From assembly GCA_963678705.1 (NCBI GenBank), contig OY783219.1, positions 4,464,001 through 4,528,000 of the forward strand: DNA of 64,000 bases, read 5' to 3'. This document shows, in pieces, positions 1-64,000 of this stretch. Below the pieces are notes generated by a model, which was not told where the DNA came from, did no database searches, and saw only the letters and a program-made list of their open reading frames with translations. Origin of the DNA: Panorpa germanica. Taxonomy: Eukaryota; Arthropoda; Insecta; Mecoptera; Panorpidae. The position numbers and the translations under genes are program-made. The first letter of the stretch is position 1; the number at the start of each line of letters is the position of its first letter.

Positions 1-30
1 ACCATCATTATTATATTCGTATACTTTCAG

Positions 31-1049
31 CATCTCGCAAATGAAAACAAGCCTTATCGTATGAAAGTTGTTGTAGAGGGATCAGAAGGTTCCAGGAGAA
101 CTTTCATTACTGGAGTCAAAGCTGTAACGTAATTTGTGTTTTATTTTGCTTTAAAATAACTCCAGAAGTAGCTAACACTAAGTTGTTTCCAGTGTGCTTT
201 GTTGTCAGTGCAGCTGTCGGATACTATTACAGTTTTTCTGGATCACCAGGGCAATGCTATGGGAGTGTCGCAAACTGTCTGGAGTACACAAGATACAGCA
301 TGCGAAGATTTAATTGATGAAACTGATGAATTTAACACCGATATATATTTGAAACATATGGAAGTTGCCCCCATGTAAGCCTCCCCACAAACAATGTTGA
401 CAAGATTCGTATAGGATTCGAACGGACTGAACCGAATCGCATTAGAATCGTATAAGATTCGTACGAGATTAAGAGAAGTTGTTTGTAGGGCTATTCGTAT
501 ATTAACAGCAGTAATTTCAGATGTGTAGTATCCGCTAAACAAAGTTACGCGTATTTAAGGTTTATGTAATATAACAAAACCTGTTAGGTCAACTATTTTA
601 CCTAATATAAATTATTTTGTAACTTATTTTACAAGAATTACAAAGTTTTGAGAATTCCTTTTTAAGGATTAAAGGGTTTTAGAATAGCTATAAAATAAGA
701 CACTTTCAGATTAAATATTACTAGATTTTCCTTGAGTAAAATATTACATAAATGTAAGGTAATATTTATGTTTTGTACGAATAATTTATTTTAAATGCAG
801 ACCCGACACTGCCAGTTACATCCAGAAATTGGAGAGAGAGAAGGAAGCCAGAGAAAGGGGAGAAGTTAAAGATAATAGATCTTTCTTAGCAAAATATGTA
901 AGATGACAACAATAAAACTGAATTTGTAATTCTGCTTTTATAATAAAAACATATTTTTGTTCTAGTGGATGTATATCGTTCCAGTAGCTATCTTTGTATT
1001 GATTTCTGGAGCAGCAAACCCAGAAGCAGGAGGCGGTGGTGGACGTTAA
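31..1049 (+). CDS. EMC10: EMC10, ER membrane protein complex subunit 10 (5' partial)
   Basis: This is the C-terminal part of EMC10, a subunit of the ER membrane complex that inserts transmembrane segments of client proteins. Visible coding exons are 31-123, 193-374, 801-897 and 966-1049; all junctions keep phase and the stop is TAA at 1047. The product runs from a lumenal beta-rich part (YRMKVVVEG, then CALLSVQLSD and a conserved cysteine in DTACEDL) through a charged helix (YIQKLEREKEARERG) to one C-terminal membrane segment (KYWMYIVPVAIFVLISG) and a glycine-rich end. This matches the order in human EMC10, including the KYWMYI(I/V)PV motif. The 5' exons with the signal peptide lie left of the window. 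The gene converges on mRpL59, with 179 bp between stop codons. Confidence 0.88.
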
Positions 1050-1228
1050 TGCTACATCAGAAGATAATTACAGTAATTATGTAATATAGTAGAAGCACCA
1101 ATCACTACAAAATGTATTAATTTTGTATTTCACTACGTATAAGTTCAAATATACAAAATAATGAAAAAAATAAAGTACAACAAAATAATACGCTACTCTT
1201 TTATTAACTATTGTTTCTGTAATATAAA

Positions 1229-2107
1229 CTATTCAGTTATTTTTTCTTGTTTTTCTGTTAATTTTGCAATCATTTTAGCTTCTCTTGCTTTTCGTTTCGA
1301 TTCCTTTTGCATTTTCTTATCTTCTTTTTCTTTCTTCTCCAGCATTTCTTTAAATCGTTCATCTCTGGGGTCTACCTTAAATCCAAAGTGCCGCCTAACT
1401 TCTTCAACGAGTCGATCTTTGCGATCCTAAAATACCAATCATTTTTTAAATATCAATTTCCTGACTCTTCAGAATATTTTTTAAATTACCTTAGCAGCTT
1501 TAGCTTCAGCTTCTTTTTTCGCCACTTTATTTTGTAAATCTAATTTCCATTGATCTAATTTTTCAAGTTTCTTAGTGATTTCATTTTCTCGTTCTTGTAT
1601 ACTTGCATACTTTTCTGCTTTGAGTTTTTCATTTTGAACAATCAGTTCTTGAATTGTATTGGGATATGCAATTCTTTCATATTCGACTTTGTCGTCTAAA
1701 TCCTCTTTTGTTGGCCAACAAATTGCTGGAAATTATTAACACGTAAAATACTTTATTTCTAATTGAATTAGCTTACCATGAAATTAATAAAAACCTGGAT
1801 TAACACCACTTTTTTCTCCATACTTTCCAAACATCATTTTCTTGTATTTTACAGTCTCATGTATCCATGATTGTGGTTCACTATATGGAACCTCACCGTG
1901 AAGCATATTTCGATGTTGAGGAAGTAAACGTGATTTATTCCTCTTTCTTTCTATTTCAGCCTCACGCTGTAGACGATCATCTTCGTCAATAACTTCTACA
2001 ATTTCTTCACTAGGTTCATTCAGAACGGCCACATTTTTACATGTACGCGCTGTTATTAACTGCCTATTTTGTGCAACAATATTCCGAATAATATTATATC
2101 GCATCAT
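1229..2107 (-). CDS. mRpL59: Mitochondrial ribosomal protein mL59 (CRIF1 / GADD45GIP1 homologue)
   Basis: A mitochondrial large-subunit ribosomal protein of the CRIF1/GADD45GIP1 family. Exons on the minus strand are 2107-1795, 1725-1490 and 1426-1229, joining to 248 residues. Recognition rests on the core KYGEKSGVNP, then WPTKEDL and YPNTIQELI, followed by a long charged coiled coil and FGFKVDPRDERFKEML; the human protein has the same blocks in the same order. The N-terminus is arginine-rich with few acids, as expected for a mitochondrial presequence. Reading straight through exon 1 would stop after GVNPGFY. Splicing at the weaker donor CCAG|GTTTTT restores the family motif (GVNP-A-ICWP) and the phase, so I chose it over the better-looking GTAAGC 30 bases downstream. 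Divergent from EDEM2. Confidence 0.88.
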
Positions 2108-2522
2108 TGTTTTAAATTATTATTTAATTGCACTATATGTATTTATATTTATTTAAGGTTAGGTAAATAGCTAACCTATAATTTGATTGGCTAGTAATGG
2201 TAGCTAGTAATCCGTTAAAATTAAACACAAGCACTTTGGTGATGGTCCTTTTTAAGTTTGTTTATAAATTACTAGCGTTTTCTTTCTATTTTCTTTTGCA
2301 AAATTTATTCAGTAATTATGAGAATATTATTTTATTTGCTAATTAATACTACGAGCCTTTACGCCATGTTAAACAGTGTCAACAGTGTTGACAGTGATAT
2401 AAAGTGTCAGATTTAAAAAAGGTTGATCGAAAATATTTATTTTAAATATGTGATATTCTCAGATACTTTTTAAATTAAAAATAAAAATGATATATTTGTT
2501 AGGAGGTATATACAAAACAAAG
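2108..2522. promoter_or_regulatory. Divergent intergenic region between mRpL59 and EDEM2
   Basis: About 415 bp between the start codons of two divergent genes, so it must hold both promoters and both 5' UTRs. It is AT-rich. A repeated AGTGTCAACAGTGTTGACAGTG stretch (about 2374-2396, within GTTAAACAGTG...) contains an imperfect palindrome that could bind a dimeric factor. I see no clear TATA box. Confidence 0.4.
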
Positions 2523-5511
2523 ATGTTTTCATATTCAGATCTATTTATTTTAATATTGATGTGCACTAATATATCTGCCATTCGGAAGTATGACAGAAAT
2601 GAAATGATTAAATTAAGGTACGATATTTATCAATAAATTGTTGCAATTAATAATATGTGCTTATCTGCTTGAATATTTTACAGAGAAGGCGTAAGGGAAA
2701 TGTTCCAACATGCCTACGATGGTTATTTGAAACACGCTTCAAATTATGATGAGTTAAGACCATTAAGTTGTGACGGTATTGATACGTGGGGAAGGTATTT
2801 TTAAAAATTGATATCCATTCTACATATTAGTTAAGCATTTAATTTCTATACACTTTATTTATTGATAGCTACTCATTGACTCTTATCGATGCCTTGGACA
2901 CGCTGGCAGTTATGGGAAACCATACAGAATTTCGTAGAGTTGTTGATATTATTATTAAAAAAGCAGACTTCAACGCAGACATTAACGTATCTGTTTTTGA
3001 AACAACAATTAGAATAGTTGGAGGACTAATTAGTGCACATCTTATGTCTCTACGGTAAATATTACACAATAAGATATATAAAGAATTGTGCAAATAGTAT
3101 ATATTTGTTATTAGAGCAGGTGTTGTTGTGGAACCAGGTTGGCCTTGTAGTGGACCTCTTTTAAGACTTGCTGAGGATGTATCAAAGAGAATACTACCAG
3201 CTTTCGACACTCCCACTGGTGTGTACTTAACGCTACGTTCAATTTATCTATTATAACATTATTTCTATTATATAAATGTTTCAGGTATGCCATACGGAAC
3301 GGTTAATCTTCGACGCGGTGTTCCAGTTGGTGAAACTTCTGTTACTTGTACAGCAGGTGTGGGTACCTTCATTGTAGAATTTGGAGCGCTTAGTCGACTA
3401 ACAGGAGATCCTATTTATGAAGAAGTACACATCTTTATTAAATGCATCTTTGCTTCAATTTTTTTTACAATTTTAATGCTGTTCATTCTTGTAATTCAGG
3501 TAGCAATGAATGCTTTATATGCATTGTATAAACTCCGATCACCAATTGGACTATTTGGAAACCATATTGATGTTTTAACTGGTCGATGGACCGCCCAAGA
3601 TGCTGGAATTGGCGCAGGTGTTGACTCTTATTATGAATACCTTGTGAAAGGTTTGTACCAGAAATTTTCTTAAATCATTCACCGTTTGGATTACTAAATC
3701 ACCTCCACCTGGACTACTAGAATATTAATTGAGCTATTTCAGTTATATTTCTTTAATAAAATCTCCAGCAATTTGAAAGCGTCATATTTCTAGGATCTAT
3801 AATGCTCCAGCGGCCAGAGCTCATGCATATGTTCAACGAAGGACGTGCAGCTATTGATAAATATTTGCGTAGGGATGATTGGCACGTCTGGGTCTCGATG
3901 AACAAAGGTCAAGTTACGATACCAGTGTTTCAGTCTTTAGAAGCTTATTGGCCTGGAGTTTTGAGTTTGATAGGTAAGATAATTTATTTAATGATTAAAT
4001 AACAAATAAATAATGAACAATTACAATACAATATTTTCTCAGGTGATACAAAAGCTGCAATGAGATCTATTCATAATTATCATTCAGTTTGGAAACAATA
4101 TGGTTTTACGCCAGAGTTTTTTAATATAGCGTCTGGTGAGGCTAGTGCAAATAGGTAAATGTTTACTTTATAGTTTACTGTGATTACTATAAAATTGATA
4201 TTCAATTTGTTATATTGATTATAGAGAAAGTTATCCACTACGTCCAGAGCTTATCGAATCAATAATGTACCTATACAGAGCCACAGGAGATCCCTATTTA
4301 CTTCAAGCGGGAGAGGATATATTAAAAAGTATTCAACATAGCGCAAAAACACCGTGTGGATTTGCTACAGTTAGTATTTTAGTCTTAAACATTATATTCA
4401 AATTTTAGATTTATATTTAATAATTATTATTTTTCAGATTAAAGATGTACGTGATCATAGGCGTGAAGATCGTATGGAGTCATTCTTTTTAGCAGAAACA
4501 ACAAAATATTTATATCTTTTATTCGACCCCGATAATTTTCTACATTCGAAAGGTCAGAAAGGTCAATTAATTAAAACACCTGGAGGAGAATGTGTTATTG
4601 ACACAGGAGGATATGTATTTAATACAGAAGCGCATCCTATTGATATAGCTGCTTTACATTGCTGTCATGATGTACCACAGTGAGTTTAAAAATATATATT
4701 TTAGAACTTTTGTAAAGAATGTAAATATACTTTGCGTTATATCAAATTAATTTTCAATTACAGGCAAAATCTTTTAAAAGACTTTCGAAAGAATTTAAAA
4801 TTATTTCAAGGCAATCACATCGCAAATAAACAAACAAATCAAGAACCTACTAACAAAGAAAATTATGTACTCCCTGAAGAATTGAATAAACCAAAAACAG
4901 ATCAGAATATTAAAATAACTCTGGAGCCTGAAGAATTAGAGCCCCCACCAGTTGATAAAACGGAAAGTCCACCTTTACACGACGATGCTTTAATTTCAAT
5001 AATAGAACGAGGAATAGGCGATGGTAAAGAGAAACAAAAGTATAAAAAAACGCAAAAATTATCGTTGCAGACAACAAAAAACGAAGCAGGTGAAAATGTT
5101 GAGATTATAAGATTATCTTCAGAACTCGATGTGGACACTACCAGTATAACAGATATAAAGAATCAAGAAAAAGCTGCAGAAACTGGATTTATTGATGATA
5201 TTTTGAATGCAACTCCACAAATGAGCAAAATGAACCTAGATAAAGAATTGTTTAGGGAACAATTGAATAAAAATGAGAATAAAAGAAATGAAACCAATGA
5301 GAATTCTATTTTGTCCGAATTTGTACAAAATTTATTGAAGAGTACTCTTCCACCTAGACCTAAATTTGATCCACAAGTTTTGTTAGAAAAAATAAAGGGA
5401 AATAAAATGTCAAGGAATATTACTTGGGAAAATAATTTCTATTTACTAACTTGTAGGGCACAACCATTCTCGCAGAGAATATCGTTGTTAGGAGAATTTT
5501 ATAAAAAGTAA
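2523..5511 (+). CDS. EDEM2: EDEM2, ER degradation-enhancing alpha-mannosidase-like protein 2
   Basis: A glycoside hydrolase family 47 protein that trims mannose from misfolded glycoproteins in the ER and so feeds them into ERAD. Eleven coding exons: 2523-2617, 2684-2794, 2869-3054, 3115-3218, 3285-3424, 3500-3650, 3794-3973, 4043-4154, 4225-4369, 4438-4679 and 4764-5511. All phases agree, giving 737 residues. A signal peptide (residues 1-19) precedes the GH47 domain (about 25-470), with family blocks [61 protein letters not shown] and NTEAHPID. The last exon adds about 249 residues rich in Lys, Glu and Asn with no recognisable fold. This makes the protein about 160 residues longer than human EDEM2. 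The acid-rich blocks match EDEM2 better than EDEM1 or EDEM3. Confidence 0.95.
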
Positions 5512-5616
5512 ATAAAACAAAATATTTATTTAAGAAATTAATATATCATCAAAATGTTTTTTATATATGAAAATTTACTTGTTTATTTTATCGATTAAAG
5601 AGTTACTTTACAGAAA

Positions 5617-8600
5617 TTAATGTTTTTTATTATTATTATTATTAAATGAAGATTTTGAACTTTTATGGACGTTTTCTGTAGCATTTTCTAAAGTAATAAA
5701 AGGCGATTCACTTTCCTTTAACATTCCATAAGATTTTATATTTGATAACGTATGGAAATTAGAAGATTCTGGAATTCTTTTTATTAAAGATTTCTTTTTT
5801 CCTACTAACTGAGGCTCTTTCAGTAAAGGAATATTTTCATGAACTTCACCATCAGAAGAAGAATTATCAGTTTCATGAAATCGTATCGGAACAAATGAAG
5901 AACGATCAACATCACTAGTGCCGGCCGTTTCAGATCCTGAAAATTTTGAAGTTGACGGTTCCTTTTTTAAATATTTCCCCAAATCGGTCTCAAATGGTTC
6001 AGTTGAACGTTTTAATAATAATGGTGGAACAATTGAAGACGATGCGATAGCTCCCGATTGGGATTCTATTGATTTTATCTTACTACTACTTATTTGAGAT
6101 TTTAAAAGTGAATCTTCTTCTGATTTAAAGAACTCTTGTCTTCGTTCTTTAAAAATATACAATCGCATATCAATAGAACGTTGTGATAGATCTCTTGTAG
6201 ATGCTGGTGAACCATTTTTTTCTAAGAAGGATTTACTTCTTGCAATTTTACGAACATCTTCCTGATTTTCATATCTGATTTTTGAACTTCTAATATCCTC
6301 GTCACTGATTTCTTTACTACTTGAATCAAATTCTATAATTCGAATATAATTTTCTTCGTCTGATGAATTCTTTGGTTCATTAATTTTTTTTGAATAAGGT
6401 TCGCTGCTCTCATCATTGGATGTTTTACTTTCTGAATTTTTGCTGCTTTGACCACTTATTTTTCGATGAGTTGTTTCCATACTGCTTTCATTATTTACTA
6501 AACTTTCACTGAATTCACGGCTGGATTCTTCCAAAATATCAAAAATTGTTATTTCTTCCTCATAATTAAATTCATCTTCTAAACTCGTATCTGACAATAA
6601 AAGCGCTCTAAAATATATTTATTATAATTGTATTTAATTTTTAATTTAGTTTCGAAAAATTTAATAAGTTTTCAACCATACTAATGAATCTGTGGATGGA
6701 AAGGGGTGTTAATTTAACAGCAGCTAATGGCAAAATCCAGGAAATTCTTTCTGTTGCTAAACAAAAGAAAGCTGGATATATAAAATGTTGGCTTTTAATA
6801 AAATTATAAAAGAATATTTATCACATGCTAAAATAATATTTTTAGTTATTAAATCAATTTACAAAATCAAATAAGTAATAAAACAGATTCATTAATATTT
6901 TTGAAAAATACGTTTACTCCAAAAGATTTACAAATCCGATTCTTCTGTTTCGTTTCTGTAACTCGAAACATGATCCTCTTCTTTCTGTAGTACATGCGTG
7001 TAACCAGAAGTCTTGCTTTTTCCACTGGATGAAGAGAAAGATGTGGAAAGCTTTCTGGTTGATTCCGTAATATTTTCTTCTGAATCTTCCGAAGAAATTT
7101 TAATCGATTCAATACTACTACTCTGCAGACGTTCTGTTTCTTCGCCACTAATAAAAGTTTTATGATTTTCGCTGCTCCCTATTGTTGTGAACCCTGTATA
7201 ACTCGATGCCTCATTTCTCGAACTGCTTTTTGTATCATTTTCATCTGAGTCTGAATCAGAAATATCAATAAGACCTTTTTCTTTACTAATTTTTTGGATG
7301 TTGAATTCTGATTCACTGCTTTCTTCTTCTATAGTTGAAATATCTTTTAATTCTAAATTCCTCTTGGTTACCTTTTTTCTAAATAATTTATTTGCTAGAT
7401 TTTGACTACTGCTGCTTCTATCAGTTCTACTTTCTTGTGTAGTATCATATTCTTCCATTTCTTGACTATCAGCCAATGATTCGTTATCAGAAAGCGGAAC
7501 GATCAATGTTTTGTAGTTGATAAATCTTTTTCTTCCTCGCCATGCTATACACAAACCGGCACAGTAGCAGGTTACTGTTAAGGATAACACAAACCCCAGA
7601 TAAGCCACGTGCCGCATAAAAGCTGTAATAAAATCAATTGTTCTTGTTTGCGAATAATCACACATTGTTATTAGAGTAGCATGCAAATAATCGCAGGCAC
7701 TCTAAAATATCTGTTACCACTTGAAAGTAATCTTCCTTTCGACACTACAAATACGCTGACTTCTTCCATCTTTGTTCCATCCACCGTGCAAGTGTAGTTA
7801 CCATCCTCGTTGGTGGTCACATCCAAAAGATACAACGTACTGAAAGTGTCAACTGCAATGTGGGGCTCCTCATTCTATGTAATTCTTGTATTAATAAGAG
7901 TATTTCCAATTTAAAATAATTACTTAAAGGTATACATTTTTACTTCTTTATCCACTCTTTGTAGAACACCGGCTTTCAATTCTTTTCCATCTTTTCTCCA
8001 TACTACAACGGAATCCATATTTGACCTGTTAATAAGTTTAGCTTTAACGCCTACACGAGTATGCGATGGCAACAAAGACAACATATTCTAACAAGAAGTA
8101 TAATAATCACTGGATTTATATATTCAAATAATTGAAAGTATAGCATACTGGCGTCACAGTTTCAACTTCCCTTTTATAAAATTAGTTTAAATGTATATTT
8201 TAGGCAGAAAGTTCTACTTACTCTGCGCATATGATAGTTAAGTGTGCATGCTCTGCTAAAATGAATTTTCTTTTATATTTATAAGGAGATTTCTTTGATT
8301 TCCAAGTTTTTCCATCGTCTAAATAAAATAGAGATTTCTTTTATCGAATATTCTGTTAATAAATTGTAAGAAGAAAATAATAAAACCATATATGGTTTAT
8401 ATACAATTTATAAATTGTTTGTGTACTCAGAAATTTTAAACAGGATTTGTAGATTGATCAGTAACTGGTTATTTACCTGGGGCACATTCTCCGTGGCAGG
8501 GTTCCATTTCTACATAGTTCGGAATATATCTCGTGAAATTACTAATTGTTGAAAAGACCTTACCAAAGTAAACGGATCTGCATGAGAGCTCAAAAGAATT

Positions 8601-9782
8601 TAAAATAAATTGTTCTTGGATTTTTTCATGTGCTTCATATGCAACTGCAGATATATTGTTCTACAAATTAAAAAACGTCAGTTGCAATTGTTATAATAAT
8701 TAAAATATAAGCAAAGATGTGCAAAAATAGTTTTCAAAAGTATTTAAATACTAAATAGACCTGGCTTTCAGAGGAGTTTCGTTTGCAAACAGTTTACGGC
8801 CTGCATATTTTGCAAAGAAACTCCTCTGGGAGCCTGATCTATTTAGTATTTAAATACTTTTGAAAACTGTTATTGCACATCTCTGAATATAAGTATATTA
8901 TACGATAATACGTTGTTTACATCGTTGTTTCCAGCATACTTTGTTTTAATTCTACAATAACCAGTTCTAGTACGAACAGCTTGACCCTGCGGTCTTCCAC
9001 AAGCTTGACACGAACTCCAAGAGTTCCATGTGTTGAAAACTTGAAGCGAACCTTTCAGTTGTTCCCGCAGATTTCTTAATTCTTCGTTTGTAGAATTATG
9101 GAGCCAATCATTTGCTGGTTTCAACACAGTCCTATAATATTCTGACCAGTAACTTAAATTTCCAGATATAGGGGTAATATTTAAAGGAAAAATAGCTGCG
9201 TTTAGAAAAATTAATTATAATAAAAATAAACTATTATTAAATGTTATTTTCTTTATAATTAACAGCAGTCCCCGTACGATCAAGTAAATAATTATATTTG
9301 TACTGCATGTCTTGTCCAAGTCGACCATGGCAATAGTATAAACCACCATCCTCATCAGTTATGTTGCGAATAATCAAAGTATTAGAAGTAGTAACATGAA
9401 ATTTATTCAGTAATGGCTTAATATCCATGCCTACGTTTACTTCTACGGAATTAGAAGTAGTTAATTGGTTTTGGTAGAACCATAACTTAGGCTTCTGATC
9501 ATCCATTTCATTACTAAAAATATTATTCTGTTTGATTTGCTTATATATAATCAAGTATATTATTCTTTAATTAGGATGTTAATTAGATATTTGTTATTAC
9601 CAAAAATGACATTCCATTTCTATCGTATCATTTATTTTTGCTATAACCAATTGGTATAAATCATTTCTATCTGTACCTATTAAACGATTTCGTTCTCTGC
9701 ATGTTAACTCTGGCTCTGAATCTATTTTAAATTCTTCCATAGCACAAATAACGTTAATTAACCATATTATTAAAATAACCAT
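5617..9782 (-). CDS. FAM187-like immunoglobulin-domain membrane protein with a long cytoplasmic tail
   Basis: A single-pass type I membrane protein related to vertebrate FAM187A. Exons (minus strand): 9782-9601, 9513-9278, 9195-8921, 8660-8477, 8318-8222, 8170-8149 (22 nt), 8087-7944, 7874-7718, 7622-6932 and 6607-5617; phases close to 992 residues. The chosen start gives a signal peptide (MVILIIWLINVICA). A first V-type Ig domain ends in DGGLYYCHG. A cysteine-rich segment (WNSWSSCQACG...RTGYC) and MEPCHGEC follow, as in FAM187, then a second Ig domain (VVWRKDGKEL ... DEDGNYTC-type end). A membrane helix lies at about 437-461. The tail of about 530 residues is Ser/Glu-rich and looks disordered; vertebrate FAM187A has almost none. 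An in-frame upstream ATG at 9896 would add 38 residues. The function is not known to me. The donor after exon 7 (GTAAAA) and the last donor (GTAAAT) are the least certain. Confidence 0.75.
8712..8885. mobile_element. hAT-type foldback MITE with 8-bp target duplication
   Basis: A 174-bp near-perfect inverted repeat in an intron of the FAM187-like gene. The ends are CAAAGATGTGCA and TGCACATCTCTG, and the arms continue inward past TATTTAAATACT and GGAGTTTC. It is flanked on both sides by the identical 8-mer AATATAAG (8704-8711 and 8886-8893), the target-site length typical of hAT elements. It has no coding capacity. Confidence 0.85.
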
Positions 9783-9917
9783 AATTACACATTTACAATT
9801 GTGCTTTAAATTTACCGCTAAGTAAATTCTGAGTGAGTGATTTTTCTCTGCTTTAAAGAATTTTTCACCTGTTAAGTTTGTTAACCTGTTTCCCAAAATT
9901 CATAGCAAAACGTCAAC
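9783..9917. promoter_or_regulatory. Compact divergent promoter of the FAM187-like gene and lin-9
   Basis: Only 135 bp separate the chosen start codon of the FAM187-like gene (9782, -) from that of lin-9 (9918, +), so the two genes share a promoter or overlap at their 5' ends. I see no TATA box. The lin-9 start has a good context (CAACATGGCGG). Confidence 0.5.
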
Positions 9918-12084
9918 ATGGCGGAGCAAATTGAAAGTAAGTTTCTTGGTAAACATTTATTTAAATAAAATAACATAATGTGCGTTTCATAACCTTAATA
10001 TAGCTTTATAATAAACTATATTCTTTGTGTAATAATTTAAAATAAATGTTTCATATAGTATTGAGAAAATAAAATTATAATTTTGTATTTAAGATTAGTG
10101 CTCTTTAGTTCAAATTTGAAATTCTTTTCACCTAGTTTCAAAAGACATTACTTGTCAAGTGCTTGTGAATAAGTTAATATCATATAATATAATGGAGTTT
10201 ACTGGTAATTTTTATTATTTATCTACAACATATTTGGTATTGGTTTGCATTAGCAATCATTAGATTATAATATATAGAAGTTTTGTTTACTAATGCTATT
10301 GTTTTTATATAGATGAATCGAATGGTATAAAGTTCAAAAATGGAGGTAATTCCATGGACGGCGCTCAAATCAAACAAGAACCTGAGGAGTTGGTTACATC
10401 TGAAGAAGATGGAGCTCCCCCTGCATTTGGTCCTGCATCTTTAGGACTGCACCCTGTTGGAACAAAATTGCCTCCAAAACCTGCACCCAGCCAACCTATA
10501 CAAGTCCTTAATGCCAGAGGAATGCCAGCAAGAATTCGTAAAAAGAATCGGTTTTTCTATGATGACGACATTGTAAATGCTAGGCCACCCAGGGCTTCAC
10601 CAAAACGGGGTCCAAAACCTTCCCCTACTAAAACACCAATAAAACCATCCCCGCTAGTGAAGAAACATAAAATTATAACCCCTAAACCAATAAAAAGTAT
10701 AAAAATAAAAGAAGACGAGGAGCTTGCTGAGGAACCAGCTCCTCTTATTCTAGACAGGAAAATTGGTCAAAAGATTGGTATGAGATTAAGGAATTTGTTA
10801 AAATTGCCAAAAGCTCACAAGTGGGTCTGCTACGAATGGTTCTACAGCAACATTGATAAAACATTGTTTGAAGGGGATAATGACTTTATGATTTGCCTTA
10901 AAGAGTCTTTCCCGCAATTAAAATGCAGAAACTTAACCCTCATAGAGTGGACGAGGATTCGCCGAATGATGGGAAAGCCACGGCGATGCTCTCAAGCATT
11001 TTTTGAAGAAGAACGTAAAGAACTCGACCGCAAACGGCAGAAAATTCGTATGCTGCAACAGCGAAAGTCGGGTGATGTGTCTAACTGCAAAGACCTTCCA
11101 AATGAAGTGCCCCTTCAACTGGTGTTAGGTACCAAGGTGACTGCTCGTCTGCGTAAGCCGCAAGATGGCCTGTTCACGGGCCGTATCGATGCCATGGACA
11201 CCTCCAACAACACTTATCGTGTTACATTTGATCGGCTTGGCTTAGGAACACATTCTGTACCAGATTACGAAGTTCTATCCCACGAAGATCCCGAAACAAT
11301 TACATTATCTATCATATCACAAAAGTTCCGACCGAAGTTACCTGTTGGAGGCAGTTTTCTGGGAAAGTCACCCGTTGCAAATTATTCAAAAACACATGAC
11401 CCCTTGATAGGTTCTGGAAATGGAACTCTTACTCCACGAAGAAATCTGGTTTTCAGGGAAAACACTATGGGAGGTTTTCCCGTAAAACTTATGGAGTTAA
11501 TGGTTAGAATTAATAAAATTCTAACTATAAAAAAAGGTAAAATTCGTCGGTTAAATGAAATGAATACAAAACAAGAGAGGAGAGTGTCTTACGGTGAAGA
11601 CACTCCTGATGATTTCCAAAAAAGATATGCTGGTATATTATTAGAATTGGAGAAAATGAATGGAGACTTACAGGACTTTTTAAACCAGGTGCAAGGTTTT
11701 TGTCAAGATATAGCTCCTGAACCTAGTATGGCAGCAATGCTGGCACCATCGTATGCACGAGAACGTTGCAGAGAAGATGCTGCGAAAATGGTAGAAAAAA
11801 ATAACAATGGCAATCCTGATAAAATAAATGTTATTAGTAAAAAGAATTTAAGTATAGTAACAGATCTAACAGCAATTTTGCTGCACGTTAGATCGCTCAC
11901 TGACATCGATCAAACGTCCTATGAACTCCAGGTCTTGGAAGGCACAATGGCAGACATTAAAAGCAAACTGCATCCAAGTAATAGAATTACTTTTCAAAAC
12001 AGCGTCGAGATTCACATGCAACACATACAAACGGGGCTACGCAATGCAAACCTGGGGGATAGCCCGCGTTTGACGTCGCCTTAG
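9918..12084 (+). CDS. lin-9: LIN-9 homologue, DREAM/MuvB complex subunit (mip130-like)
   Basis: A core subunit of the MuvB/DREAM complex, which represses or activates cell-cycle genes with E2F/RB or Myb in the nucleus. Exons are 9918-9936 (MAEQIE plus one base) and 10313-12084, giving 596 residues. The DIRP domain (about residues 163-258) is unmistakable: LLKLPKAHKWVCYEWFYS, FPQLKCRNL, EWTRIRRMMGKPRRCS. A Tudor-like segment follows (LVLGTKVTARLRKPQDG ... TYRVTFDR), then a C-terminal helical region with AILLHVRSLTD. The N-terminal 150 residues are proline- and lysine-rich and probably disordered. Nearly the whole protein lies in one exon. Human LIN9 is 542 residues, so the length fits. The short first exon was chosen because it gives a phase-matched ATG next to the splice acceptor at 10312. 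Confidence 0.95.
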
Positions 12085-12674
12085 TAATAATGCGGATTCT
12101 TTATTTATATAATATATTTACAATATCTGAAGATATTGTTTTTTGTTTTATTATGCATAAGGATTATATATATATTTTTTTCAATAGACGTAGAAATAAC
12201 TGTTGACCTATATTGTTATAATACATGACAAAAAGGTTTTTGAAAAATAATATTCATGTCATTTGGTTTTAAGAAGCCAAAGCCTTTGCTTTTATATTCG
12301 GATCATGTAAATAGATTTCAAAATGAAGATAATGAAATTATATTGCTAATAAATTTTAATAAAGTCAGTTTTCAAAAAAACATTGTTTTATTTGATTTAT
12401 ATTTACAATGTATTTCTAAATTTGATATATCAGTGTCATTCATTAAGTGCTAAGTGTTATTGTCCTAGCACAATGTAAAATGGTTTACTTTAATGGTCAC
12501 AAATTGTAAATGAAAAGATTTTTAACAAAAATAATATTACACAGAATCTGTTTATTGAAAGTTGCGATGATGAAGTACAAAAACAAAATAATTCAAAAAT
12601 AAAAAGAAAATAACTTTCATAGAAGTGGGTAATAATGTATACTTCCTAGAATATTAATCTCTAAGCGTATAAAA
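12085..12674. other. Convergent intergenic region lin-9 / Nup50
   Basis: About 590 bp of AT-rich DNA between two convergent stop codons. It holds the 3' UTRs of both genes, with AATAAA-like hexamers on both strands. A 65-codon open frame at 12256-12453 has low-complexity composition and no family resemblance. Confidence 0.5.
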
Positions 12675-13928
12675 TTACTTTTTATATTTATTAATCATTT
12701 CCAATAGTTTATCAGCTTCTTCAGCGGTTTTAACTCTAAGCAGGATTGATGTAGGAGTGGGTCCTTTATCCGGCAAATAGACGCAAACCATCATAACGTT
12801 GTTTTTACCCATACGTTGAGCAGGAATGGATTCTGATAATAAAATATTAACCAGGAGGTTGCCCAGGCTTGTATCAGCGCGTACAATTAGTTGTGTTTTA
12901 TCAGTTTCCTTAACTGGCTTTAAAAATAGGTTCCCTACTCCTCCATCCGCGTAACCACTATCTTTCTTAATGAAAACTTTGCATCGAACTGTATAAACGC
13001 TGTCTTCTTCAATAACTGGTGTAAATTCAACTTTAGGAGGTTCTTCATTTTCTTCTTCTGCTTCAGGTTTCTTATCTTCTTTAACAACAGGGGCTGCTAC
13101 ATTACCAAAAGAGAATGGGGCTCCTTTTCCAAAACTAAATCCTGTTGAAGGTACTCCACTAGGTGGGCTACTAGTAGTTTGACCAAATGTAAAAGTTGCT
13201 GATGAATTTCCAAAAATAGAAGATTTTGCAGGTTCAGGAGATTTTGATTCTGTTGATGAGGAAGTGGCGGGAGTAAAACTAAAAGTAGATATTGTTGGAG
13301 TACTAGCACTACTGGAGAAGGAAAATATGCTGGAGGATGTTGCTTTTGTATTTGTCGTTGATGTTTCAGGAACTTTTTCAGTCTCTACAGGTTTATCTTC
13401 TAACCTCGAACGTCTTTCTTCTATTTCCTTCAAGTGTTTTTCGTAATCTCGAAATATTGGAGTTAATATACATACGGGAGTAGCATCCACGTGGGTTTTT
13501 ATCCATTTCGCAACACTTACATTTAGTCCTTTAAGTTGTGAATTGTATTCTTGTAGACGTTTGTTCGATATGCTGTTACGTTTGTCGCCTGTTGATTCAC
13601 TGACAGACTTCGTACTGTCATCTTTTGAATCAGTGTTTGGAGTTGTAAGAGCCTTTCCATTTCCTAGGGCTCCAAATGTTATTCCTCCAAAAGGTTTCGA
13701 GGAGGTATCGTCAGTTCCCTTTTTAGCGAAAGCTGTAAACCCACTGAAGATGCTCTTCGCCCCATCTGTTACGGTGGAACCTGTGGTGCGCCGGCGAGCT
13801 GATTTTATTACACGGCCTTTTAATTCATCTTCTGTAGCTTTCTTGAATGTGCCAATATCTTCAGACTCTTGTTCTTCCTCCCAATTATCTTGATTTAATT
13901 CTGTAGTAGCTGTACGCTTCGCAGCCAT
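12675..13928 (-). CDS. Nup50: Nup50, nuclear pore basket nucleoporin
   Basis: A 417-residue nucleoporin that helps importin-alpha/beta and Ran-dependent transport at the nuclear basket. It lies in a single exon. The N-terminal NUP50 motif (residues 1-47: KRTATTELNQDNW ... GTFKKATEDELKGRVIKSARRR) is the importin-alpha-binding segment. The middle carries FG-type repeats (FGGITFG, SIFGNSS, TFTFGQ, FSFGKGAPFSFG). The C-terminal Ran-binding domain covers about residues 315-417 (VYTVRCKVFIKKD ... VGNLFLKPVKETDKTQLIVRADTSLGNLLVNILL, read in pieces). Length is close to human NUP50 (468). The start is the only ATG before the conserved N-terminus. Divergent from the PHF21A-like gene. Confidence 0.95.
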   Translation of the reverse strand: MAAKRTATTELNQDNWEEEQESEDIGTFKKATEDELKGRVIKSARRRTTGSTVTDGAKSIFSGFTAFAKKGTDDTSSKPFGGITFGALGNGKALTTPNTDSKDDSTKSVSESTGDKRNSISNKRLQEYNSQLKGLNVSVAKWIKTHVDATPVCILTPIFRDYEKHLKEIEERRSRLEDKPVETEKVPETSTTNTKATSSSIFSFSSSASTPTISTFSFTPATSSSTESKSPEPAKSSIFGNSSATFTFGQTTSSPPSGVPSTGFSFGKGAPFSFGNVAAPVVKEDKKPEAEEENEEPPKVEFTPVIEEDSVYTVRCKVFIKKDSGYADGGVGNLFLKPVKETDKTQLIVRADTSLGNLLVNILLSESIPAQRMGKNNVMMVCVYLPDKGPTPTSILLRVKTAEEADKLLEMINKYKK

Positions 13929-14604
13929 TTAAAAATCAAGTACCTTAACCTAAAAAATTTCTAATTTAAAAAAATAGTTTCAATTTGAAAACAGAAGTGA
14001 TTTAAAAAAGCATCTAATTAATTTCTTTAATAATACAAAACATTTAAATAAAATAATTCCAAAACTTACAATAAAAATAAACAAGCTTATTCTAATTTAA
14101 TAAAAATTACATTTGTCATATTTTTTATGGCGCGTTCTATAATTTTTAGTAAAGTTCAATGGAAATTTGTTTCTTCTTCTTAAATTGTCAAATAGTTCCA
14201 AAAAAAATGTCTAAATGTCGCTAAAATCGTTTTATGAAAACGTGATCATTTTACAATAATATGCCATTAATAACGAAATAAATATTTAAACATATTTTAT
14301 TTTGTTTAATTAATATATCACGATAATTATAATTAATAGAGTTTACCGTTTTTATAGAAATGCTTGTGCGCATGTTTTATTTGTAAAGTGGTGTGAGTTT
14401 GATGTTTCACGACGGTTACTTCAGTATTATAGAATAATTTCAGTACGTGATAAACGCTACGATCGTCTTGGTATGTCTGCGGCAGTGTTTTTAAATTAGG
14501 TTATGATTAGTTTCTCATAAATATTGTTATGAACACAACTTATATATCTACAAATAATAATTTTATGAAATATTGTAAATTAATAAAGTCTAAAGTGTTT
14601 AAAA
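13929..14604. promoter_or_regulatory. Divergent intergenic region Nup50 / PHF21A-like gene
   Basis: A 676-bp AT-rich spacer between two divergent start codons, presumably holding both promoters. I see no clear core promoter motif and no repeat shared with elsewhere in the window. Confidence 0.4.
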
Positions 14605-17600
14605 ATGGAAGTTCCTGCGGTTATAAAAAATGAAATAGTTGCGTGTCAACAAGAACTTCGAAATGCTATCGCTGCCCACCAGGTAATCTCTATTAGTATT
14701 TCAGCTCTATTTACATTACAATATTTAACTAGAGTTTAGTTTATTAATATCTAAGATATCTTATACTTATCATGTTATCTTTAATAGTGGTGTAGTTTTA
14801 AATAAATTAGAAACGAAATAAGACACCATTTTTATACTTAAGTATAACGGTTTAAAATACTTAAACAATATAACTAGTAAATTGTTTTTTAGATTAATAT
14901 ATAATGTTATATTATTATCTGCATGTAATGAGTTAGAATATCTAATTAACATATGCAATTAGAAATTAGAATAACACAATGTAGTTTACGAATGATGCAA
15001 ATTTCAAAACGTCAAATATCAACTGCATAAAGTGCGTTCGGTAATTAGTTACGTTGATTCTTTTACTACTTATTATTTAGTTATCTAAATTATTTTAAAT
15101 ATTATTAATTTTAAATACTTTGTTGAATTTCACTAGATTTAACTGCAATACCTGGTGTGGCCCGGGATTATATTTAAATTAATTAATTTTAGTTCAAGGA
15201 CGAGCAGTGCTCGCACAAGTTGTTCCACTTATGTAGCTTGCACGTGTATCACTGCACGAATAGTATTTTGATGGCGGCATAAATCTTTGTATAATAAAGA
15301 CTTGCACTTTATTTATAAATATCTCGCTTCACAGCTGGTCAAAACATTTGAAATTTTGCAATTAAATTAAGAATACATACTTCTGTTATAATCAAATAAA
15401 ATTTTGAAATTATTAAATTAAAAAAGTATGTAAAAGTATGGCTAAATGAAATTTTTTCTTTTGTTGCAGGACCTGTGCTTTAAAATCAAAAGGGAGCCTA
15501 AAGTAAGTAGTACAGACTTTCTAGTTGATATAAATAGTAAATAATATATAGTTGATATAATATTTAAAATCTTTAATCATCTTATCCTTCTAAATTCATT
15601 TCTTTCTAGTGATAAGTTTGCCTAATCCAAGAGGCGATTTCTCCTGTCTCACATTCTATATAAATGCAAATATTTTTAGTTTATTTGTATAATTTCACAT
15701 TTATAAATTTGCAGAATGTGTCTCTACAAGCTAAGCTGAGGCAGGCCGAGCAATATATTAAAAGTGTCAGCCAGAAACAGGTTAGTGCTTATAAGATGTT
15801 TGCATTGTTTCCAGTGCTAATTTGTCAGATATTCCATTCTATCTAGTGTATATTTTACTCAACATCAAAAATTTACAAAAAAATATACGAATTGAAAAAA
15901 TTATAAGCCAAATATTTGGCCAATGTTAAAAATAGCCTAAAGTGCAGTTAATTCATTGAAATTTGGACACGACAATGTCTGTCGGGTCACTTAGTCCTTT
16001 AATAAATAAATAAAAGCAAAAATATAAAAGATCTATTACAATTTGAAAGTTTTTAGTCATTTTTTTATTATTAAACATTATATAAAACTTAGTTTAAACC
16101 AAATTAAAAGTTTCAAAATAAAGTACAAACTTATAAGGTTTATATTGTTAGTTAAGTTGTTACAACTTTGCCAAGAGTTATATTATCACCACTCATACCC
16201 TCCTATCTTCTCACTTACTCACTCGTTCTATTCCTTATCCCCATCCCCATTCCAATGTCTTGGCCACTAACGACCGCCTGGATCACATGTACTCCTATCT
16301 ATTTTCCAATGGAGGTGGTGACTTTGTTTTTCACAAGGTACCATGAAAATTTAATTAAGTAATTTTTAATTTTTTTTGCATTTAATGTTCGATGCTAAGT
16401 CCTATTTTCATTCATCCAAGTTTCATTTATTTATTACCAAACCCAGAAAATATAGCGCTGATCCAAGAATCCGTACTCTCAAAATCTATTTATTTACATA
16501 TCTTATCATATGAACAATTATTACTCCCGCGGTCTGTATTTAAATACGTCATAATTAAATAATATATTGTCTTATTTGGATATGTAAAATTAATCGCTCT
16601 ATTATGAGAAACAAAAATAATTTTATAAAGACGCCAGTGAACACCCTGTACAAAAGCTGATTAAGTAAAGTTCCAAAGTTATCTTATAGAAGTTATTCGA
16701 ATTCTTAAGTAACTAGTATAAAAAAGGACAATATAAAATGTATATTAACAAATTCAGGGCGGAGGATAGAAGAGGGGGGAATTCTGTACGAAAATGAGAT
16801 GAATTTAGAACAAGAAATATCTAAATAAAGCAAGAAATTTGTGTTATGTATTAGAATAATGGTCTTGTAAATTAAATTTTTTAAATCGGATTTTCAAAAT
16901 TTTCATTTAAGTATATAGGAAAAATATATGTAGAAGTATAGCTATTTGAATTTTGAATTTCTGTTTTACCTCATATATGATAGAGTGATATTTTGACGCC
17001 ACTTATAATAAAGTAATCGATTTTATTCATTTTTGTTTATCATATTTATAATATCAGAACTTTATGTGGCAACAGTGTATAAAAGAGGTGTCAATTCTCA
17101 GTGCTCAGCATAGGAAATGGGCCGAAGTTAAATAATGAATGGAATAAAAATGACTCTGAATTGTTAGTACTTATTGAAAAATAATTGAACATTTGAAGTC
17201 CTATTAGCCTTTATCAACAGTTTTATAGAATTTAAGACATAGTGCACATTATCTCCTTTAACAATTTGGTTTCCTCAGTACGGCCCTGATTACTCTTTTC
17301 CTGCAAGACAGACGGGTATCTTGATTTTAAAATAATCTTGAGGTGGCTTGTTTTAAATTTTATTCTCCATTTCGAGAATTACTTTGGATAATGTTGTTTC
17401 TCCATTTTGCGGGGAATATTTGATTGCGAAACTTTCTAAAGTTTATTCATTAAAACTTTTATGACTTGTACCCCTTTTTGAAGTTATTCTAGCTTAACAT
17501 TTTAGCTAATTAATATTTTGATATAAAATAATGCAAATTATATATTACGAATATAAAGTTAGTTAACGTTCCAACTAATTTTAGAAGTACTACTTGTGTG

Positions 17601-20600
17601 TTTTGATATATCTATGTATTTATCCCACTAAACACAAAATGTAAACTCGTGTATTATTTAATGTAATTCTATTATATTATCATTGTAAACAAATTCAAAA
17701 GCATTTTAAATCTTTTATTAAAATATTGATTTAATATGTAACATTATATAATCTTGCATAAATAGTTTTAGTAAGGTCAGACAACAAAACTTTTGTTATA
17801 TAACACTAGCTAAACCTAGCTACGCTTAGTTGTGGCTCAATCTGATAAGAAATGAATGGGAAAGTAAATAAAAGACACACACATAAACACAGACGACGAT
17901 TAACAGGAAAGAAACGAAAGAAATGAATTCGTTTTCGAAAACACGCAAATATATTTCTATTTTTTTTTATGTTAGTTAAACCTATACTATAATTAGCGGG
18001 TTAATTATAATATCATAAAGTTTACCTTTAAACAAAGTAATTTTCAAAATATTGCAACAAAAACAAAACTTCGATGGCTTGGAGAATAGAGAAAACTTGG
18101 AACAGCTATCCTAACTTTATGTTTACTGCGGATCATAATAATATCCTAAGGGGAAATGGAAAATTGTTTTAAAACTTTATTTCTTTTAATTAATAAAAGT
18201 TATTATATTTTATTCAAGAGTATTTAAACAACCTCAAAAACAAATCTGTGTATTTTACAAATACAAAGAAAATTAAGTAATTTTATTTCCTTCCATATCG
18301 TGAAATATATTTATCTATTATTAAAATAGATAATATCGTCAATTTATATAATTAATCTTAATTAATATTTCAACTTTAATAGATGTAGATACTACATATA
18401 GAATAAAGACCTACATTAAATTATCAAGTTTGTTTTACCCTTACAATATTTTTCTTTATCCTACTCTACACCCCTTGCGTACCCCTTATTTTTGCACATC
18501 CTCACCCCTCACCATCACCCTTCAGCAACTTGTAGCTTTCAAGGAATCAATAAACGACACGACCAGAAATAACTTATAAGTCTGTTAAAAAAGAATATAA
18601 AATTTTAAAACTTATTCAGCAATTCTTTCAAGTTTTTTTTTATACAATTTTTTTTGATTATGATTTTTTTTTACTACTTTTTACTTTCTATCTAACAAAA
18701 TTTAAAGTAGTTCACTAATAGAAACACTTTTCTATAGAATTTGTAGAAGTCTCCTTAATTTAATTACAAAATTTTTTATTAATAAATAGTAATTTAATAA
18801 ATTATAATATTTTTATATTAATTTTATTTTTTTTATTTTTCAGAAACCATTCATTGTTCTTTTACGTAAAGAATTAAACCTTTACCAAGAAAAACGTAAA
18901 AGAGAACGTAGAATTATCGATTACGATGCTGATAATGCATTCATCGCAAAACAAATAGAAGACCATCAATTAATTAAAGCTGAACCAAGTATCTTCCATA
19001 AATCAAAAACATCAAAATATCGCAGAATTAAAAAAAAGAAACAAACAGAAAAAAATGGGGCTATTAATGGAGATGAAAAGTTTATAAAAAAAGAAGAGAT
19101 TTCTTCTCGAGGTAATAGCACCGATGAACCTGAAGTTCCAAAGTCTCAGATTTTACTAAACCGGAGATCTAATTTATTAAGCGCACTCGACAAAGTCTAC
19201 AAGCAAAACACAGTGTGAGTTTCAGAGTTTAGACTAACCAAAAAACGACATCTTTTTTATTTTGTGTAAAAATAAAATTAGTATTGTAAAAAACCGCACT
19301 AAATCGATAATCGCATTATTCGAAACAAATTTCTGGGTTATTTAGTAAGCTTGTTATTACAGTTTTCTCGTTTATTTATTATTATTATATTTATTGTTAT
19401 TTTTAATTGTTTAATTTACATATATACATTTTATTTTAGGTCACCAGTACCTGTGACTTCTTCATCTTTTTTATCAGTTTTACCCGTAATATCACAACCT
19501 GAACCAGCTAGATTGCCAACTCCTCCGCCACCTACACCAGAACCACCAGCAGCTTCATTGCCATCATCATCTTCTCAGCTATCTACCGATGCACCAGCTA
19601 CAACAGTACCTCTACGTTCGTATTCCAAAGTACGCCGCCCCATAACACCAGATTTCCAACCTGCAGTACGGCAACCGGAAAACAAACAGTTTTTTTTAAG
19701 GTATGGAAGCAATCAAATTCCCTTTGTTACGAGCTACGATTATCGGTTTATATTATTGAATTATCTGCTTTAGATATCTAGGCCTCGTTAGTCCAGAAGA
19801 ATATGCAGCTGAAGAAGCTACACTTGCAGAAAGAAGGAAAAGAATGCGTTCGATGGAACAAGAGTTTATTTATGACAACAGTGACAAACCAGTAAGAATT
19901 CGAAATAAATAAATATTTACTTATATTGGTTATTCATTTTTAATTAAATATATTTCAATATACTTAGAAACGGAAAAAGAAGAAGCAGTATCTGCAGCAG
20001 GTGGCTCCACCGACCACTAGAGCACAAGCAAATCGCGCTTCGACTGAATCAAATAAATCGTTAGAACAGAATCAAACCGATTTATTAGGAATTAAAATTC
20101 CTCAAGAACTCTCTATAGAAAAAGTTAAACCTAAAGAATGCGCCGTCTGTAGGCTGGGAGGTAAGGCCTCATTCTATTTCCTAATTTATATTATGTTTGT
20201 CGTATTTTTAGGTATAATCCTTTTTATCTATTTTTAGATATATCCGAATGTTTGAGTTCCTGCGAGTCTTGCGATAACTACTTTCATGTTTCTTGTCATG
20301 ATAGGAGCCCCCGAGGTTTGAAAGAAGATCTGTGCCCCACATGTATCAGGAGAAGCGCAAGCCCTGATATGTTCACTGGTAAGGTATAATCGATTTTTCT
20401 ATAAGTATTTCTTTAATAAATTACTAAATATATATTCTTTGTAAATGCAGCATATCAATTTATATTTTAGAGAAAACTATAATAAAAAGACACCTTAAGG
20501 AAGAGAACGAAATATTAAATGATAATTTAAAAAGCCTAGAAAAAGAGAAGCTAGAACTTCAAGAAAATATTAACGAAGATGATGAGAAACGTAAAAAATT

Positions 20601-20706
20601 ATTGGTAGAACAGACAAATATTGAAAATAATATTAAAAAAATAATGGACTTTATCAATTTAGTGAAAAAGAGTGGTGATAACATAACCATCGATGAACCT
20701 TCGTGA
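14605..20706 (+). CDS. PHF21A/BHC80-like PHD finger protein
   Basis: A nuclear PHD protein resembling PHF21A (BHC80), which reads unmethylated H3K4 in the LSD1-CoREST co-repressor complex. Exons: 14605-14682, 15470-15502, 15715-15780, 18844-19214, 19440-19700, 19774-19891, 19968-20160, 20238-20378 and 20471-20706; phases agree, 498 residues. The N-terminal helix (IVACQQELRNAIAAHQ ... KAKL-type repeat) matches the start of BHC80. The PHD finger (about residues 370-420) has the full C4HC3 set: CAVC, C..CESC, YFHVSC and CPTC. A coiled coil follows (KEENEILNDNLKSLEKEKLE), as in PHF21A. The middle is Pro/Ser-rich and lysine-rich. Intron 3 is 3.06 kb. The assignment to PHF21A rather than another PHD family rests on the N-terminal and C-terminal coiled coils. 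Confidence 0.8.
15150..15385. repeat. Dispersed repeat copy, shared with the right end of the window
   Basis: The segment around 15,318-15,370 (ATCTCGCTTCACAGCTGGTC ... AATTAAGTT-like) closely resembles 62,345-62,396. Both are preceded by AATAAA-like AT-rich sequence. I take it to be part of a dispersed element, class unknown, in intron 1 of the PHF21A-like gene. Confidence 0.55.
15781..18843. other. 3-kb intron of the PHF21A-like gene
   Basis: The longest intron in the window. It is AT-rich, with a short pyrimidine-rich stretch (about 18,470-18,530). I found no conserved coding block. Short open frames at 16043-16362 are low-complexity. No complete transposon is recognisable. Confidence 0.5.
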
Positions 20707-21866
20707 CTAATACGGGGAATTTAAATTCAATTTATTATTTTACACCAAAAATTGACAATTTTTTATCCAAAGATAATGATAAGCATTTATAATTGTTAGA
20801 ATATTTGTAATTAATTTTTTTGTAAATAAGTTTTTGTGTGTTTCATTTTATATTTTCTTACGTTCAAAATTATAATTTTAGATGTGAGAATGTAATTTAG
20901 TTATTAAAAATGGACTTGATGCAAAGATCTCGACAAAACAATTATGAAATTTAATGAAATTAGTATTAAATAAATATTTATATGTTATTGTATGTATGAA
21001 TTTAGTAGATAGAATTCTACGTTTATAGAATAACTTGATATTTTCTATTTGTTGTTAATTATGCTTAACTGTGAAGAAGCACCATTGTCAGATACTGAGT
21101 TTCAATTTTATATTTTAAGTTAAATGTAAAATCTACTTGTAAAATATAAAGAAATAAAAATAATTATATTACTTTATATTAAATAAAGTATATTATTGCT
21201 GAACGAAGCATGATTTCACGAGCTGAAACTTACATTCGAAGTTAAAACAAAAAATTCAAAATTAGAACCCTTTTTGGTCACTGTTAACTTGAGACAGACG
21301 CTTCCAAAAAGTTACAAAAAATGAGATATTAAACTCAGTAGCTGGAAATGGGGCTTTATTAAATAAATGTATAAATTATTCGTTCCGCTCTAAACAATAA
21401 TTGATTGTTCTGTTCTTAAATACTATTAACAATAAACAAATTTATGACTTTTACCAGAGTGAATAATTTATAGTAATTATGTGACTAAATGTTAAAACAA
21501 CCTTCCTAATTATGTAATACACCTATCTTAAAATACTTTAAATAAAGAAGGTGTATTGTATATTTTTAAAGAATAGTGTTAAATAATTTCATTATATTAT
21601 TTAGTAATGTAAGTTCAAATGTTTATAATTTGTTAATTGTATTATAAAATAATCAATACATAATTTTAATATGAGAAAAATGGTCATTGTTGTTAAAACA
21701 TCGGAATAATACGAAACCATCCGAAGAAATAAAATATCCTAACGGTAAATACGAAGAAAGAGTTTTACTTATTAGAAAGTTTTTAAAACTTCACATATGT
21801 CAAAGATGGAGGACATATATTATAAACAATATAACTTATAATATATTTAATTAGTAGTTGTTAATC
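20707..21866. other. Intergenic region PHF21A-like gene / Ly6 gene
   Basis: About 1.16 kb of AT-rich sequence holding the 3' UTR of the PHF21A-like gene (several AATAAA hexamers, e.g. near 20,970 and 21,155) and the promoter of the Ly6 gene. No repeat, RNA gene or coding block seen. Confidence 0.45.
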
Positions 21867-22601
21867 ATGAATAAAAGTAATATTAAATGTGTTTTATATT
21901 TTATTTTAGTCACAGTTATTTGTTTAATTGGATCATCTGATGGTAAGTTGTCTTTCTTTTCATTTTACGTCCTTCAAATTATTCTATGTAAGACGGTGAG
22001 AGTAACAAAGAAATTGTTGCAAAAATACGCCCAATATAATTATAAAATATATTTATTGTATTTTAGGTCTTATTAAGCGTTGTTTTCGTTGTCGATCTAG
22101 AGGAGAATTGGGGTCTTGCAAAGATCCTTTTACATTAAATGTCACCCAAACAGAAGATGAACGTGGGGTTGAAGCAATTCCCTGTGCTTCAGGGTGGTGT
22201 GGAAAAATTATAGAGGGTGGTGAAACTTTCAAAGATGGTAAGTTCAATATATAGTAAGTAAATATATATATAGTAAGTAAAAATATAAGTTCTGGATTTA
22301 TTAATGCTATTCTTCTATTTGCAGAAGGTGTATGTTAAAAATATAAAAACAAGTAAATGAAATATAAAATATTTTATTTGCAGAATATGGATTAGCAACG
22401 AATCGAATGTGTCTTCAAAGGGGGCCTTCTGACGGGGAAGATCGATGTGCGTACACGATTTGGAACTACAAACAAGTTTATATGTGCATGTGTCAAGGAG
22501 ATTTGTGTAATACTGCATCACAATCGACTAACGCTCTGACTTTTATTGGGGTTTTATCACTTGGTGTTGCTACAACAATTTTTACTAGAATATTTATGTG
22601 A
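21867..22601 (+). CDS. Ly6/uPAR (LU) domain GPI-anchored protein
   Basis: A small secreted three-finger protein of 154 residues. Exons are 21867-21942, 22067-22237 and 22384-22601, in phase. A signal peptide (about residues 1-26, VLYFILVTVICLIGSSDG) leads into a ten-cysteine LU domain: CFRC, GSCKDPF, IPC, WCGK, MCLQ, RCAY, YMCMC and the closing CN. A hydrophobic C-terminus (LTFIGVLSLGVATTIF) follows, expected to be replaced by a GPI anchor. Insect members act at septate junctions, in cuticle formation or as ion-channel modulators; I cannot tell which subgroup this is. It lies just left of the duplicated cysteine-rich genes, which do not share its cysteine spacing. Confidence 0.88.
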
Positions 22602-23321
22602 TGAAGAATGAAATCTTATTGAGAGGGGAACTATCAGAAAACTTGCCCCCTTACCAGAAATCTTATTGAAATAATTTTTATAATATATATACAACTGATA
22701 TTACGATATAACTGATATAAAAGCAATGTATTTAGTTTTTAATTTTTAATATAATCTTCTGAAAGTAATATGCGGTGTTTTACTGAATACATTTTTATAA
22801 AAATATATTCTCATTTGAGATCTTCAAATAGAGCTCATGATTATTAGGGAAAAGAAAAACTTGCAGTATAATATTATTAATTAAATGAGTTATAAAACAA
22901 ATAAATTGTCAGGTGAAAGAATCTGACAATATCTAAACCACCAACATGCAAAAAAGTATGAAAAAATCTGGCCTTTACTTCTGGCAGCAAGTCCTGATGA
23001 TGGTAATCCAAATTGTATCACTATATATGCACTTTTCAGGTTAGGGTATTGCTTAGATTTACACTTACACTATTTTAATTAAAATATTTGTTTAAAATTA
23101 ATCACTAATTAACACTAATTCATACCGAACACTTCTTTATACAATTTATAAGTTAATAGTTTGAGTTAAAAAATCCCGCGCGACGTACGAGTAACATGTC
23201 TCAGTAATAAAATACTCAAATTTGATTGAAAAACATCTTTTGAGTTAAAATAAAAACTACAAATAAGTCTTTATTTACAAATAAGTCTTTCAATTTATAA
23301 AACTCACTACTTTATAACTTT
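22602..23321. other. Spacer between the Ly6 gene and the tandem duplication
   Basis: AT-rich DNA with the 3' UTR of the Ly6 gene. No coding block. Sequence similarity to the downstream unit begins near 23,310 (CTACTTT ... CAACCATTTTC). Confidence 0.45.
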
Positions 23322-24533
23322 TTTCAACCATTTTCTTTAACACAAATATGTTTTTAATAATTCTGAAAAATTTCGGCTGTAACATTTAAACGTTTAAACT
23401 CAAAATGAAAACCAAATAGACGACTGCAGTGCCATCTTAAGAAAACAAATATTTAAATTCAAAATATGGCACGAAATTTAAAATATATAACTTTTATAAT
23501 ACATGTATATTAAAATGTTATATATTACAAATCGCTGGTATTTATACATTTTACCAGGATCATCTCAAGAATTAAAGAAAATTTTATTGCTGTTAAAAGT
23601 AAAAATTCATTCAATATTTTTAACAACAGTATAAGCTTTCTTAATCTCAAGAAATAAAGAAAATTTAGTTTTTGTTAAAGTTAAAAACTCTACATTTTCA
23701 TGGTAGATAACAATAGATCCGTTTATATCCAGTGTTAATGATAAGCATTCAATTTTATATGAAGAAAACTACTAATTATATGAATAAGAACACGCCTGGA
23801 TAACATGCAACACTTTTAGATTCTTTTTGTATTGAATGAACAAAATCATTAAAGTAATAAACAGAAATTTCTAAATATTTGTAACACTAGATGTGTTAGA
23901 TTATATTGTGAACTTAGTACATTATTTATGATATGAAATCTATAATAATTAGTATTTATATTACTAATTGAGCTTGTAAAATTAATATTTTTTCAAACAG
24001 TTGATCTGCTTTAAACCACCACAGATGACAGTAGTAATTAATTTTATAACGCCTGATCCGCATGCAACTATATATACACACCAACAACATTTACTTATTA
24101 AAGAGTTTAACTTATTAAGTTATTAAAAATAAGTTTTCTACTTATATCTTAGCTAAAATTACAAGCTTAAAGTTTTTTTTTAAGTAAAAGATTAATATTA
24201 AAAAAGTAAAGTGAAAATTTTCTTATATTTCAAAAGAAAAAACTTTTATAAGTTATAATTTTCTTAAAAACTAAAGAAAATGTTTAATTTTTAAAGTTTA
24301 AGAACTAAAATTTTCTTAACTTTTAAAGATAAGAGTTTCATTTCTTTGTAGAGTACAGCCATTGACCCACAATAAGTTCCTTTTCCTGAAAACCATAAAT
24401 ACAAAACACAAGATATTTAAATTACAAGTGTTGCATATATTAGAAATTTAGAATTTTAAATTTTATAACAAAAACATGTACATATACATAATTTATATAC
24501 AATTTCATTTAAAATACAATTTTGTATCATTAA

Positions 24534-24771
24534 TTAATCTTCTAGGTCCATTGTTGAAGATGCTGCTTCAGATCCTATCGTAGAGTCCTTGGTGTACTGC
24601 GTTATCCTGAAAAACAAAAACTTAGTAGGTAATGTAACAACAAAGTTATTTTAAATGAATTTCATTTACCTGTGCATTGCGTTTTGTACGTTCCCATCCA
24701 TTATTTTTGTTTTTCTTAGAGTAGGTGTATTATCCCATGTGATCCCCGTGTTCTTGTTTCTGCAGATGGTG
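24534..24771 (-). other. Downstream exons of gene A (3' UTR or relic cytoplasmic-tail exons)
   Basis: Two exons with good splice signals follow the gene A stop: 24771 (or 24759)-24670 and 24606-24534, after a donor CATTCAG|GTAACT at 24849. Read in one frame across the junction they are open for about 55 codons (CRNKNTGITWDN ... SEAASSTMDLED, then TAA) and look like a cytoplasmic tail. However, no phase-compatible donor joins them to the membrane segment. They are therefore most simply 3' UTR, perhaps a relic of an older C-terminus. Confidence 0.5.
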
Positions 24772-24870
24772 CTACGGATGAAATAGAAATTTAAATGTAA
24801 TATTTTATAATCAGAGTAATGAAGTTATTTTTAATGATGATGAGTTACCTGAATGTTTCCCCGTTGTTTC

Positions 24871-25374
24871 TTATTCGTATGTGATTACCAAGATGGTTCC
24901 AGCTGCTATTAGTACGACGAAGACCAGTAGTGAACACAACTGCAGGATGGATGCTCCCGACTTACTGGCGTCTGCTCCGCCTTCTCCTCCACTTGCACCA
25001 TCTCCTGCAGGGGCCGGGGTTATTTGGCCAAACCCGGCCTTACAAAAATAGTGGTCTTCAGCTCCACTTTCACCCTTCTTAATAAGATTTGCTGTCTCAG
25101 AAGTATCATACTTTTGATCGCTGCACCTGCACCTGCAGGTTTCGGGTCCACCGCGATATGTGGTATCAATTATTATCTTGTCCACAACTGCCTCTGCAAA
25201 CTTTTGCTGTAGATTGGGGCAGCAAGCTTTATCAGAATCAGCCCCACATTTTTTATCCATCGCTTCCAATTCGTCTATGCCAATCGGTTCTATATCTGCA
25301 CTAGCACACTTAAACCAAGTAACACATGCAAGTAACACCAGAATTACCGCAGCTTCTATTTTACAGACAAACAT
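24871..25374 (-). CDS. Gene A: secreted cysteine-rich protein with hydrophobic C-terminus (tandem copy 1)
   Basis: A 167-residue protein in one coding exon. A signal peptide (MFVCKIEAAVILVLLACVTW) is followed by an ectodomain of about 100 residues with eight cysteines (KC, KKCG, KACCPN, ETCRCRC, YFCKAG). A flexible Gly/Ala/Ser stalk (GDGASGGEGGADASKS) and a C-terminal hydrophobic run (LLVFVVLIAAGTILVI) ending in TYE complete it. That end fits a GPI-attachment signal or a membrane anchor with almost no tail. I recognise no family; the cysteine spacing is not that of Ly6, EGF or Kazal domains that I know. Copy B at 29,209 shares signal peptide, stalk and anchor but differs at many ectodomain positions. 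An acceptor-like TTTCAG at about 25,393-25,398 suggests a 5' UTR intron. Confidence 0.75.
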   Translation of the reverse strand: MFVCKIEAAVILVLLACVTWFKCASADIEPIGIDELEAMDKKCGADSDKACCPNLQQKFAEAVVDKIIIDTTYRGGPETCRCRCSDQKYDTSETANLIKKGESGAEDHYFCKAGFGQITPAPAGDGASGGEGGADASKSGASILQLCSLLVFVVLIAAGTILVITYE

Positions 25375-25380
25375 TGTCTG

Positions 25381-27385
25381 AAGATTAATTATTTATCTGA
25401 AACAAACGTTAAATTAATTGTTATTAAACTTAAATTTAATTGACTTTGTTAGGAATACGTTAAAACTGTTCAGACGGAGACGGCCTGATAATATGGAATT
25501 AAATACGATTATTAAAACAGTTCTTCTGGAATAAAGCAGTTACAATTTCAAAAGGCATTACATAACCATCTGTTACATTTATTTAACGTAAAACAAAATT
25601 ACCTTTTATATAGTTTTAGGTTAACATAAATTTAAGATTACATGAGCTATATTTATTACGTTAAATAATATCAGTTGATGTTTTAAGTTTTATGAAACAA
25701 TTAAAAAAACCTAAATTCAAGTAGATTCATACATTTTCTGAAAATAAAATGGATTAAGTTTTTCCTAATTTACAGAATAATTAAAAGTCACCTGGTTTTA
25801 TATCCAAATAATCACCTAAAATAATAAAAAAATTATAAATTATAAAAAATCACATTGTAAAAAATATTCAAAAAAAAATAAATTTCTATAAAAATAAATT
25901 TTCAAAAAATCAATGAATATTTTGTTTTACATTTGCTGTAGGTATATGATTACAACAATGAAAATAAATTGACCAATCAAAAGTGTTTAAATGGGTAACT
26001 AATTGCTGATTGGTGGACAACTACAATTAAAACAACTGATCTTTTCGAAATTAAATATTTTTTAATTGTATTTACGAGTAGGCGTTACTGTTAAAAATTA
26101 ATACTCAGGACCACGTGGTATTTTCTTAATGTAGGTGTATTTCATTATTTTAGAAAAAAAAATACCGTTTCTACTGTGGGTTATAATTAGCATAAATGTC
26201 AACGAGTAGTACTAAGTTTTAAAAGTAAATACAAAACCGGATGTACTGCTCTAATGCTAGCTCTGAAGAAAAAGAATTAATCCAAAATTTTATAAGATGA
26301 ACATTTTCTGTTTTAGGCGCGGGCCGTTAGCATTTACTAATTTAACTATATGGCCAATGCGGCACTGGTATAACCTTCTTTAATCTCAAGAGATGCAGAA
26401 AATGGTGTTTTTATTAAAATTAGAAATGCAATGTTTTTATCAGTTTTAAGAATAGTACCTATCGCAAGAAATTAAGTATTTGTAGATCAGTACAGTTTCG
26501 TATCTGATAACAAATTGCGTTTCTATCCAGTGGTAATGAATAGCATTCCATTTTATATGAATTACTAATTACACAGAAAAGTGGAATTTGAAAACGCCTG
26601 GATAATATGCAGCAACTTTTACATAATTTTGTACTACAGAGCGAATGAAGAAATTCATTAAAGTAATAAACGGATATTTCAATTATGTAACAAATTAATA
26701 AAATACTTATATAAAATTTATATTACTAACCAGCAAAGTTGCGTGCCTTAGACGGGCCCTGTATCAAAATTTGTTGCCGGCCCAAATGATGGGTAAAGAT
26801 TTTTCACAAAAGGAACAAAAACGCTCGCATTAAAATATAATAATTATATATTGATTATACGTTATTACTTACAATTAATACTCCTAGGAACTAAGCTAAG
26901 GAAGACCTAAGAGTTTAAGTGAGATTGTGGATAACATTTTACGAACTTTTGCCTAACAAACGTTTGGGACCCTTATAGACCGGGGGGCCCTTATCATCAC
27001 GGCAGTAGCTACGCCACTGGAAATAACCACAGGTTATTATTAAATATTATTAAATATTAGTTTCACAAATTGCATTATCAGCTAATTTTAAAACGCCTGA
27101 ACCACACGCAACTCTTTATACACACACGTAATTATATTACCTATTTAAAACTAAAAGAAATAAGTTACAACAATCTTATTATTTTTAACAAGAATACCTT
27201 CTTACTTGTCAAGAAATGCAGTTAAACTTATTTTATCTAAACTTAAAAATACAACATTTTTTATCAATTTTAAGAAGAGTATTATATATGCTTGTTACTT
27301 CTCAAGAAAATCTTATTGCTGTTAAAATTAAAAACACAATATTTTTATCACTTTTCTGTTGTTAAAGACTACACTCTGTTGAATC
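25381..27385. other. Upstream flank of gene A, including an old paralogous segment and TE fragment
   Basis: No coding block. It contains the promoter side of gene A, then from about 26,380 a diverged paralogue of 23,560-24,100 (shared landmarks: TCCAGTG, ACGCCTGGATAA, TTAAAGTAATAAAC, ACGCCTGA). A fragment at about 26,745-27,020 ends in TAGCTACGCCACTGG, a motif seen at the ends of common insect retroelements. All of this is repeated in unit B. Confidence 0.6.
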
Positions 27386-27655
27386 TATACTTAGCAACTA
27401 GCCCTGAAAATGGATGGCGCTGAAGCGTTATGTCTATACTCAGCCGTTGGGGCAAGTGAAGTATTTATAACTTTGTTATAATTATTATAAAGCCTCAATG
27501 AGTAGGAGGGTCGCGGTGGTGTGCGCAGAAGGGTCTGGTCGTGATACCGCCTGGAGCCGCCATCGGTGCAGATCTTGGTGGTAGTAGGAAATACAGTTAA
27601 ACAAGAGAAGTGCAAAAAGGATGCAGAACTAAACGGAGAAGCTACTTTTTACCTT
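27386..27655. other. Spacer between duplication units
   Basis: About 270 bp of higher GC between units A and B. It includes a roughly 45-bp segment (AACAAGAGAAGTGCAAAAAG ...) at about 27,597-27,640 that recurs at 32,606-32,650, downstream of unit B. A 74-codon open frame on the minus strand shows no family resemblance. Confidence 0.5.
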
Positions 27656-28872
27656 TTTCCAACCATTTTCTTTAACACAAATATGTTTTTAATAATCCAA
27701 AAAAACTTCGACTGTAACATTTAAACTCAAAATGAAAACCAAATAGACGACTGCAGTGCCATCTTAAGAAAACAAATATTTCAATTCAAAAATATGGCAC
27801 GAAATTTAAAATATATAACTTTTATAATACATGCATATTAAAATGTTTTAAAATGTTATATGTTACAAATCGCTGGTATTTATACATTTTACCAGGATCA
27901 TCTCAAGAAGTAAAGAAAATTTTATTGTTGTTAAAAGTAAAAATTCATCCAACATTTTTAACAAGAGTATAAATTTTCTTAATCTCAAGAAATAAAGAAA
28001 ATTTAGTTTTTGTTAAAGTTAAAAACTCTACATTTTCATGGTAGATAACAATAGATCCGTTTATATCCAGTGTTAATGATAAGCATTCAATTTTATATGA
28101 AGAAAACTACTAATTATACGAATTAGAACACGCCTGGATAACATGCAACACTTTTTGATTCTTTTTGTATTGAATGAACAAAATCATTAAAGTAATAAAC
28201 AGAAATTTCTAAATGTTTGTAACACTAGATAAATATTTATATTGTGAACTTAGTACATTATTTATGATATGAAATCTATATTAATTAGTATTTATATTAC
28301 TAATTGAGTTTGTAAAACTAATAATAATATAATAATTAATAATAATAATAAACAGCTGATCTGATGTTAAGCCATCATAGATTTTATAACGCCTGATCCG
28401 CATGCAACTATATACACACCAAAAACATTTACTTATTAAAGAGTTTAACTTGTTAAGTTATTAAAATACGTTTTCTACTTATATCTTAGCTAAAATTACA
28501 AGTTTTAAAGGTTTTTTTTAAGTAAAAGATTAATATTAAAAAAGTAAAGTGAAAATTTTCCTATATTTGAAAAGAAAAAACTTTTATAAGTTATTATTTT
28601 CTAAAAACCAAGAAAATGTTTAATTTTTAAAGTTTAAGAACTAAAATTTTCTTAACTTTTAAAGATAAGAGTTTCATTTCTTTGTAGAGTACAGCCATTG
28701 ACCCACAATAAGTTCCTTTTCCTGAAAAGCAATAAATACAAAACACAAGATATTTAAATACAAGTGTTGCATATATTAGAAATTTAGAATTTTAAATTTT
28801 ATAACAAAAACATGTACGTACATATACATAATTTATATACAATTTCATTTAAAATACAATTTTTATCATTAA

Positions 28873-29110
28873 TTAATCTTCTAGGTCCATTGTTGAAGAT
28901 GCTGCTTCAGATCCTAATGTAGAGTCCTTGGTGTACTGCGTTATCCTGAAAAATAAAAACTTAGTAGGTAATGTAACAACAAAGTTATTTTAAATGAATT
29001 TCATTTACCTGTGCGTTGCGTTTTGTACGTTCCCATCCATTATTTTTGTTTTTCTTAGCGTAAGGTTTTTATCCTATGTGAGCCCCGTGTTCTTGTTTCT
29101 GCAGATGGTG
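28873..29110 (-). other. Downstream exons of gene B (tail frame interrupted)
   Basis: Counterparts of the 24534-24771 exons: 29110-29009 and 28945-28873, with splice sites kept. In the frame that is open in copy A, the TGG codon is TAG here, so this tail frame is closed. This favours a 3' UTR role, or decay of an old tail in copy B. Confidence 0.5.
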
Positions 29111-29208
29111 CTACAAATGAAATAGAAATTTAAATGTAACATTTTATAATCAGAGTAATGAAGTTATTTTTAATGATGCTGAGTTACCTGAATGTTTCCC
29201 GTTGTTTC

Positions 29209-29715
29209 TTATACGTATGTGATTACCAAGATGGTTCCAGCTGCCATTAGTACGACGAAGACCAGTAGTGAACACAGCTGCAGGATGGATGCTTCTGACT
29301 TACTGGCGTCTGCTCCGCCTTCTCCTCCACTTGCACCATCTCCTGCAGAGGCCGGGCTTTTTTGGCCAAACCCGGCCTTACAAAAATAATGCTCTTCAGT
29401 TTCACTTGTACCCTTCTTAATAAGACAGTTTGCATCCGCCCCAGTAGTATACGCTACACCGTTGCACCTGCAAAAGCAGCCAACGGGTCCACCGCGATAT
29501 GTCGTCATTATTTCTATCGCAGCCACTTCTGCGTCGTCAAACTTTTGCTGTAGATTGGGGCAGCAAGCTTTATCAGAAGCAGCCCCACATTCATTATCAA
29601 TAATTTCCAATTCGTCTATTGAAATCGGTTTTATACCATCACCATTACACTTATCCCAAGTAACACATGCAAATAACGTCAGAATTACCGTAGCTTCTAT
29701 TTTACAGACAAACAT
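29209..29715 (-). CDS. Gene B: secreted cysteine-rich protein with hydrophobic C-terminus (tandem copy 2)
   Basis: A 168-residue paralogue of gene A in one coding exon. Signal peptide, stalk and C-terminal hydrophobic segment are almost unchanged. The ectodomain differs from gene A at 37 codons by replacement and at about 4 codons silently, and has one inserted codon that adds a ninth cysteine (ADANCLIKKG). The shared islands are KACCPNLQQKF, TTYRGGP, CRC, LIKKG and YFCKAGFGQ. No frameshift or stop, so the copy looks functional. Function unknown. The pattern of constant ends and variable ectodomain suggests a surface protein under diversifying selection, or exchange with another paralogue. 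Confidence 0.75.
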   Translation of the reverse strand: MFVCKIEATVILTLFACVTWDKCNGDGIKPISIDELEIIDNECGAASDKACCPNLQQKFDDAEVAAIEIMTTYRGGPVGCFCRCNGVAYTTGADANCLIKKGTSETEEHYFCKAGFGQKSPASAGDGASGGEGGADASKSEASILQLCSLLVFVVLMAAGTILVITYV

Positions 29716-31676
29716 TGTCTAAAGATTAATTATTTATCTGAAACAAACGTTAAATTAATTGTTATTAAACTTAAATTTAATTGACTTTGTTAGGAATACG
29801 TTAAAACTGTTCAGACGGAGACGGCCTGATAATATGGAATTAAATACGATTATTAAAACAGTTCTTCCGAAAGAAAGCATCTGTACATTTATTTAACGTA
29901 AAACAAAATTACCTTTTATATAGTTTTAGGTTAACATAAATTTAAGATTGCATGAGTTATATTTAGACTAAAAATTTACGTTAAATATCAGTTGATGTTT
30001 TGAGTTTAGTGGAACAATTAAAAAAACCTAAATTCAAGTAGATTCATACATTTTCTGAAAATAAAATGGATTAAGTTTTTCCTAATTTACAGAATAATTA
30101 AAAGTCACCTGGTTTTATATCCAAATAATCACCTAAAATAATAAAAAAATTATAAATTATAAAAAATCACATTGTAAAAATTCTTTAAAAAAAAATAAAT
30201 TTCTATAAAAATAAATTTTCAAAAAATCAATGAATATTTTGTTTTACATTTGCTGTAGGTATATGATTACAACAATGAAAATAAATTGACCAATCAAAAG
30301 TTTTTAAAATGGTAACTAATAGCTGATTGGTGGACAACTACAATTAAAACAACTGATCTTTTCGAAATTAAATATTTTCTAATTGTATTTACGAGTAGGC
30401 GTTACTATTAATAATTTATACTCAGGACCACGTGGTATTTTCTTAATGTAGGTGGATTTCATTATTTTAGAAAAAAAAATACCGTTTCTACTGTGGGTTA
30501 TAATTAGCATAAATGTCAACGAGTAGTACTAAGTTTTAAAAGTAAATACAAAACCGGATGTACTGCTCTAATGCTAGCTCTGAAGAAAAAGAATTAATCC
30601 AAAATTTTATAAGATGAACATTTTCTGTTTTAGGCGCGGGCCGTTAGCATTTACTAATTTAACTATATGGCCAATCCGGCACTGGTATAACCTTCTTTAC
30701 TCTCAAGAGATGCAGAAAATGGTGTTTTTATTAAAATTAGAAATGCAATGTTTTTATCAATTTTAAGAATAGTACCTATCGCAAGAAATTAAGTATTTGT
30801 AGATCAGTACAGTTTCGTATCTGATAACAAATTGCGTTTCTATCCAGTGGTAATGAATAGCATTTCATTTTATATGAATTACTAATTACACAGAAAAGTG
30901 GAATTTGAAAACGCCTGGATAATATGCAGCAACTTTTACATAATTTTGTACTACAGAGCGAATGAAGAAATTCATTAAAGTAATAAACGGATATTTCATT
31001 TATGTAACAAATTAATAAAATACTTATATGAAATTTATGTTACTAGCCAGTAAAGTTGCGTGCCTTAGACGGGCCCTGTATCAAAATTTGTTGAGGGGCC
31101 CAAATGATGGGTAAAGATTTTTCACAAAAGAATTATTACTTACAATTAATACTCCTAGGAACTAAGCTAAGGAAGACCTAAGAGTTTAAGTGAGATTGTG
31201 GATAACATTTTACGAACTTTTGCCTAACAAACGTTTGGGACCCTTATAGACCGGGGGGCCCTTATCATCACGGCAGTAGCTACGCCACTGGAAATAACCA
31301 CAGGTTATTATTAAATATTATTAAATATTAGTTTCACAAATTGCATTATCAGCTAATTTTAAAACGCCTGATCCATTATTTAAAAAAAAAATTCTTATAA
31401 AAAGAATTCTCTTATTATTTTTAACAAGAATACCTTCTTACTTGTCAAGAAATGCAGTTAAACTTATTTTATCCAAACTTAAAAGTACAACATTTTTTAT
31501 CAATTTTAAGAAGAGTATTATATATGCTTCTTACTTCTCAAGAAAATGTTATTGCTGTTAAAATTAAAAACACAATATTTTTATCACTTTTCTGTTGTTA
31601 AAGACTACACTCTGTAGGAACTATACTTAATTTACATATTATGGTTATATTCAAGATAAATGTTTTAATTTAAAAC

Positions 31677-32072
31677 AGTTGTTGAGTAGGTCAGTGCTGT
31701 GGTAACGTTTTGTAGCTGTTGGTAGTCGAATAATCAAGTCAAATCAAAGAATAATAAGTTTTCATTTTATTTAACCCTGTTACGGCAGGCATAATATTGA
31801 AATTTTATTGTTCCTTGAAATAGGTGTAAATAATATTTGATATTTTAATATATAAATACATATAGCAGAGATTTATGAGCTGTAAGGTTGGCAACGGCTG
31901 TGATGTCACAGCCTTTAATAATTAAAGAGACAAAATGACTTTTTTAATTGTTAATATCTCTTAACATATAAGGAGTTATTAACAAATAATTGGACATTTG
32001 AGGTTCTAGTAACCCACTTTATCAATATATAGTACACTTTTATAGAAATTAAGACACAGGACACAAGCCCAT
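31677..32072 (+). mobile_element. MITE-1 copy, 5'-truncated
   Basis: Matches the 3' two thirds of the complete MITE-1 at 50,675-51,278, ending in GGACACAAGCCCAT. Lies just beyond unit B, 3' of the orphan gene. Confidence 0.8.
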
Positions 32073-32251
32073 TGTAAAATGATAACTGTTATAAATTCCA
32101 TGTATAAATAAATAAATAGAATTGTTTGTATCTCGATAATAAGTAAAGGAAAAGGAATAATTTAAAGTCTGTTCAGTTCTGTGTATACTGCGACCTTCTT
32201 TTAATACAATAAATTACTTTATACATTTCAAAGGATAAGTTGTTGTGGCAT

Positions 32252-34427
32252 CTATTGCCTAAAGTTGTTGTGGCCTGGTCTTTCGCTGCCTAGAAGATGT
32301 CCCGCTAGCCCGTTGCGTCTTCGCTCTTTAGCTAGCCACTGCAGGAGGCGATAGTGCGGTATTTCGTGGAAAAATAATTCTCCGTGGGCGGTAATCATGT
32401 TGACAGCATTCGCGGCATCCAGCCCTGTTAGCAGCAAGGGATCGGGATAGCCTGGAATAATAAAATTAAGAATAGGGTTGCCTACAGTAACTCAAATTAT
32501 ACAAAACTGCGCTGTTTATTCATAAAGTTTGCTATCAAAACCTCAAATATTCAAGTCGTAATATTGTAAAAGTCCCCACTACCATTTACCATCCTTTACT
32601 ATCACAGTTAAACAAGAGAAGTGCAAAAAGGATGCAGAATTAAACGACGAACTACGGCAGCTGTTGCGCCGACCCATAATGTTTAAATATAATGTCGTGA
32701 TATAAAAGAAAAATAAATAAATGACGTCATCGACTTTTAAAACAAAACTCAAACTTTAAATAGATATATATCCGTAATTTTTAGATATTTAATAAAATAA
32801 AAACGCCAATATACGTGTATTAATTAATATTTAAATAAGGAATTAAAAAATGACCCCTACTCAAAATGTTATAGGAGGACATAACCTCTCTATCCAACAA
32901 AATGTAGATCCGTTGTTTATCATTTATAATTTAGGAAATACAAGCGCAATGAGCGCTTGAAATTGATGTTAATAAATGTGTATTGGCGTGTCTATTTTAT
33001 TAAATATCTAAATGTTGACGGAAATATAGTAATTAAAAGTTTGAATTGTAGTTTTAGCTCTAGAAATGGTCGGCCATATTTGTATGACGTGAAATGCGTT
33101 TTAACGTCAGTTATTTGTTGAGTAGATCAGTGCTGTGGTAATGTTTTCTAACTGTTGGTAGTCGAAATAATCAAGTCAAGTCAAAGAATAATAAGTTTTT
33201 ATTGTATTTAACCCTGTTACGGCAGACATAATATTGAAATTTTATTGTTCCTTGAAATAGCTGTAAATAATATTTGATATTTTGATATATAAATACATAT
33301 AGCAGAGATTTATGAGCTGTAAGGTTGGCAGCAGTTGTGATATCACATGCATTTGGAATGTGTACAACGTTATATCCCTTTAATAATTAAAGACACAAAA
33401 TGACTTTTTTAATTGTTAATATCTCTTAACATATAAGGAGTTCTTAAAAAAATAATTGAACATTTGAGGTTCTAGTAACCCACTTTATCAATATATAGTA
33501 CACTTTTATAGAAATTAAGACATAGGACACAAGCCTTACTCAATCCGTCGGAGTAGTCCGGAGTCTGATGTCCGGCGCGTTGATCGTTTGGTCCATATCC
33601 CATCGATGACGGATTTAGAGGTGGAATAAAGACCCCTTCAGGCCAAAGCGCTTCTTCAGGGTGTACGTTCAGCAAACCAGAGTTCACAAAACCTAGGCGA
33701 ACATTTAATATAGATTTTTTGTATATACGACATTTTTGGTTTTTTCATTTTCATCACAGTTCACTTTTAAAAATTTTAGATTTAAAAAAAAAACATACAC
33801 TGACATTTTTGACGTAGTTTAAGTGCGTCCGCACACGAGGCCACTGGTTGCAAACCTTAGTGAAAGACTGGTGTTGTTAATGAGAGAAAACGAGTGAGAG
33901 AAAACACACGGCACGAGCGAAACTAAACTGGTTTTGAGTACGTTTTCACCGACTCTGTTTCTCGGTCGCAGCGCATGCTTTTGATGGTGACATCATGAAC
34001 AGAGATGTGCACTATTCAAAAGTATTTCAATACATACAAATACCCCTATTATGCTATTGTTAAAAATTCTATAGAGTAACGAAACACGGCTCGACATGGC
34101 TTGTTTTTCGTTGCGCTGCTAGTTTGCAATCAGTCGACTCGTGTGTAGACGGTCTTACAAACCTATAGCACGATCTTCTAGCGCAATTTGCCGAACACTT
34201 GGTCGTGGGTATCCAGGATGCAAAAGAGGGGTATCATAGCTACTTCCTCCTGGAGCAGTTGCAAACCTGTGGTTAGCGGGCCTTCCCAATCTTCGGCTCA
34301 GGAATGGTGTTCCAACGCCGTGAGAAAACGAACTTATGGGTGTCACGAAAGTTACGTGACTTGAGTATGTATGGCAGTTCACCAGCGTCAGAAGAGCGGC
34401 TAATGGAATGAAAACCCCAAGTTGTAG
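32252..34427 (-). CDS. Orphan secreted-protein gene (three coding exons seen, 5' exon not found)
   Basis: Exons on the minus strand: 34427-34163, 33692-33540 and 32451-32252. The phases 0/1/1 fit exactly and the joined frame is open for about 205 codons to TAG at 32252. The visible start is a hydrophobic run (LGVFIPLAALLTLVNC) that reads as most of a signal peptide; an in-frame TAA just upstream of the acceptor means the initiating ATG lies in a further exon to the right. The mature part is rich in Pro, Gly, His and Arg and has basic sites (LSRRLGR, KERRRNG) that could be cleaved, so a peptide precursor is possible. The last exon has a well-formed helix (GLDAANAVNMITAHGELFFHEIPHYRLLQWL). I recognise no family. 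Composition is clearly richer in GC than the surrounding transposon DNA. Confidence 0.65.
32958..33536 (+). mobile_element. MITE-1 copy inside the orphan gene's last intron
   Basis: Collinear with MITE-1 from TGAAATTGATG to GACATAGGACACAAGCC. Its right end stops a few bases from the exon 33692-33540, so that the splice donor reads GTAAGG followed by CTTGTGTCC of the element end. Confidence 0.8.
34001..34060 (+). repeat. Fragment related to the hAT-type MITE
   Basis: CAGAGATGTGCA followed by CAAAAGTATTT resembles one end of the element at 8712-8885. The other end is not seen. Confidence 0.4.
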
Positions 34428-35560
34428 CTGCAAAGAAAGTTATATATAGTTGTAGTAGTAGCTTTATGGAAGAGAAATTCATTGCGCCTGAGTTTATGGC
34501 AAAACTAAAAACACCACAGAATCTATACAAGATAAAAAGGCTTTTATTAGAAAAGTTACAACGAGTGACGAGATTTTTATACCGTGACGAGATTTTTTTT
34601 ATCGTGACGAGATTTTTTGACTTTTAGCGTCCCCGGATTTTCCCCTGACTTTCCTGGAAACCCGTAATTTTGGAAAAACTGGAAAAAGTGTGAGCTCTTT
34701 TTTGCTGTATTTGTAAAAGATAGAAAGGTGAAATTTTACATATGGACTAACTTTGGTACCTAATTTACAAATCAGAAAAAAAAATCTTAAATTTTCAAAA
34801 AAAGTTGGTCAAATAATGAACAAATTGGATCAGTTGTAGTTGTTATATATAAAATAAATAAGGAACGAGTTAAATATTTCAATTTAAAAATGGAATTAAA
34901 ATTTGAAATGAAAATCAATGCACACATGAAAGACAGACGTCGCTTGCGACGGGGGTAAACTCTAGTATACCATATATTTTACGCTCGGCAGATGAAAGTA
35001 AAATTATATTTCGAAGCACAAAATAAAAACGATAATAATTAAATAGAAATAAATTGTATTAGTCAATTACATAAAATAGACAGCTGAGGGAAGTGTGGGA
35101 GAGGGACGGGGTATAGAGAGGTGCTCTTGGAAGCTTTGAACATGATGCAAGAATCACGCGCTGCAAATCATGGTGAAGAAACCTCGAGACAAAGAGACTG
35201 CTTTAGTTTATTGGAGGAAGGCACTTTATTTTGCTGCATTCAGGTATTATGCCATACAGGAGGTTTAAAAAGTAGAGCCAATGGTGTAGCCATGGAAGTA
35301 ATGGTTAACGCATAATAAATACAAAGGAAGAATAACTATTAAAATGAAATATATGTATTTAAGAAGACAGCGCCTGATGTTATGCAAACAAACTAGCACA
35401 TTATAAATCAGCTTTCAATATTTCAATTAAAATGATCTTTATTTTATAGCTATTTTAAAAGCCTGTAATTCTTAAAAAAGCGGTTTTAAGATTATATAAT
35501 CCTTGAAAAGAAGTTTTTAAAAAGTATTATAATCAAACTAAGGCCTGTCACACACTCCAA
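34428..35560. other. Non-coding DNA upstream of the orphan gene
   Basis: Includes a short tandem repeat of a 15-20 bp unit, GTGACGAGATTTTT, three copies at about 34,562-34,620. No convincing exon; the orphan gene's first exon may lie here or further right. Confidence 0.45.
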
Positions 35561-35812
35561 CCCAGTAAACATTTTGGAGTTACTTTGACATCATATTGAA
35601 GATGCGTATGATTTTTTTGTCATGAAAGAGTTCATTTATAGTTCAGTTTCTCATAATCGTTCATATGAAATGTCTGTTTTATCGGCTACAGATGACGGAA
35701 CCACTCCACCTGTCGGAATACAAATGAAGATAAAGTTGATGCGAACTATAATTGAAGTGAAATAGTGATAGAAACGTCACTAAATAGGGCACTTCACTAA
35801 ATGTTTACTGGG
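35561..35812 (+). mobile_element. MITE-2 copy
   Basis: 252 bp with ends CCCAGTAAACATTTTGGAGT and its partner ATGTTTACTGGG. Internal sequence (GACATCATATTGAAGATGCG ... GAAACGTCACTAAATAGGGC) is shared with four other copies. Confidence 0.85.
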
Positions 35813-37397
35813 CAAGCGTATTTAAGCGACAGCGAATTCAAGCCGACTTTCTTCTTCATTCTTTGCATGTGTTGTGTCACAATACATGCATACCACGTAC
35901 CGATACGACAGTACGCCAAGTCAAACTTGTGTACTGTAGAGTGTATTGGAGTTGTCTTGCACTAACATAATTTATCATCAGAGCAAACTTTTACTTTCAT
36001 TTTTATCGATACACCACTGTTATGAAAGAGACTATTGCATTCTCTTTTACATTTCTTTCATGTATTCGCTTGGTTAAAATTCGCTGATGTACGCTTCCAG
36101 TATGAGAGCTAAATAACGCCCATATTCGGACAGCTCTGTATTTTGAGTTCGTTACATTTACAGGGTTCGGATTGGTAAAGCGTAGTAGCGCGTATACGTC
36201 CGCCTAATGCACAAAAGAGTAGATATATTTTTAAATCGATAAAATAGGCCACAACACGTTATATACAGTACCGTATTAATCATGGCTCACTTCAAACAGG
36301 CCTATGCCAATTGTGACTAGATACAATAGATTTTGCGTGAGAGATAAAATAATATTTTTGGCTGATTTCCCTGATTTAGCCTAGGTACGCTGGGCTTCCT
36401 AAAAGTTAATCTGGTACTGGATGTATATTAGGTAAAATCGTTTACATACCATGTAACTTTTATTATGTTACATAATAAACGGCGGCGGCCTCAGGGGGTG
36501 ACAAGCAGGGCAACCGCCCAAAGCCTCGCGCAACAACCCAAGTAGAAAAATTCATTACTATATATATATATTCGAATCTCGCGCCTCGCCCTTTAGAAAT
36601 CCCACTAGAATCACTGCGTATATCTTTTAAGGCATGCATGTGCCTTAGTTTATCATCATTAATATTTGTGGTCTTTGTGCTTGTTAACTTTTATAAAACT
36701 TCCAATATAAAATTTTATTTCTTGTCAATTATCATCAAAAATACTTAGTCACAATTTACATAAATTATACAAAGAACAAGTGCCTCGCAAAGATCTGCCG
36801 CCCCTGAATATACGTAACTGTATTTAACGGGTGTTTCAGGGTTTAGCTAAGAACTACACCACTGCCTTAGCTTTATTTTTGCATAATTCGCATAGATGTA
36901 TGTATGTATGCTTCTAAGACGACCACGGCGGCAGTGAAGGTTTTTTCAATCTTTATAAGAGTTATGTTCGATCCTTCACTTGCATTAGATACATAAAATA
37001 TGTAACACATAAAAACAAATCATTGAATTTATAAAGTTGAATAGATAATGATAATGAAATCAACAAAACACACATTCAAACAAACCGCCTTATAACTTCC
37101 AAGATTTGATTTAAACGTTTATAGCTTTGTTTGAAAATTGCAACGCAATAGTTGATGGTCATGATTATCGCCAATATCAATCACCTCTCCCCCTCTGTCC
37201 AATCCGACAACCCTCACAATAAACAGAATGATGAAATAATGACGCTGCAACAATTCTAACAATGTTAGTGAGACAAAATGAGCAGAGAAATTTACTTGTC
37301 AAAAATGTCGGACATGTTGTAAAAAGATTCTAATCAAAAATGAAATAAATTTTTAGATTTTTATCACAGTGACTTTAGAGAATTTTGAATAAACAGA
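35813..37397. other. Repeat-rich intergenic DNA
   Basis: No coding block. A GC-richer patch at 36,478-36,600 (GGCGGCGGCCTCAGGGG ...) resembles decayed retroelement sequence. Otherwise AT-rich and featureless. Confidence 0.4.
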
Positions 37398-38008
37398 TTG
37401 TCCTATGTCTTAATTTCTATAAAAGTGTACTATGTATATATTGATAAAGTGGGTTACTAGAACCTCAAATGTTCAATTATTTTTTAATAACTCCTTATAT
37501 GTTAAGAGATATTAACAATTTAAAAAGTCATTTTGTCTCTTTAATTATTAAAGGTATTCAACGTTGTACACATTCCAAATGCATGTGACATCACAACCGC
37601 TGCCAACCTTACAGCTCATAAATCTCTGCTATATGTATTTATATATCAAAATATCAAATATAATTTACAGCTATTTCAAGGAACAATCAAATTCCAATAT
37701 TATGTCTGCCTTAGCAGGGTTAAATAAAATGAAAACTTATTATTTTTTGACTTGACTTGATTATTTGGCTACCAACAGCTACAAAACATTACCACAGCAC
37801 TGACCTACTCAACAAATAACTGACAAACTGTCATACAAATATGGCCGACCATTTCTAGTGCTAAAACTACAATTCAAATTTTGAATTGCTATATCTCCGT
37901 CAACATTTAGATATTTAATAAAATAGACACGGTAATACACATTTATTAACATCAATTTCAATCAACAATTGAAAAATCGACCACTAAAAAATGAGGACAC
38001 AAGCCCAT
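37398..38008 (-). mobile_element. MITE-1 copy, nearly complete, minus orientation
   Basis: Reverse complement of the 50,675-51,278 element over its full length, ending AGGACACAAGCCCAT at 38,008. The left end has lost a few terminal bases. Confidence 0.85.
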
Positions 38009-38334
38009 TAAACTTAGTTCGTTTCTTACTCGGATGATAGTGGTCCATTGTCTTCTTAATGTCTGCTTTGCTCGTGCAGTCGCTCTACTATTCTAGAAAC
38101 AATTAGAACAGCCCTGGGTGGCGAAGCGAGTAGCGACTTCGCCGTCAAAGCACGTACCTCTCGCTTACTGCTTCTAAATAATTATGGTGACCATTAATTA
38201 TAGTTGTTAGCAGTTATTTTTAATTACAGACTGCGAACAGATCCGAGTAACCCATAAATATACATTTATGTAGCATTTACGTTCAAATTCGGTAAACTTC
38301 AATAGTTCTAGCGACAAAAAATAACTGACATCAT

Positions 38335-38806
38335 AGTAAACATTTTGGAGTCACTTTGACATCATATTAAAAAACGTATTTATTTACAGTTTATTTTCTC
38401 ACAGTCGTTCTTATGAAATGTCTATTTTATCGGCTACAAATGGCGAAACCACTCCACCTGTCGTAATACAAATGAAGATAAAATTGATGCGAACTATAAT
38501 TAATAGTGATAGAAACGTCACAAAACAAGACACTTCACCAAATTGTTTACTACCCAGTAAACAATTTGGTGAAGTGCTCTATTTAGTGACGTTTCTATCA
38601 CTATTTCACTTCAATCATAGTTCGCATTGACTTTATCTTCATTTGTATTACGACAGGTGGAGTAATTTCGCCATTTGTAGCCGATAAAACAGACATTTCA
38701 TATGAAAAAATGTGAGAAACTGAACTATAAATGAACTCTTTTATGACAAAAAAATCATGACGCATCTTCAATATGATGTCAAAGTGACTCCAAAATGTTT
38801 ACTGGG
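38335..38806. mobile_element. Head-to-head pair of MITE-2 copies
   Basis: One copy (38,335-38,551, +) meets a second (38,553-38,806, -) at TTTACTACCCAGTAAA, forming a large inverted repeat of about 470 bp. The first copy has lost its outer terminal bases and part of its interior. Confidence 0.85.
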
Positions 38807-40057
38807 CTGGGAGACTACTACTTCTACTTTACAAGCTTATATTTTAATGTTTATCAATACAGCACCATGTTAAAAGAAATAAAAGTACGTATTATATATT
38901 TGTTCGTTTTCCACTCTCTCATCGGTGAGTCGTTCGTTATAAATCGTATATTTCACAGATAGACGATAAAAATAAATTGTAAATGCTCTAGCCGGTATTT
39001 ATAATTCATAACTAGCACCAGTGACGTTCACCGAAGTTATAGGAAATGTAAAAGCATTTCAATTTTGTATAAAATCGTTTTGTTTTATGATTCTAAAGAT
39101 ATATTATAATCCTGTAGCCCTTAAAAAGGTCTTCTACAGATTTTTATGATTATTTTAATCTGAAAAATATAATTCTATGATTTTAATAGCAATAACTCCT
39201 CCAAAATTTAAGCGTGAAAGAAATTTTTGTTTATTGTCCCGCCAAATTTTTCTGTACTTGAATTCAAGTAGACGAAGCCCTTCACACCATCATCAACGGT
39301 TTAAGTTACTTGACCAAGAGAATGAGTCTCACAGATCAAATGTCTGTCGTCTACATGATAACTCAAGTACTAACTGACTCTGTATTAAATAACAAAACAC
39401 CTTGGCATGGTTTAATAAAATAAAATGCGTCCGCGATCTAAGTAGAGTACTCTAGGTGCTCCCCCTCCCCCCGACCCCCTTACCCACTCCTCGTAGTCCT
39501 AGTACAAGACATTCGTCATATCGATTTACTGCAGGCGTTTTCTTTTAAGTCAACATGGATTTTAATGCACTGTATGCATTTCTTGCAGTTTTTATAGCAG
39601 CAACAATTTAACAGTTTTGCTCTTTGAAAATAGGTTAAGAATGAGTGCCATTTTGACAACTTTCAAATTCATTACTTAGTTATCATTAATTACTGCTGAT
39701 ATAGACATTTAAGTTAAAGCTATTAAGAGTTAAAGTAAATTAGATTTTTAATTGCGCACACACGATAAAGGTGAGCGTCCACCGGTCTACAGAACGCGAC
39801 TGTTTTATCGTATGGAACACAGAAGAGAAGCAACAGGCTTGTATAACGTGATAATTTTATCTAGAATGATTTATCTTTAGAACATTCGGTAATCCGGTAT
39901 GGCCGTAGGTCCGAACATGCCGGATTAAATATAGGTTACTGCATTATCATATAAAGTACAATTTCGTCAGTTCGGTACAGTCATGAGCACGGTCGTACCG
40001 TATTATTATAATTGCCAAATTATCGATTGTTAATAAAGTTAATAAAAATAAAATAAA
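38807..40057. other. Repeat-rich intergenic DNA
   Basis: No coding block seen. The segment near 39,890-39,945 (GGTAATCCGGTATGG ... CGGATTAAAT) looks like debris of a DNA transposon end. Short cytosine runs lie at 39,464-39,482. Confidence 0.4.
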
Positions 40058-40517
40058 ATGGGTTTGTGTCCTCATTTTTAGTGGTCGATTTTTTAATTGT
40101 TGATTGAAATTGATGTTAATAAATATACATATATTGGCCTTTTTATTTTAATAAATACCTAAATGCTGACGGAGATATAGCAATTACAAATATGAATTGT
40201 AGTTTTAGCGCTAGAGATGTCGGCCATATTTATGACGTAACCTGTCTGTACTCTGTCTGTATGTATGGATAAGAGTTTTGTGTTGAATATGCTAACCCTT
40301 TTACGATCTGTTGTATAAAAGAGATAGCAACTTAGCGAACGTGATGTCACATATCTTGGAATGTTCAAAAACATTCAATCCCTTTAATATTTAAAGGGAC
40401 AAAAGGACTTTTTTAATTGTTAATATCTCCTAAAATAATTGGACATTTGAGGTTCTAGTAACCAACTCTACAATATATACAGTTTTATAGAAATTAAGAC
40501 ATAGAACACAAGCCCAT
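40058..40517 (+). mobile_element. MITE-1 variant copy
   Basis: Ends ATGGGTTTGTGTCCTC and AACACAAGCCCAT are kept. The middle differs from the main type and contains TTGTATAAAAGAGATAGC, which also occurs at 41,931-41,948 and, inverted, at 43,484-43,501, defining a subfamily. Confidence 0.8.
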
Positions 40518-40662
40518 TATAGTACTTAGTAGTAAATATTCAAAAGTTGACAGAAATATACTTATTTAAAATTTGAATTTCATAGTTTTGCCCCTTCTAT
40601 TAACTCTGCGTGTGACGTCACAAAAGAAATAAATTATTTTGTTATAACGTTGGATCTCTTTA

Positions 40663-40916
40663 CCCAGTAAACAATTTGGTGAAGTGCCCTATTTAGTGAC
40701 GTTTCTATCACTATTTCACTTCAATTATAGTTCGCATCAACTTTATCTTCATTTCTATTCCGACAGGTGGAGTAATTTCGCCATTTGTAGCCGATAAAGT
40801 AGACATTTTATATGAAAAAATGTGAGAAACTGAACTATAAATGAACTCTTTCATGACAAAAAAATCATGACGCATCTTCAATATGATGTCAAAGTGACTT
40901 CAAAATGTTTACTGGG
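40663..40916 (-). mobile_element. MITE-2 copy nested in MITE-1-like sequence
   Basis: 254 bp with complete ends, inserted into TCTTTA^ATTATTAAA of a MITE-1-related sequence. TA is found on both sides (TTTA-CCCAGT ... CTGGG-TAATT), as for Tc1/mariner-type targets. Confidence 0.85.
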
Positions 40917-41556
40917 TAATTATTAAAAGATCAAAAGTGACTTCTTTAATTGTTAGCATAATATTTTATGTCCTCATAGCCAACAAAAGACTGGACCATA
41001 GGAAAGTAGTTCACATTAACCGTGCGATTTTTAACCTTTATAAAATTGGCGAATTGAACTAGTCTAAACATGTCATGTTTACAATGAATCAATTTAAAAA
41101 GTTTGTACCCGACATGACGTCATCTAAACACATAACTAGAGACCTTTTGGCCAGCGTCTATCGGTGGTCGTGGTGGTACATTTCATGGTGTGACAACGAA
41201 TAATAGGTCAGTTATTTGAGTATTTGCGTGACCTTGCAACTTAGCATACTCTGACTACAATTGTTATTTGTATGACATGCAAAACAAAACGGAGAATGCA
41301 GTACCGTATTCAGATATTTCAACTTGATGCACTTTCTATTTGTTCGCTAAAAGTTATTGTCTTGAATTCATACTAAATTCAATTGCATCCAGTTACAATA
41401 AACAATTATTTTGAGTCCTCACTTGCCTCAGCCTTAATCCGTCGCTGGATTTATAAAATTGCAAAGGGATTGTTCTTTACTTATCTACATTCTAAATCTA
41501 CAAGAGGATAAAGGGTTGCCGTCGGATTTAAGTAAGGCGCCGCCTTTGATAATACA

Positions 41557-42119
41557 ATTGATTGAAATTGATGTTAATAAATGTATATTGGCGTGTCTAT
41601 TTTATTAAATATCTAAATGTTGACGGAGATATACCAATTAAAAATTTGAATTGTAGTTTTAGCGCATTTGTATGACGTGAAATGCATTTATACGTCAGTT
41701 ATTCAGCTGTGGTAATGTTTCGTAGCTGTTGGTAGTCGAAATAATCAAGTCAAGTCAAAGAATAATAAGTTTTTATTTTATTTAATCCTGTTAAGGCAGA
41801 CATAATATTGGAATTTTATTGTTCCTTGAAATAGCTGTAAATAATATTTGATATTTTGATATATAAATACATATAGCAGAGATTTATGAGCTGAAAAGGT
41901 TGATAACCTGTAAATTTGCCAGAGTTCTATTGTATAAAAGAGATAGCACCTAGCGGTTGTGATGTCACATGCAGTTGGAATGATGTACAACGTTGAATCC
42001 CTTTAATAATTAAAGAGACAAAATGACTTTTTTAATTGTTAATATCTCTTAACATATAAGGAGTTATTAAAAAATAATTGAACATTTGAGGTTCTAGTAA
42101 CCCACTTTATCAATATATA
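41557..42119 (+). mobile_element. MITE-1 copy, ends truncated
   Basis: Starts at TTGATTGAAATTGATG and runs to TATCAATATATAG. It lacks both terminal TGGGCTTGTGTCC repeats. Confidence 0.8.
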
Positions 42120-43109
42120 GTTCAGTTTCAGTTAAAAAAATATTATACTCCTGACTAATGGCAAAAGTGTACCTCATACGGGATTGAGGAATAGACAAAC
42201 CTGTTAATTTTAATTGAAATTCTAGTCACTAGGTTACGTGAGGAAAGTCGAAAACAATCAAAAATAGATTACTTGTAACAAATTTTATAAAAAAACGAAA
42301 AAACGGTTGCTGTAAATTTCTTTATAATTCAATTAGTGATTCTAAGTTTTTCAAAGGAATCACAAAATATACGTTTTAACATAGGTCGGTATCAGTGTAG
42401 GGTTCCTATGTTAAAAATGCAAAGTTTAACAATCTATAAATATAATACTGCAAGAAGTATTGAAACTTTTTCTATATACTTATTTAAACTTTCAAGATGA
42501 ATTAATTGTAATATTTAAATAATATCTTTACTTCAGACGCTTTGAAAATAATAATTTAATTCAAATAAAAGCGATAAATGTAATAAACTCACCATTTTTA
42601 TAAAATGTACAATTAATTAACCACAAAGCTTGCACTTGGAGTTCGTCGTGAGATGTACAACAATTATTTGTACAATAAATAAGTTACTAAGAGCGAAATC
42701 AAAACTAAACTGAATGATTCTAGCTAACCAGCATTTGAATTTAATTTGATAGAGCCCCCCTGCTGAAGACTGGGACAAGATAATCCCCTCTTCTCCAGGA
42801 GATTGTCCTCAAGTCTACGAGAACGAGTTCTAACGCGGGATGAACAATGGGATTAGCTCATAAAGTCATGCGGATAAAAGTAATTGTTATTTTTTGATTT
42901 ATTGTAGCAGGTTTGTTTAGCAAGAGAAGTGTATTTTATTTTGTTTAACTTACTGCTACCTTTTTAGGGGTCGTTATTTTAATGTTAGATTGTAATAATT
43001 TTTTTTATATACATATATATATATATTGGCGTTTTTATTTTTTAAATATCCAAAAGTTTACGGAGTTGTAGCTATATCAACTCTGCACTTGACGTCACTA
43101 AAGAAATAA
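42120..43109. other. Repeat-rich intergenic DNA
   Basis: No coding block. The right part (about 42,975-43,109) is a diverged MITE-1-like arm into which the next MITE-2 copy is inserted. Confidence 0.4.
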
Positions 43110-43363
43110 CCCAGTAAACATTTTGGAGTCACTTTGACATCATATTGAAGATGCGTCATGATTTTTTTGTCATAAAACAGTTCATTTATAGTTCAGTTTC
43201 TCACATTTTTTCATATAAAATGTCTACTTTATCGGCTACAGATGGCGAATTTACTCCACCTGTCGGAATACAAATGAAGATAAAGTTGATGCGAACTATA
43301 ATTGAAGTGAAATAGTGATAGAAACGTCACTAAATAGGGCACTTCACCAAATTGTTTACTGGG
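43110..43363 (+). mobile_element. MITE-2 copy
   Basis: 254 bp, ends CCCAGTAAACATTTTGG and CCAAATTGTTTACTGGG, inside a MITE-1-like arm (GACGTCACTAAAGAAATAA). Confidence 0.85.
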
Positions 43364-43449
43364 AAGTAATAAAAGTAATAAGAAGTAAGTAATTGATTAT
43401 TTGAACTCATCACACGGGAGAACCCCCTTAATTAATAAGGGAATTCAAA

Positions 43450-43757
43450 GTTATAGAACATTTCAAGACATGTGTCCACTAAGTTGCTATCTCTTTTATA
43501 CAACAGAGCGTAAAAGAGATAACATATTCAACACAGGTCTCTTATCCATAGAAAAAATAACTGACCTAACCTTAATATTGCGACATGTTACGTCATAAAT
43601 ATGGCCGACCATTTCTAGCGCTAAAACTATAATTCAAACTTTTAATTGCTATATCTCCGGCAACATTTAGATATTTATTAAAATAGAAACGCAAATATAT
43701 ATTTATTAACATCAATTTCAATGAACAATTAAAAAATCGACCCTTAAAATATGGTAA
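43450..43757 (-). mobile_element. MITE-1 variant fragment, minus orientation
   Basis: Reverse complement of the 40,058-type variant, from CTATCTCTTTTATACAA to AAAAATCGACCCTTA. The outer terminal repeat is degraded. Confidence 0.7.
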
Positions 43758-44496
43758 CGCACCTGGTGACAACCCAAAAGAAATTTCTGCCTACCAAAAA
43801 TACACGGTTCTCTTTTTAACGAGGGATTTCCCGACTACTGGTATTTTGCAATGTTTCAATGAATATTATTTTATTATCACATTGTTTTACGACTTTATGC
43901 AATTTCATTTTTAACGCAATTTTAATCTCCGGCAATACTCCTGTATACTTTCGTTCTCGAGTTGAAATTCCAACGCTCTAATAGCCTAGCAGCTCGAGTT
44001 ACAAACAAGAATGCGTAAAAATCTTTTTGTAATAAAGAATTATTTAATAATTATTAAAAGCAAGGTTACCATTTCGCTAATTAACTTTAAAATATGAATA
44101 AATTTTATGTTTTAATTAAATAATACAATCTAACATTAAAAATTATTTGTTTTTTTTTGTATAAATTATAAAATTTACTAATATGTGAACACATAGTTCT
44201 TACATGTTGAAATAGAACCAAACAAAAATAAAGCGATTGCTAATTGGAATTAATTTGATTTCGGTTGTGATATATCAAATTTCAATTTCAATTTTTCCGC
44301 GTGTTTTAGATATGCATAATACGTCATCGAAGATGTAAGTAATCGAGATTATTTTTTCTTTTAACAACTTCCGTAATATAATATTTAATGGGATAGGGTT
44401 AAAAATCATCTGTTAGCAGGGAATGACGTATCCCACACACACTCGAGTGCGTCTCTTGAAAGAGAAGAGCACAAATCGTCGGACGTGACGTACCAT

Positions 44497-44632
44497 GTAT
44501 TGGATTTGTTTATAACGTTGCATCCCTTTAATTGTTAATATCTCCTAATATATAAGAAGTTATTAAAAAATAATTGGACATTTGAGGTTCTGGTAGCCAA
44601 CTTTATCAATATATAGTTTCGTTTTATAGAAA
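44497..44632 (+). mobile_element. MITE-1 3' fragment
   Basis: Matches TTTATAACGTTG ... CTTTATCAATATATAG and the following TTTTATAGAAATTA of MITE-1; heavily truncated. Confidence 0.65.
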
Positions 44633-45179
44633 TTATGTTATTGTTTATAAACCCATTAAAACTAATTCCATTCTAAAGAAATATTTTTGATAAAAATTAT
44701 TTCCAAATTAATATGATTTTATATATATATTTTAAAAAAATATAAATAGTAATAATAAATTCTCAACGTCGCAGACAATTGGTTGACAGCCCCTGGTTTA
44801 AACACATGGGAAAACAACCAACAAGAAGGATTAAAAAGCGACGATTGAAAAATCGATTTTTATAATTTTCAACTTTCTATTTTATAAATTGCTATAACTA
44901 TTATTATATAAGAATTGTTAGCTATTAAAAATATTTAATTTTTTAGCTTTTAGCATTTATGCTTTCAGGCTCGATTGCCCGACCTTAAATATGAATATAT
45001 CTTTTAATTATTTACAAAACATTATTATTAAGCAGAGGTGCCCCCAACATGAAACCTGCCAAAGTAGTAAAATGTAATCGGTGATCGGAAACATCTACTT
45101 ATTTACGATTAAACAAAAATGTATTTTCTTAAATATTATAAAATTGTTGACCACCCCTGGATATTGTTAGACAGTTGGT

Positions 45180-45323
45180 GCGCCTGTACCGAACTCGACG
45201 TATTATACTTCTCCGATATCTATATGGTTTGTGATCTACTTCACAGGGTTGCTCGGTTTGCTTGACCTGGCTTTAACGTCCATTGGCGTCCATTAACGAG
45301 AGGCCCGACGGGAATAATAAAAG
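45180..45323 (+). other. Probable 5' UTR exon of the ZNF143-type gene
   Basis: A GC-richer stretch ending in a strong donor, AATAAAAG|GTGAGT at 45,324, on the same strand and 1.1 kb before the acceptor TTTGCAG at 46,455 that precedes the start codon. It has no ATG-led frame of note. The left border is not defined. Confidence 0.4.
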
Positions 45324-45890
45324 GTGAGTAGTATTTCTGGGTAATTTCCCAAGATTCCTTGAGTTTTATTTTTGTTTATTATTTAAAAATTGAATATATT
45401 AATTATTAGCTAAATACGTAAACATTCTATTGATTTATATTTCATTAATTAATTAAAAACTAAATGCATTTAGATATTGTGAAACGTCTATAGATTTATT
45501 TTGACATTTATAACGACTAGCTCCATCTATTCTTACAAATATAAACTAATATATTTATCTATACTCGATGTAACATACGTGTTAAATTCAAAATAATTAT
45601 TTATTTTATGATACGAAAATATGCAGCGAATGTTTTTCTCGTTTTAATTTATATTTTAGTTAGAGAAGATGAGCATGAATTCTTTGCGTACTTGAAAATA
45701 TTCTAAATGTTAAAAAATTTGCATAGTACTTTGTTATCTACAAATATCAATAATATAATTAATATATTTCCGAAACTATAAAAGCATTTCACACTGAAAG
45801 CGACTTTACTTGTAGATTTTTACAACGGTCTTGTTGCATTAGCACCCCTGTATCATGAGAGGAGTACTATTGTTTGTTGTTTAGACCATA

Positions 45891-46228
45891 GACATATAAG
45901 AATAGAGTGCGCAAGAGGCTGAATACTGTAATAAAGGCAAAGAGAAAGATAACCGCGAAAGTCCTCTGTGTGTCTTTCGAGCCGAGTACTGTGATTGACT
46001 GAGAGTGGGGGGCTGTCGGTGTTTTTATTCATTTTAAAATTTACTGTATGCTACACTCACTATTACAAATATTTTTATTTTAACTATAGCGTCTGTTTGC
46101 TTGTTTACCCTCTACTATACCGCCAATCAACCAAGCCAGCAGCAGCGGTTCTGCTAGGAAAAAACAGATAGGACTCGCTTCCTCTTACATGTGGCCATAC
46201 ACTTCGCGTACTCTATTCTTATATCTCT
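45891..46228. mobile_element. TA-flanked MITE in the putative first intron of the ZNF143-type gene
   Basis: Ends GACATATAAGAATAGAGT and ACTCTATTCTTATATCTC form an inverted repeat flanked by TA on each side, with weaker similarity further out (TGTTTAGACC / TGTCTAAACG). The interior of about 300 bp is non-coding and higher in GC. Confidence 0.7.
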
Positions 46229-46469
46229 ATCGTTTAGACAGTAAAAATTCTTAAGCTATTATTGGCCCACCCCTAAATTAACGCTCCACTAAATATATAC
46301 ACCACTTTTCAGTGAGAGAGAGGGGAAAAATAGTTAATCCTATTGCAATATTACGAAATACAAATAATAAATTAAATAAAAAGCATTTGTTTAATAACGA
46401 AATTACTAACAGGATGTATTATACATAATAGTAATTTTCTAAAAAAAATTTGCAGTTAAAAAAACGAAA

Positions 46470-49204
46470 ATGGAAAATTTCATTAAACTGGAAGCTGATA
46501 CCATCTTGGAAGACAATGACGATAATTGTGAATATCAGTACTATGCCATTTACAATGAGGATTCACCCGAAGAAGTGATGCTGAAGCAAGAGATGGGAAC
46601 AGAAGAAGAACCAGACAATGAGAACTTCGTTTATGTAGAATTTGCCAATGATGACGAACTTATAACTACAAATTTGTTAACAGACGGAACATTAAATGAG
46701 GAATATCTTTTAGAACAGGATGAGGAGTATGTTGATGAACCGGATGAAGCAGTGGACATGGCTATTGACGTGTCTAAATTAACGGAAGTCATGCTGGAAG
46801 ATGGCAGCAAAGCGTACGTGGCATCAGAAAATATACCTAGTACTTTAACGCAAATTACTTTAGAGGATGGAAGAGTTGCGTATCTGGAGACTACACAGTT
46901 GATAGAGGACGCCGAACAAATTACTGAAGGTAAGACGTCTATTATTCCAATACGTGAACTTATACGAGGCGTGTTTTTTAAGTAAGTACCGTTTTGGAAT
47001 TAAAAAAAGACGTGCAAAGATATCGCAATAATTTTATTTTTACATGAAAGCCTGTACCTTCTACTTTTCTACAGCCATTACAGTCTGATTCTTCATTGTA
47101 TACGTTGTTTACTGAGTGTTTAAGATGCCTCCGACAATCGTGAGTCCCGCCAATTGTGAAGTACGGGCTGTTATACGATTTCTTAGTGCTAAAGGCGTAA
47201 AACCGATCGATATTCATCGTGAGATCTGTGAAGTTTACGGACAAAACATTATGAGTGATGGAATGGTAAGGAAATGGGTGAGAGCATTTAAAGATGGCCG
47301 CACAAATGTGCATGATGAAAAAAGTCAAAACAGTTGTGATACAGTGGTTAACAAGTCAGGCGGCAGAATTTTATGAGGAGGGTATTCAAAAACTGGTGCC
47401 ACGGTTATGACAAGTGCCTCAATATTCACGGAAATTATGTAGAAAAGTAGATTAAGGTACAGGCTATAATATATATATGTAAAAATAAAATTATTGCGAT
47501 ATCTTTGCACGTCTTTTTTTAATTCCAAAACGGTACTCACTAAAAAAACACGCCTCGTATATACTTACTTAAAAGCTCAATCCTACAAGAAATATATATT
47601 TGTTATATTATTTTATACAAAATGTCCACGTTTTTTGCAGAAGGTGTCTCATATTTTCAATTAACTGAAGAGAACCTAGATGTTAACGTCGAATCTGACG
47701 ATGAAGAACCATACCAAAAGAAAATGTACACTTGTCCCGTCGAAAATTGCGGCAAAAACTATACAACTAAACATCATCTACGGGTAATTTGTTACTAATC
47801 CAATCTGGAGATTACATTGGCACCAGATAATTATTTGAATAGCTTTAAGATTGATTCTTAAATTACAGGTTCACGAGCGAGTCCATACGGGAGTCAAGCC
47901 ATACAAATGTACAGAGTGTCCCCGAACATTTTCTACAGGATATTCACTAAAAACACATTTTAGAACCCATTCTGGAATTCGTCCTTATACTTGTAAACAT
48001 ATGCCATGCACTAAGTCGTTTAAAACTTCTGGAGATCTTCAAAAACATGTCCGGACCCATACAGGTACATCAAATTTACTTTAAATATATCTGTCTTAAA
48101 CGACAACGATAAGCAAAAGTATAGTCGGATATTAAATATAAAGATTAGCACTATATATAATGTGGTATATTATTTTATTCAGAGATTGTACTCACACATA
48201 TAAGTTTTTATATATTTACGTGTATAAAATACAATCACGCTCTTAAGAAATAACTCCACGCAAGCATTTCAACATACTGCGTTGCCAAGATGTTGTTCAA
48301 ACTATCCAAAAAGCAGTAAAAACAGTCCTAATTTATTCCTATACAATGTTAGAGTTTTTCTAAATACAAACTGTGAAATCGTTCTGGAAGTATACGATAA
48401 AACAATGCCTTTTATACTTTGTTGGGCCCAGAATACCAAACTTTGCAGTAAGAACAGTTACAGATTTGCATTATTACAGAAATTAATACTCCTTAAATTC
48501 CAGGTGAAAGACCTTTTGTATGCACCGTGCCTGATTGTAACAGAGCTTTCACAACTTCCAATATTCGAAAAGTTCACATGCGAACCCACACTGGAGAAAG
48601 ACCGTACCAGTGTGAATATCCAGGTTGTAACAAGAGATTCGCCTCCACCACTAACTACAAAAATCATGAACGAATTCACTCTGGAGAGAAACCTTATGTC
48701 TGTCGGGTTGAGGTATTACTAACACAGCTTACGTTATAAAATAGATTTTTAGCGTAATGCAATTCTAAACATAAAATAATTTGCAGACGTGTCAAAAAAG
48801 ATTCACGGAATATTCTTCGTTGTACAAACACCAAATCGTCCACTCAAGTTCGAACCCTCACATCTGCGATATTTGCAACAAGGTCTTTAAACAGGTAAAC
48901 TTTGTTACAATCAGAATTATTTTTGATATATATTAAAGAAGTGTGATATATATATATAAAATGCTTGTTTTTGGTATAGTCTTCCTCATATATCAATCAT
49001 CGTCGATCTGCACATGGTTTGAATCCTCAAAACTCATCACCACTTGTCTTAAACCAAGATCTACTAGCATCGTTAGGTACAAGTCAACTGAGAATCGAAG
49101 GTCTAGGTCTTATTACGCTCAAGGGGGTGCTACCAGATGATGGAGAAGTCACCATGGACGATAATGATCAGCCCCAGTACGTAGTTATACCAGATGGGCA
49201 ATAA
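46470..49204 (+). CDS. ZNF143/Staf-type C2H2 zinc finger transcription factor
   Basis: A 446-residue nuclear factor of the ZNF143/ZNF76 family, activators of snRNA-type and many mRNA promoters. Exons: 46470-46929, 47641-47783, 47869-48064, 48504-48712, 48787-48894 and 48980-49204, all in phase. The N-terminus is acidic and carries repeated LEDG-(S/R)-x-AY motifs ([20 protein letters not shown]), as in the ZNF143 activation region. Seven C2H2 fingers follow (about residues 181-385); the linkers and [11 protein letters not shown] in finger 6 match ZNF143 closely. Fingers 6 and 7 are each split by an intron. The C-terminus is short, so the protein is smaller than human ZNF143 (about 630). The first coding intron hosts a mariner relic. 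Start chosen at the first ATG after the acceptor. Confidence 0.9.
46963..47560 (+). mobile_element. Internally deleted mariner element with long inverted repeats
   Basis: About 598 bp flanked by TA. The terminal inverted repeats are unusually long, about 80 bp (46,963-47,047 and 47,479-47,560), starting CGAGGCGTGTTTTTT. The interior encodes only the two ends of a mariner transposase. Lies 33 bp inside the first coding intron of the ZNF143-type gene. Confidence 0.9.
47125..47453 (+). pseudogene. Mariner transposase remnant (N- and C-terminal parts only)
   Basis: The frame starts with a typical mariner helix-turn-helix part ([36 protein letters not shown]). It then jumps in another frame to the C-terminus ([16 protein letters not shown], then [14 protein letters not shown] with a frame change). 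The catalytic DD34D core is deleted, so it cannot act as a transposase. Confidence 0.88.
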
Positions 49205-49467
49205 AAGTTTACATTCTCATATATTTAAGATTAAGATGATCTCCTACTATATACCTATTAGAATATGTATAATGTTTTTGTTTCCTCCAAGCATAATCAA
49301 GTATGCTTAAAATATAATTTTAAAAATAAGACAATGTTATTATAAATCACAATTTTTCTATTTTTATATGTATATCACTAAATTTTTGTAAATAAATGTG
49401 CCAAAGATATATATAACTAATTATCTTTATTGTATATAATGTAATGTAAATACATTTAAGAAAAACA

Positions 49468-51803
49468 ATGTTTTTTTCAAATTTACGAGCGTTATTTTAT
49501 GGAGACATACCATTTCAATTTAGTAAAATGGTTATTCAAAATAAAGATGTAAGTTGTAGCACACAACTGGCATCTGTGAAAAATCATAGAAGAACAACAA
49601 CCATGTTACAAACATCTTCAGTGAAAAGTTTGCAAAAATTTAGTACACCGATAATTACACTTGCAGAAAATGTTAAAGAAGGGTAAGTTGATCGTAGAGT
49701 TATCAACACAACCCCAATTTGCCATAAAACATACTTTCATTTCCTTAGATCTTTGAGTTCGTTATCATTAGCAGAGCCGAAGAGTATCGATGCTAGAAAA
49801 TCTAAAAATCATTTGAAAAATAAAGAAATATACGCATCAAATTATGAAAAGAAATTAAGCACTATTATTAAATACGCAAAGCTAATGACTGCAGCAGAAA
49901 CGCCAATAACACCTAACGACATCCGCGTTAAAAGATTGCTGTGTTTAATTAATGGAGCGAACTCTAGGTCTTCATCTTCTGCAGAGAGTAAATCGGTTCT
50001 TACCAAATATACATCAATAAAAAAAGAAAAAGAAGAGCACCATTGTTTACATAATCTATCAAAACAACATCGGAGATATTACTCTGGGAGTGAGTTAGTT
50101 TAATATATAAATTGTAAAAGTGATGGTATATTGTTTTGTAAATATTTTACAGATGCTCCACCACCGAAAAACCCCTCTGGTGGTGATAGCGCTATGCCTC
50201 CAGGAGTAATCCTACATAAAGACACAGAATGCCACCTAAATAATCAAATTTCAGCGGAATTATTTGCTAGTTACGCATATCTATCTCTAGCTAGTTACTT
50301 CGGTAAAAACGAGGTGAGTTTAGTGATCCATCAATTTTAGTTTATGATTACAAATGCGTACTGTGAAGTTATATAATTTCAGGTTGGTTTAAATGGGTTT
50401 TACAATTTTTTTATGGCTATGTCCGAAGAAGAAACTGGACATGCCGTTAAATTAATGGATTATGTTAATCTTCGTGGTGGGAATGTACAATTTTGTCCTT
50501 TGCCAGCCCCAACACTTAAAGTAACGAGTGCTAAAACAGCATTGGAAATCGCACTGGGACTTGAACTTGATGTTACTTGTGTGAATATTTATTTTATATT
50601 TACTGATTTAAAAACAAATCTCTATTTACTGCTCTCTGAGCCACGTACATTAAAAATAAATATTCTAGTATCTAATGGGCTTGTGTCCTCATTTTTTAGT
50701 GGTCGATTTTTCAATTGATTGAAATTGATGTTAATAAATGTGTATTAGCGTGTCTATTTTATTAAACATTGACGGAGATATAGCAAATAAAAGTTTGAAT
50801 TGTAGTTTTAGCGCTAGAAATGGTCGCCTATATTTGTATGGCGTGAAATGCATTTTAACGTCAGTTATTTGTTGAGTAGGTCAGTGCTGTGGTAATGTTC
50901 TGTAGCTGTTGGTAGTCAAATAATCAAGTCCAGTAAAAGAATAATAAGTTTTTATTTTATTTAACCCTGCTAAGGCTGACATAATATTGAAATTTGATTG
51001 TTCCTTGAAATAGCTATAAATAATATTTGATATATAAATACATATAGCGGTAAGGTTGGTAACCTTATACAAGGATTGTGATGTCACATGCACTTGGAAT
51101 GTGTACAACGTTGAATCCCTTTAATAATTAAAGAGACAAAATTACTTTTTTAATTGTTAATATCTCTTAACACATAAGGAGTTATTAAAAAATAATTGAA
51201 CATTTGAGGTTCTAGTAACCCACTTTATCAATATATAGTACACTTTTGTAGAAATTAAGACGTAGGACACAAGCCCATTTGTAATCAAATCTTATCCCCT
51301 GGTTTAAAATATTATAAACGAGATAGTATATTATTTAAATACTTATCTTCAATCAATTTTTTTGTTTATAGAAACTAGTTGGAGTACATGATGAAGCTGC
51401 GAAGTATAATGATTATGTAACAATGGATTTTATAGTTACAGAATATTTACAAGACCAGGTATTATTTAAAAGTCGTAATTGTCAAATAACAATAAGAACG
51501 CATTTCTTATTCGCAATTGCACACATGCTTTCAATATTTAAAATAATTGGTATAACAAATTTCTAAAAGCTACGTTCTATATTCTACCAGCGAAATACAA
51601 CCATACAGCTTTAAAGAATATGTTAATTATAAACTATAATAATAAATTTGTAATATTTGTTGCAGTATAAATCAATACAAGAAATTCAGGTATTTATTTC
51701 AAAATTAAATGTGGGTTGTAATTGTGGAGTTGCGATATTAAAAGTAGATAAAATGTTACAAAAACAATTTAGGAGATCTGATAAATCTAAAAGCACAGAT
51801 TAA
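49468..51803 (+). CDS. Fer3HCH: Ferritin heavy-chain-like subunit, probably mitochondrial (Fer3HCH type)
   Basis: An iron-storage ferritin with ferroxidase residues. Exons: 49468-49682, 49749-50089, 50153-50313, 50383-50580, 51372-51458 and 51666-51803, in phase, 379 residues. The ferritin fold starts near residue 195 (HKDTECHLNNQISAELFASYAYLS). The H-chain centre is present: E in AELFASYAY with its Tyr, EE..H in SEEETGHAVK, E in ALGLELD and Q in YLQDQ. Before it lie about 190 residues rich in Ser, Lys, Arg and Thr and poor in acids. This looks like a mitochondrial presequence but is far longer than usual for insect Fer3HCH. Intron 4 carries a complete MITE-1. The start is the first ATG in the frame; a start further in would shorten the extension. 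Confidence 0.88.
50675..51278 (+). mobile_element. MITE-1, complete reference copy
   Basis: 604 bp in the ferritin intron with terminal inverted repeats ATGGGCTTGTGTCCT and GGACACAAGCCCAT. No coding capacity. Seven other copies or fragments occur in this window. Confidence 0.85.
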
Positions 51804-51974
51804 ATTTTTTTAATAGATATTTAATTAAATTTATATTTTTGTTAATAATTTAGAAGATTATGTGAAAGTCATTTTGTATTGTCTTTGTATATTATATTAA
51901 AATAATAAAAACATTTATATATATATAGAAAAGATTAGTTTTATTTTACGATTTCATTTGTATTAATTTTATAG

Positions 51975-52412
51975 AAAACTAGCTGACCCGGCAAACGTTG
52001 TTTTGCCATATACGTTATTTCTAGGAAATATTTTTTTTTAAGAAATACATGAAAATTATAGTATACTACAATTATTATATTCGATTTCCATCTTGTAGAT
52101 CTGTGGATGGAACAGGATAATATAAAAATCGCGATTAAAAATCAGGGGTCGATCGTATAAGGGTGAAAATTTAGAATTAAATGTATTTTTCAATGCTGAA
52201 TCATGAAAGAATAAAAACAAATAATTTTATCCAAAAAATAAAATTTAAAAATTTGGGGTGGATCACCCTTAACATTTAGGGGTATGAAAAGTAATGTTGG
52301 CCGATTCTCAGACCTACCTCATAACCACACAAAATTTTATCAAAATCGGTTCAACCGTTTCGGAGGAGTTTGGGAACAAACATCGCGACACGAGAATTTT
52401 ATATATTAGATT
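51975..52412. mobile_element. Dispersed insect repeat (retroelement-like, class uncertain)
   Basis: Begins CTAGCTGACCCGGCAAACGT and ends near AATTTTATATATTAGAT, with the internal motif CCGTTTCGGAGGAGTTTGGG. I know this type of sequence as a frequent dispersed element in insect genomes but cannot state its class. Non-coding here. Confidence 0.6.
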
Positions 52413-52999
52413 TGCCGGTCTTACTGGTTGTATTTCACAAAATCAATGCATGCAATATTATTTAAAATTCACATACCCCAGAAAATTCTTAAAACGAAAA
52501 CAAATCTATATTCAAGACGATAACTCTTTAAATTTATCTTGATAAATAGATAGCCGCCCTAAAAATAAAGAAAAGAATGGTTTTTATCAAGGCATTAACT
52601 GTATTCAATACTATTTTTACTTTAGTTTGTTTCAACACCAATGCAACACTTTTCATTTTAAATAAAGAATGAATTTTTTTGCTGTAGATTTAAGAAAGAA
52701 ATTCTAAAATCAAATTCTCAGTAAAGTAACAAACTTAAAGTAGTAGTATGAGTACAGTATGTATAAAGAGCCTTAAATTTTTCAACTTTTACATGCATAA
52801 AAATAAATATTCATTTACTTTTTACTATAAATCAATCCATGAAACCAAATTAAAATCTTGTGTTCTGTTTTGTACTTTGTATTTATTATATTTTAATAAA
52901 CTGGTGGATGTTGGAAGAGGTTATTATCAATAAAAAATATGTTTAACCAAAGATGTTTATTGGTATATTTATAAAATATATAAATTATAACACACGAGT
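52413..52999. other. Convergent intergenic region ferritin / RpS10
   Basis: AT-rich with the 3' UTR of RpS10 (polyadenylation-like hexamers on the minus strand). No coding block: the open frames here are low-complexity. Confidence 0.45.
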
Positions 53000-53750
53000 C
53001 TATTGTGGGGCGGGTCTTCCACCACGGCCATATCCTCCACGCTGAAACAAATAAAACCAAAATAAGAAACACGTTTACTTATAAACAAATTATGTTTTAA
53101 GGGAGTGTTTAGATCAGAAAAGAACGAATCCACATGGGGTTTGACATTTGTACGGTGTCTTCAGACCGCCCGTTCACGTGTCGTCATTTAAAAAAACAAA
53201 ACTTGTTGCAATTTAAAAAGGTACTTACGAATTCCAAATCGCCAGTGCCAGCACCAACATCAGCTTTCTTGTCAGGTCCTCCGGGTGGTCCACCTGGGGC
53301 CCTTCGGTATGCACTACGATCTTCAGCTGGTCTGGATGTTTCAGATCGGGGTCCACCAGTTGCGGGCCTTGGACGAGCTAATTCAGGTCTTGCTTGACGT
53401 TTAAGAGTTGCTGGTACAATCTCTGGGGGCAAGTGTAGGTATGTACGCAGGTATTCAATACCTTCATTTGTCAAGTACCTATAATAAAAGAACACTTTGT
53501 TTATTTACAATTTAGGTTACAAACAAAAAGAACTTCTTTGAGCAACTTACCAGTAGAAATGTCTCCATGCGAATTGTTCTGTAACGTATCCTCTTGATTT
53601 AAGAGATTGCATAGCTTTAATAACGTGGAGATTTGGGAGCTGCTCTAGCTCGGGGTGCTTTGGTGCATGGTAATCTTTCTTGGCTACCATAACCCCCTCT
53701 TTAAAGAGGTATTCATAGATAGCAACACGATTTTGCTTGGGCATCAACAT
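53000..53750 (-). CDS. RpS10: Ribosomal protein eS10 (RpS10)
   Basis: A small-subunit cytosolic ribosomal protein at the beak near the mRNA entry. Coding exons on the minus strand: 53750-53551, 53478-53229 and 53041-53000, in phase, 163 residues. The sequence is near identical in blocks to animal RPS10: [41 protein letters not shown] and [13 protein letters not shown]. The tail is Arg/Pro/Gly-rich and ends GRGGRPAPQ. The intron 53042-53228 hosts a box C/D snoRNA candidate. A 5' UTR exon with a pyrimidine start (CCTTTTCG) probably lies at about 54,067-54,102. Divergent from SF3A2. Confidence 0.97.
53111..53190 (-). ncRNA. Box C/D snoRNA candidate in RpS10 intron (U43-like guide), copy 1
   Basis: Read on the host strand: C-like box ATGACGA (53,187-53,181), a guide AACGGGCGGT directly before a CTGA (D'), and D box CTGA at 53,117-53,114. 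The guide is complementary to ACCGCCCGT, the conserved 3' region of 18S rRNA. The fifth base upstream of D' points to the same cytosine that SNORD43 targets in vertebrates. About 60 bases are shared almost identically with 57,080-57,146 in RpL27A. Confidence 0.7.
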
Positions 53751-54066
53751 TCTGTAAATAATAAATTTTAATTACAAACACTTATAACACAAACCTTATA
53801 AACTATTAACTAAACACAACTATTTTATAAAAGCACATGTATAATTTATAAAGAAAACATGATTCACATGCAAGTTACTTGAGATTTTTAATAACCTCAA
53901 ACACAAACTTTAAGTTAAAAATTGTATGTAAATAAATGGTATTATCTAAAACATATACAAAAAAATATATATTACTTGGCACAATGTTTTTTAAAAACGT
54001 TTATATTTTGAATAAAATATATAGATGAAATAATAAATCGTAGATTTATTTATTACAAGCACATAC

Positions 54067-54102
54067 TTAGTAAATATCTGTTCGCCAACACAATCGAAAA
54101 GG
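54067..54102 (-). other. Probable 5' UTR exon of RpS10 with TOP-like start
   Basis: A minus-strand CCTTTTCG tract followed by a donor TACTAA|GTATGT, 320 bp upstream of the start codon exon. A pyrimidine start is expected for ribosomal protein mRNAs. Inferred from sequence pattern only. Confidence 0.4.
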
Positions 54103-54461
54103 ACAAGATGGAGGAACGCCGCCTAGTGGTAAAAGTTCTACCGAGAGATTGTTCCCATAATGCTTTGGTAAATTAGCACCAGCGCCATCTCTGGATCGAC
54201 TTGTTTATATCTTTTGACATTTAAAAATGGCGTACAATGGCGCTTGTGAAGTTTAAACGTTGATTGCCGTTGCTAAAGTTAATAATTATTCTATAAACAA
54301 AAACTATATATTAAAAGTGAAATTAACAATACATATTTGACACTTATATAATATTTACGATACATTTTTACTGGGTTAGTATGACTTAACCTCAACATAG
54401 AAGAAAGTCTCCTTGTCGTGAACTTAACATCATTATTTTCTAGTTCTCCAGAGTGTAAGCA

Positions 54462-55560
54462 ATGGATTTCCAAAATAGACCTGGTGGAAAGACAGGAGGA
54501 GGTGGAGTTGCCTCTTGGTCTGAAAGTAATAGAGACCGGCGTGAGAGATTGAGACAACTTGCTCTGGAAACAATAGATTTAAATAAGGATCCATATTTTA
54601 TGAAAAATCATTTAGGTATTGTATTAAGCTTTAATTATGATTGTACGTTGTTCTATATTTTCTAATTTATTATATCTTCCAGGGACTTATGAGTGTAAAC
54701 TATGTCTAACTCTTCATAATAATGAGGGAAGCTATTTAGCTCACACACAAGGCAAAAAGCATCAAGCTAATTTAGCTAGAAGAGCTGCAAAAGATGCCAA
54801 GGAAGCGCCACAGCAATTAGCTCCAGAAAAACCAAGAGTTGAACCTAAAAAGTTTGTAAAGATTGGTCGCCCTGGTTATCGAGTGACGAAACAAAGAGAG
54901 CCAGAATCTGGGCAACAGTCTTTATTGTTTCAAATCGATTATCCAGGTTTGTTGCACTTGTAATCTTCATGATACTTCACTAGTGATTAAGTTCAGCCTC
55001 CTCATATTATTCTACATAGGCGTCAGACTACTTTTGCCACCTTAAAATTACAATAGATTTTATTTTCTAGAAATAACTGAAGGCGTAGTCCCTCGCCATA
55101 GGTTTATGTCAGCCTACGAACAAAAGGTTGAACCTCCAGACCGTAAATGGCAATATCTACTTTTTGCAGCAGAACCATACGAAACAATAGCTTTTAAAGT
55201 AAGATTCAAATAAATAAAAATGTATTTTTGTAAAAATCTGTTTAATATATAAAATGATTTTCTATTCAGGTGCCAAGTCGTGAAGTGGAGAAATCAGAAG
55301 GTAAATTTTGGACCCACTGGAATAAAGATACAAAACAATTTTTTATGCAATTTGCTTTTAAACAAGAGGGCAAATTAATGCCTGGGAAGCCTGGTATGTT
55401 ACCACCGCATTTAAGATCAATGGCAAATGTTCCACCTCCACCGATACCTCCTCCACCTATGATGTCTGGGAACTCACAGCGAGGCCAAGTTTATAATCCT
55501 TTACCTCCGCCACCACCTTTGAATATTATGCCAGTTCCACCGCCCCCTAATCTAAATTAA
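54462..55560 (+). CDS. Sf3a2: SF3A2, splicing factor 3A subunit 2
   Basis: A subunit of the SF3a part of U2 snRNP, needed for branch-site recognition. Exons: 54462-54615, 54683-54946, 55071-55198 and 55270-55560, in phase, 278 residues. The N-terminus MDFQNRPGGKTGGGGVAS and the matrin-type C2H2 zinc finger (YECKLCLTLHNNEGSYLAHTQGK, split in two blocks) are diagnostic. KKFVKIGRPGYRVTKQ, RHRFMSAYEQKVEPPD and EGKFWTHWNKDTKQFF follow. The tail is rich in Pro but short compared with the human protein (464 residues), in which long proline heptads occur. Confidence 0.97.
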
Positions 55561-56880
55561 AAGATCATATTTCTGTTATAACAGTTTTATATTGAAATAA
55601 AATAAACTAAGAGTATATTTGTGTTTTTATTTATGGACTGCTTGTAATTTATTATTAGCAATAGTCTAGGAACTATTTTTAACTAATAAGTTTAAAAAAT
55701 GCAAGCTATTAATTGACTACATATATATAAAGCATACATATAAAGGAATGAATCAAAATTTGACTTGAAACTAAAATTAAGTATTTTGTTAAAAACAAGA
55801 ATATTAAGCACCGGATTGCTTCGCCAGATTACATTTTATCCAGTACAAATTTGTTAGATTTATCACAGATTCCTATACATCAGTAGATCAAAACGAGGCC
55901 AACATTTTTATGAATAGAACACGTCTCTAGATTCAATTTTATCCAGTGTAAATTTATCTTATACTCAATTCAATGCTGTTTAAAAAGATATGCATTCTCC
56001 AAGTGAAGAGGAGCCACGTACAATTGCTTCTTTTTCATAAGATAGTAATTAAGTTAAACTGTCGGAATTTATTTTTATATGTAGTTTAAATTACGAAGAG
56101 TTAGGCTTAAGAGGACAAGAGCCGTATAAATCTACGATAGGATGATAAATTATATCTCATATATATAAAAAAAAGTTAGAGACAGTGCTTTTATCCAAGA
56201 TTTATACGGTACAACTTATTTTAGCCGAACTCATAATTATATATTATTCAAAATATAAGCAATCAAAAATAGTAATTTAAAAGACCCAAGATAATTAAAC
56301 AGAGGCTACAAAATGTAACTTTCCTAAAAAGGAAAACTAAAATTATAAGAGGTCCTATTTAAATATTAAAGTATACCATATTGGGTTTAGGCTGTATTAA
56401 ATTTTCTACACTCTGGGGCCTTGCCTCCTCAACCCGATCTCATAATATTATTGAAAATATAAGCAATCAAAAATAGTAATTTAAAAAACCCAAGACAATA
56501 TTAAGAAACATTAATATCACTTCCGCATATTACCTAATTTTAGTAAAATTAATAGAAATATAATTATAAAATATAATTTTCCTAAAATGATAAAGTTAAT
56601 AATTATAAAAGAGGTACATTTAAATATTAAAGGATGCATTGGGATCAGGAAATTCTGTATGCAATTTAATTCGACATGATGCTGTAATAAACTTTCTACA
56701 CTCTGGGGCTTTGTCTCCTTTGACCCTAAAGCTTAAAACATTTTGATTATTTAGTTTTACGATGTCTTTATTTTGAGAATACCAAATAAAATAAAAACGA
56801 AGAAGAACTTTTTATACACCTTTTATTGTTTACAAAAGAAAACTTGTATACATAAAGTTATGTTGTTTTTAAATAAAGTT
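55561..56880. other. Convergent intergenic region SF3A2 / RpL27A with a diverged tandem repeat
   Basis: No coding block. Two diverged copies of a roughly 250-300 bp segment lie at about 56,235-56,440 and 56,450-56,735. They share AAAATATAAGCAATCAAAAA, TTTAAATATTAAAG and the marker CTACACTCTGGGGC followed by TTG and CTCCT. Confidence 0.6.
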
Positions 56881-58153
<1,273 letters not shown>

Positions 58154-59342
58154 TTTCCAAACAAGTTAAGAAAGAATTGGGACAGTGCAGAATATATTAA
58201 GATTGAAAAAATAACTTACAACAGCGCCATCTGCAAATTCTAGCGGCCAGACGAATACTGCTTATGCAATGAACTCAAACTGGCGCAATATTCAAAATCA
58301 TTAATTATTTTAAACAGTTTCATTTTTAAACTAATTAGAAAATTAATATATATTATCTGGCATAAACTAATTAACCAGATTCTCTTGGAAAGTTATCACT
58401 AAATTAGAAGTAATAAATGCAATTTTATGGTTTGCGAAAATTGTAACAACAATATTTAATATTTATTCTTTTAAAAACAAACATAATTTTACAATATATT
58501 TACACATGTTCTTGTATATAATTCAAATTATAAGAATTGTAAATACTTATTTATCAAACTTTTATATTTAAATAAAAAATATATTTTAAATAATTGGAAA
58601 TAAAACTTTATTTAAAAATTCTTATTTTGTACAAGAATCCTGAGTTTATTTTCTAATCAAGTCTTTGGACAATATGTTTTAGTCTTTGATTTATATAAAT
58701 ATTAATAATAATTCATTTAAATTCGTGGTTAAAGTAGATAAAAGAAATGATGGAATTGTTATTGGATATAAATCAATTGGTCATGCATTTAAAAAATTGG
58801 TACTAGACCACACAAAATTTAATTGAATTATTTAAAAATCTTAATACTATATTTTTCTAAAATAAAATTATTACAGCCATTGTAGCCACTTATACAAACT
58901 TTTTAAATATTAACACCTTCATTTGTGTGTTAAATTCTTTTTGTATTAAGCCATACATGTTTAATTAAAAATATAATACATATCGGTGATTCCCCTACTT
59001 TATTGATAACTAAACTATATTATTAACGATCAAAAGTGTTGCCAGAGTGATTGTAAAAACCTACATCTGGCAATATATCGTTAAATTAACGACAACGTTT
59101 ATCATTATTATCTGGAATTCAGCTACAGTCAATATATAAATAGATTCTGAAATAACTGTCACAGACAGAAAGAGCCACAAGTTTATATAAGTGTTTACAA
59201 ACAACGTGTTGATTATAATTACAATAAATGAAGGGTACAGGAAACAAACAATCTTAGTCATATTTATTATACGTATTTTATGCCTCCTCTATCCTTCATA
59301 CCCTTAATATATTTGGCAAGATTAATAGATGGAAGGTAGTAA
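58154..59342. other. Intergenic region RpL27A / ZnT gene
   Basis: About 1.2 kb of strongly AT-rich DNA between the RpL27A start and the ZnT stop, holding the RpL27A promoter and the ZnT 3' UTR. No repeat or coding block seen. Confidence 0.45.
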
Positions 59343-61000
59343 TTAAATTTCAATAGTCGCTTCTGTTACTGTAGGAATAGTTTCTTGTTTTTCCGTTGTC
59401 TTTTCTTCAATTTTTTCACCGTATTCTTTTTCAATATCTGCAGCTGTAGTTACTGGGGTCACCTGAGCTTTTGTTGTCACGGGAACCATGCTTGATTCAG
59501 ACCGTGATGTTTTTAAAATATTTTTACTGCCTTCTTCAGCGTTGTCAACAATTTTAACTGAATATAGACTTACTGAAGATCCTTTAATATTCTGTAAATA
59601 TAATATTATTTGAAAAGTTTGAATAATTAATAAATAGGTTTGAAGCCTTAATACAGCGCAAACATTTCTTTCTTACCGAATTATTTCTCTGTCTGGGTTG
59701 TATAACTTCCACACCATTTAACTCATTGGCACTGCCACCTTGGGAATCCTTGCAACAATGTCGTTTAACGCAGCTTTGTCCAGGACATTGCATCAAACAT
59801 TCCGTTCGACTCCTGCTGCAAGATCCGCGATAAAATTCGGGTTGAATCGTTACTTGTGTGATTCCTTGCTCATGGAAGAATCCTAATACGTCTTCGGTGA
59901 TTCTAATATACTCCTACAGAAAGAACAATTGTTAAATTTCCTACAAATCACATTTTACAGAATGTAGGCTATATAATTTTCTTACAGATGGATCTTGAAA
60001 GATTATATGCGCGGTTGAAACAATTTTACTAGCGGTTAGTTGCCAGATGTGGAGATCGTGGACGTTGATGATGTCTGGAAAAGCTTCCAGCAAGCTTGTT
60101 TTCAGAGAATCAATGTCGATAGATCCTGGAATGGTCTGGAGAAGAATCAGCCCGGATTCTTTCACTGAAAGAAAATTGAATATTGTTAGCTAATGTTCCA
60201 ACCGTAACTTGAAAGATAAGATTCTAATACTTACTGTAAGGATAGCTCAAAGTTAAAAGGCATATGCAGGATATGATTGATAAAACCGGATCTACAAACT
60301 TAGCCACGTGTTCGTCTGTGAAGTACACTATCAAAGAACATATAATTACGAAAATAGAACCTGGAAAATAAGGAGAAAGTTAATAAATATTATCTAGAGT
60401 ATGAGCTTGTTTTATTTTATACTTACTAACGACATCTCTTGACATTTCCCACAAGCCTTGTCTTTGGACTGCGTGATGCGGAATATGTGGCCTTCTGGTT
60501 CTTGACAATCTTCGTTCTCCTTTCTTGACAGAGTCACCAGACATAACGCGATCTAGCACAACGTCCCCAGCGTCTGTGACCTGCAGCATGCTTCCTTGAT
60601 GGAATGTGTAGCCCCCAATGACCAGGTAGCACAGTGCGTTGAGTATCAATCCCAGAGCACCAACAAATAGCACCGGGATGGGATGGTGCATGGGGTCTTG
60701 GTGGTCTATATGGATCAAGGTCAGCGCGGCTTCCATAAGTAGCGAGAAGCACAGGGAAGCAAGGAACACACAGACAATGAGCAGCATCACCACGTCGATA
60801 CGGGCCCACCCGAATGTATTCTTCAGACGGCGCTCCTGATTGGAACTGTGCGACGTCCTGGCTCTGGAGGTCGCGCGGTCCGTTGCGATCCCATCTGATC
60901 CCGCTGGATTCGTTGTTAAATCCTCCCCGCTACTAGAAACGGAGTTTCCGCCAGTGTTGTTTCCGGTACGACGCTCTGCGTTTGTTTCTGATTGACTGTG
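59343..61000 (-). CDS. ZnT1-type cation diffusion facilitator (5' partial)
   Basis: A zinc-transporter-family membrane protein; 454 residues are visible. Minus-strand exons: 61000-60427, 60360-60235, 60164-59986, 59913-59677 and 59591-59343, all in phase. Order: an Asn/Ser-rich loop, the NTFGWAR motif and two membrane helices, a Ser/Arg loop, a helix with GLWEMSRDVVSSIFVII, another helix, then the cytosolic domain (ESGLILLQTIPGSI, NVHDLHIWQLTASK, TQVTIQPEF) and a cysteine-rich tail (CLMQCPGQSCVKRHCC). The exon(s) for helices 1-2 with the first zinc ligands are not found up to 64,000 and should lie beyond. In helix 5 the usual HxxxD zinc site reads ExxxD, so zinc transport as such is uncertain. 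Confidence 0.85.
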
Positions 61001-61616
61001 CTGAAATTTAAAATTAGATATTTGAAATTATAACGCCTGAAAACACTGCAACCAGAATAACACACTCTAGCAGGTCCAGAAAAAATGAAACAATGAAGAT
61101 TGTTATTGGATTTTACGTTTTTTGTGGTCACCATATATTTGATTGTTCCGTCCGTTTTGTCCATTCATTATTTCAATCGCTTTGTTTCTATTTCCGGTGT
61201 AGCTATGACCTAACACATTTGTTTTTAGATTGCCTTTGAATTTATCATTTATTTTTTTACTAAACATAGTACATTACATAATTTGTAGTGCAGTTTCTGA
61301 CGCATGCGTACTTTATTGTTCTTTGGCAAATGTGTAGTTGGATATTAAGAAAAAAGGTTGTTAAACGTTATTTCTTTACATATACAGTCCAAATATAATA
61401 TCACTGTTAGGAACGCTTTTGTTGCATTGCGTGCACCTACAGTGATATAGTAACGTGTTATAGATCACAAGCTAATACATGTAAAGCATGACAACATACA
61501 ACGTTGCCAAGTTGTGATAGCTACCTCCACTAAGAGTACGCTTTTTTAAAAAAATATCAGCTTTAAAGCTTTATATCTTTTTTATTAACAGTACATAACA
61601 TCTAAAGAACAGTCAA
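61001..61616. other. Upstream intron of the ZnT gene
   Basis: Follows the acceptor AAATTTCAG at 61,001-61,009. No exon for the missing N-terminal helices is visible. Confidence 0.4.
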
Positions 61617-61901
61617 AACTGTCTAAGTTTTTTTTTTATATAGTTTCTCGGGCTTCCTAGGCACGTAGCCTTTTATCGCCCTTAATATTGTTCTGCTTCT
61701 TCTTATACGTTATATCCAGACAACAAGAATTATCTATTCATGGCTACTACTGTTATAAATTTCGGTTTCTCAATCAAAAAGGGGGTGTTAACAGGAAGCG
61801 TCTGCGAAGTCTGTAGCACCGCCCTTTGGAGTCCATTTCTTGCCATTGCAGTATTTTTACATTGCCACAGAATGTGGTCAGGGTCTGCAACTGTCTAAGT
61901 T
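61617..61901 (-). mobile_element. 5'-truncated non-LTR retrotransposon (LINE) with target duplication
   Basis: Minus-strand reading ADPDHILWQCKNTAMARNGL and following residues to a stop (about 61,884-61,738) is the C-terminal end of a LINE ORF2. A 3' UTR and an A-tail (61,628-61,638 as T run) follow. The 13-mer AACTGTCTAAGTT flanks both sides (61,617-61,629 and 61,889-61,901), a target-site duplication. Confidence 0.85.
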
Positions 61902-63082
61902 ATCGAGATAACGTTAAAATTAAGCTTGTTGTATACTTTGTTACCTTCTTGTGCAAATATGCTCACTTTAATTATTAATATCTAGCTTCACATCTGGAGC
62001 GCAAAATTTAGATTGGGAAATGAAGAGAAAGGCAGCAGATACTGGGAAAATAGAGAGAAAAGGATGTGCTGAAATGAAATAGAAATGCCGGAGAACATGT
62101 GAGAAAGAGTAAAAATTGAAAAGCAGATTGTTTAGTTATTGAAGGAAGCAGTGAAGGGAAGATATGGATGGCGGAGATAGAGAGAAAGAAAGGCAGAGTA
62201 GAAACAGGAGGTAGAGTAGCAGCAGTGTTGTTTCTTTTGGAAAGAGTGAGAATGGGTAGATAGTATGTACTTAAGCACAATGATATGTAATTTAATGATT
62301 TACTGAATGCGGAAGAATGTAATGGCAATAAAATAATAATATAAATATCTCGCTTTACAGCTGGTCAAAACGTTTGAAACTGTGTAATTAAGTTAAAGAC
62401 ACTTATTTTAACGTCTTACATAAATTTTATCGAATTCTGTAGTTCTATTAATGAAAATAGTTAGTTTAAATGTTTTCTAACGTAATTTTGAATGCTGATT
62501 TTTAATTTAAAGAGATGTTAGCATAATATAAGTCTTCATCCATTATCAGTCTTCAGAATCAGGTTCATCATTATTTATAACTTGAATCTTGTAAATCATC
62601 TAAACGTATCTTATCTTATCAGCTTGTGTGGACCCCGTGTTGACGAGTAAATAATTTGATTACATTGTTCGCCTGGTGAAGTCTAGGTTTGTCGTTGTGG
62701 TCTCCAGCTCCATGCGGTCAAAACAATATTTGGAGCGAGTTGAATGTTTTCTTCAAAAAGATTAAATATTTTGTTTATTGTAAACATATTTAGAAAATTA
62801 TCGAAATTGTTTGTTTTTAAATTAATTGGGTTGTTCTGTTTTCAGTTGTACCAACAGAAAAATTGTTATTTTGTTTTGTTTTTTAAGAATTGTTGATTTT
62901 AAGAAAAAATTATATTGTTATGTTTGACATTGATTAATGTTCCAATATTTCAATGGGGTAAACTTAAATATGATCTTTTTTAGACCCTACAGATTGGGAC
63001 GTCACTGTTTTTAGATATATTAAATGAATGTACTTGAAAATTTACGTTTTAAAGTGTAATTACTTGTGATACTTTGAACTTT
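61902..63082. repeat. Repeat debris and AT-rich DNA
   Basis: 62,000-62,340 is purine-rich with possible remains of a retroelement end (GGAAAGAGTGAGAATGGGTA ...). Then 62,345-62,396 matches the repeat at 15,318-15,370. The rest is AT-rich. No host coding block. Confidence 0.5.
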
Positions 63083-64000
63083 TTTGATGCAGTTATGTTT
63101 GTTAGGCTCTAAAGTAAATAACTGCTTCATTACTTTTTAAATATCTACGCGATTCTGGCTTTTATGCGACTTTTTTAAAATTCATGGAGGTTTCTTTTCT
63201 AAATTTTTTTTTTGGATTTCTTGAAAAGTTTTGATGCAGTTTTGTTCGTTATGTTTTAAAATAAAGAACTGCTTCATTACTTTTTAAATATCTACGCGAT
63301 TCTGGCTTTTATGCGACTTTTTTAAAATTCATGGAGGTTTCTTTTCTAAATTTTTTTTTTGGATTTCTTGAAAAGTTTTGATGCAGTTTTGTTCGTTATG
63401 TTTTAAAATAAAGAACTGCTTCATTACTTTTTAAATATCTACGCGATTCTGGCTTTTATGCGACTTTTTTAAAATTCATGGAGGTTTCTTTTCTAAATTT
63501 TTTTTTTGGATTTCTTGAAAAGTTTTGATGCAGTTTTGTTCGTTATGTTTTAAAATAAAGAACTGCTTCATTACTTTTTAAATATCTACGCGATTCTGGC
63601 TTTTATGCGACTTTTTTAAAATTCATGGAGGTTTCTTTTCTAAATTTTTTTTTTGGATTTCTTGAAAAGTTTTGATGCAGTTTTGTTCGTTATGTTTTAA
63701 AATAAAGAACTGCTTCATTACTTTTTAAATATCTACGCGATTCTGGCTTTTATGCGACTTTTTTAAAATTCATGGAGGTTTCTTTTCTAAATTTTTTTTT
63801 TGGATTTCTTGAAAAGTTTTGATGCAGTTTTGTTCGTTATGTTTTAAAATAAAGAACTGCTTCATTACTTTTTAAATATCTACGCGATTCTGGCTTTTAT
63901 GCGACTTTTTTAAAATTCATGGAGGTTTTTTTTCTAAAAATTTTTTTTGGATTTCTTGAAAAATTTTGATGCAGTTTTGTTCGTTATGTTTTAAAATAAA
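63083..64000. repeat. Satellite array with a 147-bp period
   Basis: The landmark GTTCGTTATG occurs at 63,244, 63,391, 63,538, 63,685, 63,832 and 63,979, exactly 147 bp apart. A diverged edge monomer starts near 63,083. Inner monomers are almost identical. The array runs out of the window. Confidence 0.97.

Follow-up and report, generated by a model that had tools for sequence, protein, structure and literature searches.

The question raised by this locus is how two neighbouring gene copies come to be nearly alike in their flanks and far apart in the middle of the protein that they encode. The window, a stretch of 64,000 nucleotides from the scorpionfly Panorpa germanica (contig OY783219.1, forward-strand positions 4,464,001 to 4,528,000), holds genes A and B as direct copies 4.3 kb apart, and both open reading frames lie where an earlier note on this DNA had them, at 24871-25374 and 29209-29715 of the minus strand. 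Over 4123 blastn columns the two units share 90.9% identity, with gaps and the coding part counted. The parts, in window positions, are as follows.

23307..27393, no strand: tandem duplication unit with A (blastn match to the B unit)
27642..31629, no strand: tandem duplication unit with B (blastn match to the A unit)
24871..25374, minus: gene A coding exon, 167 aa (signal peptide, 7-Cys ectodomain, Gly/Ala/Ser linker, hydrophobic C-terminal tail)
25306..25374, minus: gene A predicted signal peptide, codons 1-23, hydrophobic core at residues 8-19
25024..25305, minus: gene A variable ectodomain, codons 24-117, 61 of 282 sites different from B
24871..25023, minus: gene A linker, GPI-like tail and stop (hydrophobic window 149-164, then 3 residues)
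29209..29715, minus: gene B coding exon, 168 aa, the one extra codon being Cys97
29362..29646, minus: gene B variable ectodomain, codons 24-118
29209..29361, minus: gene B linker, GPI-like tail and stop (from hydropathy)

A divergent middle between similar ends

The central observation of the earlier note, that the ectodomain diverges far faster than its surroundings, is borne out: of 3448 flank sites, 129 (3.7%) differ between A and B, against 21.6% of the ectodomain sites (Fisher P 7e-25). The codon counts given there (37 replaced, about 4 silent, one insertion) come out much the same on recounting, with 36 replaced and 4 silent-only among the 102 codons of alignment positions 19-121, or 33 replaced and 4 silent-only among the 93 of codons 24-117, plus the codon inserted in B. 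At the two ends, 3 of 18 signal peptide codons (1-18) are replaced, and codons 122-168 show 4 replaced and 2 silent-only among 47. The note had read the scarcity of silent changes as the reverse of neutral expectation. The counts hold, but silent change is not absent: under codon models the ectodomain dS is 0.168, about five times the flank value, with a dS of 0.035 rejected (2dL 8.8), and 19 of the 37 differing ectodomain codons carry two or three nucleotide changes. The ectodomain omega for the pair is 1.86, not significantly above 1 (2dL 2.3 against omega = 1). Since that estimate is not significant and silent divergence in the ectodomain (0.17) exceeds that in the flanks, the A/B pair by itself is no proof of selection.

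Outside the coding exon, further parts of the copies can be recognised.

25733..26099, minus: upstream block of A, with an inverted CCAAT box at 25966-25983 and a putative 5' UTR exon ending at 25792
30050..30418, minus: upstream block of B, with a CCAAT box at 30283-30300
24534..24606, minus: inferred 3' UTR exon of A, one frame of which reads ITQYTKDSTIGSEAASSTMDLED
28873..28945, minus: inferred 3' UTR exon of B, a match among the family copies

A search with the upstream copy of B (29984-30400) hit 13 places, all of them at known family members, and the block appears to be common to the family. The 3' exon is matched over its whole length in 10 of the 14 copies (including p6, with a stop) and in part in p5, p8 and p10, with no match in p12. 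A transmembrane isoform made through the downstream exons was considered and rejected, as the penultimate exon has in-frame stops in B and p5 and, by reading of the alignment, in others; from these stops and the splice donor lying past the stop codon, both downstream exons are taken as UTR. The last downstream exon has a reading frame common to most copies.

The family in the genome

A genome-wide search for paralogues, as the earlier note had proposed, places A and B in a family of 14 copies, 13 on C16 and 1 on C10, 12 of them with open reading frames. By hydropathy, all 12 reading frames have the hydrophobic N-terminal core of a signal peptide, and all 12 have only 0-4 residues beyond the C-terminal hydrophobic window, so that these small secreted proteins are probably GPI-anchored. 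The family sits inside a wider CxCRC, GPI-like set, and the cysteine order C..CC..CxCRC..C is found in 12 of 14 distant loci.

A second close pair, p8 and p10, is inverted and 15 kb apart, and differs by 3.1% upstream, 4.0% downstream and 19.0% in the ectodomain. The contrast of flank and ectodomain seen in A/B is thus repeated, but linker and tail diverge as well (15.0%); the ectodomain omega is 1.48, again not significantly above 1 (2dL 0.8). In p4/p11 the signal peptide differs by 4.2% and the downstream part by 4.7%, the ectodomain by 43.6%, linker and tail by 20.2% and the upstream flank by 11.6%. All 55 pairs of the 11 chromosome-16 reading frames have an ectodomain pN above the p-distance of either flank, but ectodomain dN exceeds dS in only 1 of the 55, with dS undefined for one further pair. 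A second subfamily of four genes (three on C1, one on C6) has downstream flanks differing by 13-25%, and neither its single omega of 1.27 nor that of any of its 6 pairs is significantly above 1. The ends are not constant throughout the family, as linker and tail in p8/p10 and p4/p11 and the downstream flanks of the second subfamily show.

Selection on the ectodomain

Site models applied to 12 genes and 91 ectodomain codons gave significant results that the A/B pair alone had not (2dL 18.7 for M1a/M2a, 20.2 for M7/M8 and 17.0 for M8a/M8), with a class of omega above 1 comprising 22% of sites at 3.3 (M2a) or 26% at 2.15 (M8). Posteriors above 0.9 were obtained for A26, G32, K41, A45, E78, K88, E102 and D107. 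Repeat runs of M1a/M2a from several starting points left the conclusions unchanged: 2dL was 25.0 on the 78 gap-free codons, 28.5 with A and B removed (10 genes) and 22.9 on the tree of the 3' segment (11 genes). The signal is strong in the C-terminal half of the ectodomain (33.2) and weak in the N-terminal half (P 0.04), and is not significant in the signal peptide (0.0) or in linker and tail (5.0, P 0.08). In the second subfamily the same comparison gave 23.1. In 48 null simulations (16 plain, 16 with 5% multinucleotide change and 16 with recombination) 2dL reached at most 9.1; 2 of the 16 with multinucleotide change exceeded 5.99, which shows that clustered changes of this kind can mimic selection. 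The site models thus support positive selection within the ectodomain, at a fraction of its codons, both in the 12-gene set and in the 4-gene subfamily. Of the fixed scaffold with a variable, selected surface proposed in the earlier note, the scaffold is there, and the selection is found in these larger sets and not in A/B alone.

Recombination and the competing explanations

The trees of the upstream flank, the ectodomain and the 3' segment conflict, and data from any one of these segments reject the tree of either of the others (AU P 0.039 or less). This accords with the mosaic history offered in the earlier note as its alternative, but not with its specific form, import of an ectodomain into A or B: the two ectodomains cluster together with 100% bootstrap, and among the paralogues in the assembly there is no clear donor for either. 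Windows of 30 nucleotides in which a paralogue beats the sister copy number 8 in A and 4 in B, the best matching p7 at 27/30 and B at 22/30. The run test along the gene presumes equal rates, so runs in the flanks may reflect constraint.

Conflicting trees would also be expected if nothing adaptive were going on, that is, if the duplications are old, flanks and ends have been homogenised by conversion, and the ectodomain simply shows its true age under ordinary or relaxed constraint. The high silent divergence of the A/B ectodomain agrees with this, as do the two- and three-fold silent sites at ectodomain codons with unchanged residues in the two young pairs (8 of 73 differ; compared with 3.7% in the A/B flanks, P 0.006) and the four-fold silent differences over 64 pooled pairs (372/802 in the ectodomain, 106/736 in the tail). 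However, at ectodomain codons with unchanged residues the young pairs show just 1 difference among 45 four-fold sites, a level not above that of the flanks, and a site class with omega above 1 appears in two subfamilies; we consider this account unlikely, if worth keeping in view. A different possibility is that short stretches of the ectodomain are exchanged or hypermutated as whole blocks, in the manner of ASSET, with a mutational mechanism and selection driving the change together. Differing nucleotides are indeed clustered, with 29 adjacent in A/B against 13.6 expected (0 of 5000 shuffles as high) and 18 in p8/p10 against 8.9 (P 0.0008), and codons with two or three changes are in excess (19 against 11.6 and 14 against 7.9). 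Yet runs of replaced codons are no longer than by chance (P 0.12 for A/B and 0.25 for p8/p10), a donor is wanting, and repeated selection on the same codons would likewise cluster changes within them; we take this account to be rather improbable.

Insect heterozygosity spans a range that includes the 3.7% of the A/B flanks, and A and B might accordingly be alleles misassembled in tandem; alternatively, a genuine duplication may have taken in old balanced alleles. This is very improbable: the window contains no N, p8/p10 show the same contrast in inverted copies, and the assembly was built at 52-fold HiFi coverage with 14 haplotypic duplications removed (PMC11464959).

What remains best supported, at a probability of roughly 0.6, is that A and B arose by a recent tandem duplication within a family whose products, small, secreted and probably GPI-anchored, are under selection that keeps altering the loops between fixed cysteines. 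Recombination among paralogues, by gene conversion or unequal exchange, would homogenise the promoter, the signal peptide and a large share of the 3' part, and conversions that erase ectodomain differences would be lost or selected against; every copy would then show its own surface behind common expression and anchoring parts. The exposed part probably keeps changing under selection on a fixed frame, as would be expected in an arms race. The least certain step is the partner: the ectodomain may be a recognition or decoy surface against something fast-evolving, and this would first of all be a parasite or pathogen, at somewhat less than even odds. Second in rank comes a partner in mating or a gamete. 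Gamete proteins often evolve fast in this way. A surface at work on sperm or eggs or in seminal fluid, and changing through sexual conflict or competition between sperm, would suit a species that serves as a model in sperm competition research (PMC11464959), but the loci show nothing that indicates testis or ovary, and we hold this unlikely, to about the degree of the non-adaptive account or slightly more so. A bolder and distinctly doubtful version, less probable than wholesale replacement of segments, is a repertoire of interchangeable ectodomain cassettes, shuffled and locally hypermutated behind a common promoter, signal peptide and anchor, by which individuals would differ in their sets of receptors or decoys; if true, an invertebrate would possess something analogous to a variable receptor system.

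The P. germanica genome thus appears to carry a fast-changing family of small cell-surface proteins, probably membrane-anchored. Should the signal of selection recur in further individuals and species, the family would point to molecules with which scorpionflies face a fast-changing partner, and the two similarly designed subfamilies are a natural replicate for how a variable middle persists between shared ends.

Comparison with known systems

Full-length A and B matched no Pfam family. Nineteen ectodomain pieces (E up to 1) matched six, one piece each, Toxin_4 being best at 0.00075 and the other five at 0.088-0.31; we judge all six, Toxin_4 included, to be chance. A PDB sequence search gave best E values of only 4.2 and 1.4, and the CxCRC set seems to be without a convincing relative in Pfam or PDB. 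AlphaFold2, with an alignment of A and B only, returned pLDDT 40 and pTM 0.27. Viral relatives were dismissed, 0 of 21 pattern matches being related. Among the papers listed for insect GPI families, Panorpa, scorpionflies, Mecoptera or fleas, no title or opening of an abstract concerned the CxCRC family, and a literature search that paired conserved introns with venom yielded no paper.

Ly6/uPAR proteins are small and cysteine-rich, with a signal peptide and a GPI-like tail, and form multigene families. The A/B family shares all of these features, but its CC stands close to the N-terminus and its CxCRC halfway along, unlike the Ly6/uPAR order, and the Ly6 model is absent among the matches of full-length A/B and of the 19 pieces. 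The promastigote surface antigens of Leishmania are likewise a surface multigene family, for which positive selection and recombination are reported (PMC2584048); they are leucine-rich repeat proteins of a protozoan parasite, and the likeness is one of description. Snake three-finger toxins and PLA2 show accelerated evolution and ASSET (PMC2711939). Those are secreted venom toxins, while A and B are probably membrane-anchored insect proteins with another cysteine pattern, but a similar design is seen in both: signal peptide and cysteines are kept, and coding change exceeds that in UTRs and introns. In the toxins segments of the surface are replaced, as may also happen in A and B.

Divergence between the tandem copies

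The ORFs of A and B, minus-strand genes with a signal peptide, cysteine-rich ectodomain, linker and GPI-like tail, are both intact and lie inside a 4.3-kb tandem repeat. Their ectodomains differ at 61 of 282 sites, as against 129 of 3448 aligned non-coding sites, and 33 of the 93 ectodomain codons are replaced versus 4 with a silent-only difference. The description in the earlier note, of tandem copies whose ectodomain diverges far beyond the flanks and mostly by replacement, is thus borne out. By codon position, the differences number 18 at first, 25 at second and 19 at third positions.

The dN/dS comparison proposed for this pair gave a divided answer. Pairwise maximum likelihood on the ectodomain puts omega at 1.86 (dN 0.313, dS 0.168), but omega = 1 is not rejected (likelihood-ratio statistic, 2dL, 2.31), and dS is itself raised, a value of 0.035 being rejected (2dL 8.77). 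Where an ectodomain codon keeps its residue, the four-fold sites that differ number 1/22 in A/B and 0/23 in p8/p10, a second young pair, and the two- and three-fold sites 3/38 and 5/35, respectively. Pooled over both pairs, the two- and three-fold sites (8/73) exceed the expectation from the A/B flanks (P 0.006); for silent sites of every class (9/118) the excess is mild (P 0.03). Silent change in the ectodomain is therefore somewhat raised even at unchanged residues, and more so at changed ones. The A/B excess could stem from selection acting repeatedly on particular codons, from multinucleotide change or from older ectodomain segments.

Family members and the cysteine scaffold

The paralogue search that the earlier note had called for covered 464,208,970 bases in 249 contigs, with the window at C16:4464001-4528000 (the published ijPanGerm4.1 assembly has 254 scaffolds and 464,228,243 bases, according to an excerpt of PMC11464959). 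It yielded 14 A/B-type copies and 14 distant loci. The protein search returned 20 places, comprising the 14 copies, one of them (p14) split in two pieces, and five distant loci; with two further members as queries, the number of distant loci rose to 14, spread over C1, C3, C4, C5, C6 and C20. Thirteen A/B-type copies occupy the 4.49-9.45 Mb interval of C16 and one lies on C10; the ORF runs from signal peptide through hydrophobic tail in 12 of 14, p13 and p14 being broken. A DNA search with the region upstream of B, in which only the best candidates were scored, hit at least 13 places, every one at a known family member, with p13 absent among the matches listed.

The C..CC..CxCRC..C pattern is kept in 12 of the 14 distant loci, the exceptions being the C5 locus and one on C20; seven of the 14 are candidates, since their support is E-values of 0.26 to 0.94 plus the cysteine pattern. 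When 19 of the 26 sequences are aligned, six cysteines and the CxCRC arginine show no variation, and the seventh cysteine shows almost none. No convincing relative was found in Pfam or PDB. The cysteines are odd in number, seven in the scaffold, with another at 97 in B; speculatively, an odd count would permit an intermolecular bond.

As a separate observation, 19 of 20 COX1 matches listed fall outside the 16,386-base mitochondrial contig (on C1, C3, C5, C6, C10, C12, C15, C16, C21 and C115), two of them under the curated cut-off; copies of mitochondrial DNA have apparently entered the chromosomes many times.

Gene anatomy and neighboring repeats

Motifs were found by pattern, and the splice sites are all predictions from the sequence. 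An inverted CCAAT box is present in 13 of 14 copies, a SOX-like motif in 12, and a putative 5′ UTR donor, CAG|GTGA, in 12 (none in p7 or p12). A candidate acceptor stands immediately 5′ of the ATG in 13, a candidate donor 3′ of the stop codon in 10, and a further downstream acceptor in 13. The features near A and B are as follows.

24534-24606 (A) and 28873-28945 (B), minus strand: exon-like stretch after the stop codon, with full-length matches in 10 of the 14 copies
24254-24326: sequence of some 73 nt on the 3′ side of A, also at loci L003, L006 and L011, repeated in rows at intervals of roughly 86 nt
31662-38810: direct and inverted repeats D8, D10 and I1-I8, adjoining the B unit

The exon-like stretch, which carries a stop in p6, is partial in p5, p8 and p10 and missing from p12, is possibly the relic of a former cytoplasmic tail. 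Paralogues p6 and p11 have rows of the 73-nt stretch downstream, and p3 has them on either side. The repeats beside B look like short mobile elements.

Recombination and selection

The alternative raised in the earlier note, a mosaic produced by gene conversion, gains partial support from the family. The upstream, ectodomain and 3′ segments each reject the trees of the other two (1000 replicates, called few by the program), and in a GENECONV-like run test 26 of the 55 pairs reach P 0.002 or below, without correction. The clearest mosaic is paralogue pair p4/p11, at 4.2% in the signal peptide, 4.7% downstream, 11.6% upstream, 20.2% in linker plus tail and 43.6% in the ectodomain. Low flank divergence could come partly from promoter and UTR constraint; recombination is better supported by the conflict between trees.

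Whether selection on the ectodomain, on a fixed scaffold, shows up depends on the level of analysis. Across the 55 pairs among 11 chromosome-16 ORFs, ectodomain pN exceeds both upstream and downstream p-distance in every pair, but ectodomain pS likewise exceeds the downstream-flank distance in all 55, and dN exceeds dS in only one; hence the averages do not show selection. Site models on 12 genes do support it, with 2dL of 18.7 (M1a/M2a; 18.67 when rerun with more starts), 20.2 (M7/M8) and 17.0 (M8a/M8), from our own code with branch lengths from M0, fixed up to scale. In 48 null simulations, 2dL stayed below 18.7 throughout. The signal holds with gap-free columns, without A/B, on the 3′-segment tree and in the C-terminal half alone; it is weak in the N-terminal half (P 0.04) and not significant in the signal peptide (P 1) or linker plus tail (P 0.08).

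A similar layout, shared ends and a variable middle, recurs in a second subfamily on other chromosomes.

C1:26956452, C1:28215112, C1:28779455 and C6:712410: second subfamily

Here 0 to 10.8% of sites differ in the tails (two of them, 1.8 Mb apart, agree at every one of 93 nt), 3.2 to 17.5% in the signal peptides and 20.8 to 27.3% in the ectodomains. In blastn matches, gaps included, divergence is about 5 to 12% for the upstream flanks and 13 to 25% for the downstream ones, so the ectodomain contrasts with the tail and upstream flank but not with the downstream flank. M1a/M2a gives 23.1; one omega for all sites, at 1.27, is not significantly above 1.

For the A/B family as a whole, we favor, at a probability of roughly 0.6, recombination among paralogues that homogenizes the shared ends while selection keeps the ectodomain loops changing. 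Two findings weaken its simplest form: the silent counts at two- and three-fold sites, and the divergence of the tails in p8/p10 and p4/p11.

Function and comparison with known systems

Selected loops on a fixed cysteine scaffold, together with a GPI-like tail, would suit a surface in contact with a partner that itself changes. From these predicted features we would put parasite or pathogen recognition, or a decoy role, first and reproduction second. Among the matches listed, no paper on the CxCRC family appeared in searches on insect GPI families and Panorpa gene families, or on scorpionfly GPI, Mecoptera cysteine-rich and flea salivary proteins. The mode of evolution is one already known from snake toxins, in which, as an excerpt of PMC2711939 describes, coding parts change more than UTRs and introns, and segments are switched.
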